From the NCBI GenBank assembly GCA_017798125.1, contig CP059070.1:930001-994000 (forward strand): 64,000 bases of DNA, read 5' to 3'. The notes under the pieces were generated by a model. The model searched no databases. It was given only the letters and a program-made list of their open reading frames with translations, and was not told the origin of the DNA. The number at the start of each line of letters is the position of its first letter. The stretch's first letter is position 1. Below, piece by piece: positions 1 to 64,000 of this stretch. The position numbers were made by a program, and so were the translations under genes. Source of the DNA: Cryomorphaceae bacterium. Its GTDB lineage: Bacteria; Bacteroidota; Bacteroidia; Flavobacteriales; ECT2AJA-044.

Positions 1-56
1 CAATATGGAATTGTAATTTGGTCTCAAGATTTGATCCTATGAAGATCCTCACTTCT

Positions 57-64
57 TACTTTTG
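57..64 (+). promoter_or_regulatory. Candidate -7 promoter element for cysS
   Basis: TACTTTTG matches the Bacteroidota -7 consensus TAnnTTTG exactly and lies 69 nt before the cysS start. The nearest upstream TTG (31-33) gives a 23-nt spacer, slightly longer than the usual 19-21, so only the -7 half is convincing. Confidence 0.4.
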
Positions 65-133
65 CAGCTGTTGCTGTTGTTGCTGATTCTCCTTTTCTGA
101 ATCGTTCGTTCAACAACCGCAAAACCAGCTATT

Positions 134-1621
134 ATGGATCTGACCAAAGAATTTCCTTTAACCGTATATAACTCGCTCGGACGCGAGAAACAAGTTTTCC
201 AACCGATCAACCCGCCCTTCGTGGGGATGTATGTCTGTGGCCCTACCGTTTATGGTGAGCCACACCTGGGACATGCCCGCGCAGCCGTGGTTTTCGACAT
301 CGTATTCCGTCACCTGAAGTACCTCGGGTACAAGGTGCGCTACGTTCGGAACATCACCGATGTGGGGCACTTGGAAGACGAACTCGCCGGAGCCGGTGAG
401 GATAAAATCACCAAGAAGGCGCGTTTGGAGCAGCTCGAGCCCATGGAGATTGTACAGAAGTACACCTATACCTACCATGAGGCCTATGCCAAGCTCAACA
501 CCTTGCCGCCGAGCATCGAGCCGAGTGCAACCGGACATATTCCCGAGCAAATCAAGATCGTTGAAACCATCTTGGAGCGCGGTTATGCCTACGAAGTGGA
601 CGGAAGTGTCTACTTGGATATGGCCAAGTACGTCAAGGACTATCCCTTTGGCCAGCTTTCAGGTAAAGTACTGGAAGACCTCCAAAGTGGAAGCCGAAGC
701 TTGGACGGCCAAAGTGAAAAGCGCGACCCTAAGGATTTCGCGCTTTGGAAAAAGGCCAAGCCGGAGCACATCATGAAATGGGACTCGCCCTGGGGCGAAG
801 GCTTCCCGGGTTGGCACCTCGAGTGTACAGCTATGAGCTCCAAGTATCTTGGAGAGACCTTTGATATTCACGGTGGAGGAATGGACCTTCAATTCCCGCA
901 CCACGAAGGAGAAATTGCGCAGAGCTGCACAGCCTTCGGGCATGCCCCAGTGAAGTACTGGCTGCACAACAATATGCTCACCCTCGAAGGACAGAAGATG
1001 GCCAAGAGTAAGGGCAACTTCATCAACTTCGAGGAAATGACCACGGGAAACCACGACTTGCTCGAGCGAGCGTACTCACCGATGATCATTCGTTACTTCA
1101 TGCTTCAAGCCCACTACCGCTCGCCTATCGACTTCTCCAATGAAGCGCTTCAGGCGGCCGAGAAGGGATACTTGAAGATGATGCAGGCCATGGATGACAT
1201 GGACCGCATGAAAGCAGGGGAAAAGGACGAGTACGACGCCTCCGCGTGGAAAGAACGTGCTCTTGCCGCCATGAACGATGACTTCAATACGCCCATCTTA
1301 ATTGCTGAGCTTTTTGACGCTGTGCGGGTCATCAATTCCAACATTGATGGCAAGTTGAGCTTGACTCAGTCCACCATTGAGGAGATGAAGGTTTTCTTCC
1401 ACGCCATGGTCGAGCAGGTGCTCGGTCTGGAACGAGAAGATGCCGGAGCAGGAGACGATGGATCCCTGGAGGGCGTGATGCAGTTGCTGATTGAGTTGCG
1501 CAACACCGCAAGAGCCAATAAAGACTGGGCGATGTCCGACAAGATTCGCGATCAGTTGAACGAGCTCGGTATTCAGTTGAAAGACAGTAAAGAGGGGACC
1601 TTCTGGACCCAAAACGGATAA
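134..1621 (+). CDS. cysS: Cysteine--tRNA ligase (CysRS)
   Basis: This cytoplasmic class I aminoacyl-tRNA synthetase charges tRNA-Cys with cysteine using ATP. The HIGH signature appears as PHLGHA near residues 43-48 and the KMSKS loop as KMAKS at 288-292. The zinc ligands that discriminate cysteine are visible as C35 (CGPTVY), C231 (WHLEC) and the PHHEGE motif around 255-260. At 495 residues it has the usual family length, and the C-terminal DALR-type helical domain is complete. It leads a tight plus-strand run: dcd starts 3 nt after its stop, so the two are probably co-transcribed from the promoter around position 57. Identification is secure. Confidence 0.97.
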
Positions 1622-1624
1622 GCT

Positions 1625-2146
1625 ATGATTCTTTCTGGAAAGCAAATTCTCGCACACATGGGCGAGGACATCAAAATCGACCCCTTCAACGAAGGACAGT
1701 TGAACCCCAACTCGTACAACCTCCGCCTCCACAACGAGGTGCTGGTTTATGACAACGAGGTGCTGGACATGAAGTCGGAGAATACGGCCACCAAGATGGT
1801 GATTCCGGAAGAAGGTCTTCTGCTCGAAACCGGAAAACTCTATTTGGGCCGAACCATTGAGCACACCACAACGGAGAGCTTTGTTCCCATGTTGGAGGGT
1901 CGCTCATCCATCGGTCGCTTGGGCTTGTTTGTCCACGTGACGGCTGGTTTTGGTGATGTGGGCTTCAGCGGATATTGGACCCTTGAGATGTTCTGTGTAC
2001 AGCCGATTCGCATCTACCCGGGCGTGGAAATCTGCCAGATTTTCTACCACAGCATCGATGGTGACTTTGAGAAGTACAGCTCCAACAAGTACCAGCACAA
2101 CAAAGAGGTGCAGCCCAGTATGCTGTATAAAGACTTCGAGAAGTGA
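1625..2146 (+). CDS. dcd: dCTP deaminase
   Basis: The enzyme deaminates dCTP to dUTP, feeding dUMP and dTMP synthesis in the cytoplasm. The family signature [10 protein letters not shown] lies at residues 91-100 and the [14 protein letters not shown] segment at 108-121 carries the active-site loop and catalytic glutamate. Its 173 residues are close to the usual 178-193. The start is 3 nt after the cysS stop, and the stop TGA overlaps the GTG start of yidD, so translation is probably coupled through the three genes. The bifunctional dCTP deaminase/dUTPase seen in archaea cannot be excluded from sequence alone, but the monofunctional form is the usual bacterial one. Confidence 0.93.
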
Positions 2147-2406
2147 AAACGGTTAGGGCCATCATCCAGGCGCCCTTCATCTTCCTAATTCGGGTATATC
2201 AACTCGTTCTTAGCCCGCTATTACCGCGCAATTGTCGACATACCCCGACCTGTTCGGCCTACACCATTGAAGCCATTCGCGAATGGGGCGTGATCAAGGG
2301 TATTTGGCTCGGTTCCAAGCGCATCGCGCGTTGCCATCCCTGGGGAACGTCAGGCTATGACCCGGTGCCTAAACGGCACGATGCTAGTTCAGGAACTGAA
2401 GGTTGA
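2143..2406 (+). CDS. yidD: Membrane protein insertion efficiency factor YidD
   Basis: A small membrane-associated protein that aids YidC-dependent insertion of inner-membrane proteins. The core is typical: an amphipathic N-terminus, the three-cysteine segment [11 protein letters not shown] and the closing [13 protein letters not shown]. Translation begins at GTG in a GTGA overlap with dcd. After the conserved GYDPVP end there is an extra tail of about 13 residues ([11 protein letters not shown]) encoded by a copy of the dispersed palindrome at 2365-2383, and the gene runs 23 nt into the convergent neighbour. The extra tail is probably a by-product of the repeat and not part of the functional protein. 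Confidence 0.92.
2365..2383 (-). repeat. REP-like palindrome copy 1
   Basis: GTGCC and GGCAC arms flank a five-base loop (TAAAC), followed by GATG. On the minus strand it reads CATC-GTGCC-GTTTA-GGCAC. It lies in the overlapping 3' ends of yidD and the convergent outer-membrane protein gene, where it could also act as a weak transcription stop. Confidence 0.6.
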
Positions 2407-3175
2407 TTCCGGTAAAGATTTGCACTTGGGGCTGGAGGGCTCCGGCGGAGAGCATGGAATACTGCGGCTCCACAAATAGGTTGCAGACTGTATCACCGAT
2501 GCGCACTACCTTTCCTATGCCCAAGGCAAAAGGCACGTGATAGGCATTCGCTTCAAGATTAAACACCCAAATAGGGGCACCGCGCAAGTAATTCCCTTTT
2601 CCAAGCTGCCAAAAGTAAAAGGGCTGGAAGGCTGCAATGCTGGTGCTGGTTCCGGCATCGTTCTCCGAAATGGAGGTTTGGTAGGTAATGAGGCTTCCAA
2701 ACTGAAAAGTTGGGTTCTTAGCGATGAAGGCTACGATGGCCACACCGGCTTGCCATTGGTCTGCACCCAAGAGATCGTCGGTTGCCGTAGGCGCTACGAG
2801 GAGTGGTCCAGCTCCAATGGTGGCGGTGGGTTTGGAAACAAATTGATAGGAGAGGAAGGCGTTGATGTCTCCTAAACCGGAGGTCGTTGAAGCTCCTTCG
2901 AATCCGAGTTGAGTGGAGACAGTGCTGATAGGAGCGGATACGCGTAGCAGAAGACGTCCATCGGAAAAGGGCTTGGCAAAGCGCACCCAGGTATTGTTGA
3001 GGTAGCTATCGCTCGTGGCGTCCGTCAATCGCGGTACGTAGTAGTTGTGAAAGTTGAGAGCGGTCATATTGGCTAGTGGATTGTTGGCCTGTGCATTGGC
3101 GGATTCTTCGTCTTGAGCCGAAAGAGTGAGAGCGGTCGACAGAAGTACGACCAATAGGAGGGTTCGATTTTTCAT
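2384..3175 (-). CDS. Putative outer-membrane beta-barrel protein
   Basis: A 263-residue protein with a clear Sec signal peptide (about 20 residues, ending LSAQ). Alternating hydrophobic and polar strands with aromatic girdle residues run through the rest, and it ends in FLN, an aromatic-rich C-terminus compatible with barrel assembly. The pattern resembles the transporter-like family that includes proteins of the MetA phenol-degradation group, but that is a resemblance only. It is transcribed away from paaG across an 82-nt divergent region. Because aromatic catabolism genes are next door, a role in uptake of aromatic compounds is conceivable, but nothing in the sequence proves it. Confidence 0.65.
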
Positions 3176-3231
3176 GCCAAGAAGTTACGAAAAAGCCGAC
3201 CAGACGATTCGAGGAAGCCCCGTCATATTCA

Positions 3232-3239
3232 TACATTTG
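3232..3239 (+). promoter_or_regulatory. Candidate -7 promoter element for paaGH
   Basis: TACATTTG is an exact TAnnTTTG match, 18 nt before the chosen paaG start. No clear TTG is present 19-21 nt upstream. The position argues against the longer reading frame that begins at 3126 inside the divergent gene. Confidence 0.5.
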
Positions 3240-3257
3240 AGCAAACCCTCACTGCAC

Positions 3258-4034
3258 ATGGATTCTATCCTTTTTGAACAAGTGGGCGCAGTTGGCGTGA
3301 TCCGACTGAATCGGCCCGATAAATTCAACAGTTTTAATCGCCCGATGGCCATGGCGATGCAAGAGCGATTGGACGCCTGCGAGGCAGATCCGAGCATTCG
3401 CGCCATCTACATCATTGGAGAAGGCAAGGCCTTTTGTGCGGGTCAAGATTTGGCCGAGGCCATTGACCCGGAAGGCCCGGAGCTGACGAAGATTGTGAGC
3501 GAGCATTACAACCCCATCATAAAGCGCATCCGTCGAATTCTCAAGCCTGTTGTGGCGGCGGTCAACGGGGTGGCTGCTGGAGCCGGAGCCAATATCGCGC
3601 TGGCCTGCGATGTCGTTGTTGCAACGGAAAGCGCCTCCTTCATTCAAGCTTTCAGTAAAATCGGTTTGATTCCGGATAGCGGAGGAACCTTCTTCTTGCC
3701 ACGTCTTATTGGATTCCAGAAAGCCAGCGCCCTCATGATGATGGGCGACAAGGTAAAGGCCGCCGATGCCGAACAAATGGGTATGTTGTACAAGGTGTTT
3801 TCGGATGAAACCTTCGCGGAAGAATCCATGGCGATTGCCACAACGCTGTCGCAGATGCCGACGCAGGGATTGGGCTTGACCAAATGCGCCTTGAATCGCA
3901 GTACGCGCAACAACTTGGACAAGCAATTGGAGCTCGAAGATGAGCTGCAGACGCGGGCGGGAGGAACAGAAGATTATGCGGAAGGCGTCAATGCCTTTTT
4001 GGAAAAACGCAAACCTGAATTCAAGGGAAAATGA
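3258..4034 (+). CDS. paaG: Ring-1,2-epoxyphenylacetyl-CoA isomerase (oxepin-CoA forming)
   Basis: A crotonase-fold enzyme expected to convert ring-1,2-epoxyphenylacetyl-CoA to oxepin-CoA, step 2 of aerobic phenylacetate degradation. In 258 residues it shows the oxyanion-hole segments FCAGQDL (59-65) and GVAAGAGANIALACD (104-118), and IPDSGGTF (138-145), whose Asp is the catalytic residue typical of PaaG; it lacks the glutamate pair of classical hydratases. The start at 3258 was chosen because the longer frame runs back over the divergent gene and has no homology-like content, whereas this ATG lies just after a -7 element. The stop overlaps paaH as ATGA. The related 2,3-dehydroadipyl-CoA hydratase PaaF is the main alternative, but the DSGG motif favours PaaG. 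Confidence 0.88.
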   Translation: MDSILFEQVGAVGVIRLNRPDKFNSFNRPMAMAMQERLDACEADPSIRAIYIIGEGKAFCAGQDLAEAIDPEGPELTKIVSEHYNPIIKRIRRILKPVVAAVNGVAAGAGANIALACDVVVATESASFIQAFSKIGLIPDSGGTFFLPRLIGFQKASALMMMGDKVKAADAEQMGMLYKVFSDETFAEESMAIATTLSQMPTQGLGLTKCALNRSTRNNLDKQLELEDELQTRAGGTEDYAEGVNAFLEKRKPEFKGK

Positions 4035-5188
4035 AGATAGGAGTTGTAGGATCAGGATCGATGGGCAGCGGTATTGCCCAGGTAGCGGCCCAGAGCGGGC
4101 ATGAGGTGGTGGTGTTTGACATCGCGCCGCAGGCGCTTGAAAAGGCCGATGCGAAACTTCAGAAAATATTGGCTCGTTTGGTCGAGAAAGGCCGAATGAG
4201 TGCGGAAGAGATTAGCGCCCTTCACGGGCGGATATCCTGGGTGAGCGATCTTCAGGCCTTTGCGGGTTGTGGACTCATCATTGAGGCGATTGTGGAGCGC
4301 ATGGATGTAAAGCAAAAGCTGTTTCAGGATCTTCAAGCGATTGTGGACGATCAGTGCATCTTGGCGACCAACACTTCGTCTCTGTCCATTGCGGCTATTG
4401 CCAGTGCTTTAGAAAAGCCGGAGCGGGCCATCGGTATTCACTTTTTCAACCCAGCGCCGTTGATGCCACTGGTCGAGATTATTCCGGCCGTTCAAACGGC
4501 GCCTGAAGTGATGGATGCCGCGCGCAGCTTGATTGATTCATGGGGAAAGGTCACCGTATTGGCGAAGGATACCCCGGGCTTTATCGTGAACCGCGTGGCG
4601 CGTCCGTTTTACGGAGAAGCGCTTCGTATCTATGAAGAGGGCTTCGCAGATTTTGCCACGATCGATTGGGCCATGAAGGAGCTGGGAGGCTTTCGCATGG
4701 GACCCTTTGAATTGATGGATTTCATCGGGAACGACATCAATTACGCGGTGACCGAAAGTGTGTTTGCAGCCTTCTATTACGATCCACGGTACCGTCCGAG
4801 CTTCACCCAAAAGCGACACTCAGAAGCGGGCTGGCTGGGGCGCAAAACGGGTCATGGGTACTACGACTACGCGGATGGAGCGTCGAAACCTGAACCCAAC
4901 ACGGATCGTGAATTGGGCGAACAGATTGTCTGGCGTGTGCTGGCGATGCTCATCAACGAAGCGGCCGATGCGCTCTATTTGAATATCGCCACGAGAGACG
5001 ATTTGGATTTGGCCATGACCAAGGGCGTGAATTATCCGAAAGGACTATTGGCCTGGGCGGATGAGAAGGGGATTGAGCATACGTTGAAAACTCTGGAACG
5101 CTTGCAGGCGGAGTACGGCGAAGACCGATACCGCCCAAGTCCCTTGTTGCGCAAGATGGCGCGCGAAAACAAGAAATTCTATTCATGA
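4031..5188 (+). CDS. paaH: 3-hydroxyadipyl-CoA dehydrogenase (3-hydroxyacyl-CoA dehydrogenase)
   Basis: An NAD-dependent dehydrogenase expected to oxidise 3-hydroxyadipyl-CoA to 3-oxoadipyl-CoA. The Rossmann motif GSGSMGSGIA is at residues 7-16 with the NAD-binding D30. The catalytic histidine sits in IHFFNPAPLM (His137), partnered by glutamate in the following PLVEI. The HCDH_N domain is followed by two C-terminal HCDH helical domains, the second (about residue 290 on) being the extra one found in PaaH-type enzymes, which explains 385 residues compared with about 285 for the short form. It overlaps paaG by 4 nt and the next gene by 4 nt, so this is an operon. Confidence 0.9.
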   Translation: MKIGVVGSGSMGSGIAQVAAQSGHEVVVFDIAPQALEKADAKLQKILARLVEKGRMSAEEISALHGRISWVSDLQAFAGCGLIIEAIVERMDVKQKLFQDLQAIVDDQCILATNTSSLSIAAIASALEKPERAIGIHFFNPAPLMPLVEIIPAVQTAPEVMDAARSLIDSWGKVTVLAKDTPGFIVNRVARPFYGEALRIYEEGFADFATIDWAMKELGGFRMGPFELMDFIGNDINYAVTESVFAAFYYDPRYRPSFTQKRHSEAGWLGRKTGHGYYDYADGASKPEPNTDRELGEQIVWRVLAMLINEAADALYLNIATRDDLDLAMTKGVNYPKGLLAWADEKGIEHTLKTLERLQAEYGEDRYRPSPLLRKMARENKKFYS

Positions 5189-6219
5189 GGAAGGGGGCCG
5201 CTGTTCTGGTCTCTCTCATCCTGGCACTGACCCTCAGTGCCCAGGAATTTCATTTTGAGCTGGACCGATTGCCTCAGGATATGACGGTCAGGGCGGTGGA
5301 AGCTTGGAATGCCGACGTCTTTTGGATGGGGGGTGACGAATTTCGCGTGGCCAGTACCTATGACGGTGGGCGGACTTGGCGTGTAGATACCTTGGTACCT
5401 CCAGGCGAGATCGCAGAACCCTTGCAGTATCGGAGTATTGAGATGCTGGACGATAGTACCGTACTGGTCCTTTCGGCCGGTAGTCCGGCGGTGTTGTGGC
5501 GAACAGAAGATGCCGGTCAAAATTGGTCCATCGCCTGGAGAAAGGATGATCCCAAGGCCTTTATGGACGCCCTGCGTTTCTCGAGTGAAGGCTACGGCTG
5601 GATGTTCGGGGATGCCTTTGACGGAGCCTTGGCCATTTACCGGTCCATCGATCGAGGGGCGTCGTGGAGTCGTATTGACCCGGAGCTTTTACCTGAAGCG
5701 TTGCCCGGGGAAGGTGGCTTTGCGGCAAGCGATCAACTCATCGCCTTTGGAAAGGGCTGTACCTATTTTGCCACCGGAGGAATCAACAATCGACTGCTTC
5801 GAACCTGTGATCAAGGGGTAAGCTGGGATGCGGTTTCCACGCCCATGCCGCAAGGGCTGGAAATGGGTGGTCCCATGGGACTCACTTTGACGGACTCAGT
5901 GGGGTTCATGGTCGGGGGAAATTGGGCGGAACCTGAGGCCAATATTCAAAGTATGGGACGGACCTATGACGGTGGCGAAACATGGGTCAACTTCATGCCC
6001 TCGAACAATCCGGGTCATCGGACGGGCGTAGTGATACATCGTGCCGTAGGCACAAATCCCGCTTTAATTGTGGCGGGGCGTTCGGGGGTCGATATACTTT
6101 TTGACGGGGAGTGGAGTTCTGTAACGGAGCGGGGCTTTTACACGGTAGTACCGGTGCCGGGAACCTCGCGTTATTTGTTGACGGGCAAGGGCATTTGGGC
6201 CGTGCTCGAGTGGTATTAA
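5185..6219 (+). CDS. Secreted BNR/YCF48-like beta-propeller protein
   Basis: A 344-residue exported protein: the signal peptide is about 20 residues (ends LSAQ), followed by repeated Asp-box-like units of the form S-x-D-x-G-x-T-W, for example TYDGGRTW, TEDAGQNW, SIDRGASW, CDQGVSW and TYDGGETW. These units define a sialidase/YCF48-type propeller, a family often of unknown role in Bacteroidota. Catalytic residues of sialidases are not evident. It overlaps the paaH stop by 4 nt (ATGA), so it is translated with paaGH, though no functional link to phenylacetate is visible. A copy of the dispersed palindrome (6037-6056) lies in frame near the C-terminus. Function unknown. Confidence 0.75.
   Translation: MRKGAAVLVSLILALTLSAQEFHFELDRLPQDMTVRAVEAWNADVFWMGGDEFRVASTYDGGRTWRVDTLVPPGEIAEPLQYRSIEMLDDSTVLVLSAGSPAVLWRTEDAGQNWSIAWRKDDPKAFMDALRFSSEGYGWMFGDAFDGALAIYRSIDRGASWSRIDPELLPEALPGEGGFAASDQLIAFGKGCTYFATGGINNRLLRTCDQGVSWDAVSTPMPQGLEMGGPMGLTLTDSVGFMVGGNWAEPEANIQSMGRTYDGGETWVNFMPSNNPGHRTGVVIHRAVGTNPALIVAGRSGVDILFDGEWSSVTERGFYTVVPVPGTSRYLLTGKGIWAVLEWY
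6037..6056 (+). repeat. REP-like palindrome copy 2
   Basis: CATCGTGCCGTAGGCACAAA: a perfect five-base-pair stem (GTGCC/GGCAC) around GTA with both conserved flanks. It is in frame in the propeller gene and encodes HRAVGTN. Confidence 0.75.
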
Positions 6220-6236
6220 TTTCTACCTTAGCGCCT

Positions 6237-7034
6237 ATGCTGGCCTACATTACTTGGACCATTGAACCTGAGATCTTTCCGAACGTGGACTGGCTGCCCG
6301 TGCGCTGGTACGGACTCATGTTTTCCTTCGCGTTTTTCTTCGGCTACACCATTGTGCAGCGCATGTTCGTTCATGAGAAATTGAATGAGAAATGGCTCGA
6401 CGGCCTGCTCATTTACATCATGGTGGGAACCATCGTGGGTGCGCGTCTCGGGCATGTATTCTTTTACGATTGGGAGTACTATTCGCAAAACCTTGGTGAG
6501 ATCGTCATGATCAACAAAGGAGGCTTAGCGAGTCATGGAGCCGCGATTGCGATAATTCTGTCGCTGTGGTTGTGGTCGCGGCGTTATTCTAAGAAATCGG
6601 TCCTCTGGATACTGGATCGCATTGTGATCGTGGTGGCCTTGGGTGGCTTTTTTATCCGAATGGGGAACCTATTCAACCACGAGATCATTGGTGTGGCCAC
6701 CGACTTGCCCTGGGCCTTTATCTTCACCAAGGCCTATGTTCCTGACCCCTTAACGCCGCGCCATCCGGCTCAGCTTTATGAAGCGCTGTGCTACCTCGGG
6801 ATTTTCCTGGTCATGATTCGTCAGTACTACCGGACCAACAAGAAAGACCTTCAAGGGTATTTCTTTGGTTTCTTTTTGGTAGCCATTTTCGGCGTGCGCT
6901 TCGTGATTGAATTTGTGAAGGAGAACCAAGTGGAATTCGAGGAAGGGATGGCCTTGAATATGGGTCAATGGCTCAGCATACCGGCCGTCATGGTGGGTGC
7001 TTACTTCATGTATCAGGCCAAGGAGGTCAAATAG
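6237..7034 (+). CDS. lgt: Prolipoprotein diacylglyceryl transferase
   Basis: An inner-membrane enzyme that transfers diacylglycerol from phosphatidylglycerol to the lipobox cysteine of prolipoproteins, the first step in lipoprotein maturation. The 265 residues contain about seven hydrophobic segments, the GARLGHVFFYDWEYY motif, GGLASHG, and the Lgt signature around GGFFIRMGNLFNHEIIG. HPAQLYEAL is also typical. The ATG at 6237 was chosen because translation from 6111 would read through the end of the upstream gene; a TACCTTAG element lies 5 nt before this ATG. It follows the propeller gene by 17 nt and converges with paaD. Confidence 0.95.
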   Translation: MLAYITWTIEPEIFPNVDWLPVRWYGLMFSFAFFFGYTIVQRMFVHEKLNEKWLDGLLIYIMVGTIVGARLGHVFFYDWEYYSQNLGEIVMINKGGLASHGAAIAIILSLWLWSRRYSKKSVLWILDRIVIVVALGGFFIRMGNLFNHEIIGVATDLPWAFIFTKAYVPDPLTPRHPAQLYEALCYLGIFLVMIRQYYRTNKKDLQGYFFGFFLVAIFGVRFVIEFVKENQVEFEEGMALNMGQWLSIPAVMVGAYFMYQAKEVK

Positions 7035-7038
7035 TCCC

Positions 7039-7524
7039 CTACAGACATTTAAAGTAATCGAAAGGCTCTAGGCAGTCGTTGCATTGGTACATGGCTTTAC
7101 ACGCCGTGGAACCGAATTGACTGACCATACGGGTATTCTCGGATTTACACTGCGGGCAACGTACCGCATCCGGTTCTCCAAACAACGCTTTCTTATTGAC
7201 ACTGCCTGCGGCAGGAGGGGCTATTCCGTACTCTTCAAGTTTGCGGCGGCCGTTCTCGGACATCCAATCCGTGGTCCACGCGGGGTCCAATACAGTTTTC
7301 ACTTCGGCGTTTTCATAGCCGTGTTCGGCGAGCTTGGCTTTAATCTCTTCTTCGATGGTATTCATGGCCGGACACCCGCTGTAGGTTGGTGTAATGGTCA
7401 CCGTGGCCTTACCATTGTCCAAGGCAACATCGCGCACCACGCCGAGATCGACGACCGTGAGCACAGGAATCTCCGGATCGCTGACCTCTTCCATCCATGC
7501 CCAGATGTCTTCGGTCGCGCTCAT
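7039..7524 (-). CDS. paaD: Phenylacetyl-CoA epoxidase maturation subunit PaaD
   Basis: A DUF59/MIP18-type protein needed for assembly of the phenylacetyl-CoA epoxidase, presumably in iron-cofactor maturation. The N-terminal half shows the SDPEIPVLTVVDLG and PTYSGCPAM signatures. The C-terminal half has a zinc-ribbon-like set of cysteines, CPQCKSENT followed by CKAMYQCNDC and a final FKCL. The start at 7524 was preferred over 7650 because the longer frame overlaps the paaC coding end and MSATEDIWAWM matches the usual N-terminus. It is the last gene of paaABCD, 4 nt after the paaC stop, and converges with lgt. A CTGCC/GGCAG palindrome with a TGC loop lies in frame at about 7202-7214. Confidence 0.92.
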   Translation of the reverse strand: MSATEDIWAWMEEVSDPEIPVLTVVDLGVVRDVALDNGKATVTITPTYSGCPAMNTIEEEIKAKLAEHGYENAEVKTVLDPAWTTDWMSENGRRKLEEYGIAPPAAGSVNKKALFGEPDAVRCPQCKSENTRMVSQFGSTACKAMYQCNDCLEPFDYFKCL

Positions 7525-7528
7525 CGGT

Positions 7529-8287
7529 TTACCATTTAGCGTTGGGAATACTGCGTTGCAGGTACTGGAGCTCAGAAAGTAGGTAGCCCAAGTGCTCGGA
7601 ATGAACGCCTTTTCGACCACCGGAATGCATCCATCCACTTTCGGGAACATCCAGCGTAGCTTCCGTCAGAATTTCACGGACTTTGTTTTCCCAGGCGGGT
7701 TTGAGGCTCGCCAAGTCAGGAGCGATGCCCACTCCCACTAAGGTCTCATCCACATCATCCATCTCGAACATTTCGCCCGTGTAGGCCCAAAGGTCATTCA
7801 AGGGTTCTTGTACGCGGCGATGACTTTCTTCTGTACCGTCGCCCAGGCGAATCATCCACTCGCTGGAATACCGCAGGTGATAGGTCACTTCTTTAAGGGA
7901 CTTCGTGGCAATCGCTGCCAATTGCTCATCACTGCTTTCCGTCAAGCGCTCCAACTGAAGGTAGTGGAAGACGTCAAAAAGGAACTGACGTACAAGGGTT
8001 CTCCCGAAGTCCCCGTTGGGGAGCTCGGTCAACAAAACGTTTCGAAATTCACGCTCACGACGGAGATAGGCCAAGTCGTCCTCGCTTCTTCCTTCGCCCT
8101 CTAGTTCTCCGGCATAGCTCAGGTAGCTCCGGCTTTGGCCGATGAGGTCCAAGGCCACATTGATCAAGGCGATGTCCTGTTCCAAAATGGGGCCATGTCC
8201 ACACCACTCGCTTAGGCGGTGACCTAAGATCAGGCTATTGTCACCCATGCGAAGGGCGTAGTGAAAAAGGGCTTCTTTGATTTCCAT
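7529..8287 (-). CDS. paaC: Phenylacetyl-CoA epoxidase structural subunit PaaC
   Basis: The non-catalytic ferritin-like partner of PaaA in the 1,2-phenylacetyl-CoA epoxidase. It is 252 residues long, all-helical, and carries family segments such as LGHRLSEWCGHGP and LALDLIGQSRSYLSYA-like helices in the first 60 residues, with the metal-ligand positions of PaaA largely absent, as expected for PaaC. It is 6 nt downstream of paaB and 4 nt upstream of paaD in the minus-strand operon. Identification rests on both sequence pattern and perfect gene order. Confidence 0.93.
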   Translation of the reverse strand: MEIKEALFHYALRMGDNSLILGHRLSEWCGHGPILEQDIALINVALDLIGQSRSYLSYAGELEGEGRSEDDLAYLRREREFRNVLLTELPNGDFGRTLVRQFLFDVFHYLQLERLTESSDEQLAAIATKSLKEVTYHLRYSSEWMIRLGDGTEESHRRVQEPLNDLWAYTGEMFEMDDVDETLVGVGIAPDLASLKPAWENKVREILTEATLDVPESGWMHSGGRKGVHSEHLGYLLSELQYLQRSIPNAKW

Positions 8288-8293
8288 AGTGGC

Positions 8294-8590
8294 TTACATG
8301 TGACCGACTTCCTTCGGAATGTCGTAGAAGGTCGGGTGTCGGTAAACTTTGTTGTCCGCTGGCTCAAAAAGACTCTCACCTTCCGTAGGATTGGAGGCGA
8401 TGATGTGCTTCGACTCGACGACCCAAATGCTGATGCCTTCTGATCGACGGGTATATACATCACGAGCATTTTCTATAGCCATATCGGCATCTGCCGCGTG
8501 CAGAGAGCCTACGTGTTTGTGGTGCAAACCACTTTTGCTGCGGATGAAGACCTCCCAAAGAGGCCAATCACTTGGTTTTGATTCGCTCAT
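8294..8590 (-). CDS. paaB: Phenylacetyl-CoA epoxidase subunit PaaB
   Basis: A 98-residue small subunit that bridges PaaAC heterodimers in the epoxidase. Family features are [20 protein letters not shown] near the start, the [18 protein letters not shown] stretch, and a C-terminal [10 protein letters not shown] motif. It overlaps paaA by 4 nt (translational coupling) and precedes paaC by 6 nt. Length and motif order fit the family exactly. Confidence 0.95.
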
Positions 8591-9531
8591 GCGGTTTCGG
8601 CTTTTCGCTGACGACGTTTTTCAGCATAGGCATTGGCCGCTTCACGCACCCAAAGCCCTTCTTCTTTTGCTTTCAAGCGAGCAGCCACACGTTCCTTGTT
8701 GCACGGCCCGTTCCCTTGAATCACATTGTAGAACTCTTCCCAATCGATGGGACCGAAGTCATAGTGACCGCGTTCCTCATTCCACTTGAGTTCGTCGTCA
8801 GGTACACGCAATCCGATGAATTCGGCCTGCGGTACAGTTTTATCGACAAATTCCTGACGGAGTTCGTCGTTGGTTTTTCTCTTGATCTTCCATTGGATGC
8901 TGCGTGCACTGTTCGGCGAGTCTGCATCGTTGGGCCCAAACATCATCAGCGATGGCCACCACCAGCGATTCAACGCATCTTGAGCCATTTCTTTCTGCTC
9001 TGGAGTTCCGTTCGCCAAGGTCGAGATGATCTCGTACCCCTGACGTTGGTGGAAGCTTTCTTCTTTACACACCCGAATCATGGCGCGGGCATATGGGCCA
9101 TAGGAGGTACGACACAAGGGTACCTGATTTTGGATCGCCGCTCCATCAACCAACCAACCGATGGCGCCGATATCGGCCCAAGTCACGGTGGGGTAATTGA
9201 AAATACTGGAGTATTTCGCCTTTCCCGCGTGTAAATCATCGATGAGGTCTTCGCGCTTGGCACCGAGTGTCTCGGCTGCGCTGTACAAATACAGTCCGTG
9301 TCCTGCTTCGTCTTGAATTTTGGCCAACAAAGAGGCTTTACGGCGAAGGCTCGGTGCACGGGTAATCCAATTGGCTTCGGGAAGCATGCCCACAATTTCG
9401 CTGTGCGCGTGCTGCGAAATCTGGCGAATGAGTGTTTTGCGATACGCTTCTGGCATCCAGTCGCGCGGCTCAATTTTTTCTTCGCGATCGATTGTCGCTT
9501 GAAAGGCAGCTTCCAGTTTCATTTCGTCCAT
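8587..9531 (-). CDS. paaA: Phenylacetyl-CoA epoxidase catalytic subunit PaaA
   Basis: The oxygen-activating di-iron subunit that converts phenylacetyl-CoA to the ring-1,2-epoxide, step 1 of the aerobic hybrid pathway. In 314 residues it carries the two carboxylate-bridged di-iron motifs: E-x2-H in the helix [12 protein letters not shown] and in [11 protein letters not shown]. It is the first gene of paaABCD on the minus strand. The 105-nt region to divergent paaE is the only place for its promoter; a weak TATACTTG lies there on the minus strand at about 9557-9564. All ligands appear intact, so the enzyme should be functional. Confidence 0.96.
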
Positions 9532-9586
9532 AGTGTAGGGCTTGAACCAGTTTACAAGTATACGAAAAACGGTCGAGGGCTAAGAA

Positions 9587-9616
9587 TTGTTTGATGGGTG
9601 TAAAACCCTATTTTTG
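9587..9616 (+). promoter_or_regulatory. Bacteroidota promoter for paaE
   Basis: TTG at 9587-9589, a 19-nt spacer, then TATTTTTG at 9609-9616 matches TTG-N19-21-TAnnTTTG in both halves. It lies 20 nt before the paaE ATG, in the divergent paaA-paaE gap, so paaE has its own promoter. Confidence 0.65.
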
Positions 9617-9636
9617 CTGGACTTAACCGACGAAAC

Positions 9637-10710
9637 ATGCCTCAATTCCACACCCTCAAGGTCAAAGAAATCCGACGTGAAACAGAAGAATGTGTCAGTC
9701 TGCAGTTTGACGTGCCGGATACCTTGGATGCCGACTACCGATATATTCAGGGACAATACCTGACGTTGAAGACGGAAATCGACGGTGAAGAAGTGCGTCG
9801 TTCCTACTCCATTTGCAGCTGTCCATTAGACAATGAGTTGCGCGTTGCCGTCAAGGCGGTGCCGATGGGAAAGTTTTCGACCTTTGCGAATGAGGTGCTT
9901 CAAGAGGGGGATGCGCTGGAGGTCATGACGCCGATTGGAAAGTTCTACACGGAATTGAAGCCGGAGCAGGCCAAGCATTATGTGGCCTTTGTTGCCGGTT
10001 CGGGAATTACGCCAGTCATGTCCATCATGAAGACTGTGCTCAGAACGGAGCCCGACAGCCATTTTACCCTGTTTTATGGAAACAAGAATTTCGACAGCAT
10101 TATATTCCGCGATGAAATTGAGGCGCTCAAAAACGATTACCTAGACCGCTTAAGCGTGTACCATTTGCTCAGTCGTGAGCTTACGGACGCACCTCTGTTC
10201 AACGGACGGTTAGATGGGGAAAAGGCAGCGCAATTCTGCGATCGTCTCTTTGATTGGAAGTCGATTGATGAGTTTTTCCTCTGCGGCCCTGGCGAAATGA
10301 TCATGGATATCAAGGACACCTTGATTGAGAAAGGAGTCGACAAAAAGAAAGTCCACTTTGAGCTCTTTACTACGCCCGGACAGGCAAAAGCAGTGCACAA
10401 ACCTATGGTGGAAAAAGCGCCGGAGGCTTACGACGCTCAGGTTCAAGTGACCCTGGATGGTATGACCTATGCGTTCGGACTGGATGAAGACGGCCCCAAT
10501 ATCTTGGATGCAGCCCTCCACCACGGAGCCGATGTTCCTTTTGCTTGCAAAGGAGCCGTTTGCTGTACGTGCAAAGCCAAGGTGATGGAAGGAAAAGTCG
10601 AGATGGACTTGAATTATGCCCTGGAAGAGGATGAGCTCGAAGCAGGATATGTACTGACTTGTCAAGCGCACCCGCGCAGTGAGAAGGTTGTAGTTAGTTT
10701 CGATGACTAG
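9637..10710 (+). CDS. paaE: Phenylacetyl-CoA epoxidase reductase PaaE
   Basis: The electron-transfer subunit that passes electrons from NADPH through FAD and a 2Fe-2S cluster to PaaA. The order is an FNR-type FAD domain (RRSYSICS near residue 50), an NAD(P)-binding domain (GSGITPVMSIMK and a later FLCGPGEM), then a C-terminal plant-type ferredoxin domain with the cysteine pattern in CKGAVCCTCKAKV and a final TCQAHP. At 357 residues it has the standard length. Unlike the usual paaABCDE order, it is divergent from paaABCD, with its own promoter. The stop overlaps the next gene by 8 nt. Confidence 0.95.
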   Translation: MPQFHTLKVKEIRRETEECVSLQFDVPDTLDADYRYIQGQYLTLKTEIDGEEVRRSYSICSCPLDNELRVAVKAVPMGKFSTFANEVLQEGDALEVMTPIGKFYTELKPEQAKHYVAFVAGSGITPVMSIMKTVLRTEPDSHFTLFYGNKNFDSIIFRDEIEALKNDYLDRLSVYHLLSRELTDAPLFNGRLDGEKAAQFCDRLFDWKSIDEFFLCGPGEMIMDIKDTLIEKGVDKKKVHFELFTTPGQAKAVHKPMVEKAPEAYDAQVQVTLDGMTYAFGLDEDGPNILDAALHHGADVPFACKGAVCCTCKAKVMEGKVEMDLNYALEEDELEAGYVLTCQAHPRSEKVVVSFDD

Positions 10711-11203
10711 GGTAGAGGAATTGGTGGAATTGCTCCACCTCAAGCCCCATCCAGAGGGAGGCTTTTTCCGGGAGAATTACCGGAGTGAACGCTACATCCC
10801 AGAAGACGCCTTGCCGCAAGGCTATGGCGGAACTCGAAACCACAGCACGGCCATCTACTTCTTACTTCCAGCCACGACGTTTTCGGCATGGCACAGAATC
10901 AATCAAGATGAGGTGTGGCATCACTACGAAGGAGGCACCATCCGCATACACATGATTAGCGTCATCGGTACCTACGCCTGTGTAGAGGTCGGACCAGACT
11001 TGAAAAGAAACCAGGAATTTCAGGTGATCATTCCCGGACAAACATGGTTCGCGTGTGAGGTCCTAGATCAGGATTACGCCTTAGCGGGTTGTACGGTAGC
11101 CCCCGGCTTCAGCTTTGCAGATTTCGAATTGCCTAGCCGTCAGCAACTACTCGATCGCTTTCCACAGCATGCTGAAATCATCACGCTCTTGACTCACGAA
11201 TAA
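10703..11203 (+). CDS. Cupin-superfamily DUF985 protein
   Basis: A 166-residue cytoplasmic protein with a single cupin fold of the DUF985 (Cupin_5) family. The N-terminal LKPHPEGGFFRE signature is followed by the cupin core with AIYFLLP, FSAWHRI and DEVWHHYEGG, and a later GCTVAPGFSFADFE. Family members bind small ligands or metals, and most have no assigned reaction. It overlaps the paaE stop by 8 nt and is followed by a strong hairpin terminator, so the two are probably one transcript. A link to phenylacetate metabolism is suggested only by that linkage. Confidence 0.88.
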   Translation: MTRVEELVELLHLKPHPEGGFFRENYRSERYIPEDALPQGYGGTRNHSTAIYFLLPATTFSAWHRINQDEVWHHYEGGTIRIHMISVIGTYACVEVGPDLKRNQEFQVIIPGQTWFACEVLDQDYALAGCTVAPGFSFADFELPSRQQLLDRFPQHAEIITLLTHE

Positions 11204-11205
11204 AA

Positions 11206-11231
11206 AAAGCCCCGGACTCCTCCAGGGCTTT
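11206..11231. terminator. Intrinsic hairpin terminator, usable on both strands
   Basis: AAAGCCC and GGGCTTT pair perfectly, with an inner GGA/TCC extension and a four-base loop. Poly-A on the left provides a T-run for minus-strand transcription coming from the 11370-12554 gene, and the plus-strand side closes the paaE-DUF985 transcript. From 11232 to 11369 I see no gene. Confidence 0.8.
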
Positions 11232-11369
11232 CTCACTTTAACAAGCCAGTGTTAAGTGTTTCTGCTACGAAATAATCTAAACGATAGGTCTATTCATTAG
11301 ATGCAAAAGGCTTGCCAAAGTTTAATTAACTCAAACCTTCATACTGTAGACGGCCATGCCGCCAATTCA

Positions 11370-12554
11370 TTACAGTACAATTCCAAATACCACTGGGGTC
11401 AGTTCTGGTCCGCGGTTTTCTTGGAACAAGGTGTTGAGGCCATAGCGCGCAAAGAAGTTCACTCCTGCGATTCCAATTTGAGCCTGAAGACCGTACTGGA
11501 AGTCGGTCAAGAAGTAATCTGACTTGGTCTTCATTTTCACTTTTTCGTTGTTGTCATCGCGGTATTTAAACTTTCCGTTTGAACCGGTACGGAAACCCGC
11601 ATATCCACCAAAGCCTAAGTTGAATCCGTTTTCCAAAAAGAGCGCTTTTGCTGAAGTCAACTGAAGCATCAATGGAATATTGATGGTGGTTACGTTCATT
11701 TTGTTCTTGTCATATCCCGTCTGAAGATTGTCGACGAAAATCACTTCATCTTCTGTCTTTACAGGTACAAATGTTCCTTCGTAGTTGTAGTTCGACCAAG
11801 CGATCTCTACACCGTACTTGATCTGTGCTGGGCTGTTTTCGCTTCCGAGTCGGGTTTTGGCACCAAAGCCCAATCCCCAATGCATGCTCCACGTTTTCAC
11901 GGCGAATCCATCTTCGCTGGCCGTAGGGAAATTGCCATCGGCATCTAGATAATTGTTTAGTCCAATCGAGAGGTCAAAATAACCTACGGTTGGGTCATCG
12001 TTATCTCCCATGTCCCATTCGACTTCCCAATCGTCATCGTCCCAGTCGTCTTCGTCATCCCAATCGTCACCTTCCCATAGGTCGTCATCGGTACTGTATC
12101 CGAAAATGGTCTCGCCACCTTCTGTTTCAATAATCACCCGACGCTCCATTTCTTCACTGAGCATTTCCAGTGCTTCCATTTGAGCTTCGAGCTCTTCTTC
12201 CATGGCTTCTACTTGGCGCTCCATTTCTTCTTCGGCGCGCTCACGACGCTCATCGGCTTCATCTTCACTGATTCGACCTTCTTCTTCCGCTCGCTCGATC
12301 TCGGCCAACTCACGGGCCATTTCTTCGCTTGCTGCGGTCATAGAACGCGTGATTTCTTCAACCATGCGGTTGATGTCTACGCTGGACAAACCGTTTAAGT
12401 CGCTGCTTGAGTCCGTTTGGATAATGATTTTGGTTCCGTTGGACTCGATGATCACGGTGTCTTCTTCGCCACCTGGAACGCTCGCCATAGACGGCAATCC
12501 GATCAAAAGGGCTGCCATCATGGACAGTAAATAGTGTAGGGTTCTGGTTTTCAT
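11370..12554 (-). CDS. Outer-membrane beta-barrel protein with coiled coil and Trp/Asp-rich linker
   Basis: A 394-residue exported protein in three parts: a signal peptide (about residues 1-24), a highly charged Glu/Arg coiled coil (about 61-140), and a very acidic Trp/Asp segment (about 155-187, such as DDWDDEDDWDDDDW) leading to a PorT/OmpW-like barrel (about 190-394). Alternating strands such as INIPLMLQLTSA and a hydrophobic C-terminus (VVFGIVL) fit an outer-membrane barrel. It is the third gene of an ECF sigma/anti-sigma operon, 25 nt after the anti-sigma-like gene, so it is plausibly the operon's target or sensor. The exact family is not recognised. Confidence 0.7.
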   Translation of the reverse strand: MKTRTLHYLLSMMAALLIGLPSMASVPGGEEDTVIIESNGTKIIIQTDSSSDLNGLSSVDINRMVEEITRSMTAASEEMARELAEIERAEEEGRISEDEADERRERAEEEMERQVEAMEEELEAQMEALEMLSEEMERRVIIETEGGETIFGYSTDDDLWEGDDWDDEDDWDDDDWEVEWDMGDNDDPTVGYFDLSIGLNNYLDADGNFPTASEDGFAVKTWSMHWGLGFGAKTRLGSENSPAQIKYGVEIAWSNYNYEGTFVPVKTEDEVIFVDNLQTGYDKNKMNVTTINIPLMLQLTSAKALFLENGFNLGFGGYAGFRTGSNGKFKYRDDNNEKVKMKTKSDYFLTDFQYGLQAQIGIAGVNFFARYGLNTLFQENRGPELTPVVFGIVL

Positions 12555-12579
12555 GTTACTGAGTGTTAAAGTGTTAATG

Positions 12580-13296
12580 TTACTGTTGCTTGTTTCTGTT
12601 AAAAAGGTTGTCTAGGCTCAAGGCGTTCCGATCAATTTTGGGCAATTCTACTTTGCCTTTAGGGTTCTCGAGATCTTTGAATTTCAATCCGCTCAAGGCT
12701 TCCCATTGATCATCTACGAATTCGGTAATGCTCTTTTTTTGCGGCTCCGCTGAGGCAATCAATTCCTTGCTGGGCGGAGCGGTAAATTCAAGGTCAATCT
12801 TAAATTTCTTACGCGCATCCACAGGCTGGTCTTCTATCGTTTGGACATCTAATGAAGCCAGGTTCACCGTTGCTTTTGGAAGGCTGATCACTTGCTCCCG
12901 GGCGCGTGTCGGTGAGTTCACCACCTTGGGCGTAGTTGGAATGACAGGTTCTACAGTCGTTTCCGAACTTCCTTCTTCCACTGGGGTCGTTTCGGCTTGC
13001 GTTTCTTCGGTGGTGCTTTCTGTCGCCTCACCTTTTTTAGCCTCCTCCAACTCTTCGGTAGGTTTAGCGGCGATTTGCTCTTGAGCGGGGACTTCTCCGG
13101 ACCAGTCGCGACTCATCCATCCCAATCCGAACATCAGCAAGATGGCTGCCGCAGCGGCCCAGCGGTACCAAAGCACCACTGCTTTTTTCTCTTCTGTGGC
13201 GGGAAGCCCTGCCTCAACGCGCTCCCAAACAGCGTCGCTCGGCTTCACCTCGTGTCCTTCGAGGCCCTCGCGAAATTTTTGGTCGGTCGCATTCAT
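12580..13296 (-). CDS. Probable anti-sigma factor, single-pass membrane protein
   Basis: A 238-residue protein whose first 40 residues form a charged cytoplasmic segment, followed by one transmembrane helix (about 43-62, YRWAAAAAILLMFGLGWM). A long Glu/Thr/Pro-rich periplasmic linker (about 75-130) and a C-terminal region of unknown fold come next. It overlaps the ECF sigma factor stop by 4 nt and precedes an outer-membrane protein gene. Position and topology suggest membrane sequestration of the sigma factor. No ZAS zinc motif (HxxxCxxC) is present, so it belongs to a different anti-sigma type if the assignment holds. Confidence 0.6.
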   Translation of the reverse strand: MNATDQKFREGLEGHEVKPSDAVWERVEAGLPATEEKKAVVLWYRWAAAAAILLMFGLGWMSRDWSGEVPAQEQIAAKPTEELEEAKKGEATESTTEETQAETTPVEEGSSETTVEPVIPTTPKVVNSPTRAREQVISLPKATVNLASLDVQTIEDQPVDARKKFKIDLEFTAPPSKELIASAEPQKKSITEFVDDQWEALSGLKFKDLENPKGKVELPKIDRNALSLDNLFNRNKQQ

Positions 13297-13847
13297 AGCT
13301 GTTCGTATTCTAGTTCGTTCATTCGTTCTTGCAACATCTTTCTCGCCTTGCTCAATTGACTCTTCGAAGTTCCCTCCGAAATCCCCAATTCGTATCCGAT
13401 TTCCTTGTGGCTATACCCTTCAATGGCGAAGAGGTTAAACACTGTCCGGTATCCCGTGGGCAACTCATCGATGAGCTGCATTAAATCCTGCGCTTCCAGT
13501 TCTCTCTGTTCGGCGACAGGCTCCAGAGATTCGAGGACGGCATCTTCCGTTTCTTCGAAGAAGGCTTTTTGCTTCCGTAGAAAATTGAGCGCCTCGCGGA
13601 CCATAATCTGTCGGATCCATCCTTCGAAGCTTCCCTCGCTTCGGTAATACTCCAAGTTGTGAAAGACCTTAATGAAACCGTTGGACAGTACTTCTTCCGC
13701 ATCGTATTGACTCCGCACGTAGCGTCGACATACCCCCAGCATCTTGCCGGCGAACCTATCGTAGAGCGCTCGTTGAGCTTTTCGCTCACCTTTGAGACAC
13801 TTCCGTATCAGTTGCTCTTCCGAATTTCCGAGGTTGATCAGTCGCAC
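13293..13847 (-). CDS. ECF-type RNA polymerase sigma factor
   Basis: A 184-residue sigma-70 family member of the extracytoplasmic function group. Region 2 is seen in LYDRFAGKMLGVCRRY to the DAEEVLSNGFIKVFHNL segment (about 30-65), and region 4 with its helix-turn-helix in YSHKEIGYELGISEGTSKSQLSKAR (about 144-168; broken here only by notation). Translation begins at GTG. It heads a three-gene operon with a probable anti-sigma factor and an outer-membrane barrel, the standard layout for envelope-stress regulators in Bacteroidota, and is divergent from rnr across 175 nt. The stimulus is unknown. Confidence 0.9.
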   Translation of the reverse strand: MRLINLGNSEEQLIRKCLKGERKAQRALYDRFAGKMLGVCRRYVRSQYDAEEVLSNGFIKVFHNLEYYRSEGSFEGWIRQIMVREALNFLRKQKAFFEETEDAVLESLEPVAEQRELEAQDLMQLIDELPTGYRTVFNLFAIEGYSHKEIGYELGISEGTSKSQLSKARKMLQERMNELEYEQL

Positions 13848-13966
13848 TGTTTCCGGGTTTCAATTGGATAGACACGGAAATGGGATTCCGCGTTGCCTGA
13901 GTGTGAAGTTTTTTTGCATTTATTTCTTAACCTGCTGAAAAACAGGACTCTGCAAGTTAAATATTT

Positions 13967-13986
13967 TTTGTGCCTACGACACGATG
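13967..13986 (-). repeat. REP-like palindrome copy 3 (imperfect)
   Basis: TTTGTGCCTACGACACGATG carries one stem mismatch (GTGCC against GACAC) but both conserved flanks. It is intergenic, 36 nt before rnr, and overlaps an AT-rich stretch that could be part of the rnr control region. Confidence 0.55.
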
Positions 13987-14008
13987 TCCCGCTAACTTCC
14001 CTTTTCCT

Positions 14009-14016
14009 TACCTTCG
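14009..14016 (+). promoter_or_regulatory. Candidate -7 element immediately before rnr
   Basis: TACCTTCG is one mismatch from TAnnTTTG and ends 6 nt before the rnr ATG, which would give an almost leaderless mRNA. Confidence 0.35.
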
Positions 14017-14022
14017 GAAGAT

Positions 14023-16185
14023 ATGGCGAAACGTAAGAAAAGCGGCAATCTGAAATACAAGAAGAAGGAACTTCAGCGCCGCGTCCTTCGAGCCTACCGA
14101 GACAACTCCGGAAAGGCCCTCAACCACAAACAAATTGCCGCGCAAATCGGCGTCACCAATGCCCACGATCGCAATCTGATCGTTCAAATCATCGCCACGC
14201 TTGCTGCTGAAGGGGTATTGGAACAAGTTGACCGGGGTAAGTTCAAGGCCAAGCGCCACCAACGCCACTTCACTGGCTGGGTCGATATGACCAAGAATGG
14301 GGGAGGCTATGTCATGCTCGAAGATACCGATGAGGATGATATCTGGATCTCACCTCGCAATATGAAACACGCTCTTCACGGCGACTATGTGAAGGTCTAC
14401 GCCCATGCGCGTCGGCGCAATCGTAAGCCCGAAGGAGAAATCGAGGCCATTATTGAACGGGCACGAACCGAGTTCGTAGGTAAGATTGAAATCAGCAAGC
14501 AGTTTGCGTTCTTGGTACCGGACAGCAGGCGGATGCACATGGATATTTACATCCCACTCGACAAGCTCAAAGGCGCTTCCCATGGGCAAATTGCCTTGGT
14601 CAAAATGACCGATTGGCCGGAGTCTGCATCCTCACCTTTCGGAGAAGTTATTGACGTACTCGGGAATCCAGGTGAAGCTGATGCCGAGATGCATGCGGTG
14701 CTTGCAGAGTACGGATTGCCCTATCGCTTTCCTGAAGAAGTGGAAGAAGCGGCTGCTCAAATTCCCACAGAACTAGACCCCGAAGAGATCGCCCGTCGTC
14801 GGGATATGCGGGACACCACCACCTTTACCATTGACCCGGTTGATGCAAAGGATTTTGACGATGCCCTTTCTGTGAAGGTACTCGAGGACGGCCTATATGA
14901 AATCGGCATCCACATCGCCGATGTCTCGCACTACGTTCAACCTGGAGATATCATTGACCGCGAGGCCTACGACCGAGCGACTTCGGTATACCTAGTAGAT
15001 CGTGTGGTACCCATGCTGCCGGAAGTGCTTTCCAATGGCCTGTGTTCTCTACGCCCCAATGAAGAGAAGTTCACGTTTTCCGCCGTTTTCAAAATGAACG
15101 ATGAGGCCGAGATCTTGCACAGCTGGTTTGGCCGGACGGTCACCTACAGTGATCGCCGATTCGCTTATGAAGAAGCTCAAGAAATTCTGGAAGGCGCAGA
15201 TGGCGATATGGAAAACGAGCTGCATCTCTTGGACCGACTCGCCAAGAAGATGCGTGCGAAGCGCATGAAATCTGGGGCCATTTCTTTTCACAGCGTAGAG
15301 GTCAAATTCAACCTTGACCCTGAAGGCCAGCCCTTGGGCGTGTTCTTCAAGGAGTCCAAGGACGCCAATCAGCTCATCGAAGAATTCATGCTCTTGGCCA
15401 ACCGAAAGGTGGCGGAGTTTGTCGGCCGTACACCTGAAGGAACCTATTCCAATAAAACCATGGTCTACCGGGTCCACGACGAGCCCGACCCGACCAAGGT
15501 GGCAGAGTTCAATAATTTTGTCAAGCAATTCGGTTACCGCATGACCTTGACCAACCGCAAGACCATCACGAATTCGTTGAACAGCATCCTGCATCAGGTG
15601 CAAGGGCAGCCTGAAGAAAACATGATCGAAAAGCTCGCGGTCCGAACCATGTCCAAGGCCATTTACACCACCGAGAACATCGGTCACTACGGTCTGGCCT
15701 TTGACTACTATACCCACTTCACCTCGCCCATTCGTCGCTACCCAGATGTCATGGTTCACCGCCTCCTTCAGACGTATTTGGACGGCGCGCACCAGGCCAA
15801 AGACCCCGATAAGTATGAGGCCCGATGCGAGCATTCCAGTGAGCGGGAGAAAATGGCCGCCGATGCCGAACGCGCGAGTATTAAGTACATGCAAGTGCTC
15901 TACATGTCCCAGCACATCGGTAAAGAGTTCCTCGGTGTGATCTCTGGGGTGACCCAGTGGGGGATCTTCGTGGAGATCAACGAGAACAAGTGCGAGGGTC
16001 TGGTTCGCCTATCGGAAATCGACGACGATGTCTACACCTTCGACGAAGCCAACTTCTGCATCATTGGAGAGTATACGGGTAAGATCTACCAGCTGGGCGA
16101 TACCGTTATGGTGCGCACCAAGCGGGCAGATCTCAACCAAAAGCAATTGGATTTTGACCTTGTCTTAGGGGAAGAGGAAGATTAA
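14023..16185 (+). CDS. rnr: Ribonuclease R
   Basis: A 3'-5' processive exoribonuclease of the RNB/RNase II superfamily that degrades structured RNA. The 720 residues comprise an N-terminal helix-turn-helix-like segment, cold-shock domains, the RNB catalytic core with the Asp cluster in PVDAKDFDDAL (about residue 275), the SPIRRYPDVMVHR motif, and a C-terminal S1 domain from about residue 640 (GVISGVTQWGIFVEI). The highly basic N-terminus suits RNA binding. It is divergent from the ECF sigma gene and converges with a TPR gene 26 nt away. Confidence 0.95.
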   Translation: MAKRKKSGNLKYKKKELQRRVLRAYRDNSGKALNHKQIAAQIGVTNAHDRNLIVQIIATLAAEGVLEQVDRGKFKAKRHQRHFTGWVDMTKNGGGYVMLEDTDEDDIWISPRNMKHALHGDYVKVYAHARRRNRKPEGEIEAIIERARTEFVGKIEISKQFAFLVPDSRRMHMDIYIPLDKLKGASHGQIALVKMTDWPESASSPFGEVIDVLGNPGEADAEMHAVLAEYGLPYRFPEEVEEAAAQIPTELDPEEIARRRDMRDTTTFTIDPVDAKDFDDALSVKVLEDGLYEIGIHIADVSHYVQPGDIIDREAYDRATSVYLVDRVVPMLPEVLSNGLCSLRPNEEKFTFSAVFKMNDEAEILHSWFGRTVTYSDRRFAYEEAQEILEGADGDMENELHLLDRLAKKMRAKRMKSGAISFHSVEVKFNLDPEGQPLGVFFKESKDANQLIEEFMLLANRKVAEFVGRTPEGTYSNKTMVYRVHDEPDPTKVAEFNNFVKQFGYRMTLTNRKTITNSLNSILHQVQGQPEENMIEKLAVRTMSKAIYTTENIGHYGLAFDYYTHFTSPIRRYPDVMVHRLLQTYLDGAHQAKDPDKYEARCEHSSEREKMAADAERASIKYMQVLYMSQHIGKEFLGVISGVTQWGIFVEINENKCEGLVRLSEIDDDVYTFDEANFCIIGEYTGKIYQLGDTVMVRTKRADLNQKQLDFDLVLGEEED

Positions 16186-16211
16186 AAAAGTTTAGCCCTG
16201 CAACGCACTTC

Positions 16212-17048
16212 TTAAGGGCAGTGCACCATCAAATTACCCAGACTTGCCTCGGCAATGTTGTTTTTCATCGCTTGCTTAGCGACTCCGCAGATCTCGCTAT
16301 TGCGATCTAGCGCTTCGAGCAATTTACCTTTGGTGAGGTACGGACTTACGCGCTCTTTATCCAGCTCAATAGAGCGGTTGATGTCAATCAACCCGGCCGC
16401 TGGATTTCCTTTTTCAGCGAAAATACGGGCACGCTGCTCATAGGCCACAGAGTTTTGGGGTTCGGCGACGATGAGCTGATTACAGTAATTCATGGCCTCA
16501 TCGAAATTGTCTTTTTCCAGCTCTACTTCTGCAAGCAGGCGAATCACTCCAGGATCGCTTCCTCCATCTTTGCGCAGTAAGTACTCCAAATCGGCAATGG
16601 CCGGATCTAATTCGTGTGCGTTGATGTACATCTCGGCCCGGCCCAATCGAGCGGAACGATTTCCGGGATCATCTTTTAGTACCTCTGAGTACAAGTCTAC
16701 AGCCTCACTGAAATAACCCATGGCGGAAAGTGCGCTGGCTTTGCTGCTCAAGAGGTATGGGTCTGTTTCGAACTGACTGAGGCCTTCTTCGTATATCTCA
16801 AGGGCCTTGGGGACTTGATTCAAGTCTTCATAGTATCCACCGAGCTGCGCATAAAGACGGGCGTTGTCGGGATCGTCCGGAAAAACCTCGATGCATTTCT
16901 TGATGGCCACTATGGCGCAGGCTTTATTGTTGCGATCCAGACAACCCTGAATACCGGCTAAATAGGCATCGCGGTTCTGGGCCCATCCGGAAAACGAAAT
17001 GGCCAATATGGAGAGGGAAAGAAGAGAAGAGCGTAACAATCGATTCAT
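16212..17048 (-). CDS. Secreted or periplasmic tetratricopeptide repeat protein
   Basis: A 278-residue protein with a signal peptide (about residues 1-23, ending SGWAQ). It then has a run of about six TPR units between residues 30 and 265, recognisable by repeated A-x2-L-G-x2-Y and A-x2-D-x-E-P spacing (ARLYAQLGGYYED, AEMYINAHELDPAIADLE, ARIFAEKGNPAAGLIDIN). TPR proteins are scaffolds, and no catalytic domain is present. It lies 24 nt downstream of the XRE/S24 repressor stop region on the same strand, but a functional link is not evident. Confidence 0.8.
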   Translation of the reverse strand: MNRLLRSSLLSLSILAISFSGWAQNRDAYLAGIQGCLDRNNKACAIVAIKKCIEVFPDDPDNARLYAQLGGYYEDLNQVPKALEIYEEGLSQFETDPYLLSSKASALSAMGYFSEAVDLYSEVLKDDPGNRSARLGRAEMYINAHELDPAIADLEYLLRKDGGSDPGVIRLLAEVELEKDNFDEAMNYCNQLIVAEPQNSVAYEQRARIFAEKGNPAAGLIDINRSIELDKERVSPYLTKGKLLEALDRNSEICGVAKQAMKNNIAEASLGNLMVHCP

Positions 17049-17072
17049 ATGGGGAGGCTTGGTTTGGTACGC

Positions 17073-17879
17073 TTAAGTTACTAAACGATTTTGATTTGCC
17101 TTGATCTCTGCGACCTCTCTTTGCAAATCTCTAATGGCTTGAGTCCAAACGCCATCACTACCGAAATTAGACTCAAAGGCTCCGCTGATGTAGTGGGTAA
17201 AACTCCAGATTTCACGGACCTCCGCAAAGGGGACTACATAGGGCTCATATGCGGGATTTGTGGAGACCAGCAATAGGCCGTGAGCCTGAACATGAACCTG
17301 TTTGAAGACAATGCCTTCGTCTTTGGTCAATACAATGCATTCCTGTCCAGCAGGAAGAGTCTCCCAGTTTTGTGTGAATTCTCCAATGACAATAGAATCA
17401 TCTGGAACGGGAGGCATGGAGTCTCCGGAAATAGGGAAGGCGCGATACTTGCGCTGATCGCTCAAAAAAGGCAATCGAAAAGTAGGGAGAGAGGCGATGT
17501 ATTCGGGGTCGGCAAAGCCCGTGGTATAACCTGCCTTTGCCTTGGTGTCTACAAGCTCAATGTTCTCTTCGTTATCCGTTCCTACAGTGGTGGTCAGAAC
17601 CCGCAGCTTTTGGCCGCGTAGGTCTGCGTCTTGTTGCCAAGCCGCGATTTTTTGCTCGCTCCACTTCGACAGGTCTTCGCGCAGCAATACATCCACGGAC
17701 AAGCGGTAAAAATCAGCCAGCTTGAGCAGCATCCCATAGGGAGGCTCTACGGTGCCCAATTCATAAGCGCTTAGCGAAGAGCGTGAAATATCCAATTCGT
17801 TGGCCACGTCTTGCTGTGCGAGGCGTTGACGTTTTCTGAGCAGGTGAAGATTGGGTCCGAATGCCATGAAACTTTTCAA
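17073..17879 (-). CDS. LexA-like self-cleaving repressor (XRE HTH + S24 peptidase)
   Basis: A 268-residue repressor with an N-terminal XRE helix-turn-helix (about residues 8-62, QQDVANELDISRSSLSAYE) and a C-terminal S24 LexA/UmuD peptidase domain. The Ala-Gly cleavage site is visible at A116-G117 (KAKAGYTTG), the catalytic Ser at 154 (SGDSMPP) and the Lys at 193 (IVFKQV). By family knowledge, RecA-ssDNA would stimulate autocleavage. It is divergent from dinB and dnaE2, and palindromes with TTGTCA/TGACAA arms fill the gap. Its own -7 promoter lies inside one of them, so it should repress itself and the polymerases. It is not the canonical winged-helix LexA. Confidence 0.88.
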   Translation of the reverse strand: MKSFMAFGPNLHLLRKRQRLAQQDVANELDISRSSLSAYELGTVEPPYGMLLKLADFYRLSVDVLLREDLSKWSEQKIAAWQQDADLRGQKLRVLTTTVGTDNEENIELVDTKAKAGYTTGFADPEYIASLPTFRLPFLSDQRKYRAFPISGDSMPPVPDDSIVIGEFTQNWETLPAGQECIVLTKDEGIVFKQVHVQAHGLLLVSTNPAYEPYVVPFAEVREIWSFTHYISGAFESNFGSDGVWTQAIRDLQREVAEIKANQNRLVT

Positions 17880-17915
17880 CAGGGGTTGCGTTCTATTTTT
17901 CCGATGACTAATTTG

Positions 17916-17945
17916 TTGTCACAATATTGACAAATATACTGTCAA
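17916..17945. promoter_or_regulatory. Overlapping operator dyads between repressor and dinB
   Basis: Two overlapping palindromes share a half-site: TTGTCA-N6-TGACAA (17916-17933) and TTGACA-N7-TGTCAA (17927-17945). On the minus strand the second dyad contains the exact -7 element TATATTTG (17931-17938), with TTG 20 nt upstream (complement of 17959-17961). A repressor bound here would block its own promoter and the divergent dinB promoter. Confidence 0.7.
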
Positions 17946-17977
17946 AAAGATCAAAACACAATTTTTCAACCCGGAAA

Positions 17978-19195
17978 ATGAAAGACAAGAACATCGTTCA
18001 CCTGGATTTAGACACCTTCTTTGTGTCGGTGGAACGCCTGCTCAATTCGGAGCTCGTAGGTAAGCCGGTCATCATTGGTGGAACGAGCGATCGAGGAGTT
18101 GTGGCCTCTTGTAGTTATGAGGCACGCCGCTTTGGGGTGCATTCCGCCATGCCGATGCGTCAGGCCAAAATGCTCTGTCCGGACGCGATCTATCTCCGTG
18201 GAAATTCCATGAACTACAGCAAGTACTCGGACTTGGTCACGGAGATCATCAAAGGGGAGGTTCCCCTCTATGAAAAGAGCTCGGTTGATGAGTTCTATGC
18301 CGATCTCACAGGCATGGACCGATTCTTTGGATGCTATCAGTTTGTCCGGGAGCTTCAGCAGAAGATTACCCACGAGACAGGGCTCCCCATATCCTTCGGG
18401 CTAAGCACCAACAAGACGGTAGCGAAGGTGGCCACAGGAGAAGGTAAACCCTATGGACATATGCACATTGCGAGCGGAGCGGAGAAACCGTTTTTGGCTC
18501 CACTATCGGTCCGGAAGATTCCCATGATCGGCGCTGCGACCTACCGTCAATTGCGCGATCTGGGCGTAGAGTTTATCCGCACCCTTCAGGATATGCCCCT
18601 CGAGTTGGTCGAACGGGTCTTCGGCAAGCACGGACGTATGATGTGGCTCAAGGCCAATGGCGTCGACAACAGCCCGGTCATCAGCTACCACGAGCGCAAG
18701 TCCATTTCCACCGAGCGGACCTTCCAACGAGACACCATTGACGTCAACAAGCTCCACGATTTACTCGTCGCCATGACCGAAAGCCTGGCCTATCAACTGC
18801 GTCGCGGAAACAAATTGACGGCCTGCATTACGGTCAAAATCCGGTACTCGGATTTCAATACCCACAGCCTCCAAGCACGGATTCCCTACACGGCTTCTGA
18901 CCATGTGCTCATCGAAAAAGCGAAGGAGCTTTTTTACAAGCTCTACAACCGACGTCTTCTCGTTCGTCTGGTCGGTGTGCGCATGAGTCATCTGGTCGGA
19001 GGCGGTCACCAGATCAACCTATTTGAGGATACCGAGGAGCTCATCAGTTTGTATCAGGCCATGGACAAGATGCGTCACCGCTTTGGAGAGGGCTCGGTCA
19101 AGCGTGCGGTGAGCATGGGTGCCCGGACCATCGGCCGGATGCACAATCCTTTTGACGGGCGTCCTCCTGAACTTTTAGCCAATCGTAAATCCTGA
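17978..19195 (+). CDS. dinB: DNA polymerase IV (Y-family translesion polymerase)
   Basis: A Y-family polymerase for bypass of damaged bases. The palm carries the metal-binding motifs HLDLDTFFVSVE at the N-terminus and SSVDEFYADL at about residue 95. The thumb (helix-hairpin-helix) and little-finger domains follow, for about 405 residues. The ATG at 17978 was chosen because the longer frame (17927) begins inside the operator dyads and adds an unconserved leader; MKDKNIVHLDLD is the expected N-terminus. dnaE2 starts 3 nt after its stop. Close kinship with ImuB is possible given the partner polymerase, but the catalytic Asp/Glu residues look intact, whereas ImuB lacks them. Confidence 0.9.
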   Translation: MKDKNIVHLDLDTFFVSVERLLNSELVGKPVIIGGTSDRGVVASCSYEARRFGVHSAMPMRQAKMLCPDAIYLRGNSMNYSKYSDLVTEIIKGEVPLYEKSSVDEFYADLTGMDRFFGCYQFVRELQQKITHETGLPISFGLSTNKTVAKVATGEGKPYGHMHIASGAEKPFLAPLSVRKIPMIGAATYRQLRDLGVEFIRTLQDMPLELVERVFGKHGRMMWLKANGVDNSPVISYHERKSISTERTFQRDTIDVNKLHDLLVAMTESLAYQLRRGNKLTACITVKIRYSDFNTHSLQARIPYTASDHVLIEKAKELFYKLYNRRLLVRLVGVRMSHLVGGGHQINLFEDTEELISLYQAMDKMRHRFGEGSVKRAVSMGARTIGRMHNPFDGRPPELLANRKS

Positions 19196-19198
19196 TTC

Positions 19199-22141
19199 AT
19201 GCTGCTCAATAACCACAGCTATTACAGCCTTAAGTACGGCACCATGAGTGAGCAAGAGCTCTTGGAGCAGGCTCAGATCCACGGTTACAGGACCTTGGCT
19301 TTGACAGACATCAACAATACTTCGGCAGCACTCAATTTTGTTCGGATTGCCCACCGTTACGGAGTTCGCCCAGTTTTGGGTATTGATGTTCGACGAGGGT
19401 CAGACCAGCTCTTTGTGGCCTTGGCACACGACAACGATGGCTGGTTTGAACTCAATCGTTTTCTCTCTCCATACCTTGTACATGAAACGGAGCTCGAGCT
19501 CCCCGATCGGGCACCCGCTTTTGAACACGTATCCATTATCTATCCACTGGCTAAGGCCCCTCGAAGGCTGAGGCCCAACGAGTATGTCGGGGTCCATGCC
19601 CGCGAGCTCACCAAGTTGCCTTTTTCACCTTTCGCCAAGCGCCGAGACAAGCTTGTTGCCCTGCACACGGCTACTTTCCGAAATAAGCGGGATTACAATG
19701 CTCATCGTCTTTTGCGCGCCATTGACAAGAACACGCTCTTGAGCAAGTTGCCCAAGGCAGAGGAGGGCCATCCCGATGATCGCTTCCTCGACAAACAACA
19801 GTTGCGAGCAGCATACAAAGGGCATGAGTATCTGCTGGAGAAGGCGGAAGGCCTGTTGGAGCGCTGCAGTATTTCTTTCTCCTTCGGAATCAACAACAAC
19901 CTCAAGCGATTGGCCAAAACGGCGGAAGAGGATTTTGCCAAACTCCGAAAACTCACCTATGAAGGGGTTAAGTATCGCTACAAGAATCCAGATGATGACC
20001 TCTTCGATCGCATTCAGATGGAACTGGACATTATTCAGCAGAAGGATTATACGTCCTACTTTTTGATCAGTTGGGACCTGATCCACTACGCCAAAAGCAA
20101 GGGCTATTTTCACGTGGGTCGGGGTAGTGGAGCCAACAGCGTGGTGGCCTATTGCTTGGGGATCACCGACGTGGACCCCATTGAACTCAACCTGTACTTT
20201 GAGCGCTTCATCAATTTATACCGCGAGAATCCACCGGACTTCGACTTGGACTTCAGTTGGACCGACCGGGACGATGTCACCCACTACCTTTTCAATAAGT
20301 ACGGAAAGGAAAGGACCACCCTCCTCGCCACCTACATCACCTTTCAGTTCAAGTCGGTCTTGCGGGAGCTCGGTAAGGTTTTCGGCCTTCCCAAGCACGA
20401 AATCGACAGCCTGCAGCAGAAGGTCAAGTACCGCGGACGGCTCGATGAGATTGAGCAGCTGGTGCTGCGATACAGCCAATACATTCAAGGATTTCCCAGT
20501 CACCTGAGTGTACATGCTGGAGGCATTTTGATTTCTGAACGCCCCATGCACTACTACACCACCACCTACGTGCCGCCCAAAGGCTTTGAGACGACGCACT
20601 TTGACATGGTGATTGCGGAGGACGTGGGATTGTACAAGTTTGACATCCTCAGTCAACGCGGTCTGGGCCACATTCGCGATACCTTAGATGAAGTAGAGCG
20701 CAACCGAGGGGTAACGCTCGACATTCACGATATCCCAGCCTTCAAAAAGGACCCGGCCATCAAAGAGCTCCTTCGCGTGGGACGTACTATGGGTTGTTTC
20801 TATGTAGAGTCTCCGGCCATGCGCCAGCTGCTGCACAAGCTGGGCACGGACGACTACAGTGGCCTGGTAGCGGCGAGTTCCATTATTCGGCCCGGAGTGA
20901 GTCAAAGTGGAATGATGCGGGAATACATCTTGCGCCATCGCTATCCGGAAAAGCGAAAGGAGGCGCACCCCATTATGCAGGAGATCATGCCCGACACCTA
21001 CGGTGTGATGGTTTACCAAGAGGATGTGATCAAGGTGGCGCATTATTTTGCTGGCCTGACCCTGGGAGAAGCAGACGTGCTACGGCGAGGAATGTCTGGA
21101 AAGTATCGGTCCCGAGAAGAGTTCTCTAGGGCGAGGGACAAGTTCTTCAGCAATTGCCGAGAAAAGGGATACAGCGATGAGCTCACGTCGGAAGTCTGGC
21201 GGCAGACGGAGAGTTTTGCCGGCTATGCCTTTGCCAAAGGACATTCCGCCAGTTATGCTGTAGAGAGTTATCAAAGTCTATTTCTGAAGGCCCATTATCC
21301 GCTGGAATTCATGGTGGGAGTCATCAACAATTTCGGTGGTTTTTACCGGACGGAGTTTTATGTCCACGAGGCGCGGATGGGCGGCGCAGAGATTTGTGCG
21401 CCTTGCGTGAATCGAAGCCAGCACGCCACCACCATTTATGACCGCAGCCTTTTCTTGGGCTTTCAACACATGAAGTCCTTAGAGCAGCGCGTGATTCGTC
21501 AGCTGCTGGCTGAACGATCTATGGGAGGTGCCTATCGTGATTTGGAAGATTTTTTGAAGCGTATTTCCATTTCCTTGGAGCAGTTGCGCTTGCTGGTTCG
21601 GGTGGGGGCCTTTCGTTTTACAGGGAAGACCAAGAAGGAACTGCTCTGGGAAGCGCATATGCATCTGAGCAAAGGCAAGTCCAAGCCGCGCAAGCAGGAG
21701 CTGTTCGAGATTCGGCAAAAGAAGTACGACTTGCCACCGCTTAACGGACGAGATCGCGAAGACGCTTTTGATGAGATGGAAATCATCGGCTTTCCGCTCG
21801 TGGCTCCTTATGAGCTGTTGGAAGAGCCTGTAAAAAACAAGCTGGGTGCGGTGCATTTGAAGGAAGCCTTGGGTCAGCACGTTGAGGTATATGGCTATTT
21901 GGTGACCATCAAAGACACCAAGACCAAGAGCGGAAAACGCATGCACTTCGGGACGTGGATTGACCAGGATGGCTTGTTTGTGGATTCGGTACACTTCCCG
22001 CCGCAGGCGGAAAAAAAACCCTTCCGCGGACGCGGCATTTACCGTATCCGGGGAAAGGTTATTGAAGAGTTTGGGTGCTACGCGATCGACTGTGACGATC
22101 TGGAGAAGCTGCCCTACATTGAAGATCCGAGATATGCCTAG
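19199..22141 (+). CDS. dnaE2: Error-prone DNA polymerase III alpha-like subunit (DnaE2 type)
   Basis: A C-family replicative-type polymerase of 980 residues, shorter than the roughly 1,150-1,450-residue main DnaE, as is usual for damage-inducible copies. The N-terminal PHP domain is degenerate: the expected H-x-H is NNH and the TDH motif is TDI. The polymerase palm is intact, with PDFDLDF near residue 346 and the third Asp in YKFDIL near 480, followed by the fingers, an HhH region and an OB-like C-terminal segment (HVEVYGYLVTIKD, about residue 897). It follows dinB by 3 nt, and both should be under the divergent S24 repressor. A palindrome with a GCA loop (about 21998-22010) lies near its end. 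Confidence 0.88.
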   Translation: MLLNNHSYYSLKYGTMSEQELLEQAQIHGYRTLALTDINNTSAALNFVRIAHRYGVRPVLGIDVRRGSDQLFVALAHDNDGWFELNRFLSPYLVHETELELPDRAPAFEHVSIIYPLAKAPRRLRPNEYVGVHARELTKLPFSPFAKRRDKLVALHTATFRNKRDYNAHRLLRAIDKNTLLSKLPKAEEGHPDDRFLDKQQLRAAYKGHEYLLEKAEGLLERCSISFSFGINNNLKRLAKTAEEDFAKLRKLTYEGVKYRYKNPDDDLFDRIQMELDIIQQKDYTSYFLISWDLIHYAKSKGYFHVGRGSGANSVVAYCLGITDVDPIELNLYFERFINLYRENPPDFDLDFSWTDRDDVTHYLFNKYGKERTTLLATYITFQFKSVLRELGKVFGLPKHEIDSLQQKVKYRGRLDEIEQLVLRYSQYIQGFPSHLSVHAGGILISERPMHYYTTTYVPPKGFETTHFDMVIAEDVGLYKFDILSQRGLGHIRDTLDEVERNRGVTLDIHDIPAFKKDPAIKELLRVGRTMGCFYVESPAMRQLLHKLGTDDYSGLVAASSIIRPGVSQSGMMREYILRHRYPEKRKEAHPIMQEIMPDTYGVMVYQEDVIKVAHYFAGLTLGEADVLRRGMSGKYRSREEFSRARDKFFSNCREKGYSDELTSEVWRQTESFAGYAFAKGHSASYAVESYQSLFLKAHYPLEFMVGVINNFGGFYRTEFYVHEARMGGAEICAPCVNRSQHATTIYDRSLFLGFQHMKSLEQRVIRQLLAERSMGGAYRDLEDFLKRISISLEQLRLLVRVGAFRFTGKTKKELLWEAHMHLSKGKSKPRKQELFEIRQKKYDLPPLNGRDREDAFDEMEIIGFPLVAPYELLEEPVKNKLGAVHLKEALGQHVEVYGYLVTIKDTKTKSGKRMHFGTWIDQDGLFVDSVHFPPQAEKKPFRGRGIYRIRGKVIEEFGCYAIDCDDLEKLPYIEDPRYA

Positions 22142-22145
22142 TGGC

Positions 22146-23906
22146 CTACTCTTTTTCCCTCTTTCGCTCCTTTCTGTTCTTGCGCCGCAACTCCATTTTG
22201 GTTGGAGGAGGCAAGACTGAGCCCGTGTAGACCGGTTTGCACTCTATCATGCCCACATCTTCGAGGAAGTTTTCGACGGGACCGAGAAGGGTCCGAACGA
22301 TTTTTACCTTACTCCGTTCGGTCGCGTTCAGAGTTCCATAAACTTCTTGACCGACGAGACTACAACCCGCTCGATTGATGACATCCACTTCGACTTCAAG
22401 GGTGTCTTGCGCAGCATCCACATAACCCACGCCTGAAATCCGAGTTTCCAAGGTAGACATCGCTACATCCGTAAATTCAAACCTTCCCGAGTCCACCTCT
22501 ATATGACTGAGCAGGCGTCGAATATGGGTGGTATCGCCTTTCGAGAACAAGGCCAGATTGGCATAGGCCCCGCCTTTGGATGCTGCTAAACCAATGGGGC
22601 CAGCAACGAGTACAGCACCTACATCGACGAGGTTGAAGTTCTGACTACGCTTGAACTTGCGGACGAATTTGTCGATGTCCACATTGGCCAGAATAAGCGA
22701 GTCTCCTTCGAAAACGACACGTCCCTGTAGGTTGGACATCAAATCCTTGTTTAGCCCTTTTGTCTTGAGGTCGATTTCCATATTGGCTTTACCGAAAAAG
22801 GGGATGGAGTCAAAAGCATTATCCATCAAGTCCTTCATTTCGAACTGATGGATTCGCAGATCAACCGCATACTCTGGGATGGGAGAGAACGGGCGGATTC
22901 GCAACCCTCCAACACCTGGTTTCCCGAAGATCGGCTGGCTCCCTGGATTAAACCGATATTCCCCCTTATCTACCTCTAGGACGAATTCCGTTTGTTCCAA
23001 AACATAAGGAGCCATATCCAGTCCATTGATCGTAAGTAAGGCGTCCAGCGAAAGACGGTCGAAGAAGGGCCCGGTACGAAGTCCATAGGAGAGTTCAGGC
23101 CCAGCAAGACCAATGCTGTCAATCTTCAGATCGATACTGTCCGAATGATAGAGTAGTTCGGAGGCTTTGAGATCAATTTCCGTAATGAGTAGGTCGTTCT
23201 TCGTCACCACCACGTCCGCATTGACTCGAATTCGACCTTCGATGCGCTCGCGATCCTCCTCATCGTCTTCGCGGTCAAACTGCTCTTCCAGATGGGTCAC
23301 CACACGGGCTGAGGCAATGGTCGAATCACCGTGTTGCTTGAATTCAGCATCCAAGGATGCGATGCGCAGCTTCAATTCATCTTTGAATCGATCAGCCCGA
23401 TAGATGAATTGAAAATCCCGAGCGTGAACAGAGTCAATGGAAAGCAGCAGGGGATTTTTGCCTCGATCCTCGCTCGTCCGTTCTGTAAAAGGTTTGTTGA
23501 GAGCCAGGGCTTTTTCAATACTCAATTTCCCACCCCACTCATCAACGAGAACCATCTTCCCGCCTGTGAAATAGACATCTTCAATAGTGAACTTCTTTCG
23601 CCACAAGGAGGACACCGGGAGATTGATGTACATGTATTCCACATAGGCTACGGTATCACGAGCTCCCAGCTCCGAAGTTTGGTGCAGCACGATGTCCGCA
23701 ACTCGCAATTCAATTTCTGGGAAGTTCTGCAGTCCTGAAATGTGGACGTCGTCAAATTGAACACGCCCCTTAATTTCGCCATTGACCTCCTGGACTATAG
23801 TCTTGACAATACCGTTGCGACGAGCGTTCACAGCAATGACCACCACTGCGACCAATAGGCCGAGCACGAGCATGGTCGAAAGCAACGCAATCCGAAGGCG
23901 CTTCAC
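22146..23906 (-). CDS. AsmA-family envelope protein
   Basis: A 586-residue protein with one N-terminal transmembrane helix (about 5-27) and a long periplasmic region of repeated beta-strand segments, with AsmA-type features such as the N-terminal ISGLQNFPEIELRVADI and the C-terminal LQGRVVFEGDSLILANVDI. Members are bridge-like or chaperone-like proteins in outer-membrane lipid and protein homeostasis. Translation starts at GTG directly after the upstream hydrolase stop, with no intervening base, so it is coupled to that gene. Confidence 0.75.
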   Translation of the reverse strand: MKRLRIALLSTMLVLGLLVAVVVIAVNARRNGIVKTIVQEVNGEIKGRVQFDDVHISGLQNFPEIELRVADIVLHQTSELGARDTVAYVEYMYINLPVSSLWRKKFTIEDVYFTGGKMVLVDEWGGKLSIEKALALNKPFTERTSEDRGKNPLLLSIDSVHARDFQFIYRADRFKDELKLRIASLDAEFKQHGDSTIASARVVTHLEEQFDREDDEEDRERIEGRIRVNADVVVTKNDLLITEIDLKASELLYHSDSIDLKIDSIGLAGPELSYGLRTGPFFDRLSLDALLTINGLDMAPYVLEQTEFVLEVDKGEYRFNPGSQPIFGKPGVGGLRIRPFSPIPEYAVDLRIHQFEMKDLMDNAFDSIPFFGKANMEIDLKTKGLNKDLMSNLQGRVVFEGDSLILANVDIDKFVRKFKRSQNFNLVDVGAVLVAGPIGLAASKGGAYANLALFSKGDTTHIRRLLSHIEVDSGRFEFTDVAMSTLETRISGVGYVDAAQDTLEVEVDVINRAGCSLVGQEVYGTLNATERSKVKIVRTLLGPVENFLEDVGMIECKPVYTGSVLPPPTKMELRRKNRKERKREKE

Positions 23907-25199
23907 TTATTCGAGAATGATTTTGAAGGTTCTACCGTGATCTATCTGCAACAAATATAGTCCAGGACCAGCATTCAATTGCACTCGACCTTCAGCCATC
24001 ACGCGATCTTGCTCTACCACTTGGCCATAAATATTCAGAAGCTGATAGCTTTGGCCCTCACGGGCCGATGGAATGACCAGACTTCCACTACTCGGATTGG
24101 GGTAGGGCGGCTCATCTGAGTTCCATTCCTCCAAACTGGTGGATCCATCCAAGGCGTTGATCAGAGCCCAAAGTTGATTGTCGTAGCCACTGGCAGCAAA
24201 GAGACCTTGCCCACCATCGTTGCCCAAGCGTACCACGACTCGATTCTGGCTGGGAACTACGTAGAGTTTTTGATCGTTCTTACCCAGACCGGCGATCAGG
24301 TCACTCGGTGCATTGGGAATCAATGGTCCTGGAAAAACCAAGGTGCTTTGGGGAAGGCGATAAGATGATTTACCGTTCAACCACCACAAGTAGCCATAGC
24401 TTTCATTGGCCGATTGAGAGGTGTTGACCATCTGATCAAAGTAGGATCCAGGACCAGAATTCATGATGGTATTTCCCGCCCAGTCTCCATGTGCCAGGAC
24501 CAATAGACCAAAACGCGCCATGGATCGCGCATTGGAAATGAATACTCGATTGTCTCCTAAGGGAATATAGGAGCCGGTAATGCCTGTTGTAAAGGTCAAT
24601 TTCCCCAATATGTAGTTCGTGATTCCAAAGGGAGTCACAGAATCCAACATATGGTAGAGCAGGGTATAGGCTGCATTGTGGTAGTACCAAGGCTCGGAAG
24701 TTGATGAGCACGTGAGACAAGAAGGGTCCGTACAATCCGTGTTTCCACTGTAGTCCAGCCCGGTGGTCATGGTGAGGTGTTTTCGAACTGTCGTGGAGTC
24801 CTCAAAAGTTGACCCACACGAGGACCACCCAGACCCTAAATAGGCCTTAGAATTTTGCAATACGGCGAGATGTCCGTCGGCCTCCGCCAATCCTATGAGA
24901 AAGGCGGTCATGGTTTTTCCGGCTGAAGCCCAGTACCACAAACTGTCTTGGGTAAACGAATCGAAATACACCTCATGGGCGATTTTTCCATTCTCTAGAA
25001 TGATAAAAGCCTTGGTGCCCGTTGTGTCTAGAAAGGTATTCAGCTCCTGAACGGCCTGAGCATTATATCCAGCATTGACCGTATCCCAGGGTTGATTATT
25101 GTTGATGGGTGGGAAGTACGTCTGTGCAGAACCGATTGTGGTGAGCAGAAGCGCAAATGCCAGGAAAAGTCTTTTGACAATTATTCGGAAGCCTCGCAC
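23907..25199 (-). CDS. Secreted serine hydrolase (beta-lactamase family) with T9SS sorting domain
   Basis: A 430-residue secreted protein: an N-terminal signal peptide (ends TIGSAQ), then a class C beta-lactamase/DD-peptidase-like domain with the S-x-x-K nucleophile motif in SAGKT (about residue 92) and the Y-x-N motif in YHNAAY (about 173). The last 75 residues form a type A T9SS sorting domain (PPYPNPSSG near its start, a Gly-Tyr-Leu-Leu strand near the end). It should be exported across both membranes. The substrate is unknown and might be an ester or a peptide. It overlaps the DUF1697 gene by 19 nt and abuts the AsmA gene. Confidence 0.85.
   Translation of the reverse strand: MRGFRIIVKRLFLAFALLLTTIGSAQTYFPPINNNQPWDTVNAGYNAQAVQELNTFLDTTGTKAFIILENGKIAHEVYFDSFTQDSLWYWASAGKTMTAFLIGLAEADGHLAVLQNSKAYLGSGWSSCGSTFEDSTTVRKHLTMTTGLDYSGNTDCTDPSCLTCSSTSEPWYYHNAAYTLLYHMLDSVTPFGITNYILGKLTFTTGITGSYIPLGDNRVFISNARSMARFGLLVLAHGDWAGNTIMNSGPGSYFDQMVNTSQSANESYGYLWWLNGKSSYRLPQSTLVFPGPLIPNAPSDLIAGLGKNDQKLYVVPSQNRVVVRLGNDGGQGLFAASGYDNQLWALINALDGSTSLEEWNSDEPPYPNPSSGSLVIPSAREGQSYQLLNIYGQVVEQDRVMAEGRVQLNAGPGLYLLQIDHGRTFKIILE
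24050..24070 (-). repeat. REP-like palindrome copy 4
   Basis: TTTGGCCCTCACGGGCCGATG: a GGCCC/GGGCC stem with a four-base loop (TCAC) and both conserved flanks. It lies in frame in the T9SS sorting domain of the serine hydrolase, encoding PSAREGQ. Confidence 0.65.
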
Positions 25200-25720
25200 A
25201 GCGCAATCATTTTCTGAAGCGTATTCAAGTTTCGAGTGGTCGCCGACACTTGAAGTTTGCGTTCGATTAAGTTGTTGCTGAGCTTGGCTTTTCCGGCTCC
25301 ATTGCCCAAATAGAGATATACGGTTTGACCGGCTAGGGCCAATTCTTCATTTGGGTAATCTAATTCGGTCAGTAAAGCGCTTGTTTCGGGTGTAGGGCAC
25401 TGCTGAAGCAGCGTAAAGTACAGTTGCTCTAAAAGGTATTTTTTCCCTCTAAAAGGGATGTCTGCGAGGATGGACCTTAACTGCTCAACAGTCCGAACGA
25501 CCACCGGAACTTCCCATCCATTGTGTTGTAGAATGGCCTCGGATAAGGCACGTTCAAGTTCGCGAGGTTCGGCATCGGCCCGTAGGGCCAAATTTCCGCT
25601 CTGAATGTACGTTTGAACTTCGGGAAAACCGCTTTCCGCCAACTGCTGACGCAGGAGGGGCATTTTGATTTTCTTCTGCCCACCGACGTTTATGCCGCGT
25701 AGAAAAGCGATGTACTGCAT
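25181..25720 (-). CDS. DUF1697-family protein
   Basis: A 179-residue cytoplasmic protein of the DUF1697 family: the N-terminal YIAFLRGINVGGQKKIKM signature, TYIQSGNLAL at about 37-46, and the expected C-terminal LNTLQKMIAL. The function of the family is not known. It overlaps the downstream serine hydrolase by 19 nt on the same strand and is 48 nt from the histidine kinase gene upstream. Confidence 0.9.
   Translation of the reverse strand: MQYIAFLRGINVGGQKKIKMPLLRQQLAESGFPEVQTYIQSGNLALRADAEPRELERALSEAILQHNGWEVPVVVRTVEQLRSILADIPFRGKKYLLEQLYFTLLQQCPTPETSALLTELDYPNEELALAGQTVYLYLGNGAGKAKLSNNLIERKLQVSATTRNLNTLQKMIALCEASE
25573..25592 (+). repeat. REP-like palindrome copy 5
   Basis: CATCGGCCCGTAGGGCCAAA: a perfect GGCCC/GGGCC stem around GTA with both flanks. 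In the DUF1697 gene it encodes LALRADAEP, a segment inserted between the conserved SGN motif and the following helix. Confidence 0.75.
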
Positions 25721-25768
25721 GGTCCGAGGTTTCGCGATTAAAGGTAGCGAAATCCTCGAGAGGCATTC

Positions 25769-27214
25769 TTAGAATCGGATGATGAATTCAGCGCTTTCGC
25801 CAGGCACGCCTTTGGCTTCAATTTCACCTCCCAGGCTCTCGATTTGATTCTTGACCATGAACATTCCAAGGCCTTTGCCATCAGCTGCGTCCTCGTGCAT
25901 GCGGCGATCAAGGGCGAAAACGACATCTTTGACTTCGCGCTCGCTGAACCCTCTCCCATTGTCCTTAAAGGACATCCAGGTACGGCCCCCTTCAATTCCC
26001 GTGGTGATGCTGACGTGAAGTGGGCGATCAGGAGAACGGTACTTCAGCGCATTAGAGAGGAAATTGTAGAGGTAGTTTTCGAGGTAAACGCGCGGATATT
26101 CTATGGAGGCCGCGTCTTCGAAATTCATGACGATGGTCGGTTTGGCCTCATTGATTTTCTGTACCAACATTTCTTGGACCTTATGAAAGGCGTCTTGGAA
26201 CACGACTTCCTCGACGTTTTCAGATAGGCCCGCTCGAACCTTGATGACATCGACAAGGTCGTCCAAGTTGCGCTTGGCCGCTTCGAGCACTTGTTCCATC
26301 ATTTCAATGACCTCCTCTTGCTCTTTATTCAAGTCGGTTTGACGCATCATATCAATGAGCATGGGGACATTGCCAATGGTGCCCCTCAAATTATGACCGA
26401 CGATTTGATGGAGATTCTCGAATTGCTTGTTTTGACGCTTCAGCGTTTCGGACATCTGAACGAGGTATTCCTGCTCGATATATTTTTTGGTGATGTCTTG
26501 AAATACACCGATCATCTTTGGGTTTTGTCCCACGGAATGCTGGTATTTACCATATGCACGGACCCATTTCTTTTGGCCTTTTTCACTGACAAAAGGAAGT
26601 TCGACATCGAAGGACGATTGGTTTTCGGTAGCTTCTTTAAGCTTGTCAGTTAGGGTTTGTCGGGCCTCTTCCGGATAATATGAAAGCGCTTGACTCAAGT
26701 CTTTAGTCTCCAGAGGATCTAATTCATGAATTCGATAGGTCTGGTCAGACCAATGGGTTTGTTGTTCAACCAAATCGAGCTCCCAATATCCAACCGCAGC
26801 CATATCGCTCGCAGATTCTAACTTTTCTAAGGCAACTTCAAGGCCCGTACGCGCTTGGATCAAATCATTGATGACTCGCGATGTGGTGACAATACCGGTA
26901 ACCTCGCCATCTTTAGAAAGTACGGGGCGCGAGTGCACCTCTAGCCAGACGTAACTATCATCCTTGCATCGAAAGCGGATTTCAATAGGTGGGGGAACTT
27001 CGCTGTCGAGGACTTGGGCGTGAGAATCTTCCTCTACGCGAAGGGCATCTTCAGGATGGATAAAATTGTAGGGGTTTTTACCAATCAGCTCCTCGGCAGT
27101 ATAGCCAGTGACAGGTAAAATCGCATCCGAAAGAAAAACATAGGTGCCATCGGGCTCGTGTGTGCAAAGTAAGTCCGATGATTGTCGAACGATTGCTTCA
27201 AAATCGGGATTCAA
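25769..27214 (-). CDS. Cytoplasmic PAS-domain sensor histidine kinase
   Basis: A 481-residue soluble kinase with two PAS/PAC modules (about residues 5-120 and 130-250) followed by a kinase core. The H box is QIVGHNLRGTIGN (about 267-279); HNLR in place of HELR is a common Bacteroidota variant. The N box is YNFLSNALKY (about 377-386), and the G boxes are DNGRGFS and GKGLGMFMV. No transmembrane helix is present, so it senses an internal signal. No response regulator is encoded beside it, so its partner is elsewhere (orphan kinase). The start at 27214 gives a natural PAS onset. Confidence 0.88.
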   Translation of the reverse strand: MNPDFEAIVRQSSDLLCTHEPDGTYVFLSDAILPVTGYTAEELIGKNPYNFIHPEDALRVEEDSHAQVLDSEVPPPIEIRFRCKDDSYVWLEVHSRPVLSKDGEVTGIVTTSRVINDLIQARTGLEVALEKLESASDMAAVGYWELDLVEQQTHWSDQTYRIHELDPLETKDLSQALSYYPEEARQTLTDKLKEATENQSSFDVELPFVSEKGQKKWVRAYGKYQHSVGQNPKMIGVFQDITKKYIEQEYLVQMSETLKRQNKQFENLHQIVGHNLRGTIGNVPMLIDMMRQTDLNKEQEEVIEMMEQVLEAAKRNLDDLVDVIKVRAGLSENVEEVVFQDAFHKVQEMLVQKINEAKPTIVMNFEDAASIEYPRVYLENYLYNFLSNALKYRSPDRPLHVSITTGIEGGRTWMSFKDNGRGFSEREVKDVVFALDRRMHEDAADGKGLGMFMVKNQIESLGGEIEAKGVPGESAEFIIRF

Positions 27215-27261
27215 TTTCGGCAGAATTAGGTGGATATTGGGTTCATAGAGTGTAGTTGTTG

Positions 27262-27708
27262 TTAGGAGGTTTTAGCGAGTTTCAAGCTTTCGGAATTGAT
27301 GCAAAAGCGCAACCCAGAGGGGGGTGGACCGTCTGGAAAAACGTGGCCGAGGTGGGCATCACAGATGTTGCACAGGACCTCGACGCGGACCATTCCAAAA
27401 GAGACGTCTTTTTCGTAGGCAATAGCATGCTGTTCTACGGGTTCCGTAAAGCTGGGCCAACCGGAACTCGAAGAGAATTTTTCGGTGGAATCGAAAAGGG
27501 GTTCATCGCAGCAAACGCAGTTGTACTTTCCGGCTTCATGGATTTCACAGTACTCACCTGAAAAGGCACGCTCGGTACCTTTTTTTCGCGTGATTCGGAA
27601 CTGTTCCGGGGTCAATTGAGCCCGCCATTCTTCATCCGTTTTTTCAACGCGACGAGGGGCTTCTGGTGAGCCGTGATTGGCATATCGAATGACGTCGTTC
27701 CAATTCAT
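27262..27708 (-). CDS. msrB: Peptide-methionine (R)-S-oxide reductase
   Basis: A repair enzyme that reduces methionine-R-sulfoxide in proteins. The 148 residues include the two zinc-binding CxxC pairs (CVCC near 64 and CNIC near 112), the SSSGWPSF substrate loop and the catalytic cysteine in LRFCINSESL (about 134). No signal peptide, so it acts in the cytoplasm. The start overlaps the stop of the upstream DinB-like gene by 4 nt. The gene lies in a region with other stress-related genes (PPK2 kinases). Confidence 0.96.
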   Translation of the reverse strand: MNWNDVIRYANHGSPEAPRRVEKTDEEWRAQLTPEQFRITRKKGTERAFSGEYCEIHEAGKYNCVCCDEPLFDSTEKFSSSSGWPSFTEPVEQHAIAYEKDVSFGMVRVEVLCNICDAHLGHVFPDGPPPSGLRFCINSESLKLAKTS

Positions 27709-28247
27709 GCGTTCAGTATTTCACGATCCCGGAGTATGAGTTTGCGATGATGTTCCGCATGGTAGATGGTGAAATACATCATTTCCCGGAGCGTGAGCTT
27801 TCCAATGGCCGGGTGCGGAGCGATGATTCGATCGAGCTGTTCTTCACTCATTTTTGCAATGAGTCGGTTGATCACGCGAACACTTCTCAGGAGTCGACGG
27901 GTCCATTTTTCTTTGTCCGAGAAGGGAACGCTGCGGGGTTGATATTGTTTTTGTGGAACGTAACCGGGCTGGATCTTCTCCAAATACCGAGCAACAAGCC
28001 CCTCGTAGGTTCGGCTAGGGCGATTGGCTACACCAAACTTCCATTTGAGAACGGGCTCGGGAAGGTGAAGGGCCAAGGCCAGAGGCTTTACCGATTTGGC
28101 TAGGTGCTCCATTTGCTGTCCAGGGGTCCACTTACCTTCCGGTGCGGATTCAAATTCGGAAGGACTCAACTCATTGATGAGTGCCACGAAAGCTTCGTAC
28201 TCGCGAAGGTTGGCTTCGACAATTTGGTCCTTATCCATTGATTCCAT
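27705..28247 (-). CDS. DinB/YfiT-superfamily four-helix protein
   Basis: A 180-residue protein with the DinB-like metal-binding four-helix bundle pattern: His in WTPGQQMEHLAK (about residue 49) and the paired histidines in YHAEHHRKLI near the C-terminus. Despite the name this superfamily is unrelated to polymerase IV; members include thiol transferases such as bacillithiol S-transferase. The substrate cannot be inferred. It overlaps msrB by 4 nt, so the two are co-translated. From 28248 to 28307 there is no gene. Confidence 0.8.
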   Translation of the reverse strand: MESMDKDQIVEANLREYEAFVALINELSPSEFESAPEGKWTPGQQMEHLAKSVKPLALALHLPEPVLKWKFGVANRPSRTYEGLVARYLEKIQPGYVPQKQYQPRSVPFSDKEKWTRRLLRSVRVINRLIAKMSEEQLDRIIAPHPAIGKLTLREMMYFTIYHAEHHRKLILRDREILNA

Positions 28248-28307
28248 GTAGCTTAAAGCTAAGCTTTCCCATGAAATCTCAAAAAATAAAACGGTAGGGT
28301 GTACAAA

Positions 28308-28478
28308 TCATGCCTCGCGTTTCTTTTTTTCGTCAAGGTAATTGAAGGTGACCCATCGCTTGAAGCCGATGATGGCCATCTGACTTTTGCTCAGTTGATC
28401 TAGCTCCGTTGTCTTCCACAACATCGGAAGTAGGGCTTTGCTCAATCGGCTGAGTACGTGAAAGAAGGTATAGCGCAT
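28308..28478 (-). CDS. Small conserved-looking protein coupled to PPK2
   Basis: A 56-residue basic protein starting MRYTFFHVLSRL and ending EKKKREA. The ATG overlaps the upstream PPK2 stop by one base (TAATG), the classic arrangement for translational coupling. Composition is regular: a hydrophobic/basic amphipathic N-terminal helix (LSRLSKALLPMLW), a middle segment DQLSKSQMAIIGFKRWVTFNYL, and a lysine-rich tail. The middle segment resembles short Flavobacteriia proteins I have seen near housekeeping genes, but I cannot name a family. Confidence 0.65.
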   Translation of the reverse strand: MRYTFFHVLSRLSKALLPMLWKTTELDQLSKSQMAIIGFKRWVTFNYLDEKKKREA

Positions 28479-29290
28479 TACACCAAAGGTACGTCCTTAT
28501 AAACAACTTCCCCTTTGTCTGGGTAGGGTATAGTCTTGAGGATGTGTTCCGTAGAGGTTAATCGAGCATCAGTTTTCTTATCCGCTTGAACGATGATCCA
28601 AGGAGCCGTTGGGATATTGGTCTTGGCAAACATGGCTTCCTTGTACTTGGTGTATTCATCCCATAGTTCTTGGGCCCGCTCATCCACTGGACTCATTTTC
28701 CACTTCTTCAATGGACTTTGGCTAATCTCTTTAAAGCGCTCGGCTTGTTTCTCCTTGGAAATCGAGAAGTAGAACTTGATGAGGTGGATACCCGACTCTT
28801 GAATCATCCGTTCGAATTCATTGACTTGACTCATGAAGATCTCGTACTGGCCAGGCGTGCAAAAACCGTTGACTGGTTCAACGATGGCGCGGTTGTACCA
28901 GCTCCGGTCGAAGAAGACAATTTCACCTTCTTTGGGCAGCTGATTTACGTAGCGTTGAAAGTACCATTGACCGGCTTCTTCGTCTGTTGGTTTTCTCAGG
29001 GCGACGATCCTAAATTGACGAGGATTAATGTGTGCGGTGATTCGTCGGATGGCCCCTCCTTTTCCCGCAGCATCTCGCCCTTCAAACAAGATGACCACTT
29101 TTTTCCCCTCTTCAATGACCCAGTTTTGCAGCTTGATCAACTCTTCTTGGAGTTGCCTTAACCGCAATTCATAGCGCGTGTAGCGCAATACGCGTTCGAG
29201 ATCGGTCTTCTTGTGCTCCATGAGCTTGGTAATCCCAACACGGGTATTCAAGATGGCGACATCTTCTGGACTGAGATCGGAAGCTTTCAT
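28478..29290 (-). CDS. ppk2: Polyphosphate kinase 2 family protein, copy A
   Basis: A PPK2-type kinase that uses polyphosphate to phosphorylate nucleotides, or the reverse. The Walker A motif is FEGRDAAGKGGAIRR and the Walker B motif is FFDRSWYNRA, with the lid-type basic helix between them and ESGIHLIKFYFSISKEKQ beyond. The start at 29290 (270 residues) was chosen because the longer frame back to 29428 overlaps the upstream PPK2 gene and has unrelated sequence; MKASDLSPEDVAILN begins 1 nt after the upstream stop. It is the second member of a tandem pair and is coupled to the 56-residue gene. Class (I, II or III) cannot be set by eye. Confidence 0.92.
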   Translation of the reverse strand: MKASDLSPEDVAILNTRVGITKLMEHKKTDLERVLRYTRYELRLRQLQEELIKLQNWVIEEGKKVVILFEGRDAAGKGGAIRRITAHINPRQFRIVALRKPTDEEAGQWYFQRYVNQLPKEGEIVFFDRSWYNRAIVEPVNGFCTPGQYEIFMSQVNEFERMIQESGIHLIKFYFSISKEKQAERFKEISQSPLKKWKMSPVDERAQELWDEYTKYKEAMFAKTNIPTAPWIIVQADKKTDARLTSTEHILKTIPYPDKGEVVYKDVPLV

Positions 29291-29291
29291 A

Positions 29292-30158
29292 TCAAATGTC
29301 GATTTGTTCGAGTTGGCGATAATAGCGTTGGACGATGTTCGGATCGGGGAATATGGTCGTATTGGCCTTCTCCTTTCCGGGATATTCGAATTGGCTGAGT
29401 ACGTGACGGATGCTCTCCAATCGTGCATTGCGCTTGTTGTTGGCCTTCACAATGGTCCAAGGGCTAAAGGCACTATGGGTACGCGAAAACATCTGCTCCT
29501 TATAGTAGGTGTATTCATCCCAGAGCTCCTGCCCCTTCTGATCCACCGGGCTGAATTTCCACACCTTGAGCGGATTCTTCAAACGGCTGTCAAAGCGTTT
29601 TTTCTGCTCTTCCTTGGAAATAGAGAACCAGAATTTAATGACGTGAACACCATCTTCATAAAGCATATGCTCAAATTCAGGAACCTGTCTCATGAAGAGT
29701 TCGTACTGTTCCTTGGTACAGAATCCCATGATGGGTTCAACAACCGCACGGTTGTACCAACTCCGGTCAAAAAAGACAATCTCGCCCGGTTCAGGTAGTA
29801 CTTTAATGTAGCGTCGGAAGTACCACGAGCCCATCTCAGCTTCAGTGGGTTTGGTCAGCGCGACGACGCGCATGGAGCGCGGATTCAAGTGCTCCTTGAA
29901 ACGCTTAATGGCTCCTCCTTTCCCAGCGGCATCGCGCCCCTCGAAGAGGATCGCAACGCGCATATTCTTTTTGGCGATGTAGCGCTGAAGCTCTACCAAT
30001 TGCGCTTGAAGTCGGGAGAGCTCTTCTTCATAGCGGAGGTTTCGCTGAAACTTTCGCAGGTCTAAATTCTTATCGTTGGCCAGTGCTTCGAACCCTTTGC
30101 GGGTTTTGAGCTGGGCCAGCTCTTCGGCAGTAAACATAGTTCTGGATTGTGTAGCCAA
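29292..30158 (-). CDS. ppk2: Polyphosphate kinase 2 family protein, copy B
   Basis: A second PPK2-type kinase of 288 residues, clearly paralogous to the downstream copy: FEGRDAAGKGGAIKRF Walker A, FFDRSWYNRAVVEPIMGF Walker B, and the same FWFSISKEEQKKRFDSR C-terminal segment. The adjacent paralogs have diverged substantially outside the motifs, so the duplication is old or the copies have different nucleotide preference. It heads the run ppk2B-ppk2A-small protein, separated by 1 nt and then a 1-nt overlap. The start at 30158 follows the usual MATQSRTMFTAEELAQL leader. Confidence 0.93.
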   Translation of the reverse strand: MATQSRTMFTAEELAQLKTRKGFEALANDKNLDLRKFQRNLRYEEELSRLQAQLVELQRYIAKKNMRVAILFEGRDAAGKGGAIKRFKEHLNPRSMRVVALTKPTEAEMGSWYFRRYIKVLPEPGEIVFFDRSWYNRAVVEPIMGFCTKEQYELFMRQVPEFEHMLYEDGVHVIKFWFSISKEEQKKRFDSRLKNPLKVWKFSPVDQKGQELWDEYTYYKEQMFSRTHSAFSPWTIVKANNKRNARLESIRHVLSQFEYPGKEKANTTIFPDPNIVQRYYRQLEQIDI

Positions 30159-30201
30159 GTACGTAGGTTTTGAAATGACGGCCTATGACCAAAATCAGGC
30201 C

Positions 30202-30714
30202 TTAGGGTCTGTATTTGATAAAGGTGCCTCCTCCGGCGAGTGGGCTTCGTTCCAAGACCTCAACCGCCTTCGGGTCAATCGCTACATTTCCGAAAAGCGG
30301 GATGCCGGAGCCGAGGTTGACGGGAAGCACGAATTGCCAGACTTCGTCGATGAGCCCTGCGGCCAAGAGTTGGCCATTGATGGAGCCTCCACCAATGCAC
30401 CAAATATGCCCTTCCGCCTTGGCCTTTAGGGCGCGAATGTGGCCTTCGAGGTCGGTGGAGATGACCTCAATGGTGTCGTTGGCCGGGGTGGCGCTTCGGG
30501 AATAAACCAGATTCTGGGTGCTTGGATAAGGCCAGTCGCCAAAGGTGAGTACTTGGCGATATGTAGCTCCGCCTTGTACCGTGTGGGAGCAGCTGGCGTA
30601 GAAATCGGCGTACCCGAAATCCTCTCCTTCCGGAGCTGGTGGAATCCAGTTTACACTCCCTTCGGAGTCGGCGATGAACCCATCGAGGGTTGTGGCAATG
30701 TAGAGTATGACCAT
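30202..30714 (-). CDS. Dihydrofolate reductase/RibD C-terminal-type reductase
   Basis: A 170-residue NAD(P)H-dependent reductase-fold protein of the RibD C-terminal group: the N-terminal YIATTLDGFIADSEGSVNW signature, GGATYRQVL in the nucleotide-binding part, and the IWCIGGGSINGQLLAAGLIDE motif near residue 110. Stand-alone members are numerous and mostly uncharacterised, so the substrate is open. It overlaps the upstream PH-domain gene by one base, so the two are probably co-translated. Confidence 0.88.
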   Translation of the reverse strand: MVILYIATTLDGFIADSEGSVNWIPPAPEGEDFGYADFYASCSHTVQGGATYRQVLTFGDWPYPSTQNLVYSRSATPANDTIEVISTDLEGHIRALKAKAEGHIWCIGGGSINGQLLAAGLIDEVWQFVLPVNLGSGIPLFGNVAIDPKAVEVLERSPLAGGGTFIKYRP

Positions 30715-31130
30715 CAGGCGTTAATTTCTATGTTCGGATTGATTTTGAGCAGTGCGTCGATGAATTCACTTTTCCGGACCGGTGAGATGACCACCGCATC
30801 ACCCTGGTCAAATTGCACGTAAAGCCGATCCATCGAAAGCGCTGGTCCGGCTAGTATGGTCCGGGTTTTCTGCAACCGGTTGATGTTGGCAATGGGAATT
30901 CGGCGCGATATAAAGGGCCCTCCTCGGACGACCAAATCCTGTTCTGCGGTGATGGCGTAGAACGTGGTGAGGTACATCGCAGAAAGGAAGACGAGAGTCA
31001 AGCCCATAATGGCCGCAGCACCCCAGGTTCTTTCCGAAAGGGTCAAGATCAAGCCCGCTATGATAGGCACAAAAACCACTAAGGCAAGTGGGATATTGAC
31101 TTTGGAACGGTAGATTTTCGTCTGGGCCAT
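30714..31130 (-). CDS. Membrane-anchored bacterial PH-domain protein
   Basis: A 138-residue protein with two hydrophobic helices (about 13-31 and 36-55) followed by a PH-like beta domain, seen in FYAITAEQDLVVRGGPF and RIPIANINRLQKTR. This is the layout of bPH family 4 proteins (DUF1200). Family roles are largely unknown. It shares a base with the DHFR-like gene and is divergent from the CIA30-type gene. Confidence 0.8.
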   Translation of the reverse strand: MAQTKIYRSKVNIPLALVVFVPIIAGLILTLSERTWGAAAIMGLTLVFLSAMYLTTFYAITAEQDLVVRGGPFISRRIPIANINRLQKTRTILAGPALSMDRLYVQFDQGDAVVISPVRKSEFIDALLKINPNIEINA

Positions 31131-31198
31131 GCTGTTAATGGATGTTAACGAGCAAACAAGCTGGAGTGGAGCGTGTTATGCAAGCAAATTCAGATGAT

Positions 31199-31735
31199 AT
31201 GAAAAGTATGCTACTCACTTTGGTGCTCCTCGCCGCAGCGCCGACCACCGAAATGCAGTTCAATTTCGGAAAAAAGGACGTGAATAATTGGGTCGTAGTC
31301 CTCGATGGTGTAATGGGCGGTCGTTCTACGGGAACCGCGAGTTTTACCGAGAAGTCCATGGTCCTCGAAGGTCAGATTTCCCTCGAGAACAATGGCGGCT
31401 TTGCCTCCATAAGAAGCCCATGGGGAACCTATGATTTGAGTGAGGCCAAGGGCATCCGCATCAAATTGAAAGGCGATGGCCGGAAGCATACTCTGATGTT
31501 GGAACCGACCAAGCAGTGGTACCTCCCCACGTACGTTTATGACATCAAAACCAAGGAGAAATGGCAAACTATTGACATTCCTGTGAAGGATTTGCGCATT
31601 TCGCAGGTGGGAAGACAAATGGATCAGAGTCCCTCACGGGACGATTTGAAAGCCATCAAGCGCATGGGCTTCATTCTCTTTGACAAGCAAAGCGGTCCGT
31701 ATCGACTTGAAGTCGCCTCGATCGAGATTTACTGA
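31199..31735 (+). CDS. CIA30-family (complex I intermediate-associated 30) protein
   Basis: A 178-residue protein with a hydrophobic leader (about 1-15) and then the CIA30/NDUFAF1-like beta-sandwich: NNWVVVLDGVMGGRSTG, SLENNGGFASIRSP, and a C-terminal GFILFDKQSGPYRLEVASIEIY-like closing strand. In mitochondria the family aids complex I assembly; in bacteria the role is unknown. The ATG at 31199 was chosen over 31142 because MKSMLLTLVLLAAA makes a credible signal sequence. The 3' end overlaps the convergent HEAT-like gene by 7 nt. Confidence 0.82.
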   Translation: MKSMLLTLVLLAAAPTTEMQFNFGKKDVNNWVVVLDGVMGGRSTGTASFTEKSMVLEGQISLENNGGFASIRSPWGTYDLSEAKGIRIKLKGDGRKHTLMLEPTKQWYLPTYVYDIKTKEKWQTIDIPVKDLRISQVGRQMDQSPSRDDLKAIKRMGFILFDKQSGPYRLEVASIEIY

Positions 31736-32265
31736 GCGTACTTGGACCAACGCTTTAAGGCCTTGATGGCCTTATTTCGGGCGTAGGCCTTCTCCAAAGT
31801 CTCGAGCGCGCGCTCCACAATGAAGGTAAATTCTCGGGCCAATTCGGGGTAGTCGCGAACGGACCGATCCAAAACTTCCACGGCGTAGGCCTTGGTGTAT
31901 TCCGTCTCCCTTTGCGTTTCCAGCTCATCAATAGCCTTGCTCAGGAGTCGGTCCCGCTGTTCTTCAGTCAACTCCAAGGGGGCTAGTTCCCGCAGAAAGG
32001 CACCGAGTTGTTGGTGAGTAGTAATCTCGGGTAGTGCACGAATAATTTGGTCTACGTGCTTGTCCCAGCAGGAACGATCGGCTCTGATGGCCCATTTCAT
32101 GACCCAGGCTGCGCGCCAGGAATAAGGGTGATCTTGACTGATGGAAAGCTCCACGACGGTGTCTCGAAAAGCCGGATCTCGGACAAATCGATCAATCAAG
32201 GGCTGCATGCCCGCCTTGCTGGGATGTTTTAAATCGGCCCGTAGGGCCTCCAAAGTTTCGCTCAT
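31729..32265 (-). CDS. Alpha-helical HEAT-like repeat protein
   Basis: A 178-residue protein, almost entirely helical, with helix pairs resembling HEAT/Armadillo units (SWRAAWVMKWAIRA, TKAYAVEVLDRSV). It has no signal peptide and no catalytic motif. Similar Flavobacteriia proteins are sometimes labelled adenylosuccinate lyase in databases, which I consider wrong because no lyase signature is present. A dispersed palindrome lies in frame near its start (32233-32248). Its start codon abuts the stop of the TonB-type receptor gene, on the same strand. Confidence 0.65.
   Translation of the reverse strand: MSETLEALRADLKHPSKAGMQPLIDRFVRDPAFRDTVVELSISQDHPYSWRAAWVMKWAIRADRSCWDKHVDQIIRALPEITTHQQLGAFLRELAPLELTEEQRDRLLSKAIDELETQRETEYTKAYAVEVLDRSVRDYPELAREFTFIVERALETLEKAYARNKAIKALKRWSKYAQ
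32233..32248 (+). repeat. REP-like palindrome copy 6
   Basis: ATCGGCCCGTAGGGCC: a perfect GGCCC/GGGCC stem around GTA; the 3' flank is CTCCAAA in place of AAA. It encodes LRAD near the start of the HEAT-like protein. Confidence 0.7.
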
Positions 32266-34683
32266 TTATTCACCAAAACCACCGCCTCCACCACCTGAGG
32301 GTCCGCCGCCTTGGCGTCCGCTGCGGTTGCGCTCTTGTTTGAGGCGATAGCTAAAGGTAAGCAACCATTGACGTTGGCGCCACTGAAATTCACTTTCGCT
32401 AAGGTAGCCGGGTTCGTCTATGGTCCAGCGGCGTTTTCGTGAGTTGAAGAGGTCGCGGACGTTGAGGGTGAGGCTTCCTTTTCCACCAAAGAGGTCCATG
32501 CCGACGCTGGCATCGACGGAGGAGATTCCCTCGACACGGCCCTGGGCGTTTTGCTGGGGGCCGCGATAGAACCAACTGACCTGTCCTTTGAGGTCCTTGG
32601 TGAAGTTCCACTGAGAACTGACTCGGGTAGTCCAAGAAGTGTTGGTGGCACCGAAATCTTGTCCTTCGTAGTCGCCCACAGTGACCTGATGGAATACGTT
32701 GAGGTTTCCATTCAGTCGCCAGTTTTGACTGATGTCGGCGTTGGCGGTGAATTCAAAACCATAGGCGTCTTGGACGGCAAGGTTGACGGGTGTGCGTACC
32801 GTGTTTCCAATGGAGTCGATGACGGTGATGCGCGAAATAATACCGGTTCGATGACGATAATAGGCGGAGGTCAGGATGCTACCCTTGTCGAAGTACACCA
32901 GGTAGCTTCCTTCAAAAGAGTTGGTGTATTCAGGGTCCAAATCCGGGTTTCCGGCCCAGAAGTTTCGATTGTCGTTGTAACCGGTGAAGGGCAGTAGTTG
33001 CCGGAATCCGGGACGGCTCAAGCGGCGTGAATAACTCAATTGAGCCGTCTGATTTTCGGTCACTTCATATCCGAGGAAAGCACTCGGAAACCAGTTGAGG
33101 TAATCTCTTGGGTTGGTTTCTCCGGTTTCGACCAATTCGGTTTCGAGATCGGTGTATTCCGCACGCAAGCCTCCTTGCCAGGACCAGCGACCAAGGTCTT
33201 GACTCAGGATGGTGTACCCAGCGTAAATGGCCTCGCGGTATTGGAAGTAATTGTTGAATTCGTCAATCGGCTCCCAATCGCCATCGGACCCATCGCGGGT
33301 TTCGACCAAGAAGTCATTGTCGATGTAGCGGAGGGTGTTTCGAGTCCCGAGCTCCAGGACTAGATCATTCCCCAATGGATCAATGTAGTCACTCTGGAAG
33401 AGGAAATTGACCTCGTTTTCGGTATTGGAGGATCGCTGATATAGACTGTCGCTCTCCGGATAGGTGCTGGTTTGAAGAAGGTTGCTGTTTTCGAGGTCGT
33501 TGTCCTTGATGTACTGGAAATCCACAGTCCACTTCCGGTCCTTCTCGTCAAAGGTGCGGAGGTAGTTCAGGTTGACTTCATAGGTGTCCTCGAGTTCGAT
33601 CTCTTCATCGGCCCGTAGGGTCTCACCTAGTGAAATGCCTTCATTGGTTTCATCGAAGTAGCGGATGTCGACGAGGTTCTTTCCGTCCTCGGTATCGTAT
33701 AGACCGCTGACGGTAAGGGTGTTCTGATCGTTCAAAAAGAAATCCGCACCCAGGCGGTAGGTTTGGCTCCAGCCTCCGCGTAATTGATCGCGCGTGTTCC
33801 GGAAGGTGTAGGAGGTGTCCTCGTTGTTGATGATCTGGGTTCCGGAGCCGCCTCCTGGACTATTGACGTATCGGACCGAAGAGCTCCCGAAGATGTTCAT
33901 CTTCTCTGTTCGGTAGTTGGCGTTTAGGGTGACTCTGTAGTCATCCGGATAACCCGCCACGGCTTGAACAGACCCGTTGAGTCCTCCTCGGCGCTCTTTT
34001 TTCAGAACGATATTGATGATACCCGCTTCGCCCTCGGCATCGTACCGAGCACTGGGATTGGTGATGACTTCAACGCTCTCGATGAGGTCTCCTGGCAATT
34101 GACGCAAGGCATCCGCAATATTGGTGCCCAGTAGTCCAGAAGGCCGTCCGTTGATCAAGATCCGGACATTTTCAGAACCGCGTAGACTGACATTTCCCTC
34201 CACGTCAACGGTGACGCTGGGAACGTATTCGAGAATTTCACTGGCGTTCAATCCCGCGGACTTGAGGTCTTCGCCGACGTTCATCACGCGCTTGTCCAGC
34301 TTCAATTCCATTTCGCTGCGGCGTTCGACGACCTCGACTTCGCCCAGGGCAAGGCTCGATGGACTCATTTCCAAACGGCCCAGCTTGATGGATTTTCCCG
34401 TGTAGTCGACCGAGCGGGTAAAGTCTTCGAAGCTCAGAAAGCTGATTTGAAGCAGGTATTGCCCTACGGGCGGATTCAAAATAAATCCTCCGTCAATGTC
34501 CGTGGCGGTGCCCTCAACAATGGCGGAATCTGTAGGCTGTAAAAGGAGAACTGAGGCGTAGGGAATGGCTTGACCGTCCGGGTCAACGACCAGTCCGGAT
34601 ATTCCGGCGGCTGGAGCGCGCTGGGCCCACAAAGCCAAAGTAAGGACCGATAAGGCCAGGGTGAATGGAAGTCTTAGGTGCAT
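32266..34683 (-). CDS. TonB-dependent-type outer-membrane receptor
   Basis: An 805-residue outer-membrane protein with a signal peptide (about 1-20), an N-terminal carboxypeptidase-regulatory-like domain (about 25-110, ISGLVVDPDGQAIPYASV), a plug domain (about 125-220, VSLRGSENVRILINGRP), then a 22-strand-type beta barrel of the OMP_b-brl_3 family and a Gly-rich tail (GPSGGGGGGFGE). No SusD partner follows, so it is not a SusCD pair. The substrate is unknown. An exact -7 element lies upstream at 34739-34746. Confidence 0.9.
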   Translation of the reverse strand: MHLRLPFTLALSVLTLALWAQRAPAAGISGLVVDPDGQAIPYASVLLLQPTDSAIVEGTATDIDGGFILNPPVGQYLLQISFLSFEDFTRSVDYTGKSIKLGRLEMSPSSLALGEVEVVERRSEMELKLDKRVMNVGEDLKSAGLNASEILEYVPSVTVDVEGNVSLRGSENVRILINGRPSGLLGTNIADALRQLPGDLIESVEVITNPSARYDAEGEAGIINIVLKKERRGGLNGSVQAVAGYPDDYRVTLNANYRTEKMNIFGSSSVRYVNSPGGGSGTQIINNEDTSYTFRNTRDQLRGGWSQTYRLGADFFLNDQNTLTVSGLYDTEDGKNLVDIRYFDETNEGISLGETLRADEEIELEDTYEVNLNYLRTFDEKDRKWTVDFQYIKDNDLENSNLLQTSTYPESDSLYQRSSNTENEVNFLFQSDYIDPLGNDLVLELGTRNTLRYIDNDFLVETRDGSDGDWEPIDEFNNYFQYREAIYAGYTILSQDLGRWSWQGGLRAEYTDLETELVETGETNPRDYLNWFPSAFLGYEVTENQTAQLSYSRRLSRPGFRQLLPFTGYNDNRNFWAGNPDLDPEYTNSFEGSYLVYFDKGSILTSAYYRHRTGIISRITVIDSIGNTVRTPVNLAVQDAYGFEFTANADISQNWRLNGNLNVFHQVTVGDYEGQDFGATNTSWTTRVSSQWNFTKDLKGQVSWFYRGPQQNAQGRVEGISSVDASVGMDLFGGKGSLTLNVRDLFNSRKRRWTIDEPGYLSESEFQWRQRQWLLTFSYRLKQERNRSGRQGGGPSGGGGGGFGE
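33606..33622 (+). repeat. REP-like palindrome copy 7
   Basis: CATCGGCCCGTAGGGTC: GGCCC pairs with GGGTC through one G-T wobble, loop GTA, 5' flank conserved, 3' flank not. It encodes TLRADEE in the receptor barrel. Confidence 0.55.
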
Positions 34684-34738
34684 GTGTTCTGTTTCCTCTG
34701 GACAACAAACGGCTTTAGGCCCTTCTTGTTCAGCGGTG

Positions 34739-34746
34739 CAAATTTA
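34739..34746 (-). promoter_or_regulatory. Candidate -7 element for the TonB-type receptor
   Basis: On the minus strand this reads TAAATTTG, an exact TAnnTTTG match, 55 nt before the receptor ATG. No TTG lies at the ideal distance, so only the -7 half supports it. From 34684 to 34754 I see no other feature. Confidence 0.45.
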
Positions 34747-34754
34747 GTGCTTTT

Positions 34755-36281
34755 TCAAGGTTCTAGCTTGATCAAGGGATAAGCGCCGCTTCCCTTTGCC
34801 GTGGAGACGAGAAGAACGTATCGGCCTGAAGCAAAATTGTCCAGGCGAAGATCGAGTGGGCCTTGGCCGTTTCCGGAAACCAGGGTTTGACCTGCTAAAT
34901 TCAAGATGCGGTAGGTATAAGCACCCTCCATCCCCTCGACGTGAACGCGATCTGATGTTGGATTGGGCCAGACCTCAAGCTCCAGGGATTCGCGTTCGGG
35001 CATTCCAATTCCCGAGGTGCGATCCCAGTGAATCCAATAGCGTCGCGACGGAAAGGGGCCTCCGGGGTAGTTGGGGTTGAGAATGATGGTGTCGTTGTTG
35101 ACGTAGAGGTATTGCATGTGCACGCTTCCCGCGATCCACAGGTCTTCAGGGCCGTCCGGAAGGAGGAATAAGGGCAGGAAGAAGGACCCCTGAAAGAAGC
35201 CTTCGTAGTCCCAATCCTGACCATTGAAGTGATGGACTTCTACCGTAGCGTAGGGATCGTACACGAAGGTGTAGTAGTCGTTGCCGCGCACCAGAACGTG
35301 GTTGGCGTTGAACAGGAAGGAGGCCGAAGAATAGGGGAGACTATCGGTCCGAAGAAGGGCACCGGCCCAGGTGTATTTCTGGAGGTACATAACCTCTGAA
35401 GCGGTCGGGTTGAAGGTAAATTCAAGAAACTGATGGACCAAGTGATCGCCGCTGCGATGGAGGCGATCTTCGACGTCCACACTGACATAGGGCGAGAGCT
35501 TTCCCCATAGCCCATTGTACTCGGCGTCGAGCACCACGATGTAGTGGTAGAAATTCGCCGTGGACGGCAGGGTCAAGCTCAGTCCAGGGAAGACTCCATT
35601 GACGGTGTTTCCCGTAATGGCCATATGGCCTTGGTCGTTGACTTCGATGTCCGCGCAGGTCCGCGCCGGTAAAACAATTTGTGACCAGACCGCTCCGGTA
35701 TTGGGGTCGCGTTTGAGTACGTAGCTGTAGAGCGAGTTGAAAACGCCTACTTCATAGAGGGTGTCGTTCACAAAGGTTCCCGAAACGGCGCCAGTGCGAA
35801 AGTCGAATAAGGTGTCTCCGTAGGTTTGGGTCCAAAGTACCTGTCCGGAGGAGTCCAGTCTTAACGTGAAACTACGTTCTTGAGATTGACCGAGCTCCAA
35901 GGCCTCACCGCTGGGAGCGAAGTGTCCTTGGAAACTCCCAAAGACGAAAAGCCCTCGATTGGGGGCTTCGACCAGGTCGTGAATGGTGGCGATGCTTTGA
36001 TCCCATTCCGTTCGTTGAACTTCCCCGACTCCGGGCCGATAGTGCACAATACTGGGGTCACCAGTCTCGGCATTCGCGATGGAAACGGGAACTCCTGCCG
36101 GCAATCTTCGAATTTGAATGCCCGCTTGAAGAATGTCGCCATTGGAAAGCTGCAGGACGGCGGTGATTTGGTTGGAATCTTCAGGAGCAATGAGTTCGGT
36201 TTGGGTGTGCACGGATTGCCCTTCGGCCCGTAGGGCCAAAGCCATTAAAAAGAGAAGCCCGATATAGATGTGCCTTTTCAC
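34755..36281 (-). CDS. Secreted protein with T9SS type A sorting domain
   Basis: A 508-residue secreted protein with a Sec signal peptide (MKRHIYIGLLFLMALALRAEG-like, starting at GTG 36281), a large central region without a recognised enzyme motif, and a C-terminal T9SS sorting domain (about the last 75 residues: VWPNPTSDRV, SGRYVLLVST). The central region has propeller-like repeats such as SNGDILQAGIQ and HMAITGNTVNG, common in Bacteroidota cell-surface proteins. The GTG start at 36281 was chosen over ATG 36557 because the longer frame runs back across the divergent promoter and the 36345 gene. A repeat copy is embedded in the signal peptide. Confidence 0.75.
   Translation of the reverse strand: MKRHIYIGLLFLMALALRAEGQSVHTQTELIAPEDSNQITAVLQLSNGDILQAGIQIRRLPAGVPVSIANAETGDPSIVHYRPGVGEVQRTEWDQSIATIHDLVEAPNRGLFVFGSFQGHFAPSGEALELGQSQERSFTLRLDSSGQVLWTQTYGDTLFDFRTGAVSGTFVNDTLYEVGVFNSLYSYVLKRDPNTGAVWSQIVLPARTCADIEVNDQGHMAITGNTVNGVFPGLSLTLPSTANFYHYIVVLDAEYNGLWGKLSPYVSVDVEDRLHRSGDHLVHQFLEFTFNPTASEVMYLQKYTWAGALLRTDSLPYSSASFLFNANHVLVRGNDYYTFVYDPYATVEVHHFNGQDWDYEGFFQGSFFLPLFLLPDGPEDLWIAGSVHMQYLYVNNDTIILNPNYPGGPFPSRRYWIHWDRTSGIGMPERESLELEVWPNPTSDRVHVEGMEGAYTYRILNLAGQTLVSGNGQGPLDLRLDNFASGRYVLLVSTAKGSGAYPLIKLEP
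36222..36240 (+). repeat. REP-like palindrome copy 8
   Basis: TTCGGCCCGTAGGGCCAAA: a perfect GGCCC/GGGCC stem around GTA. On the coding strand it encodes LALRAEG at the end of the signal peptide of the T9SS cargo protein. Confidence 0.72.
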
Positions 36282-36344
36282 GTCTTGAATGTACGTAAGC
36301 TGTAGGGAATGACGTTGGTATAACGAATTCTGAAAACCGAGCGT

Positions 36345-36707
36345 ATGAAAACGATGTGGATCGTTGGGGGCTTGGCCCTCGGAGCTATTGGAATGGCTGT
36401 AGGAGGACTTCGGCCCGTTCCTCAGCCAACCGAAGACAACACGATTACCGTGACGGCGGAAGTACGGGGTATCCGAGCAACGGAGAGCTTTGATATTTTC
36501 TTTCTCCTGAAGGACATGGATGGGGTCAATTACTACATTAACCGCGGCGTGGAGCAAGGTTTAGACCCTGAGGCGTTGCGCGCTTATTTGGTCGGGAAAG
36601 AGGTCCGTCTCACCTATGTGGATCACAAATCACTCTTAGATCCCGGAGGGCGAGCACGTCATTTGGTTGCCGTGAGCTGCGGTGATTCCCTTATTTTTGC
36701 CCAGTAA
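36345..36707 (+). CDS. Small exported or membrane-anchored protein of unknown function
   Basis: A 120-residue protein with an N-terminal hydrophobic segment (about 4-22, IVGGLALGAIGMAVGG) and a small globular domain of mixed strands (TVTAEVRGIRATESFDIFFL, VGKEVRLTYVDHK). It is not a recognised family. Divergent from the T9SS cargo gene at 36281 and 9 nt upstream of the hemolysin III gene on the same strand, so they may share a transcript, although a TATTTTTG element at its 3' end (36692-36699) could serve the next gene alone. Confidence 0.6.
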   Translation: MKTMWIVGGLALGAIGMAVGGLRPVPQPTEDNTITVTAEVRGIRATESFDIFFLLKDMDGVNYYINRGVEQGLDPEALRAYLVGKEVRLTYVDHKSLLDPGGRARHLVAVSCGDSLIFAQ

Positions 36708-36716
36708 ACGAAGGGC

Positions 36717-37349
36717 ATGAGCCAAGAATATACCGGAGCGCATGAACGCGCCAACACCTTAACGCATTTGGCAGGCTTTATTTTTGGCCTGGTTGCTTTT
36801 CCCTTATTAGTACAGCACATTTTGAGCGGCGATGCTCGGCCTTTGGACCCCGTTGGAGCGGTGGTTTACGGGATCGGCTTTTTGATGGTCTTTGGTTTTT
36901 CTTCGCTCTATCACTATCACCACGAGCCGGCGCGCAAACGCCTGATGAAGATCTGGGATCACATCAGTATTTACTTCCTGATCGCCGGGACCTATACGCC
37001 TCTACTCATTCACTACGCCAAACCGGAAGTCCAGACCTGGATGCTCGGAGTATTGTGGGGATTGACCGCTTTCGGAACGGTATTTAAGATCTTTTTTACC
37101 GGTCGCTTTCGCCTGATTTCAACGGCGGTGTACGTGGCCATGGGCTGGTTGATCGTCTTAGCTCCAGCCTCTTTTCGACAGGCCATTCCCGATGAACAAG
37201 TCCTGTGGATCATTATAGGAGGAGCCTGCTACACCATAGGAGTGGTGTTCTACTTAGTAGAGAAAATACCCTTCAATCACGCCATCTGGCATGTCTTTGT
37301 CTTGGGGGGTGCCATTTCCCATTTTATTGGGGTGTGGCTGATGTTTTAG
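36717..37349 (+). CDS. Hemolysin III/PAQR family membrane protein
   Basis: A 210-residue integral membrane protein with seven hydrophobic segments and the family's conserved metal-binding histidines: HLAGFIFGL near the start (residue about 19), SSLYHYHH (about 62-68) and the C-terminal HAIWHVFVLGG. The family (YqfA, progestin and adipoQ receptors) is thought to be a metal-dependent hydrolase-like fold, and the hemolysin name is historical. An exact TAnnTTTG sequence lies 17 nt before its ATG. Confidence 0.92.
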   Translation: MSQEYTGAHERANTLTHLAGFIFGLVAFPLLVQHILSGDARPLDPVGAVVYGIGFLMVFGFSSLYHYHHEPARKRLMKIWDHISIYFLIAGTYTPLLIHYAKPEVQTWMLGVLWGLTAFGTVFKIFFTGRFRLISTAVYVAMGWLIVLAPASFRQAIPDEQVLWIIIGGACYTIGVVFYLVEKIPFNHAIWHVFVLGGAISHFIGVWLMF

Positions 37350-37813
37350 GGAGCGTCGACAAAGGTGACCGGTCCGCATTGCGAGAAGGGCAGCATGGCG
37401 GGTTCGGCTAGAGGAATGCTGTTTTCCTTCAAGAAGCCTTCGAGCAACTCCGGGAATCGATAGTAGTTGCTTTCTTCCATAGAACCAGCGAAAAACTTGT
37501 ATAGGATGAATTGAACTTCTCCCTCTGGGTTGCTGTACAAACGGACAAAGGCGCGCGTCGGTTTCCCCCAGCGATAGTCGCGATCATTTAAGTACGTGCT
37601 GAAATCCGTTAGAAAGTCAATCCACTCTCCTTGGAACTCTTCAAGGCGATCGCCCATAACGGGTGAAATCGAATCCGGACCTAAAGCTGGCGGAAAAGCA
37701 GCGTCCAACGAGTCGATCAGTTCGGCGTTGGGATGATCTTGCAGGTTAATGATCGTCTGAGCATTCACAAATAGCCCGCCCAAGAGGGCAAGCAGAAGTA
37801 ATCCTTTTTTCAT
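37346..37813 (-). CDS. Secreted protein of unknown function
   Basis: A 155-residue protein with a clear signal peptide (about 1-18, ends VNAQ), then a compact domain with Asp/Glu-rich surface and one cysteine near the C-terminus (FSQCGPVTF). No family recognised. It lies 9 nt downstream of the SPFH-protein gene and converges with the hemolysin III gene with a 4-nt overlap. It may be a partner of the SPFH protein, by position only. Confidence 0.6.
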   Translation of the reverse strand: MKKGLLLLALLGGLFVNAQTIINLQDHPNAELIDSLDAAFPPALGPDSISPVMGDRLEEFQGEWIDFLTDFSTYLNDRDYRWGKPTRAFVRLYSNPEGEVQFILYKFFAGSMEESNYYRFPELLEGFLKENSIPLAEPAMLPFSQCGPVTFVDAP

Positions 37814-37822
37814 TCTAGGTTT

Positions 37823-38728
37823 TTATTTCTTGGTCGGAGGTGTTGGAAAGTCCTTCGTAGCCGCAAGGCTGGCCACCATGCTTTGAAGCATATCGCTGGC
37901 TGCGTTCGGCGAGTTCGGCATCATCACCAGGTTGCTGTTTGCATTTTCACCAACGCTTTGAAGCGTGTCATAGTGTTGGGTGATGACAATTAAGGCGGAT
38001 GCTTCTTGAGAATTGATGCCCGCTTGATTCAGGACCACAACGGAGTCTTCCAGTCCTTTCGCGATTTCTCGTCGCTGATCAGCGATCCCTTGACCCTGAA
38101 GGCGTTTGCTTTCAGCTTCCGCTTTGGCCTTCGCCACAATCTTGATTCGGTCCGCTTCCGCTTCAAATTCCGCTGCTACCTTCTCGCGCTCTGCGGCGTT
38201 GATTCGGTTCATGGCGTTTTTCACCTCTTGATCTGGATCGATATCCGTCACTAGGGCTTTGACGATGCTGAACCCATAGGTTTCCATGGCCTGCTCCAGC
38301 TCTCGTTTGATGGCGATGGCCACGTCATCTTTGCGCTCGAAAACGTCGTCGAGTTTCATCTTTGGCACCTCGGCCCGAACGGTGTCAAAGACGTAGGAGG
38401 TAATCTGATCCACGGGATCACTCAATTGATAGAAGGCATCGTAGACCTGTGTAGGACGTATCTGGTATTGGACGGAAACCTTCATTCGAACAAAGACATC
38501 GTCCTTGGTCTTGGTCTCCACGAGGACGTCGAGCTGCTGAATTTTCAAGCTCAACCTGCCGGAAACGCGATCGACGATGGGAATGCGAAACTGAAGACCG
38601 GCTCTACGAACGCTCTGAAAGCGACCGAAGCGCTCAACGACAGCTGAGGTTTGTTGTTTGACCACAAAGATCGAGCTCACAATGAAGAGCACGCCAAGAA
38701 TGGTAAATATGAGGGAGAAGAGGTCCAT
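37823..38728 (-). CDS. SPFH/band 7 (stomatin-like) membrane protein
   Basis: A 301-residue protein with an N-terminal transmembrane helix (about 5-23), an SPFH/band 7 domain (about 24-180, QQTSAVVERFGRF through IDPDQEVKNAMNRIN), and a long coiled-coil tail (AAEREKVAAEFEAEADRI). These proteins form membrane microdomains or protease-associated scaffolds such as HflK/C and QmcA. The absence of an adjacent NfeD gene makes the partner unclear. Start at 38728 gives the typical MDLFSLIF leader. The GNAT gene ends 2 nt upstream. Confidence 0.93.
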   Translation of the reverse strand: MDLFSLIFTILGVLFIVSSIFVVKQQTSAVVERFGRFQSVRRAGLQFRIPIVDRVSGRLSLKIQQLDVLVETKTKDDVFVRMKVSVQYQIRPTQVYDAFYQLSDPVDQITSYVFDTVRAEVPKMKLDDVFERKDDVAIAIKRELEQAMETYGFSIVKALVTDIDPDQEVKNAMNRINAAEREKVAAEFEAEADRIKIVAKAKAEAESKRLQGQGIADQRREIAKGLEDSVVVLNQAGINSQEASALIVITQHYDTLQSVGENANSNLVMMPNSPNAASDMLQSMVASLAATKDFPTPPTKK

Positions 38729-38730
38729 AA

Positions 38731-39210
38731 TCAGAGGTGTTTTTCCATTCTAAAATTAGTCAATTTCACGCCTTTTCTTTCTACCTCATTTTCAGCAATC
38801 TCCATAAAACCGAAGGCTTCAAAAAAAGGCTTGGCCCAATGGCTGGCATCTGAAAAGATCCGGTCGTAATTCCGCTTCTTCGCTTCTTTTTCCAAGCCTT
38901 TGTACAAGGATTTGGCCACTCGCCGGCGTTGGTATTCAGGGTGTACATACAAAACATCCAAATACCCATCCCAGCACAGAGAACCAAAGCCGATGAGTTT
39001 TCCTGTTTCGTCTTCTGCGACCAAGAAGTAATCATCGCGAATCTTGCGGTGCCAGCGATCTCGGTTGTCCGTGCTTTCCTTCCAGACGGAACGTTGCTCT
39101 TCTGAGTAGTGGTCTTCTCCAGCGTCAATGGACAATTGAAACACCTCGGCTATGGCACGAAAATCGTGCGGTTCCCCGCGGCGCACTGTTGGTTTCCAAT
39201 TGCTTATCAC
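38731..39210 (-). CDS. GNAT-family acetyltransferase
   Basis: A 159-residue N-acetyltransferase. Motif A, with the acetyl-CoA pyrophosphate loop, is seen in DVLYVHPEYQRRRVAKSLYK (about 98-117), and motif B follows in IFSDASHWAKPFFEAFGF. The N-terminal MISNWKPTVRRGEPHDFRAI is typical. It is similar in layout to small-substrate acetyltransferases such as YafP, but the substrate cannot be predicted. It sits between an endonuclease/exonuclease-family gene (2 nt) and the SPFH gene (2 nt), suggesting one transcript. Confidence 0.9.
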   Translation of the reverse strand: MISNWKPTVRRGEPHDFRAIAEVFQLSIDAGEDHYSEEQRSVWKESTDNRDRWHRKIRDDYFLVAEDETGKLIGFGSLCWDGYLDVLYVHPEYQRRRVAKSLYKGLEKEAKKRNYDRIFSDASHWAKPFFEAFGFMEIAENEVERKGVKLTNFRMEKHL

Positions 39211-39212
39211 GA

Positions 39213-40328
39213 CTACAAGTTACTCAAATACCGCTGGCTATTGTTAATTTTTATTCGGGCCCACATCAAGTGATGATCGCTCATTTGATAGGTCCTCCAG
39301 GTCTTGTAATAGTCGAGTAGGTCGGTTTGGGTTTCGCACTTCTTTCCATTCGAACTGGCCTTCATTTCGGAGAGGTAGCGCGGACCGTCCTCAGACCGAA
39401 AAACCGATCCGAAAATATCGAAGAGCCCTGCGTTGTTGTTCTTCGGGTTTGCCTCATCGATTTGATCGATGTACTCCAGCGTACTAGGATCTGTGATGAA
39501 GGCGATTTGATCGTAGAAATGATCCTGACCAATATTGCTGGGGCGCTGTAGCTGAGCTGGAATCTCAAATCCGTGATCCAATAGGGAATGCATGGTCTGA
39601 TGTTCCGGACTCACGATGTTGAAGTCCCCGAGTAGAATCAAGGACCGGTTGTCGCGCTTGAGGTCCTTCGAGGCCTTCTCTTTCAAATACTGCGCGATCC
39701 CCGAGATCTCTTGTACGCGCTCTTGAAGCTTGGCCCCGCTGCTGCTGCCGTAGTAGATGTGCACCGTGCAGATGTCAAATTTGAACCAGCCGCTCTGGAA
39801 GCTCACAATGAAGGGCGTCCGCCGGAACTGTTTTCCGCCCACCACTTTCTTTCCATCGACTTTAAACTCCGTCTTGGAAATCAACTTGGACGGAGGGAGT
39901 ACAATCTCCCCGGCAATATTCTTGAATCGGACTTTGCGCTTGTCAAAGACAAAGGTCATTCGCTCTCCATTACCTCCGGCGCGTATGTCCGATACGTCCG
40001 TGGCAATATAGTCCCACTCGGGTCCGAGGATACGCATGACCTTTTTGAGCTCGTCGAGCTGATTGACTTCTTGCACCGCCACGAGATCGAAATGGGCAAT
40101 GATCTCCGCGATGTAGTAGAGCGAATCTTTGGTGCGTTTTCCGAAGCCCTTCCGGCTCTTTTTGTTGAAGTCTCGGATGTTCCAGGTGGCAAGGAGCAAG
40201 TGCTGTTCCAGATCCTTGTCTGGAATCTCCGACTCCAATTGCGTTTTCAGGCGCAGCAGATTTTGCGCCACTTCGGTCCGATCTACGGCGTTCCGGAAAT
40301 CGCGCCGCAGGTCAAAATAATAGGGCAT
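39213..40328 (-). CDS. Endonuclease/exonuclease/phosphatase family protein
   Basis: A 371-residue member of the EEP superfamily (DNase I, Exo III, sphingomyelinase fold). Catalytic elements are visible as LATWNIRDFN near residue 47, IHYGSSSG-type central segment with LLGDFNIVSPEHQ (GDFN) near 230, and SDHHLMWARI (SDHH) at the end. No signal peptide, so cytoplasmic. Whether the substrate is a nucleic acid or a phosphoester is not resolved. The thioesterase gene ends 12 nt upstream. Confidence 0.88.
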   Translation of the reverse strand: MPYYFDLRRDFRNAVDRTEVAQNLLRLKTQLESEIPDKDLEQHLLLATWNIRDFNKKSRKGFGKRTKDSLYYIAEIIAHFDLVAVQEVNQLDELKKVMRILGPEWDYIATDVSDIRAGGNGERMTFVFDKRKVRFKNIAGEIVLPPSKLISKTEFKVDGKKVVGGKQFRRTPFIVSFQSGWFKFDICTVHIYYGSSSGAKLQERVQEISGIAQYLKEKASKDLKRDNRSLILLGDFNIVSPEHQTMHSLLDHGFEIPAQLQRPSNIGQDHFYDQIAFITDPSTLEYIDQIDEANPKNNNAGLFDIFGSVFRSEDGPRYLSEMKASSNGKKCETQTDLLDYYKTWRTYQMSDHHLMWARIKINNSQRYLSNL

Positions 40329-40340
40329 GTCGAGTTGTTT

Positions 40341-40772
40341 TTAGGTCCACTCGAAACCTTCCGCCTTAGGAATGCGATCCATCATCGGAAGCGCATGTTC
40401 AGGAGGTGTCGTCAATTTTCGCTTTTCGGTGTCGATGAAGGCTCCGTCGACCACCAGAGTAGCGACTAAGTCTTCACCGCGCTTGAAATGATGCACAAAA
40501 CTGAAGCGCCCGCCATTTTTGGCGAGCTTCAGTGCCTGAAGATCCACGGTGATGGTATCTCCAAAGCGGATTTCGCGCCGGAAGGTGCACTCTTCTCGGA
40601 AGAGCACCGGCCCGATTTTGTTCTGGGCAAAGAATTCCAAGGTAAAACCGGCAGCGCCCAAGCCCACTGTGCGCAATTGAGCGCAGATATCGTAGTACAC
40701 ACTGTGGCGTACGTGAAAGTTGGGGTCTAGGTCACTCCAGCGAAATTGTACCGTTGTTTCAAATGGGTTCAT
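40341..40772 (-). CDS. Acyl-CoA thioesterase, 4HBT hot-dog fold
   Basis: A 143-residue hot-dog thioesterase of the YbgC/4-hydroxybenzoyl-CoA type: VQFRWSDLDPNFHVRHSVYYD (about 8-28) contains the conserved Asp of the active site, and the FTLEFFAQNKIGPVL region forms the hot-dog helix. It hydrolyses acyl-CoA, substrate unknown; a role in fatty or aromatic CoA rescue is possible in a Paa-rich region. It is 9 nt downstream of the DUF4199 gene. Confidence 0.88.
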   Translation of the reverse strand: MNPFETTVQFRWSDLDPNFHVRHSVYYDICAQLRTVGLGAAGFTLEFFAQNKIGPVLFREECTFRREIRFGDTITVDLQALKLAKNGGRFSFVHHFKRGEDLVATLVVDGAFIDTEKRKLTTPPEHALPMMDRIPKAEGFEWT

Positions 40773-40781
40773 GAAAGGGTT

Positions 40782-41300
40782 TTATACAGTTGCAGAACGT
40801 CTTAACGTGATTCCAGAAATGAGGGAGATGACGAGTCCCATCAGGAAGGTGGTGGAGGCCATAACGACGGCGTAGATCCATCCATTGGTCATCATAACGG
40901 CACTGCTGTCCATTTGTGCAATTTCCGCTTCAGAAGATCCATTTTCAACCATGTACTCTCGGTAGAACACAAAGAATTCTTCCAAAAAGCCTGGCTTGAT
41001 TACTTCATATACGAGTACATTTCCGAGGTAGAAGACCACGGTCGAAACGACGGTAATCAAAAGGCCTGCTTTAAATCCATCTCCGAAGGAATAGCCTCCC
41101 GAAGCTTCTTTACGATGAGCGCGAACGCCAAAGAAAACCAAGGACATACACAAGAACATAGTTGTGTAACCAACAACCTCTCCGGAGGCCATATTCTCAG
41201 GCTGCAAGAAGCTGTCTGGACTCACCACCATGGGTCCGAGGAAGAAGATTGTAGCGGCTAATCCGCTGTACACGCCGAATCGAGTAGTTACTTTTTTCAT
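40782..41300 (-). CDS. DUF4199-family membrane protein
   Basis: A 172-residue protein with four hydrophobic segments (about 9-27, 44-62, 78-99 and 141-163), matching the DUF4199 layout: YSFGDGFKAGL in the third helix region and a soluble loop rich in acidic residues (YREYMVENGSSEAEIAQM). Function unknown. The 102-nt region upstream contains a strong palindrome (41386-41401) that lies between this gene and the membrane LuxR-type regulator, so the regulator may control it. Confidence 0.8.
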   Translation of the reverse strand: MKKVTTRFGVYSGLAATIFFLGPMVVSPDSFLQPENMASGEVVGYTTMFLCMSLVFFGVRAHRKEASGGYSFGDGFKAGLLITVVSTVVFYLGNVLVYEVIKPGFLEEFFVFYREYMVENGSSEAEIAQMDSSAVMMTNGWIYAVVMASTTFLMGLVISLISGITLRRSATV

Positions 41301-41385
41301 AACACAAGTTTTTATGGGTTCAAGGCTTCAAAACTGCGATGCACCCACCAACAACACCTCCTCCGAAAGTTGGATTTCACCGAAG

Positions 41386-41401
41386 TCCTACTAAAGTAGG
41401 A
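41386..41401. promoter_or_regulatory. Perfect palindrome, candidate operator for the LuxR-type regulator
   Basis: TCCTACTAAAGTAGGA is a perfect 6+6 palindrome with a TAAA centre, immediately after the regulator stop codon and 85 nt before the DUF4199 start. Its TACT/AGTA half-sites resemble those of NarL/LuxR-family response regulators. It has no T-run on the minus strand, so it is not a typical terminator. Confidence 0.5.
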
Positions 41402-41402
41402 G

Positions 41403-41840
41403 TTATTTTTTGACCAGCACGGCCCACTCCAGGGCGTTGGCTACGGCCTGAGTGCGGCGCTTGGCATCGAGCTTCACCAGCAGATTCGACACGTGCGATT
41501 TCACGGTCGTTTCCGACACAAATAGTCGTTCGGCAATTTCTTTATTCGATAAACCCTCCTGAATAAGTTGAAGCACTTCCAGCTCCCGCGTGGTGATGCC
41601 TAGCTCCTCAATCTTACCTTGATCTACCTTTTCCGACGCTTTGCGCAGCGAATTTTGGCCCTCTCGGGCCGATGCGTTCCTTTGCCCCAGCCACAAGCCA
41701 ACACCACCCGCAGCCAACAATGCGGCCGACAACCACAATTCAAATCCACTGGACACCCGATAATAAGTCAACTCACTCAACTGAATGAGCATCAGAATGG
41801 CCCCGATCATAAGGCCGCTGATCAGCAGAATCTTCTTCAC
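41403..41840 (-). CDS. Membrane-anchored LuxR-family transcriptional regulator
   Basis: A 145-residue protein with two transmembrane helices at the N-terminus (about 3-22 and 33-52) and a LuxR/NarL-type helix-turn-helix at the C-terminus ([20 protein letters not shown], about 80-99, with the recognition helix [18 protein letters not shown]). No receiver domain is present, so activity may depend on membrane state or a partner. The GTG start at 41840 overlaps the upstream amylase stop by one base; the longer frame from 41906 would begin inside the amylase gene. A repeat copy (41654-41675) lies in the linker. Confidence 0.82.
41654..41675 (-). repeat. REP-like palindrome copy 9
   Basis: TTTGGCCC-TCTC-GGGCCGATGC: a GGCCC/GGGCC stem with a four-base loop and both flanks. 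It sits in the linker between the membrane and DNA-binding parts of the LuxR-type regulator, encoding ASAREGQ. Confidence 0.65.
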
Positions 41841-43693
41841 TAGTGTTGAATCAAGATTTTGTGCACCTCGCTGTGTCCTTCGTTGGACAAGTGTAAAGTG
41901 TACCACCCGGCGGGCAGCTCATGAGTCTCCAACGCGCCCATGGAAAGCTCCCCTTCCAGGGCCGTTCGGCCCAAAGCATCATAGACCGCATACTCTTCGG
42001 CTTCTCCTCCCTGAACTTGAATCTGATGATCGGCCGGATTGGGATAAGGCGTCCAGCGCTTGAGGTCTTCCTCTTCCAAACTGGAAGGATAGGAAACCCG
42101 ATAGACCCGAGTGATCTTGGCCGGAAGATTCGTCACTTCAAGCACGTTTCCTCCTGCAAAACTCCAGACGAAGCTGTTCGCTGGTTCCACGACGTCATAA
42201 AGCAGAACGGTTCCCGCATCAGCTATCATGGATTGGACCGCAATATTCACCGAGGAGATCGTCGTATCGCCCAAGTTGGAAACCACGATGAAGGGGTTGT
42301 CCATAATGGGATTCAAGGTCAGTCCTGATCGTTCGTAGGCCAATATGGAGCCGGGAATGCTTGTGAAGAGCGGCTTAAACTCACCGTATTGCAGGGCGTG
42401 TTCTCGACTGCGAATGTTGATGAGTTTGCGGTAAAGATTCAAAAGGGACTGAGGGTCTGCGCCCAAAGTTTCCACATTATAGTTCACGTAGCTGAGCGGC
42501 ACACCTTGCCAGGCCGTCCCGGTCGTAAAGCCCGCATATGGTGGAGTGGGATTCCACTGCATGGGCCGGCGAATGTTGAGGTGATCGCCTTGACCCACCA
42601 TACCGACTTCTTCACCATAATAGACATAGGGGATGCCGGGAAGAGTCAAGTATATTCCTGCGGCGGCCTTCATTTTGGCCACATCGCTTTGGAAATTGGT
42701 GAAAACGCGATTCTGATCGTGGTTGCTCAAGAACACCCCATACTGCAGCGAATCGTAACTGCCTTGAACGGTATTCATCTGACCGCTTATGGCCAGCGGA
42801 TCGCCGACGTTGGCACCAAACTGTAGCGCATTGGCCAAGTCAAATTCAAAGCAATAGTTGAAGCGATCATTGGTCGCATAAGGCACCACATTGGCGGTAT
42901 TGGTCCAAGCCTCACCAACGGCCATGGAACCGGGCTTCAGACTGTCCATGATCGCCCTAAATTCTTGCCAGTAGGCAAAAGTCTGAGGCTGATCTTCTAG
43001 CTGATTCCCATTTTCATAGAGGTACTTGACCGCATCGCAGCGGAATCCATCTACACCCACGGTATTGAGCCAAAAGTCCATAATGTCTACGATGGAGTCT
43101 TTGACCGCAGTATTGGTAAAGTTCAGATCCGGCATTTGGTCCCAAAAGATGCCGTAGTAATGCGTTCCATCGTTTGAGTTTTGATGCCACACGTTTTGGC
43201 CCCAAGGGCCAGAGTAGCCCGGATTCGTGGCACTCCACCGGTAGAAGTCCCGGTAAAAAGGATCACCGTTGCGCGCTGCCTGAAACCAGGGGTGTTGGGC
43301 CGATGAGTGGTTCAGGACCAGGTCAATAATAACCTTAATGCCTCGGTTGTGCGCTTCGGTCAAAAAGTTCTGGAAATCCGCCATGGTTCCATAGTCCGGA
43401 TTGATGCCATAATAGTCCGTTACGTCGTACCCGTGGTAGCTTGGTGAAGGGTGAATGGGCATCAGCCAAATGGCGTTGATCCCGAGGTCAGATGTGGTGG
43501 CTGGATTGTTGTCGTTCAGGTAGTCTAGTTTGGCCGTGATTCCGTTGAAATCGCCAACGCCATCTCCATCGCTGTCGTAGAAACTGCGGACAAAGATTTC
43601 GTAAAAAACGGATTCATTCCACCATCCGGTGGGGTCTTGAGTGAAGCCCAAAAACGGGGCGGAAAGACAAAGGAAGAGTAGGAGTTTTCGCAT
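41840..43693 (-). CDS. Secreted alpha-amylase (GH13) with T9SS sorting domain
   Basis: A 617-residue extracellular glycoside hydrolase. The signal peptide (about 1-18, ending LGFTQ) is followed by a GH13 (beta/alpha)8 barrel with the four conserved regions: DLVLNHSS (region I), [10 protein letters not shown] with the nucleophile Asp (II), GEAW with the acid/base Glu (III) and LSNHDQNR (IV). A C-terminal beta-domain and a T9SS type A sorting domain follow ([17 protein letters not shown]). It should cleave alpha-1,4-glucans outside the cell. Not clustered with other PUL genes. TATCTTCG lies 4 nt before the ATG. Confidence 0.94.
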
Positions 43694-43711
43694 ACCCCGA
43701 AGATAGGGAAA

Positions 43712-44062
43712 TCAGCCTTGAAAGCCGTCCAAGTGGGCCGCTTCAAAAAGCAGTCCACGGGCCAACGCTAAATCGGGAAGAACTCCGGCAGCAAAGGTCT
43801 GATCCGGAAGGTCCGCATGGCTGAACCCAAGGCGAACTCCCTGGTCAACCTTCCCCCAAGGCAAACTCGCAGGCCAGATGAAGAACATACGTTTGTGACC
43901 AAAGTAGAAAGGAGCGTTGTAATTCAGTCGTTCTTCGACTCCGGGCAAGCAATCAAAAATGAGCTCGCGCAAGGCCTCTACCACCATCAGTTCCTCTTCG
44001 GGAAGGTAGTCGAGAAAGTCTTCGACAGTTTTGAATTTAATGCCTGGCTGAAATTGATTCAT
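43712..44062 (-). CDS. DUF1801-family protein
   Basis: A 116-residue cytoplasmic protein of the DUF1801 (YdhG-like) family: the LPEEELMVVEALRELIFDCLPG helix, LNYNAPFYFGHKRMFFIWP strand, and the VRLGFSHADLPD segment are typical. The fold is an iron-chaperone/frataxin-like unit with no established reaction. The start overlaps the 3' end of the epimerase gene by 4 nt, so translation is coupled. It is 18 nt from the amylase gene. Confidence 0.88.
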   Translation of the reverse strand: MNQFQPGIKFKTVEDFLDYLPEEELMVVEALRELIFDCLPGVEERLNYNAPFYFGHKRMFFIWPASLPWGKVDQGVRLGFSHADLPDQTFAAGVLPDLALARGLLFEAAHLDGFQG

Positions 44063-44976
44063 GCGTGCTCCACCATGTAGGCGATTTGATCCTCGATGGG
44101 AGTTGGCGCCATGCCAAAGCGCTTTTCGAATTTGCTGGAATCAAAATGGTAGTCCCGATCGTATTGATAAATCATCTCCTTTATTTCCTTCATCACTGGC
44201 ATAAACCACCCCAAGGGAGTCATCATGAATGTGGGCAGGACCTGAAGCTTGTTCTTGGCCCCAAAGGCCTCCGCGATCTTAGCCGTCCAGTCCTCGGCGG
44301 TCAACCGCTCTGGGTTCGAAGGCATGTGCCAGACCTCTCCGAAGGCATCATCCGTGTTGCCGAGTAAGGCCACAGCCGCTCCCGCATCTGGGGTAAAGGT
44401 GAAGTTGTGCACCTTGTTCTTGGCGGCCAACCACTGCGCGGGCTTTCCCTTCTTCAAATTCTCGACAATGGTGGAATAGGGAACGCTATTGGGTGTGGTG
44501 CACATAAAATCCGCCGCGCGGGCGATGAGTGTATCCACCTCACCTTTCTCATGCGCCTCTTGAACCAACCGCGCCACATGTTCGCGAATCTTCCCTTTTT
44601 CGCTGGTTGGACGAATGGGCGTTTCCTCCGTCATACCATCCAAGTGATCACGATCGTACATATAGACATTGTCGAAGAAAACGAGCTTGGCTTTGTGCCT
44701 ACGGCACGATGCTATTACGTGCTCGATAAACGGAACCCAAAGCTGCTTCCAAACAGCAGTCTTATAGGGAAATCCAATGGTGACATAGACCACTTCCGAT
44801 CCGCGCACCGCGGCATTCACCTCATCTGGATGGGTGAGATTGGCCGCGAAGACCTCGTCCGTATCGTTGATTTTGACTGGGTTTCGCTGAACCAATCGAA
44901 TGTTCTCGCTGTAGTCGATGAGCGACTTGGCCAATTCCTGACCTACGGCGCCACCAGCGCCCAAAATCGTATGCAT
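44059..44976 (-). CDS. NAD-dependent epimerase/dehydratase-like protein (atypical SDR)
   Basis: A 305-residue Rossmann-fold protein. The dinucleotide motif GAGGAVGQELAKSL lies at the N-terminus (about residues 6-19) with the NADP-binding RNPVK after strand 2. A VYVTIGFPYK segment and YMYDRDHLDGM, containing the tyrosine region, resemble isoflavone-reductase/epimerase-type SDRs. The start at 44976 was chosen because MHTILGAGGAVGQ is the natural start of the fold, whereas the longer frame overlaps the YdeI-like gene. The substrate is unknown. A palindrome copy (44692-44712) lies in frame. Confidence 0.82.
   Translation of the reverse strand: MHTILGAGGAVGQELAKSLIDYSENIRLVQRNPVKINDTDEVFAANLTHPDEVNAAVRGSEVVYVTIGFPYKTAVWKQLWVPFIEHVIASCRRHKAKLVFFDNVYMYDRDHLDGMTEETPIRPTSEKGKIREHVARLVQEAHEKGEVDTLIARAADFMCTTPNSVPYSTIVENLKKGKPAQWLAAKNKVHNFTFTPDAGAAVALLGNTDDAFGEVWHMPSNPERLTAEDWTAKIAEAFGAKNKLQVLPTFMMTPLGWFMPVMKEIKEMIYQYDRDYHFDSSKFEKRFGMAPTPIEDQIAYMVEHA
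44692..44712 (-). repeat. REP-like palindrome copy 10
   Basis: TTTGTGCCTACGGCACGATGC: a perfect GTGCC/GGCAC stem around TAC (GTA on the other strand) with both flanks. It encodes SCRRHKA in the epimerase-like protein. Confidence 0.75.
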
Positions 44977-45004
44977 GACCCAAACTTTTTTAGAAAGATA
45001 CGAC

Positions 45005-45364
45005 CTATCCTGGATTTTTGAGGTGAGCCGCTGCGGCTTCTCCCGGGGGCCGAAGCAAACCATCGCGCCGTAGGCGCAAAACCCGCTCCGTATTGCCCTT
45101 GGTCCAATGGCTATTAGGCCGACGCGGCCCGAAGAACATCACGTAGGTGCGCTCATCGCGGGAGCGCTTGCGGCTATCAATCCATCCGAAACAGAGCGCT
45201 TCGTTTAGGGCGTCGTTGTAGCTCAAGGGCTGGGGGCCTTTCGACTTTTTGAAGAGGACGAGCCATACGCCGGCATCGTCGTGATGTTGTTCCAGCCAGT
45301 TTCGCCATTCGCCGGCAGAATGCACCTCGAGCACGCGCTCACCGTTCTCGATTTTCACCTTCAT
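45005..45364 (-). CDS. YdeI/OmpD-associated family protein, short form
   Basis: A 119-residue protein matching the N-terminal part of the YdeI family: WRNWLEQHHDDAGVWLVLFKK, ALCFGWIDSRKRSRDERT and FGPRRPNSHWTKGNTERV. Typical members continue to about 190 residues, with a helical second domain; here the frame stops after GEAAAAHLKNPG and no remainder is seen in the other frames before the next gene. It could be a truncated gene or a natural short variant. It overlaps the SRAP gene by 4 nt. A palindrome copy lies in frame. Confidence 0.75.
   Translation of the reverse strand: MKVKIENGERVLEVHSAGEWRNWLEQHHDDAGVWLVLFKKSKGPQPLSYNDALNEALCFGWIDSRKRSRDERTYVMFFGPRRPNSHWTKGNTERVLRLRRDGLLRPPGEAAAAHLKNPG
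45061..45080 (+). repeat. REP-like palindrome copy 11
   Basis: CATCGCGCCGTAGGCGCAAA: a perfect GCGCC/GGCGC stem around GTA with both flanks. It encodes LRLRRDG in the YdeI-like protein. Confidence 0.75.
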
Positions 45365-46170
45365 TCGAAGTCCAATCGACGTTGCCTCGCCTGCGTGTGG
45401 CCCATGCCCTCGAGCTTGAGATCCGTCTCGAAGCGGTATTCGTACTCGGGAATGAGCCGCTCTCCTGTTGGGCGGAGCAAGTCCAATCCCTCGGCCCGAG
45501 GGTTCTTGATCGCCGGGTCAATGGGATAGGCGTTCAAGCTTTTCGGATCGCCCGGGATCAGTAGCGAAGTCACATCGCCCAGGGGGAGGTCATTGCTCAG
45601 CCAAGCCGATTCGTCTTCTGGTCTGAGAATCAGGGGAGCGCGGTGGTGACCAATCTTGTTTAATACTCCATAGGCTGCCGTGGTGATGATGGCGAAGCTC
45701 GACACTTCTTCGCCCGTATCTTTATTGACCCATTGGTCCCAAATTCCGGCGAAGGCGAAGGGCCGTTGTCCATCGCTCCGATAGACTACATGCGGTTTGC
45801 TCAGGCGTTCCTTTTTGGGGCCTTCCAAGTAGGCGTCGGCGGGGACCAAACAGCGCTTGCTGCGGATCGATTGCCGAAACATTGGTTTGCTGATGATGCC
45901 CTTGGTTCCGTGAAAGTGTGGATCGTCTTCCTTGTTGTGATCGCCCTCGGCCCGCGCGTTGAAAACGTACATAGGCTTCTTGGCCCAGAACGGGGTAAAA
46001 CCAAAAGTGAAGAACTGCAATTCACCCGGCGTTTCATTCGTAATGACCGGAGTCTTGCTTCCAGGGCCAATATTCGCCCGAATCTGATAGCCCGTGGGCT
46101 GCGGGGCCACCACATTGAAGCGCTTTTCAATGACAGTCAATTTCGAAACGGTTACGTAGCGGCCGCACAT
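45361..46170 (-). CDS. SOS response-associated peptidase (SRAP, YedK/HMCES-like)
   Basis: A 269-residue DNA-protein-crosslink enzyme that binds abasic sites in single-stranded DNA. The catalytic Cys2 is present in MCGRYVTVSK, the conserved Asn in NARAEG, Glu in PADAYLEG and His in NKIGHHRAPLIL. The start at 46170 was chosen because cysteine at position 2 is needed; the longer frame from 46434 would bury it. A TATCTTCG element lies 17 nt before the ATG. Given the nearby S24-repressor cassette, damage-related regulation is possible but not visible here. It overlaps the downstream YdeI-like gene by 4 nt. Confidence 0.92.
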   Translation of the reverse strand: MCGRYVTVSKLTVIEKRFNVVAPQPTGYQIRANIGPGSKTPVITNETPGELQFFTFGFTPFWAKKPMYVFNARAEGDHNKEDDPHFHGTKGIISKPMFRQSIRSKRCLVPADAYLEGPKKERLSKPHVVYRSDGQRPFAFAGIWDQWVNKDTGEEVSSFAIITTAAYGVLNKIGHHRAPLILRPEDESAWLSNDLPLGDVTSLLIPGDPKSLNAYPIDPAIKNPRAEGLDLLRPTGERLIPEYEYRFETDLKLEGMGHTQARQRRLDFE

Positions 46171-46217
46171 AGTGGAACTCTTTGTTTCGAAGATACCTAA
46201 TTCCCGAGGGACTATCG

Positions 46218-46238
46218 CATCGAGCCGTAGGCTCAGAA
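46218..46238 (+). repeat. REP-like palindrome copy 12 (intergenic)
   Basis: CATCGAGCCGTAGGCTC with AGAA following: a perfect GAGCC/GGCTC stem around GTA. It is in the divergent gap between the SRAP gene and paaI, with no coding constraint, so it supports a DNA- or RNA-level function of the palindrome. Confidence 0.75.
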
Positions 46239-46260
46239 TCGATGGGTAAATGTGAAAGGT

Positions 46261-46268
46261 TATCTTTG
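46261..46268 (+). promoter_or_regulatory. -7 element directly before paaI
   Basis: TATCTTTG is an exact TAnnTTTG match ending 4 nt before the paaI ATG. If used, transcription would begin at or next to the start codon. No TTG is found at the ideal upstream distance. Confidence 0.45.
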
Positions 46269-46272
46269 CCCT

Positions 46273-46695
46273 ATGGCCGAAGAACCCCTGCACTCCCGCG
46301 TCGTAGACGCGATGTACAATAATGATGCTTTTAGCCAATGGCTGGGTATTCGCCGCGTGGAAGACGGGGCGGGTAAGAGCGTGTTGGAGATGACGGTGCG
46401 CGACGAAATGACCAATGGATTTGATATTGCGCACGGGGGTATTACCTACTCCTTAGCGGACAGCGCCTTGGCCTTTGCGAGCAACGGACACGGTCGGCAG
46501 TCGGTCTCGGTGGAAACCTCCATTTCGCACGTCAAGCCGGTCAAAAGTGGAGACGTCTTAAGGGCGGTCGCCACGGAGCGCAGCTTGGGGAACAAAATCG
46601 GCATCTACGACATATCCATCACGAATCAAAAAGACGAAACGGTCGCACTTTTCAAGGGCACGGTGTACCGCACTGGCCAGGAGTGGGACGTTTAA
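46273..46695 (+). CDS. paaI: Phenylacetate-pathway hot-dog thioesterase PaaI
   Basis: A 140-residue hot-dog thioesterase that removes CoA from dead-end aryl-CoA intermediates and prevents CoA depletion. The FDIAHGGITYSLADSALAFA segment (about 55-75) and the later VETSISHVKPVKSGD are typical of PaaI, with the catalytic Asp in the central helix (LADSA). The start at 46273 was chosen because MAEEPLHSRVVDAMYNND is the usual N-terminus and an exact -7 element precedes it; the frame from 46252 would start upstream of that element. It heads paaI-paaJ-paaY. Confidence 0.9.
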   Translation: MAEEPLHSRVVDAMYNNDAFSQWLGIRRVEDGAGKSVLEMTVRDEMTNGFDIAHGGITYSLADSALAFASNGHGRQSVSVETSISHVKPVKSGDVLRAVATERSLGNKIGIYDISITNQKDETVALFKGTVYRTGQEWDV

Positions 46696-46704
46696 CACGA
46701 TACT

Positions 46705-47913
46705 ATGCAAGACGTATTCATCATTGACGGCGTGCGATCGCCGATCGGAAACTTCGGTGGAACTTTAGCGCCTTATCGGGCCGATGATCTCGGAGCTCAT
46801 GTGCTTCGCGCCCTTCTGGACCGCAATCCGGATTTGGACCCCAGCGTTATTGAGGACGTGATCATGGGCTGCGCCAACCAAGCTGGTGAGGACAACCGGA
46901 ACGTAGCGCGCATGTCCTTGCTCTTAGCTGGATTTCCATACACTGTCGGCGGTGAAACGGTAAATCGCCTCTGCGCTTCAGGAATGGCGGCAGCGGTCAA
47001 CAGTTACCGCGCCTTGCAAAACCAAGACGGCGATGTCTACGTCGCTGCAGGAATGGAGCACATGACGCGCGGACCTTGGGTTATTTCGAAAGTGTCCAAG
47101 CCCTTTGGACGCGATGCTCAGATGCACGACAGCAGCTTTGGCTGGCGCTTTATCAACCCCAAAATGGAAGAGCTCTACGGGACCGATGGTATGGGGAATA
47201 CCGCGGAAAACCTCGTTGAGATGTACGGCATTTCCCGCGAAGACCAGGATGCCTTTGCCCACTGGAGCCAAATGAAGGCCACCGGCGCTCGCGAAAGCGG
47301 ACGCTTGGCCGAGGAGATTGCGCCCGTGATAATTCCGCAGCGCAAAAAGGACGATATCGTCTTCAAAGACGACGAATTCATCAAGCCGACAACCACCCTA
47401 GAAGTTTTGGCCAAGCTCCGCCCCGCCTTCAAGCGCGAAGGAGGAAGCGTCACTGCCGGAAATGCCAGTGGTTTGAACGACGGAGCCGCCGCGCTTCTCA
47501 TGGCGAATGAAAACGGCGTCAAGGCGAATGGCCTAAAGCCCATCGCCCGCATTGTCTCGGCCGCCGTTGCCGGTGTGGAGCCGCGCATTATGGGCATTGG
47601 ACCGGTATTCGCTTCGGAGAAGGCCCTCAAACGGGCCGATCTGACCCTCGACGACATGGACATCATCGAGCTCAACGAAGCCTTCGCGGCGCAGGCCCTT
47701 TCCTGCACGCGCCAAATGGGCTTGGCCGACGACGATCCGCGCATCAACCCGAATGGTGGAGCCATCGCCTTGGGTCATCCCCTCGGCATGAGCGGAACGC
47801 GCCTCCTCCAAACTGCGGCCCTCGAGCTTCAGAAAACAGGAAAACAATATGCCCTCTGCACTATGTGCATTGGAGTGGGTCAAGGATACGCCACTATCAT
47901 TGAACGGGTATGA
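46705..47913 (+). CDS. paaJ: 3-oxoadipyl-CoA/3-oxo-5,6-dehydrosuberyl-CoA thiolase
   Basis: A degradative thiolase of 402 residues that splits 3-oxoadipyl-CoA into succinyl-CoA and acetyl-CoA and also acts on 3-oxo-5,6-dehydrosuberyl-CoA. The nucleophile Cys is in NRLCASGMAA (about 91), GHPLGMSG carries the catalytic His (about 356), and the second Cys is in CMCIGVGQG (about 386). The DDLGAHVL and VEPRIMGIGP segments are typical of PaaJ/PcaF. It lies 9 nt after paaI and overlaps paaY by 4 nt. The near-identical PcaF cannot be excluded, but the Paa context favours PaaJ. Confidence 0.93.
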   Translation: MQDVFIIDGVRSPIGNFGGTLAPYRADDLGAHVLRALLDRNPDLDPSVIEDVIMGCANQAGEDNRNVARMSLLLAGFPYTVGGETVNRLCASGMAAAVNSYRALQNQDGDVYVAAGMEHMTRGPWVISKVSKPFGRDAQMHDSSFGWRFINPKMEELYGTDGMGNTAENLVEMYGISREDQDAFAHWSQMKATGARESGRLAEEIAPVIIPQRKKDDIVFKDDEFIKPTTTLEVLAKLRPAFKREGGSVTAGNASGLNDGAAALLMANENGVKANGLKPIARIVSAAVAGVEPRIMGIGPVFASEKALKRADLTLDDMDIIELNEAFAAQALSCTRQMGLADDDPRINPNGGAIALGHPLGMSGTRLLQTAALELQKTGKQYALCTMCIGVGQGYATIIERV

Positions 47914-48500
47914 TCTACGAATTCAACGGTTTCAAGCCAGTCGTTCACGAAACGGCCTATGTGCACCCTCAAGCCAACGTCACGGGGAATGTGATCATTG
48001 GCCGAGATGTATATGTCGGACCCGGCGCCGCCATCCGTGGCGATTGGGGAAAGATCGTCATTGAAGACGGCTGCAACGTTCAAGAAAACTGTGTCCTGCA
48101 CATGTTCCCGGGCAAGACGATGATTCTCAGTGCCGGTGCGCACATCGGACACGGCGCCATCATCCACGGGGCCAACATCGGCGCCAATACCCTCGTCGGC
48201 ATGAATGCCGTGGTCATGGATGATGTCCAAGTGGGCGAAGGCTGCATTATCGGAGCGCTGTGCTTTGTCCCCGGCGAAATGGTCATCGAAGACCGCAAGG
48301 TGGTCGTCGGGAACCCCGCCCGCATCGTCAAGGACGTCAGCGACGATATGCTCGCCTGGAAAACCGAGGGCACCAAGCTCTACCAAGAACTGCCCGCCGA
48401 GATGCGCGACACCCTCCGAGAGTGCGAACCACTGCGCGAAGAGGAGCCCAATCGCCCCATCCAGAAATCCGACTATTTTACTTTGAAGAAGACCCGCTGA
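47910..48500 (+). CDS. paaY: Hexapeptide-repeat thioesterase PaaY
   Basis: A left-handed beta-helix protein of the gamma carbonic anhydrase fold, 196 residues. Family knowledge assigns it as thioesterase for a shunt product (2-hydroxycyclohepta-1,4,6-triene-1-formyl-CoA) in the pathway. The hexapeptide repeats are evident in GNVIIGRDVYVGPGAAIRGD, AHIGHGAIIHGANIG and GMNAVVMDDVQVGEG. The C-terminal helix (TLRECEPLREEEPNRP) matches the PaaY tail well. It overlaps paaJ by 4 nt. Confidence 0.93.
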   Translation: MIYEFNGFKPVVHETAYVHPQANVTGNVIIGRDVYVGPGAAIRGDWGKIVIEDGCNVQENCVLHMFPGKTMILSAGAHIGHGAIIHGANIGANTLVGMNAVVMDDVQVGEGCIIGALCFVPGEMVIEDRKVVVGNPARIVKDVSDDMLAWKTEGTKLYQELPAEMRDTLRECEPLREEEPNRPIQKSDYFTLKKTR

Positions 48501-48516
48501 ATGATACCTTAGAGGT

Positions 48517-49902
48517 ATGATGCGGAAACTTTTCACTTTACTCTTAAGCCTCTGCGCCTACGGCGCGATGGCCCAGTCTCCCGTTGTCGGCGATTGGCTC
48601 GGAAGTCTACAAACCCCCAATGGTTCTATCCGAATGGTGCTCCACGTGGTGGAGGCAGAAGGCGGCGGTATTTCCGTCACCATGGATTCGCCCGATCAAG
48701 GAGCCTATGGCCTGCAAACCGACACTGCTTTTTACTCCGAGGGAACGTTCGTCTTTAAAGTCGATGCTGCAGGCGTCAACTATCAAGCGGGTGTGGCCGA
48801 TGGTGAAATGCGTGGTACGTTCAAACAAGGAGCTTTTGAACTCGCCTTAGATTTTGAGAAGTCCAATGCGCCCATTGGTAAGGACAAACGTCCTCAGGAT
48901 CCAACCTTACCCTATGACTATGAGTCGGAAAACGTTCAGTTCCGAAACAAGAAGAACAAGATTGACCTAGCGGGAACTTTGACCTACCCCTATGGATCCG
49001 GTCCCTTCCCAACGGTAATCCTGATATCGGGTTCTGGTCCACAGGACCGCAACAGCGAGATTTTCAACCACCGCCCTTTCTGGGTCTGGAGCGATTTCCT
49101 CACCAGCAAGGGCTTTGCGGTCTTCCGTTACGACGAGCGCGGAGTAGGCAAGTCTGGTGGTAAGTTCGCCACGGCAACCTCACGCCATTTTGCGAATGAT
49201 GTTGAAGCGGCTATGGATTATCTCAAGTCCCGGGGAGATGTTGTGGACAAGGACGCCATCGGACTGATGGGCCACAGCGAAGGAGGTATCATTGCACCGA
49301 TGGTAGCCCAAGAGCGAAAAGACGTGGCCTTCATGGTCTTGTTGGCTGGACCAGCCATGCCAGGTCGCGATATTCTTTTGGATCAAAGTGCGCGCATATA
49401 TCGTCAGGCCGGAATGTCCACAGAAGACATCGAAGAAAACGAGAAGATGATGGGAGAGCTGTACGATCTCTTGGATGACGGAATGGAAGAAGAAGCGCTG
49501 CAGGAAGCCATGAAAGCGGTCATAGCTGGCTACGCAGAGGGAGAATCAGAAGAAGATATAGCTCAGGCTCAAGACGCCATTATGCGTGAAATAAAAAGTG
49601 CCTGGATGCGTGAGTTCATTCTTTACGATCCGCGTCCTTCTCTAGAGGCTGTGGAGGTACCCGTTTTGGCCCTTTTTGGAGAGAAAGATGTTCAAGTCTC
49701 TCCAGAGCTGAATAAACCGGCCTTGGAGGCAGCTTTAAAAAAGGCCCCGATTAAAGATTTCCAGATCATGGTCATGCCAGGTCAAAACCATCTTTTCCAA
49801 ACCTGTACCACCTGCGCCATCAGCGAATACGGGCAGCTCGATGAGACGGTGAATGAAGAGACCATGAAGCTGGTTATGAAGTGGTTGCGGAAGCACAGCT
49901 GA
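48517..49902 (+). CDS. Secreted alpha/beta hydrolase
   Basis: A 461-residue exported hydrolase. The signal peptide (about 1-20, ending AMAQ) contains a repeat copy. A lead domain of about 120 residues is followed by an alpha/beta hydrolase core with ISGSGPQDRN, the nucleophile elbow GLMGHSEGG (Ser at about 256), the catalytic Asp in LFGEKDVQVS, and His in MPGQNHLFQ. It resembles the serine aminopeptidase/acyl-peptidase-like esterases common in Bacteroidota. TACCTTAG lies 4 nt before the ATG. It follows paaY by 16 nt, but a link to phenylacetate is not implied. Confidence 0.88.
   Translation: MMRKLFTLLLSLCAYGAMAQSPVVGDWLGSLQTPNGSIRMVLHVVEAEGGGISVTMDSPDQGAYGLQTDTAFYSEGTFVFKVDAAGVNYQAGVADGEMRGTFKQGAFELALDFEKSNAPIGKDKRPQDPTLPYDYESENVQFRNKKNKIDLAGTLTYPYGSGPFPTVILISGSGPQDRNSEIFNHRPFWVWSDFLTSKGFAVFRYDERGVGKSGGKFATATSRHFANDVEAAMDYLKSRGDVVDKDAIGLMGHSEGGIIAPMVAQERKDVAFMVLLAGPAMPGRDILLDQSARIYRQAGMSTEDIEENEKMMGELYDLLDDGMEEEALQEAMKAVIAGYAEGESEEDIAQAQDAIMREIKSAWMREFILYDPRPSLEAVEVPVLALFGEKDVQVSPELNKPALEAALKKAPIKDFQIMVMPGQNHLFQTCTTCAISEYGQLDETVNEETMKLVMKWLRKHS
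48554..48570 (-). repeat. REP-like palindrome copy 13
   Basis: GCGCCTACGGCGCGATG: a perfect GCGCC/GGCGC stem around TAC with the GATG flank; the TTT flank is absent. It encodes CAYGAMA at the end of the signal peptide of the alpha/beta hydrolase. Confidence 0.68.
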
Positions 49903-49913
49903 TATTCTCGTAG

Positions 49914-50010
49914 CGAGAAAAAATACCGCAGCGAGAATTATTCTTGCATAGATAATTGCCTAAGTGCTTTAAATTCAGTAGTTTAACGTTTTGGCACTGT
50001 TTTGAACCAC
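49914..50010 (+). promoter_or_regulatory. Upstream control block of LruC gene 1 (shared with gene 2)
   Basis: The intergenic block carries GAGAAAAAATAC, CGAGAATTATTC and TTTTGGCACTGTTTTGA (49989-50005). Each element recurs in the same order before the second LruC gene (52072-52181). The conserved GGCAC box suggests a shared promoter or operator. It is not an exact sigma-54 site because the GG-to-G spacing is one base short. Confidence 0.6.
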
Positions 50011-50037
50011 CTAAGTGTAAATTTTACACCCCAAACC

Positions 50038-51981
50038 ATGAAAGCACTCAAATTATTTTTCTTCGCGGTACTGATTGTATCGGTAGGATGTAAAAAGAAC
50101 AACAACGACGATGACAACGAAGGCGGACTTGCAGCCTTTGACTACAACACCTCAACATCAACCATCGTAGAGATCGGTGCGCCTGATCATTTAGCGGGAT
50201 CTAGCTTTGGATTGTACACCGCGAATCCTGATAGTGGAGGGCGACTGTTGACGCGTGGAGTTTTAGACGATAACGCCCAATACAGCAATGAGCTCATTCT
50301 TCCAACCGCTTCGGAGTCTGTCTTCTTGAAGACCTGGTATATAGGATTGCCGGGAGATGTAGAAATCCCGATCGTCAATGGACGTGCTTCCGTGGAGCTT
50401 TTGCCAGAAACGGGGCCCGATACACCCTACATGGGTGACCCTCAGTTCATCCCGATTCCAAGAACCAAGAATTCTAATACGGTGATCGGGTATATGGGAA
50501 CCTACAATCAGCAAGGGGTGCCTGATTACTTAACCGTTGCCGATAACGTGGACGCGTCTCTTTTGAACGACGTGAACGCTGCGCTCCCGGAATACTATCC
50601 TGTTACAACATATAACGCGCAATACTTGGCAAGTGGTAATTCAACGGATATCCAACTTCAGGACTCTTCAGATGTATGGGTCACTTTTGTTGCGGAAGGC
50701 GCGGGGTACCGAAATGTGCTTGGTTACTATGTATATGATCAAAATAACCCGCCAACTTCGGCTTCCGGCATAGATAGTATTCATATTATTTTTCCCAATA
50801 CCAGCTTTGCGGGCTCCGGGGGAGGTTTGTATTCCGGAGACAAGGTATATCTCGGTTCCTTTGGCTCGGATAAGGCAATCGGCTGGGTCTTGTTCCAGAA
50901 TGCATGGAGAGGAAATACGCAGACCGTCAATTTCAACGCCACAAAATTTTATTCCAATCCGGACTTTAACCCGGAGCAGAATGCAAGCATCCGCCAGCAC
51001 CTCGTGCAGTTGTACCACACCCAAAGAGACTTGGTACTCATCGGATTTGAAGATATCCCAAGAAACTGGGGTAGCTGCGATAATGACTTCAACGATCTCA
51101 TTTTCTATGCCTCCTCGAATCCGATTACGGCCATCCCTACTATCAACATGCCGACTATTACAGGGAACACAAACAACGATTCCGATAACGATGGGGTAGA
51201 TAACAATGCGGATGAGTATCCAAACGATCCTACTCGTGCCTTTACGAGTTACTTCCCCAACGCCAATGACATGTGCAGCTATGCCTTCGAAGATCTATGG
51301 CCTTCAAAAGGGGACTATGACTTCAATGACTTGGTTGTGGATGCGCAGTACAAATACGTCTTGGACGCCTCTAATCAGATTGTGGATATTGAAATGGACT
51401 TCTATGTCAAGCACATCGGAGCAAGTTTCCACAATGGTTTCGGTGTTGAATTGCCTATTCCGATGGGCAATGTGTCCAACGTTACCGGCTACAACATCAC
51501 GGATAACTTGGTTACCCTGAACGGATCCGGATTAGAAGCGGGCCAGACCAATGCAGTCATTATCCCCTTTGATGATGCCTTCGACAATTTGGAGGACACC
51601 CTCCATATGGTGATCACCTTGAGTGGCACGTACAGTATGAGCTCTTGGAACCAATCAGGACTGAATCCTTTTATCTTCTCTAATGCGACTCGTGGAAGAG
51701 AGATTCACTTAAGCGGACGAGCTCCAACAGACTTGATGGACAATACATGGTTCGGCCAAAGCGCAGACGACAGTGATCCGGCAAATGGCCGATACTACAA
51801 GACCGCCGATCACGAGCCATGGGGTCTCGAAGTCAATAACAGTTTTCGTGTACCCGTAGAGAAGGTGCGAATAGAGAACGCATACTTGCGTTTTGACAAC
51901 TGGACCAATGCCGCAGGTTCTCAGTGGAAGGATTGGTACGAAGACAAGCAAGGGTATCGAAATAACGCCAATCTTCAATAA
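50038..51981 (+). CDS. LruC-domain surface lipoprotein, copy 1
   Basis: A 647-residue lipoprotein with the lipobox VSVGC followed by KKNNNDDDNE, an acidic stretch like the lipoprotein export signal for surface exposure. The central part has DUF4114-like DFNDLIFYAS, and after a calcium-binding-type segment SDNDGVDNNADEYPNDP the LruC domain follows with GDYDFNDLVV. The ATG at 50038 was chosen because MKALKLFFFAVLIVSVGC is a complete lipoprotein signal; the frame from 50002 starts inside the control block. The function of LruC proteins is unknown (the name comes from a Leptospira antigen). It is a tandem paralog of the gene at 52227. Confidence 0.85.
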   Translation: MKALKLFFFAVLIVSVGCKKNNNDDDNEGGLAAFDYNTSTSTIVEIGAPDHLAGSSFGLYTANPDSGGRLLTRGVLDDNAQYSNELILPTASESVFLKTWYIGLPGDVEIPIVNGRASVELLPETGPDTPYMGDPQFIPIPRTKNSNTVIGYMGTYNQQGVPDYLTVADNVDASLLNDVNAALPEYYPVTTYNAQYLASGNSTDIQLQDSSDVWVTFVAEGAGYRNVLGYYVYDQNNPPTSASGIDSIHIIFPNTSFAGSGGGLYSGDKVYLGSFGSDKAIGWVLFQNAWRGNTQTVNFNATKFYSNPDFNPEQNASIRQHLVQLYHTQRDLVLIGFEDIPRNWGSCDNDFNDLIFYASSNPITAIPTINMPTITGNTNNDSDNDGVDNNADEYPNDPTRAFTSYFPNANDMCSYAFEDLWPSKGDYDFNDLVVDAQYKYVLDASNQIVDIEMDFYVKHIGASFHNGFGVELPIPMGNVSNVTGYNITDNLVTLNGSGLEAGQTNAVIIPFDDAFDNLEDTLHMVITLSGTYSMSSWNQSGLNPFIFSNATRGREIHLSGRAPTDLMDNTWFGQSADDSDPANGRYYKTADHEPWGLEVNNSFRVPVEKVRIENAYLRFDNWTNAAGSQWKDWYEDKQGYRNNANLQ

Positions 51982-52017
51982 GCGAAGAGTGAGTTACCTT
52001 ATCCATATAAAGCCTGC

Positions 52018-52041
52018 AAAGCCTCGAGAAATCGGGGCTTT
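52018..52041 (+). terminator. Intrinsic terminator after LruC gene 1
   Basis: A ten-base-pair stem (AAAGCCTCGA against TCGGGGCTTT, one T-G pair) capped by a GAAA tetraloop, followed by GTTTGTGTTT. It separates the two LruC genes, so each has its own transcript. Confidence 0.75.
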
Positions 52042-52071
52042 GTTTGTGTTTAAACCGGCTTTTATCGTTTT

Positions 52072-52181
52072 CTAGAAAAAATACATAAACGAGAATAATT
52101 CCAGAAAAGAGAATATAAACATAGAATGAGAATTGTTAAAGCGTTGTAAATCAGCGCTTTAGTTTTTTGGCACCGTTTTGA
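52072..52181 (+). promoter_or_regulatory. Upstream control block of LruC gene 2
   Basis: CTAGAAAAAATAC, ACGAGAATAATTCC and TTTTGGCACCGTTTTGA (52165-52181) repeat the elements seen upstream of LruC gene 1 in the same order, showing that the duplication included the regulatory region. The GGCAC box is 45 nt before the start codon here and 32 nt in gene 1. Confidence 0.6.
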
Positions 52182-52226
52182 CAGTACACATGGCGCACTC
52201 TAACGAACAATATTAATCAGAGCGTC

Positions 52227-54167
52227 ATGAAAAACATCAGAGCCATTCTCTTCGCAGCCGCAATCCTCCTAGTAGGTTGTAAGAAAGATCTAGAAACTCA
52301 GGAGGTCTACACACCGGCTACGGGACACTTTAACTACGAAACGTCTTCAAGTGTAGAAGTAAATGTAGACGGACCCGCCCACTTGGCCGGTGCAGTATTC
52401 AGTTTGTATACAGCTCATCCAGACAGCGGAGGCCATTTCTTAGGAAACGGAAGCTTGAATGCTTCAGGTTCTTTCTCAGAAACCGTCATTCTTCCTACTT
52501 CCGCCAAAACGATCTATCTAGAGACAAGAACAATTGGCTTGCCCGGACAAGTAACTGTTGACGTGTTCCACGATCGTGCGGATGTCGACCTTCGTACACT
52601 GGGGCTGAGCAATCGAGCTATGGATGCAGCCAGTTTAATGGCTATTCCTCCACAAAAGAAAAACGGAAATACGGTGTACAGTTACATGGGTGCGTATAAC
52701 TATCATGGAGTACCCTCATACTTGTTGCCCCAGGGAGATGTCTTAGACGCTGCCTTTATTTCAGCGTGTAACGCATCACTTCCTGAGAACAACCCAGTTC
52801 CAACTGCCAATCCGCATTACTTGGCGACTGGAAACTCCACCGACTTGCGCATTGTTGACTCCGCCGATGTTTGGATTACGTTTGTCCACGAAGGTGCCGG
52901 ATACAAGAATAGCCTCGGTTATTATGTATATCCAACCAATAATCCGCCACAGACGGCGAATGATATTGACACGATTTTCCACATCTTTCCTAACGTGAGC
53001 TTTGCCGGCTCGGGAGGAGGATTGCACAGTGGAGACAAAGTATATCTAGGGGCTTTTGGTGCGGGATATTCTATTGGCTGGGTCATTTTTCAAAATGCAT
53101 GGAGGACTTTCAGTGGAGTGAATACGAGCAAACAAAAGTTTTACAGCAATCCAGACTTCAACCCGGAAAGCACTCCGGCAAAACGTCAGCACAATGTTCA
53201 ACTGTTTGATGCCCAACGTGACTTAGTATTGATTGGATTTGAAGACTTGCACCGCGATCAAGGATCGGATGACGACTTTAACGACGCCGTTTTCTATGTT
53301 ACTTCAAACCCCATTGAAGCCATCGAAACAGGAACCTTGCCTCCAGTTACTAATGGAGGAACAGACACCGATAACGACGGTGTGCCAGATTCGCAAGACG
53401 ACTATCCAAATGATCCAACGCGTGCGTTCAATAACTACATCCCCTTTGAAGATGGATACAGCAGCCTGGCTTTTGAGGACTTGTGGCCTTCTCAAGGAGA
53501 CTACGACTTCAATGACCTCGTCGTCCATGTCAACTACGAGGTAGTCACCAACGGATCAAACGAAATAGTCGATATCGAAGCGAAATACTACGTGGCTCAC
53601 ATTGGCGCCGGATACCACAATGGTTTTGGGGTACAAATGCCCGTAACACCTGCACAGGTGACTAGCGTAACAGGTGGAAACATCACAGACAATTTAGTGA
53701 CCATCGGACCTAACGGCTTGGAAGCTGGTCAATCAAAAGCGGTATTTATCCCCTTTGATGACGCGCATGACAACCGAAACGACACCATTGCGATGAGCAT
53801 TCAGTTTGCTTCTCCGGTGAACCGAAGCGGTTTCTTGAATGAAGGATTTAACCCCTTCATCTTTGTGAATGGAACGCGCGGGCGAGAAGTACACTTCTCC
53901 GGTGAGGAGCCTACAGACTTGATGGATGTGACCTTGTTCGGTCAAGCAGCAGACAACTCAGATCCAGCCAACGGTATATATTACATCACTGCTGATAAGA
54001 AGCCTTGGGGTTTGAACATCAGCCACGACTACCGCGTGCCAGTGGAAAAGCAACGTATCGAAAATGCGTACCTCAAGTTCAATGCTTGGGTAGCTAGCGA
54101 CGGTATGAATTTCAACGACTGGTACGAGAACAAACAAGGTTATCGAGACGCCACGAAGCTGCAGTAA
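52227..54167 (+). CDS. LruC-domain surface lipoprotein, copy 2
   Basis: A 646-residue paralog of the preceding gene. The lipobox is ILLVGC, followed by KKDLETQE. The same domain order holds: an N-terminal beta-sandwich-like part with PAHLAGAVFSLYTAHPDSGG, the DUF4114-like DFNDAVFYVT, a calcium-binding-type TDNDGVPDSQDDYPNDP, then the LruC domain with GDYDFNDLVV and a C-terminal FNDWYENKQGYRD that matches copy 1. The protein sequences have diverged considerably but every block aligns. Cell-surface role unknown. Confidence 0.85.
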   Translation: MKNIRAILFAAAILLVGCKKDLETQEVYTPATGHFNYETSSSVEVNVDGPAHLAGAVFSLYTAHPDSGGHFLGNGSLNASGSFSETVILPTSAKTIYLETRTIGLPGQVTVDVFHDRADVDLRTLGLSNRAMDAASLMAIPPQKKNGNTVYSYMGAYNYHGVPSYLLPQGDVLDAAFISACNASLPENNPVPTANPHYLATGNSTDLRIVDSADVWITFVHEGAGYKNSLGYYVYPTNNPPQTANDIDTIFHIFPNVSFAGSGGGLHSGDKVYLGAFGAGYSIGWVIFQNAWRTFSGVNTSKQKFYSNPDFNPESTPAKRQHNVQLFDAQRDLVLIGFEDLHRDQGSDDDFNDAVFYVTSNPIEAIETGTLPPVTNGGTDTDNDGVPDSQDDYPNDPTRAFNNYIPFEDGYSSLAFEDLWPSQGDYDFNDLVVHVNYEVVTNGSNEIVDIEAKYYVAHIGAGYHNGFGVQMPVTPAQVTSVTGGNITDNLVTIGPNGLEAGQSKAVFIPFDDAHDNRNDTIAMSIQFASPVNRSGFLNEGFNPFIFVNGTRGREVHFSGEEPTDLMDVTLFGQAADNSDPANGIYYITADKKPWGLNISHDYRVPVEKQRIENAYLKFNAWVASDGMNFNDWYENKQGYRDATKLQ

Positions 54168-54223
54168 GCGCTTCGCACAGACGCTCAAAATATTTTTAGG
54201 TTAGGTTAATTAGTGTGGTTTGT

Positions 54224-54255
54224 AGAGGGCCCTGCGCTGTGCGCGGGGCTTCTCT
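54224..54255 (+). terminator. Intrinsic terminator after LruC gene 2
   Basis: A long GC-rich hairpin (AGAG-GCCC-T-GCGC with GCGC-G-GGGC-CTCT, loop TGT) followed by TTTTTT. It ends against the 3' end of the convergent asd gene. Confidence 0.75.
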
Positions 54256-54258
54256 TTT

Positions 54259-55236
54259 TTACCCCACCAACAGTTCTGCAATTTGCACGGCATTGGTGGC
54301 CGCACCTTTGCGCAAATTATCGGAAACGACGAAGAGGTTCAGTGCCTCACGGCACGATGTATCTGCCCGCAGCCTCCCCACAAACACTTCGTCTCTACCT
54401 TCGGCAAATCGCGGCATGGGATACTTGTTGAATTCAGGTTGATCCTGCAGCACGACCCCTGGTGTCTCGCTCAAGGTCTTGCGAATCACGCTGAGGTCAT
54501 AGGGATTTTCAAATTCGACGTTCACCGCTTCAGAATGCCCACCTTTGACCGGGAGGCGAACGGCGGTTGCCGTCAAGCGCAATTCTGGAAGCCCCATAAT
54601 CTTGCGGCTTTCGTGCATGAGCTTCATCTCCTCCTTGGTGTAGTCGTTGTCCAAGAAGATATCACAATGCGGAATGGCGTTCAGGTCAATAGGGTAGGGA
54701 TAGGCCTGCTCCACTTTTTCGCCCCGGCGCTCCCCGTCCAATTGATCTACGGCTTTTTTACCCGTCCCCGTCACGCTCTGATAGGTACTGACGATGACGC
54801 GCTTGATTCCATAAAGTCGTTGGAGCGGTTCCAGGACCATAACCAGCTGAATGGTGCTGCAATTCGGGTTGGCAATGATCTTGTGCTCCTTGGTGAGCAC
54901 GTGGCCGTTCACCTCCGGCACCACCAAAGGGACGTCGGGCTCCATTCGCCAGGCACTGGAGTTGTCGATGACCACTGTTCCCTGCTCAGCGAAACGCGGT
55001 GCCCACTCTTTAGAGGTATCGCCACCCGCACTAAAAAGTGCGATATCGGGCCGTAGGCCCAAAGCATCTTCCGCTGTCATGACGGTGTACACCTTGTCCT
55101 TAAAGGTCACTTTTTGGCCCTTAGAACGGGCCGATGCCACTGCATAGAATTCCGTAACCGGAAAATTTCGCTCTTCCAAAACCTTCATCATCACGGTCCC
55201 GACAAGACCCGTGGCGCCGACAACTGCAATTTTCAT
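54259..55236 (-). CDS. asd: Aspartate-semialdehyde dehydrogenase
   Basis: An NADP-dependent enzyme that makes aspartate semialdehyde for lysine/diaminopimelate, threonine and methionine synthesis. The Rossmann GATGLVGTVMM motif is at residues 8-18, the nucleophile Cys in NPNCSTIQ (about 127), and the catalytic His in KGGHSEAVN (about 236). The C-terminal DNLRKGAATNAVQIAE is highly conserved. At 325 residues it has the usual length. An exact -7 element lies 33 nt upstream. Up to three copies of the dispersed palindrome lie within this gene. Confidence 0.95.
   Translation of the reverse strand: MKIAVVGATGLVGTVMMKVLEERNFPVTEFYAVASARSKGQKVTFKDKVYTVMTAEDALGLRPDIALFSAGGDTSKEWAPRFAEQGTVVIDNSSAWRMEPDVPLVVPEVNGHVLTKEHKIIANPNCSTIQLVMVLEPLQRLYGIKRVIVSTYQSVTGTGKKAVDQLDGERRGEKVEQAYPYPIDLNAIPHCDIFLDNDYTKEEMKLMHESRKIMGLPELRLTATAVRLPVKGGHSEAVNVEFENPYDLSVIRKTLSETPGVVLQDQPEFNKYPMPRFAEGRDEVFVGRLRADTSCREALNLFVVSDNLRKGAATNAVQIAELLVG
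54342..54359 (-). repeat. REP-like palindrome copy 14
   Basis: GTGCCTCACGGCACGATG: a GTGCC/GGCAC stem with a four-base loop (TCAC) and the GATG flank. It encodes DTSCREA in a variable segment of Asd, just before the conserved DNLRKGA. Confidence 0.6.
55044..55063 (+). repeat. REP-like palindrome copy 15
   Basis: TATCGGGCCGTAGGCCCAAA: a perfect GGGCC/GGCCC stem around GTA with the 3' flank conserved. It encodes ALGLRPD in a variable part of Asd. Confidence 0.68.
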
Positions 55237-55269
55237 CTACTCTGTCCTTTAATGACCTCTTAAGGCCCC

Positions 55270-55277
55270 CAAAGGTA
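55270..55277 (-). promoter_or_regulatory. Candidate -7 element for asd
   Basis: On the minus strand this reads TACCTTTG, an exact TAnnTTTG match, 33 nt before the asd ATG in the 75-nt divergent gap. Confidence 0.5.
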
Positions 55278-55311
55278 GCAGATTTACACCACGGACGAAT
55301 TCTCCTCAGAT

Positions 55312-57798
55312 ATGAAAAAATGGTTTTTTTACACCCTCGCGTTGATGCTCTCCACTTGTTCTTCGGCCCAAATCTTAGATGACTTTTCGGACGGAAACTT
55401 CACTTATTCCCCGCCGTGGCAAGGGGATACTGGGCACTTTCAAGTGATGTTTCAAAGGCTGTTTCTACAAGCACCTGCGCAGACGGATACATCGCAGTTG
55501 TCAACCTTGATTGATCCGCCAGATTCCGCTTCTTGGTCTCTTGATTTCCGCTTGGATTTTAATCCAAGCAGTAGCAATTACTTGCGTTGGTATTTGCTCT
55601 CATCGGAGCCCAATTTCAACGCGGCACAGGAGGCCTATTTCGTGCAAGTCGGCGGCACCTCGGAAGATCGAATCTCACTGCAAAGAACGATTGGGTCAAC
55701 CGAAGTTATGCTCTGGGAATCGGGAGTGGATGTGGTGGATTTAGATACGGTTCAGCTCCGTCTACGGGCGACTTACCACGATGGAATTTGGTCTCTCGCT
55801 CAACTTCAATCGGGATCGTGGATCCCCCTAGGAAGCGCGGTCGATACACTGAGTCGCCCTTTTCAGAATACCGGTATCTGGTGCCGCTATACCTCCACTC
55901 GGTCAGGTCGATTTTCATTCGATGATTTCTCCTATGCTTATTCACCCTGGGTTGACACTTTGGACCCGAGAATTGTCCATAGCACTATTTTAAGCCCAAG
56001 CAGTTTGCAATTGACTTTTAGCGAAACCGTTTCCGCCGACAATATTCGACTTCGAAAACTGCCTTTGGGATCTTGGTTTGATGCTCATCCCAACCGGGAG
56101 ACGGGCGAGATTTTTCTACTTTCTTTGGACCAGCCGATTCAAGAAGGATCCCTTTACCAGATTGAGCTGGCCGAATGGAGTGACTTGAGCGGGAGAACTC
56201 TGGATTCTACTTGGACACTGAGTTATTTCCGACCTAAACTGCGGGATGTGCTCATCACGGAGATCATGGCCGATCCTACCCCGCCGGTCCAACTGGATCA
56301 ACGCGAGTATATCGAACTCTATAATCGGAGTGCTCATCCCCTTGCTCTAAATCGATTGGTGCTTTCCGTCAATGGAATACAGACCAGCCTGTCGGGAAAC
56401 ACTATTCTCGAACCTGGCGCCTTTCACGTGCTTTATGATCTGCCCAGCTTGCCGAATTCAGGAGCTCAAATTTTGCTGATGGACTCCACGGCCAGACTCA
56501 TTGATGCTGTTGAATATTCACCTAGTATGCATGAGTCCTTTAAGTCCGACGGTGGATGGAGTCTTGTTTTGGCGGATACTTCTCGATCGTGTATGGGGTC
56601 AAGGGTTTGGGTGTCGAGCGCCAACCCAAATGGGGGTAGTCCGGGCGAGTGGGAAGTTTTATCTGAGCTTCCTCAGCCGAGCAATCGTTGGCTCAGCTAT
56701 GGTTATGTCTACAATGAGCTGGAATTACGATGGTTTCATTCTTTAGATTCGGTTTATTGGGCCGAAAATCCGCCGGAAGTCATACAAGAAGGGGTTCTTC
56801 TTTCTCGCACCCTCAAAGCCCCCTTTCGAACGGAGCGAATTCAGTTTTCAAAGCCCATGCCGAATGAAGGGTTTCACCTCTATTGGCCCAAAGGTCTGCG
56901 CGACTGTCTTGGCCGGTACTTTATGCCGGATACATTGCACGTGTTACCCGTATCTGATCCTGATAGTGGGGATATTCAAATTTCTGAGTTGCTTTTTGAG
57001 CCGAGCGATGACCGTGTCGAATGGCTTGAATGGGTGAATACAGGTAAGTACGCCGTTGACATAGGGGATCTTCGGCTCGCAGAATACAACCCGCGATTCA
57101 TGTCTTTCGATCAAGTGCGAACACCATTCGATCAATCGCTAGTGATGAACCCCGGGGAACGCTGGGTTTGGACGACGGATCCAGAGGAGCTTTGGTCCAG
57201 TTTTGCGGAGCTTGATAGCTTTTCGGTTCACGGTACAACGGAGTGGCTTTCCCTGACCAATGATTCCTTATCTGTTGCCTTGCTGACCTCTGGATTCGAA
57301 GTCGTTGAGTCCTTTCATTATCGCCGAGAATGGCACGTACCCTTCTTACTGGAAACCGAGGATGTCAGTCTCGAGCGAAGAGACTTCAATTCCTCTGCGC
57401 GCTCATCTTCCAACTGGTACAGCGGACCTTCAGCACGGGAAGGAGCGACGCCGACTAGACCCAATTCGCACGCGGAGACATGGCCGCGCTCCAAAGGCCA
57501 GGTAAACCCCGAGCTCTTCACCCCGAACGGTGACGGAATTGCGGACTTTACTGTTTTGACCTGGAGCTTTCCCGAGCCGGGCTGGTCAGCAAATGTTCGC
57601 TTGATTAACCTCAGTGGACAATTGGTTTTTGAGCATCCGGACAGCGGTATGATGCCCAAGAACATGGAGTGGTCCTGGTCGGGCCAAGGTTTCTCGTCTT
57701 ATCGATGTGCACCCGGAATTTACATCTGGGTTATTGAAGCACAAGATCCCAGTGGAAAGCGCGAATTCCACCGGATTCCATGCGTTCTTTCTTTTTAG
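55312..57798 (+). CDS. Secreted lamin-tail-domain protein with T9SS type-B-like C-terminus
   Basis: An 828-residue exported protein with a signal peptide (about 1-19). An N-terminal concanavalin-like region (about 20-210) is followed by a lamin-tail domain (about 310-420, DVLITEIMADPTPP, EYIELYNRS) with a second candidate at about 550-640 (IQISELLFEPSDDRVEWLEW). The C-terminus begins with NPELFTPNGDGIADF and ends in PGIYIWVIEAQD and VLSF, like type B (CHU_C-type) sorting domains, so it is probably secreted by T9SS. Its 3' end overlaps the longer frame of paaZ, but not the chosen paaZ start. Confidence 0.82.
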   Translation: MKKWFFYTLALMLSTCSSAQILDDFSDGNFTYSPPWQGDTGHFQVMFQRLFLQAPAQTDTSQLSTLIDPPDSASWSLDFRLDFNPSSSNYLRWYLLSSEPNFNAAQEAYFVQVGGTSEDRISLQRTIGSTEVMLWESGVDVVDLDTVQLRLRATYHDGIWSLAQLQSGSWIPLGSAVDTLSRPFQNTGIWCRYTSTRSGRFSFDDFSYAYSPWVDTLDPRIVHSTILSPSSLQLTFSETVSADNIRLRKLPLGSWFDAHPNRETGEIFLLSLDQPIQEGSLYQIELAEWSDLSGRTLDSTWTLSYFRPKLRDVLITEIMADPTPPVQLDQREYIELYNRSAHPLALNRLVLSVNGIQTSLSGNTILEPGAFHVLYDLPSLPNSGAQILLMDSTARLIDAVEYSPSMHESFKSDGGWSLVLADTSRSCMGSRVWVSSANPNGGSPGEWEVLSELPQPSNRWLSYGYVYNELELRWFHSLDSVYWAENPPEVIQEGVLLSRTLKAPFRTERIQFSKPMPNEGFHLYWPKGLRDCLGRYFMPDTLHVLPVSDPDSGDIQISELLFEPSDDRVEWLEWVNTGKYAVDIGDLRLAEYNPRFMSFDQVRTPFDQSLVMNPGERWVWTTDPEELWSSFAELDSFSVHGTTEWLSLTNDSLSVALLTSGFEVVESFHYRREWHVPFLLETEDVSLERRDFNSSARSSSNWYSGPSAREGATPTRPNSHAETWPRSKGQVNPELFTPNGDGIADFTVLTWSFPEPGWSANVRLINLSGQLVFEHPDSGMMPKNMEWSWSGQGFSSYRCAPGIYIWVIEAQDPSGKREFHRIPCVLSF

Positions 57799-57814
57799 GG
57801 CGTTCGCTTTGTCT

Positions 57815-57840
57815 TATTTTAGCTCCCTACACAAAAGGAG
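57815..57840 (+). promoter_or_regulatory. paaZ leader: possible -7 element and a true Shine-Dalgarno
   Basis: TATTTTAG (57815-57822) is one base from TAnnTTTG, and AGGAG (57836-57840) is a proper Shine-Dalgarno 5 nt before ATG 57846. Such a sequence is uncommon in Bacteroidota and decides this start over 57780. Confidence 0.55.
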
Positions 57841-57845
57841 CATCA

Positions 57846-59894
57846 ATGAAACTCAAGAATTACGCCCAAGGCCAATGGGTCGAAGGATCAGGAGAAGGTC
57901 AAGCATTATACAACTCCGTGACCGGAGAAGTCGTTGCTGAGGCCAGCAGTAATGGCTTAGACTTTGGAGCCATGATGGACTACGCCAGAGAGGTTGGCGG
58001 TCCCGCTCTCCGCAAGATGACCTTTCACGAACGGGGTCGAATGCTCAAAGCATTAGCCCTATTCCTATTGAAGCAAAAGGAAAAATACTACGAATTGTCC
58101 TATGCCACAGGAGCGACTCGAGGAGATTCGTGGATCGATATCGAGGGGGGAATTGGAAATCTATTTGCCAACGCCAGCTTGCGACGTCAATTCCCCGATG
58201 AAACGTATTATGTCGATGGGGACGCAGCACCTTTGAGCAAGACGGGTTCTTTCATCGGGCATCACATTATGGTACCCAAGAGAGGGGTGGCCATCCACAT
58301 CAACGCCTTCAACTTTCCTATTTGGGGGATGTTGGAAAAAATCGCCGTCAATCTACTTGCAGGTGTTCCGGCCATCGTAAAACCGGCTACGGTCACGAGT
58401 TTCTTAACCGAATTGATGGTCCGTGACATTGTAGAGTCCGGTATTCTGCCAGAGGGAAGTTTACAGCTGATTTGCGGTAGTGCGCGGGGAATTTTGGACT
58501 CCGTTACTTCTCAAGACGTAGTGACTTTTACCGGGTCGGCATCTACAGGACGTATGCTGAAGAGTCACCCGCGTTTGGTTGAAGAAGCGGTTCCCTTCAA
58601 TATGGAAGCCGACTCCCTAAATGCTTCCGTTCTTGGACCAGATGCGGTTCCAGGAACACCCGAGTTTGACTTGTTTATCAAAGAAGTACAGCGGGAGATG
58701 ACGGTTAAATGTGGTCAAAAATGTACCGCTATTCGTCGCGCGATTGTTCCGGAAGCCTTGCTCGAAGATGTTCAAATCGCCTTAGGGCAACGCTTGGCTA
58801 AAACCAAGGTTGGAAACCCAACCGCGGAAGGGGTGCGCATGGGAGCGCTGGCTGGGAAAGTACAGCTTGATGAGGTTCGTGAGAAAGTCAAAGAATTGAT
58901 GAACGATTCCGACTTAGTCTGGGGAAGTCTAGACAAGGTTGAGGTCACAGAAGCGGATGCCTCAAAAGGCGCCTTCCTTTCTCCACTTCTTTTGGTCAAC
59001 AGCGATCCGTTCAACAAAACCGCCAGCCACAATGTCGAGGCCTTTGGTCCGGTATCCACCCTGATGCCTTACAAGAACCTGGATGAGGCTATCGAATTGG
59101 CCAATATGGGTAAAGGCTCCTTGGTATGTAGCCTGGTAACAGCGGATAACGAGGTTGCTCGCGAGTTCGTGCTCAACGCGGCGGCATTCCACGGCCGAAT
59201 TCTCATTCTCAATGAGGACTGTGCCCGGGAATCAACGGGTCATGGTTCACCTATGCCGCTTCTGACCCACGGTGGCCCGGGACGAGCTGGTGGAGGAGAA
59301 GAGATGGGTGGAAAGCGCGGGGTCTTGCACTACCTTCAGCGAACAGCCATTCAAGGGCATCCGACAACTTTGACGCGGGTCACAAACGTTTATCAACCCG
59401 GGGCGGATCGCCCGGAAGCTAATCCTCATGTCTTTCGCCAGCATTTCGAGGACTTGAACGTCGGAGACACGGTGTACACGCACAAGCACACGGTAACCGA
59501 AGCGGACATTGTCAATTTCGCTAACGTCTCGGGAGATAACTTCTATGCGCATATGGATGCGACTTCCTTGGACGAGACCATTTTTGAGGGTCGTGTGGCG
59601 CATGGATATTTCATCCTGAGTAAAGCGGCCGGACTTTTTGTTGATCCGAAAAAAGGCCCGGTTCTATTGAACTACGGTATTGATGAAGCGCGTTTTACCA
59701 AACCTGTATATCCAGGGGCGACTTTGGGTGTGAAGTTCACCGTCAAGGAAAAGGTGGACCAAGAAAAACGCAGCGAAGAAGATATCGCCAAGGGCATCGT
59801 GAAGTTCCTCGTGGACGTATATGATGAGACGGACGAAACCGTTGCCATGGCAACCATTCTCACCATGGTGAAAAAGCGCGATCAAAGTTCCTGA
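57846..59894 (+). CDS. paaZ: Bifunctional oxepin-CoA hydrolase/semialdehyde dehydrogenase PaaZ
   Basis: A 682-residue fusion that opens the oxepin-CoA ring and oxidises the resulting aldehyde to 3-oxo-5,6-dehydrosuberyl-CoA. The N-terminal aldehyde dehydrogenase domain (about 1-520) shows INAFNFPIWG, FTGSASTG and the catalytic cysteine in VKCGQKCTAIRR (about 287-298). The C-terminal MaoC-type hydratase domain (about 530-682) has the ring-cleaving motif SGDNFYAHMD and VAHGYFILSKAAGLFVD. The match to E. coli PaaZ around SGDxFYAHMD is strong. The 57846 start is set by a Shine-Dalgarno. It heads paaZ-ABM-paaF with 1- and 4-nt overlaps. Confidence 0.95.
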   Translation: MKLKNYAQGQWVEGSGEGQALYNSVTGEVVAEASSNGLDFGAMMDYAREVGGPALRKMTFHERGRMLKALALFLLKQKEKYYELSYATGATRGDSWIDIEGGIGNLFANASLRRQFPDETYYVDGDAAPLSKTGSFIGHHIMVPKRGVAIHINAFNFPIWGMLEKIAVNLLAGVPAIVKPATVTSFLTELMVRDIVESGILPEGSLQLICGSARGILDSVTSQDVVTFTGSASTGRMLKSHPRLVEEAVPFNMEADSLNASVLGPDAVPGTPEFDLFIKEVQREMTVKCGQKCTAIRRAIVPEALLEDVQIALGQRLAKTKVGNPTAEGVRMGALAGKVQLDEVREKVKELMNDSDLVWGSLDKVEVTEADASKGAFLSPLLLVNSDPFNKTASHNVEAFGPVSTLMPYKNLDEAIELANMGKGSLVCSLVTADNEVAREFVLNAAAFHGRILILNEDCARESTGHGSPMPLLTHGGPGRAGGGEEMGGKRGVLHYLQRTAIQGHPTTLTRVTNVYQPGADRPEANPHVFRQHFEDLNVGDTVYTHKHTVTEADIVNFANVSGDNFYAHMDATSLDETIFEGRVAHGYFILSKAAGLFVDPKKGPVLLNYGIDEARFTKPVYPGATLGVKFTVKEKVDQEKRSEEDIAKGIVKFLVDVYDETDETVAMATILTMVKKRDQSS

Positions 59895-60235
59895 TGGCAC
59901 TGGACAGATCGTCCCTAGAGGCGCCATACTACGCAGTCATCTTTTCGTACGCCCCAGGTCCAGACCTCGAGGGCTATGCGGAAATGGATGAGGAGACCAT
60001 CAACCTCGCACAAACCATGCCCGGATATTTGGGACATGAATCGCGAAACGACGGAGAAGGAACCATTTTCATCTCCTATTGGAAGGACATGGAGTCCATT
60101 CAACATTGGGCCCAAAATGAGCGGCATCGCGTAGCGAAATCAGGGGGCCGAAACGGCTGGTACGGCTGGTACCACAGTCAAACATGTCGCGTAGAACGAC
60201 AGAACTTCTTTGAATTTGAAAAAAAGAGCTCATGA
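59894..60235 (+). CDS. Antibiotic-biosynthesis-monooxygenase-fold (ABM) protein in the paa operon
   Basis: A 113-residue ferredoxin-like dimeric alpha+beta protein of the ABM family: AVIFSYAPGPDLEGYAEMDEE, MPGYLGHESRN and ISYWKDMESIQHWAQNERH are typical, with a conserved His/Trp pocket. It shares one base with the paaZ stop (TGATG) and overlaps the next gene by 4 nt, so it is translated together with PaaZ and the PaaF-like hydratase. ABM proteins act as cofactor-free oxygenases, heme-degrading enzymes or detoxifying isomerases, and its substrate here is not known. Confidence 0.82.
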   Translation: MALDRSSLEAPYYAVIFSYAPGPDLEGYAEMDEETINLAQTMPGYLGHESRNDGEGTIFISYWKDMESIQHWAQNERHRVAKSGGRNGWYGWYHSQTCRVERQNFFEFEKKSS

Positions 60236-61002
60236 GCATTATTGACGAAGGTCACGTTGCGTATTCTATTGAAAACGGAGTGGCGACCATTGAATTCGGA
60301 CATCCCAAAAGCAATTCACTTCCAGGTAAAATACTGCGGAAGTTGGCGGAAACCATCACGGCTTTAGGCGCTAATGACGAGGCACAGGTTATCGTATTGA
60401 AAAGCGCAGGGGAGCGAGCCTTCTGTGCAGGTGCTTCTTTCGATGAGCTCATCTCTATCGAGGATTACCCAACCGGTAAGGAGTTTTTCATGGGGTTTGC
60501 GCGCGTGATCAATGCCGCCCGTACCTGTCCAAAGTTCATCATTGGTCGAGTTCAAGGAAAGGCCGTTGGTGGAGGTGTCGGAATGGCCAGTGCTGTCGAC
60601 TATTGCTTAGCGACTAAATTCGCCTCTGTTAAACTCAGTGAACTGGCCATTGGAATTGGACCATTCGTAGTTGGCCCGGCCGTCGAGCGGAAAATAGGCA
60701 CTGGACCCATGACCGAACTAGCCATCAATGCTACGGAATGGCGCAGTGCCGATTGGGCTCGTGATAAGGGACTGTATACCGAAATCTACGATTCGGCCGA
60801 AGAATTGGATGAGGCCATTGCCACTTTAGCGGGACGCTTGGCCAAGAGCAATCCAGAGGCCATGTCCTTGTTGAAAAAGGCTTTCTGGAATGGGACGGAA
60901 CATTGGGATCAGCTCCTCGAAGAACGTGCTGAAATGAGCGGGAAGTTGGTTCTCAGTGATTTTACCGTTAAGGCCATAAACGCCTTCAAGCAAAAAGCCT
61001 AA
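60232..61002 (+). CDS. paaF: Enoyl-CoA hydratase/isomerase, probable PaaF
   Basis: A 256-residue crotonase-fold protein, probably 2,3-dehydroadipyl-CoA hydratase given its operon and the need for that step. The oxyanion-hole segments are RAFCAGASFDEL (about 62-73) and GRVQGKAVGGGVGMASAVD (about 102-120). The catalytic Glu equivalents are uncertain: LSELAIGIGP (about 138-147) supplies Glu/Leu at the expected position, while the first glutamate in the GGG loop is not obvious. Assignment as PaaF rests on context and on PaaG being encoded elsewhere; an isomerase remains possible. Confidence 0.75.
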   Translation: MSIIDEGHVAYSIENGVATIEFGHPKSNSLPGKILRKLAETITALGANDEAQVIVLKSAGERAFCAGASFDELISIEDYPTGKEFFMGFARVINAARTCPKFIIGRVQGKAVGGGVGMASAVDYCLATKFASVKLSELAIGIGPFVVGPAVERKIGTGPMTELAINATEWRSADWARDKGLYTEIYDSAEELDEAIATLAGRLAKSNPEAMSLLKKAFWNGTEHWDQLLEERAEMSGKLVLSDFTVKAINAFKQKA

Positions 61003-61045
61003 ATTCGCGTACCCACCCAAGTTTAATCATCAAACCCTCTGCAAC

Positions 61046-61183
61046 ATGGAATTTAATTCTGATGAAATCATGGCTATGGTCCAAGATTTCGGTCTTCGAT
61101 TGATTTACGCTGTTCTCGTAATTGTCATCGGTCTCTGGATCGCGAAGGCGATCACCAACATAAATCAAAAGAACAATGAATAA
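61046..61183 (+). pseudogene. mscS: mscS 5' fragment (probable frameshifted start of the channel gene)
   Basis: An open frame of 45 codons beginning MEFNSDEIMAMVQDFGLRL with a transmembrane helix (about 19-34, LIYAVLVIVIGLWIAKA) and ending at TAA 61181. It matches the first helix expected in a mechanosensitive channel, whose remaining part begins in the +1 frame at 61176. Joining the two in the +1 frame near 61166-61175 gives a continuous channel N-terminus. Either a one-base insertion inactivated the gene, or the sequence contains an error. Confidence 0.7.
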
Positions 61184-61853
61184 ACGCGGGGTTGACCCGA
61201 GTCTTCAGCCTTTTTTAGGCGGAATTATTGGAACCCTGCTCAAAGTGATGGTCTATATCAGTGCCATCAGTATGTTGGGTGTTCAAATGACCAGCTTTGT
61301 GGCCATACTCGGTGCCGCAGGTTTGGCGGTTGGAATGGCATTGTCCGGTACACTCTCAAACTTCGCTGGCGGAGTTATGATCTTGATTTTCAAACCATTT
61401 AAAGTGGGAGATTTTATCGAGGCTCAAGGTCATATGGGTACAGTAAGCGAGATCCAGATCTTCAATACCATTCTCAAAACACCTGATAACAAGACCATCA
61501 TCATTCCGAATGGTGGACTCTCTACGGGTAGCATGACCAACTTCAGCACTGAGCCTCAGCGCCGTGTGGATATGACTTTTGGAATCGGCTATGGAGATGA
61601 TACGGCCAAGGCCAGAGAAGTCATGATGGGCTTGATCAACGCTGACGACCGCATTTTGAAAGATCCCGAGCCCTTTGTTGCCGTTTCCGAATTGGCGGAT
61701 AGCTCTGTAAACTTTGTGGTTCGTGTTTGGTGTAATGCCTCAGACTACTGGGGAATCTATTTTGATATGCAAGAGAAGATATACAACACCTTCAACACCG
61801 AAGGACTGAATATCCCTTATCCTCAGATGGATGTACACGTGCACAATTCATAA
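61176..61853 (+). CDS. mscS: Small-conductance mechanosensitive channel MscS, 3' part
   Basis: A 225-residue frame carrying most of an MscS channel: the pore helix region with AILGAAGLAVGMALSGTLSNFAGG (about 47-70), the middle beta-domain FKVGDFIEAQGHMGTVSEI, and a C-terminal domain (PNGGLSTGSMTNFS, VRVWCNASDYWG). The membrane channel opens under membrane tension to release solutes. The frame lacks the first transmembrane helix, which is encoded in the preceding, out-of-frame fragment; the ATG at 61176 may permit reinitiation but would yield a shortened protein. Whether a functional channel is made is uncertain. Confidence 0.85.
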   Translation: MNKRGVDPSLQPFLGGIIGTLLKVMVYISAISMLGVQMTSFVAILGAAGLAVGMALSGTLSNFAGGVMILIFKPFKVGDFIEAQGHMGTVSEIQIFNTILKTPDNKTIIIPNGGLSTGSMTNFSTEPQRRVDMTFGIGYGDDTAKAREVMMGLINADDRILKDPEPFVAVSELADSSVNFVVRVWCNASDYWGIYFDMQEKIYNTFNTEGLNIPYPQMDVHVHNS

Positions 61854-61863
61854 TTCGCAAGAC

Positions 61864-62784
61864 ATGAAAAAAGGATTATTCTTATTGGCCCTCGGCGCCT
61901 TCTTACTACCACAATCATTGTTGGCTCAGGATACCACGAAAGCGTGGACAACCGGAGCGCAACTCAACTTAACCTTTAGTCAGACCGCTCTTTCGAACTG
62001 GCAAGCGGGGGGTGACAACGCCCTTTCAGGAAACGCTCTGTTCAGCGCCTTTGCCAATCGCTCTGTAGGACGTTGGCACTGGGATAACAGTCTGGATGTA
62101 GCCTATGGTGTGAACATTGTGGACGGCGATTTCACCAAAACCGATGACCGTTTGGAATTAAACTCCAAACTCGGTCACGATTTAGCGAACCCGAACTGGC
62201 GCGCTACGGGATCTTTCACCTTCAGAACGCAGTTCTATGAAGGGGTTGATGAAGACGATGTTCGCATTTCAGATTGGATGGCTCCGGGATACATCTTCGT
62301 CGGTATTGGTGCGGACTATGTACCTGCAGAAAATCTGTCCATCTACATTTCGCCCTTGACATCCAAAATGACTTTTGTCTTGGACCAAGACTTGGCCAAT
62401 GATGGAGCCTTCGGTGTGGACGCTGCGGAGCGCGATACGGCAGGGAACATCATTACTGAAGGTCAGCAAGTTCGTGTTGAGGCTGGAGCTTTCGTGAAGA
62501 TTGTATACACGAAGACCAACTTGATAGAGAATGTAGACTTCAGCAACAAGCTGGATCTCTACGCCAACTATTTGGAGAACTTCGGAAACATCGACATCAA
62601 CTGGGAGATGCTTTTCACGGCTAAAGTGAACAGTTGGCTGAGTGCAAGCCTTAGTCTTACTATGATCTACGACGATGATATTATGATTGACCGTCGTGAC
62701 AGCGAAGGAAATGTCATCGGAGCCGGTCCAGCCGCACAGTTCAAAGAAGTATTTGGTGCGGGCTTGACGTTTAAGCTCCCATAA
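61864..62784 (+). CDS. DUF3078 outer-membrane protein
   Basis: A 306-residue exported beta-barrel protein of the DUF3078 family found in Bacteroidota. The signal peptide (about 1-22, ends LLAQ) is followed by WTTGAQLNLTFSQTALSNWQAGG, typical of the family, then repeated amphipathic strands and a C-terminal GAGLTFKLP. The role of the family is not known. The start at 61864 was preferred over 61831 because it begins with the proper signal peptide. It follows mscS by 10 nt, so the two could share a transcript. Confidence 0.88.
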   Translation: MKKGLFLLALGAFLLPQSLLAQDTTKAWTTGAQLNLTFSQTALSNWQAGGDNALSGNALFSAFANRSVGRWHWDNSLDVAYGVNIVDGDFTKTDDRLELNSKLGHDLANPNWRATGSFTFRTQFYEGVDEDDVRISDWMAPGYIFVGIGADYVPAENLSIYISPLTSKMTFVLDQDLANDGAFGVDAAERDTAGNIITEGQQVRVEAGAFVKIVYTKTNLIENVDFSNKLDLYANYLENFGNIDINWEMLFTAKVNSWLSASLSLTMIYDDDIMIDRRDSEGNVIGAGPAAQFKEVFGAGLTFKLP

Positions 62785-62807
62785 GCGCGATACAAAACCA
62801 CCTACAC

Positions 62808-64000
62808 ATGAAGATTGAGTTGCTGAAAGAGGCGTTCCGGTTGATGAGTACGGCCAAGAGCATGGCCGAGTTGTATGAGGAAAACGCAGCTTTCACTTCT
62901 AAATACGTTCACGCAACTTCTCGGGGGCACGAGGCCATTCAATTGGCCTTGGGCATGCAACTCAAGCCACAGGATTGGGTAGCTCCGTACTATCGGGACG
63001 ACAGTATTCTCCTAGGGATTGGAATGACCCCTTATGACTGTATGCTCCAGCTCATGGCTAAGCGTGAAGATCCATTCTCGGGAGGGCGTACGTATTATTC
63101 CCACCCGAGTCTGAACGATCCGGACAAGCCTAAGATCCCTCACCAAAGCTCGGCAACGGGAATGCAGGCCATTCCAACCACGGGAGTCGCGATGGGGATT
63201 AAGCTCAAGGAACTCCACAAGCTCAATGAAGACTTTGGAGGAGAAGATCCGGTAGTGGTCTGCAGTATTGGAGACGCGGCCATGACAGAAGGCGAGGTCA
63301 GTGAAGCCTTGCAAATGGCAGTCCTTAAGCAACTTCCAATCCTGTATTTGGTACAAGATAACGAGTGGGATATTTCGGCAAATGCGGCCGAAACGCGTGC
63401 TCAAAATGCCGCCGAATTTGCCCGTGGATTCAATGGTCTGGAAACTCGATCCATCGAAGGCAACGATTTCAAGACCTGTTTCCAGACGCTTGAAGAAGTG
63501 ATTGGTACCATCCGAAAGGAGCGCCGCCCTTTCTTGGTACACGCCAAGGTTCCTCTGCTCGGCCACCACACCAGCGGGGTTCGAAAAGAATGGTACCGCG
63601 ATGATTTAGAAGAAGCGGCGAAGCGCGATCCATATCCACTACTTCATGCCAAGTTGCGAGCAGAAGGGGTGAAGGAAGACGAACTAGAGGCCATTGAACA
63701 GGAAGCCCGAGCAGCGGTTGAAGCGGACTATGAACGCGCGAAAGACGCCGAAGATCCAAGGCCGGAAGACCTCTTCAACTTCGATTACGCTCCAACCCCA
63801 ATCACAGAAGAAAAGGGTGAGCGTGAACCGGAGGGCAAGGAACCCACGGTCATGGTGGATTCGGCTCTGTTTGCGATTCGAGAGCTCATGGAAGCCCATC
63901 CCGAAACCATTCTCTACGGACAGGATGTCGGAGGACGACTCGGTGGAGTATTCCGCGAGGCCGCGACACTAGCTCAACAGTTTGGCGATGATCGCGTATT
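62808..64000 (+). CDS. Fused dehydrogenase E1 (alpha-beta), 2-oxoacid type, truncated by window end
   Basis: An open frame from ATG 62808 to the end of the window (at least 397 residues). It begins MKIELLKEAFRLM and contains the thiamine-diphosphate motif SIGDAAMTEGEVSEA...QDNEW (alpha chain), the HATSRGHEA segment, and then a linker at about 310-340 leading into the beta-chain start (TVMVDSALFAIRELM, GQDVGG). This is a fusion of E1 alpha and beta subunits of a 2-oxoacid dehydrogenase, probably branched-chain or pyruvate type; the substrate is undecided. The C-terminal beta-chain part is outside the window. Confidence 0.88.
   Translation, partial: MKIELLKEAFRLMSTAKSMAELYEENAAFTSKYVHATSRGHEAIQLALGMQLKPQDWVAPYYRDDSILLGIGMTPYDCMLQLMAKREDPFSGGRTYYSHPSLNDPDKPKIPHQSSATGMQAIPTTGVAMGIKLKELHKLNEDFGGEDPVVVCSIGDAAMTEGEVSEALQMAVLKQLPILYLVQDNEWDISANAAETRAQNAAEFARGFNGLETRSIEGNDFKTCFQTLEEVIGTIRKERRPFLVHAKVPLLGHHTSGVRKEWYRDDLEEAAKRDPYPLLHAKLRAEGVKEDELEAIEQEARAAVEADYERAKDAEDPRPEDLFNFDYAPTPITEEKGEREPEGKEPTVMVDSALFAIRELMEAHPETILYGQDVGGRLGGVFREAATLAQQFGDDRV

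Follow-up and report, generated by a model that had tools for sequence, protein, structure and literature searches.

A lineage-specific tandem duplication has copied a LruC-domain lipoprotein gene together with its whole control region, giving two adjacent genes, A and B, in the 64,000-nucleotide stretch analysed here (the window; G000:C1:930001-994000, in a Flavobacteriales genome of one contig of 2,844,510 bp). We consider it probable that, beyond this duplication, RpoN (sigma-54) transcribes both copies from a shared TTTTGGCAC box under an NtrC-type activator at upstream palindromes, the activator tentatively being the product of gene L003. The duplication itself is ordinary. Sigma-54 control is better supported at the level of the LruC family, and is likely for A and B as judged from their sequences. 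The genes and hairpins concerned are listed below.

48517-49902: alpha/beta-hydrolase-like gene (named by eye), ending upstream of gene A
50038-51981, plus strand: gene A, LruC-domain lipoprotein (DUF4114 + DUF4842), 647 aa, ATG start
52016-52043, plus strand: GAAA-capped terminator hairpin between the genes, z -3.99, terminator-like in a second scan too
52227-54167, plus strand: gene B, LruC-domain lipoprotein (DUF4114 + DUF4842), 646 aa
54227-54251, plus strand: terminator-like hairpin 3' of gene B

The block-by-block alignment of the two proteins described in the sequence-only reading is borne out by BLASTP, which finds them 56% identical across 650 columns, 7 of the positions being gaps. 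DUF4114 and DUF4842 are found in both proteins, and TIGR04456 (LruC_dom) matches the pair with 217 and 234 bits, against a curated cut-off of 36. Each protein has a lipobox cysteine behind a signal peptide (SVGC and LVGC), and C18 of B is invariant in 40/40 aligned homologs. Function could not be assigned from fold: the predicted model of B is good (pLDDT 88.9), yet 3oqq (BACOVA_00967), which alone in the PDB matches at E <= 0.001, is an uncharacterised lipoprotein. We further note a second tandem LruC-domain pair with other N-termini in the same genome (L064 and L070; G000:C1:1837607-1839980), the first gene of which lies close behind the preceding gene.

A quick tree of 52 LruC proteins groups A and B as each other's closest relatives (SH-aLRT 97), and L076 comes next. 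Their upstream DNA is homologous over about 120 bp: local alignment of 49903-50037 (A) with 51982-52226 (B) scores 35 under strict and 34 under loose settings, against maxima of 30 and 27 over 1000 shuffles, and none of the 1000 dinucleotide shuffles aligns as well. The sister grouping and the homologous upstream DNA uphold the earlier proposal that the promoter was included in the duplication, and the GAAA-capped terminator proposed between the genes is found as the hairpin at 52016-52043. The observation as a whole, a duplicated lipoprotein pair with its upstream blocks, is confirmed. More than one LruC-like ORF is present in 11 of the 79 loci examined, and most tandem pairs are sisters in the tree, indicating that such duplication has occurred several times. 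In the pairs of L101, L136, L083 and L106 the sigma-54-like boxes of both copies exceed the control threshold; this is not so for the pairs of L090, L109 and L120. In genome G058, the LruC pair adjoins a GAF-type histidine kinase (named by eye), and the stretch read around that pair contains no NtrC-type activator.

The elements upstream of the two genes are as follows.

49905-49919: palindrome TTCTCGTAGCGAGAA, putative activator (UAS) site of gene A, UAS matrix score 9.8, 86 bp upstream of the box
49921-49939: imperfect second GAGAA half-site copy, 18 bp further, a putative site 68 bp upstream of box A
49989-50005, plus strand: TTTTGGCACTGTTTTGA, sigma-54-like -24/-12 box of gene A, one base short
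50015-50029: palindrome GTGTAAATTTTACAC, close to where transcription of gene A is expected to start, absent upstream of gene B
52099-52113: TTCCAGAAAAGAGAA, putative activator site of gene B, matrix score 10.9, 68 bp upstream of the box
52165-52181, plus strand: TTTTGGCACCGTTTTGA, sigma-54-like box of gene B, one base short, score 9.5

Three strings had been reported as shared by the two upstream regions in the same order. The order stands, as do CGAGAAT[T/A]ATTC and TTTTGGCAC[T/C]GTTTTGA, which are exact; the first string, GAGAAAAAATAC, occurs in A only, B reading TAGAAAAAATAC with 11 bases in common. The palindrome TTCTCGTAGCGAGAA begins 3 bp past the stop codon of the upstream hydrolase gene, and the region upstream of gene B holds more GAGAAT repeats, spaced about 18-19 bp. 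As predicted sites scored with a matrix trained on the same family, both UAS palindromes exceed the control 95% threshold of 9.2, and box B falls slightly under that of 10.0. The palindrome GTGTAAATTTTACAC between box A and gene A is possibly an extra operator.

The case for sigma-54 comes chiefly from the wider family. We fetched 80 loci from public genomes and used 79, without L084 in the table; the controls are 232 upstream regions taken from other genes of these loci. Loci with short upstreams were left out (fewer than 100 bases in the dyad scan, fewer than 200 in the control, matrix and cluster tests), and the near-identical L148 was dropped from the dyad scan and matrices but kept in the comparison of 76 with 232 upstreams. 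With no motif preset, the top dyad of 69,632 in 78 LruC upstreams is TGG-N8-TTG (21 observed against 2.2 expected), which has the spacing of the sigma-54 -24/-12 elements, and the palindrome TCC-N7-GGA ranks fourth. TGG-N8-TTG is found in 22/76 LruC against 6/232 control upstreams (p 3.6e-10) and TTCC-N7-GGAA in 12/76 against 1/232 (p 2.6e-7). These dyad and control counts make a novel box unrelated to sigma-54, one of the options raised earlier, unlikely.

Fitted matrices, trained on the same 75 LruC upstreams that they score, place the box over the control 95% threshold in 41/75 and the palindrome in 31/75, so that the sigma-54 box is not seen in about half of these upstreams. Both elements are over threshold in 19/75 LruC against 1/232 control upstreams under these same-set matrices, and their distances bunch at 66-79 bp. 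Among 27 further loci (three duplicates dropped, L256 and L265 left out, 14 loci taken from one earlier set), five have the box, six the palindrome and three both, at distances of 57, 67 and 69. With one member per 60%-identity cluster the box is found in 10/51 and the palindrome in 4/51, and with one per 50%-identity cluster in 5/32 (p 0.005) and 1/32 (p 0.23), respectively; the enrichment of the box thus survives clustering and that of the palindrome falls.

Within the window's own genome, the exact TTTTGGCACYGTTTTGA box occurs just twice in 2.84 Mb, both times at the A/B pair, and sites with up to three mismatches number 27 against 21 for a reversed control, indicating that exact copies are confined to the pair. 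The search for the box before other genes that the sequence-only reading had suggested therefore fails for the exact form, which we reject as a genome-wide regulatory element. It succeeds for a related form: the broader TTGGCAY-N4/5-TTG occurs at 44 sites, against 19 for the reversed control, and such boxes precede groES, dnaK and lon (named by eye from their N-termini) as well as both LruC genes. Twelve of the 44 sites lie outside any ORF of at least 60 aa, eleven of these with an ORF start within 220 bases. One of these sites, L189, is antisense to a longer gene. The box TTGGCACGGTCATTGA is found in identical form at L184, where it precedes dnaK, and at L164, where few ORFs follow.

The chief doubt concerns spacing. 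All 30 groES upstreams of the order have TGGCA[CT] with G at position 14, which makes a sigma-54 box readable in this order. Both window boxes have TGGCAC with the GG of the -24 element and read G13/A14, the G coming one base early relative to the groES boxes; the -12 G expected 12 bases after the first G of GG is absent from boxes A and B, where an A stands. The proposal that the GGCAC box is sigma-54-like is thus backed by the family-wide motifs and by the RpoN and activators of the genome, and weakened by boxes one base off in spacing, which may make the promoter weaker or mean that it is no longer used. The same shift is seen in L077 (Thermaurantimonas), with G13/T14. G14 is found in 13 of the 17 LruC boxes with TGGCAY (the near-identical L148 left out), and the window spacing, TGG-N7-TTG, is not enriched, at 4/76 LruC against 6/232 control upstreams (p 0.21).

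These shifted boxes are what would be expected if TTTTGGCAC were a former sigma-54 promoter that has lost its spacing, with another promoter, such as one for the main Bacteroidota sigma factor, now in use and the shared DNA inherited and partly active. The close relatives G021 (L048), G041 (L051) and G005 (L049), whose upstreams fall below the box threshold, also fit such a loss. Against it, the 17-bp box differs at a single position between the copies and is conserved better than any other stretch of their upstreams, compared with 56% identity of the proteins, and no -7 element (consensus TAnnTTTG) is found by eye at a fitting distance. We regard this explanation as a serious but clearly less likely one. 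It is improbable that the shared blocks are sites of an ordinary repressor or activator at a sigma-70-type promoter with an accidental likeness to sigma-54: the GAGAA repeats that recur roughly every 18 bp upstream of each gene could suit many regulators and exact box copies are limited to the pair, but the sigma-54 dyad is the top motif family-wide and activator genes adjoin several members.

Indeed, an NtrC-type activator gene lies beside LruC in six loci, directly upstream in L117, L124, L136 and L154 and divergent in L110 and L105. The four loci with the activator directly upstream carry TTCGTT-type palindromes instead; they form a recurring Bacteroidales cluster of activator followed by LruC, with TTCG-N4-CGAA-like palindromes in the gap, and a REC protein then follows LruC in L117, L124 and L154. 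The window's own genome has one RpoN and six strong full NtrC-type activators. One of these, L003 (G000:C1:2391774-2393123), is of REC-AAA-Fis type and is followed by HPt, REC and sugar-transferase-like genes (assigned by eye except for the AAA domain). In L095, a LruC gene with TTCCCGGTGTGGGAA has a different activator 1.2 kb downstream, which is closest to L003, and in G181 and G240 an L003-type activator and LruC genes share a contig, 7-11 kb apart. Of the 9 genomes that contain LruC at E <= 1e-80, 6 encode a full-length L003-type activator, compared with 49 of the 189 genomes lacking LruC at this cut-off (p 0.015). TTCC-N7-GGAA occurs within 300 bp upstream of the activator's own start in 10 of 30 L003 orthologs (that of this genome included), against 6 occurrences in 80.9 kb from other parts of these loci; L003 itself has no exact palindrome within this distance.

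Five of the 13 TTCYC-N5-GRGAA sites in the genome lie outside ORFs of at least 100 aa on either strand, three of them within 13 kb of the L003 gene and one at gene A. Genomes with an L003-type activator do not have more copies of TTCCC-N5-GGGAA (p 0.73), and as proof of an L003 regulon these genome-wide counts failed. L003, a REC-AAA-Fis protein encoded near sugar-transferase genes, is a candidate activator of the pair with moderate support. Two sites elsewhere in the genome are worth recording. At L218:4440-4600 on the minus strand (G000:C1:2378939-2379099), a TTCCCAATTTGAGAA palindrome is followed 75 bp downstream by TTTTGGCACAAAGCTTGAAT, oriented toward a stretch that contains no ORF, lies beside glycosyltransferase-like genes and, by eye, has a T-rich hairpin at its end; this site possibly drives a sigma-54-dependent small RNA. 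At L217:6280-6560 (G000:C1:2394279-2394560), the palindromes TTCCCATTTTGGGAA and TTCTCCTTTTGAGAA precede a gene judged by eye to be PorP/SprF-like, some 1.2 kb away from the L003 gene.

In the RpoN-dependent reading that we favor, a signal would reach an NtrC-type activator by phosphotransfer; the activator would bind the TTC..GAA palindromes about 70-90 bp upstream and contact a waiting sigma-54 polymerase, which would read each copy from its TTTTGGCAC box. Since both genes would be started by one activator, two divergent lipoproteins would answer to one signal, the duplication having placed them under one switch and left them free to diverge. More tentatively, if the activator is L003, with HPt, REC and sugar-transferase genes nearby, the LruC lipoproteins may belong to an envelope or exopolysaccharide program. 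A wider and more speculative scheme, which we put forward as a possibility that is rather less than even, is that sigma-54/phosphorelay switches in Bacteroidota have LruC lipoproteins among their outputs. One REC-AAA-Fis type with HPt, near exopolysaccharide-type genes, would read TTCC-N7-GGAA and control itself, LruC and possibly a small RNA; a second type, beside LruC in Bacteroidales, would read TTCG-N4-CGAA; and in the window's lineage a one-base-short promoter would have survived the duplication.

LruC/sigma-54 control was not found in print in the literature searched, and LruC does not occur in PMC12316311; as far as these searches show, the link is new. LruC/DUF4842 proteins are widespread surface lipoproteins, and a sigma-54 switch that is conserved and has its activator nearby would help to show at what times, and alongside which other products, they are made. 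The Bacteroidota sigma-54 regulon, scarcely mapped beyond heat-shock genes, would gain an envelope branch.

Three known systems invite comparison. As LruC/DUF4842 lipoproteins (TIGR04456, PF16130, PF13448), A and B exceed the curated cut-offs, with 3oqq the only solved relative found; they differ from the family in general in being two divergent copies in tandem. The likeness to systems with NtrC-type enhancer-binding proteins lies in the six such proteins encoded here and in the palindromes at a similar distance upstream of the promoter in many LruC genes. PMC12316311 reports that groES and grpE of Bacteroidota are under sigma-54 control; these heat-shock promoters likewise have a TTGGCAY box, as do groES, dnaK and lon of this genome. 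Compared with them, boxes A and B lack one base of the spacing from -24 to -12, and the target is a surface lipoprotein.
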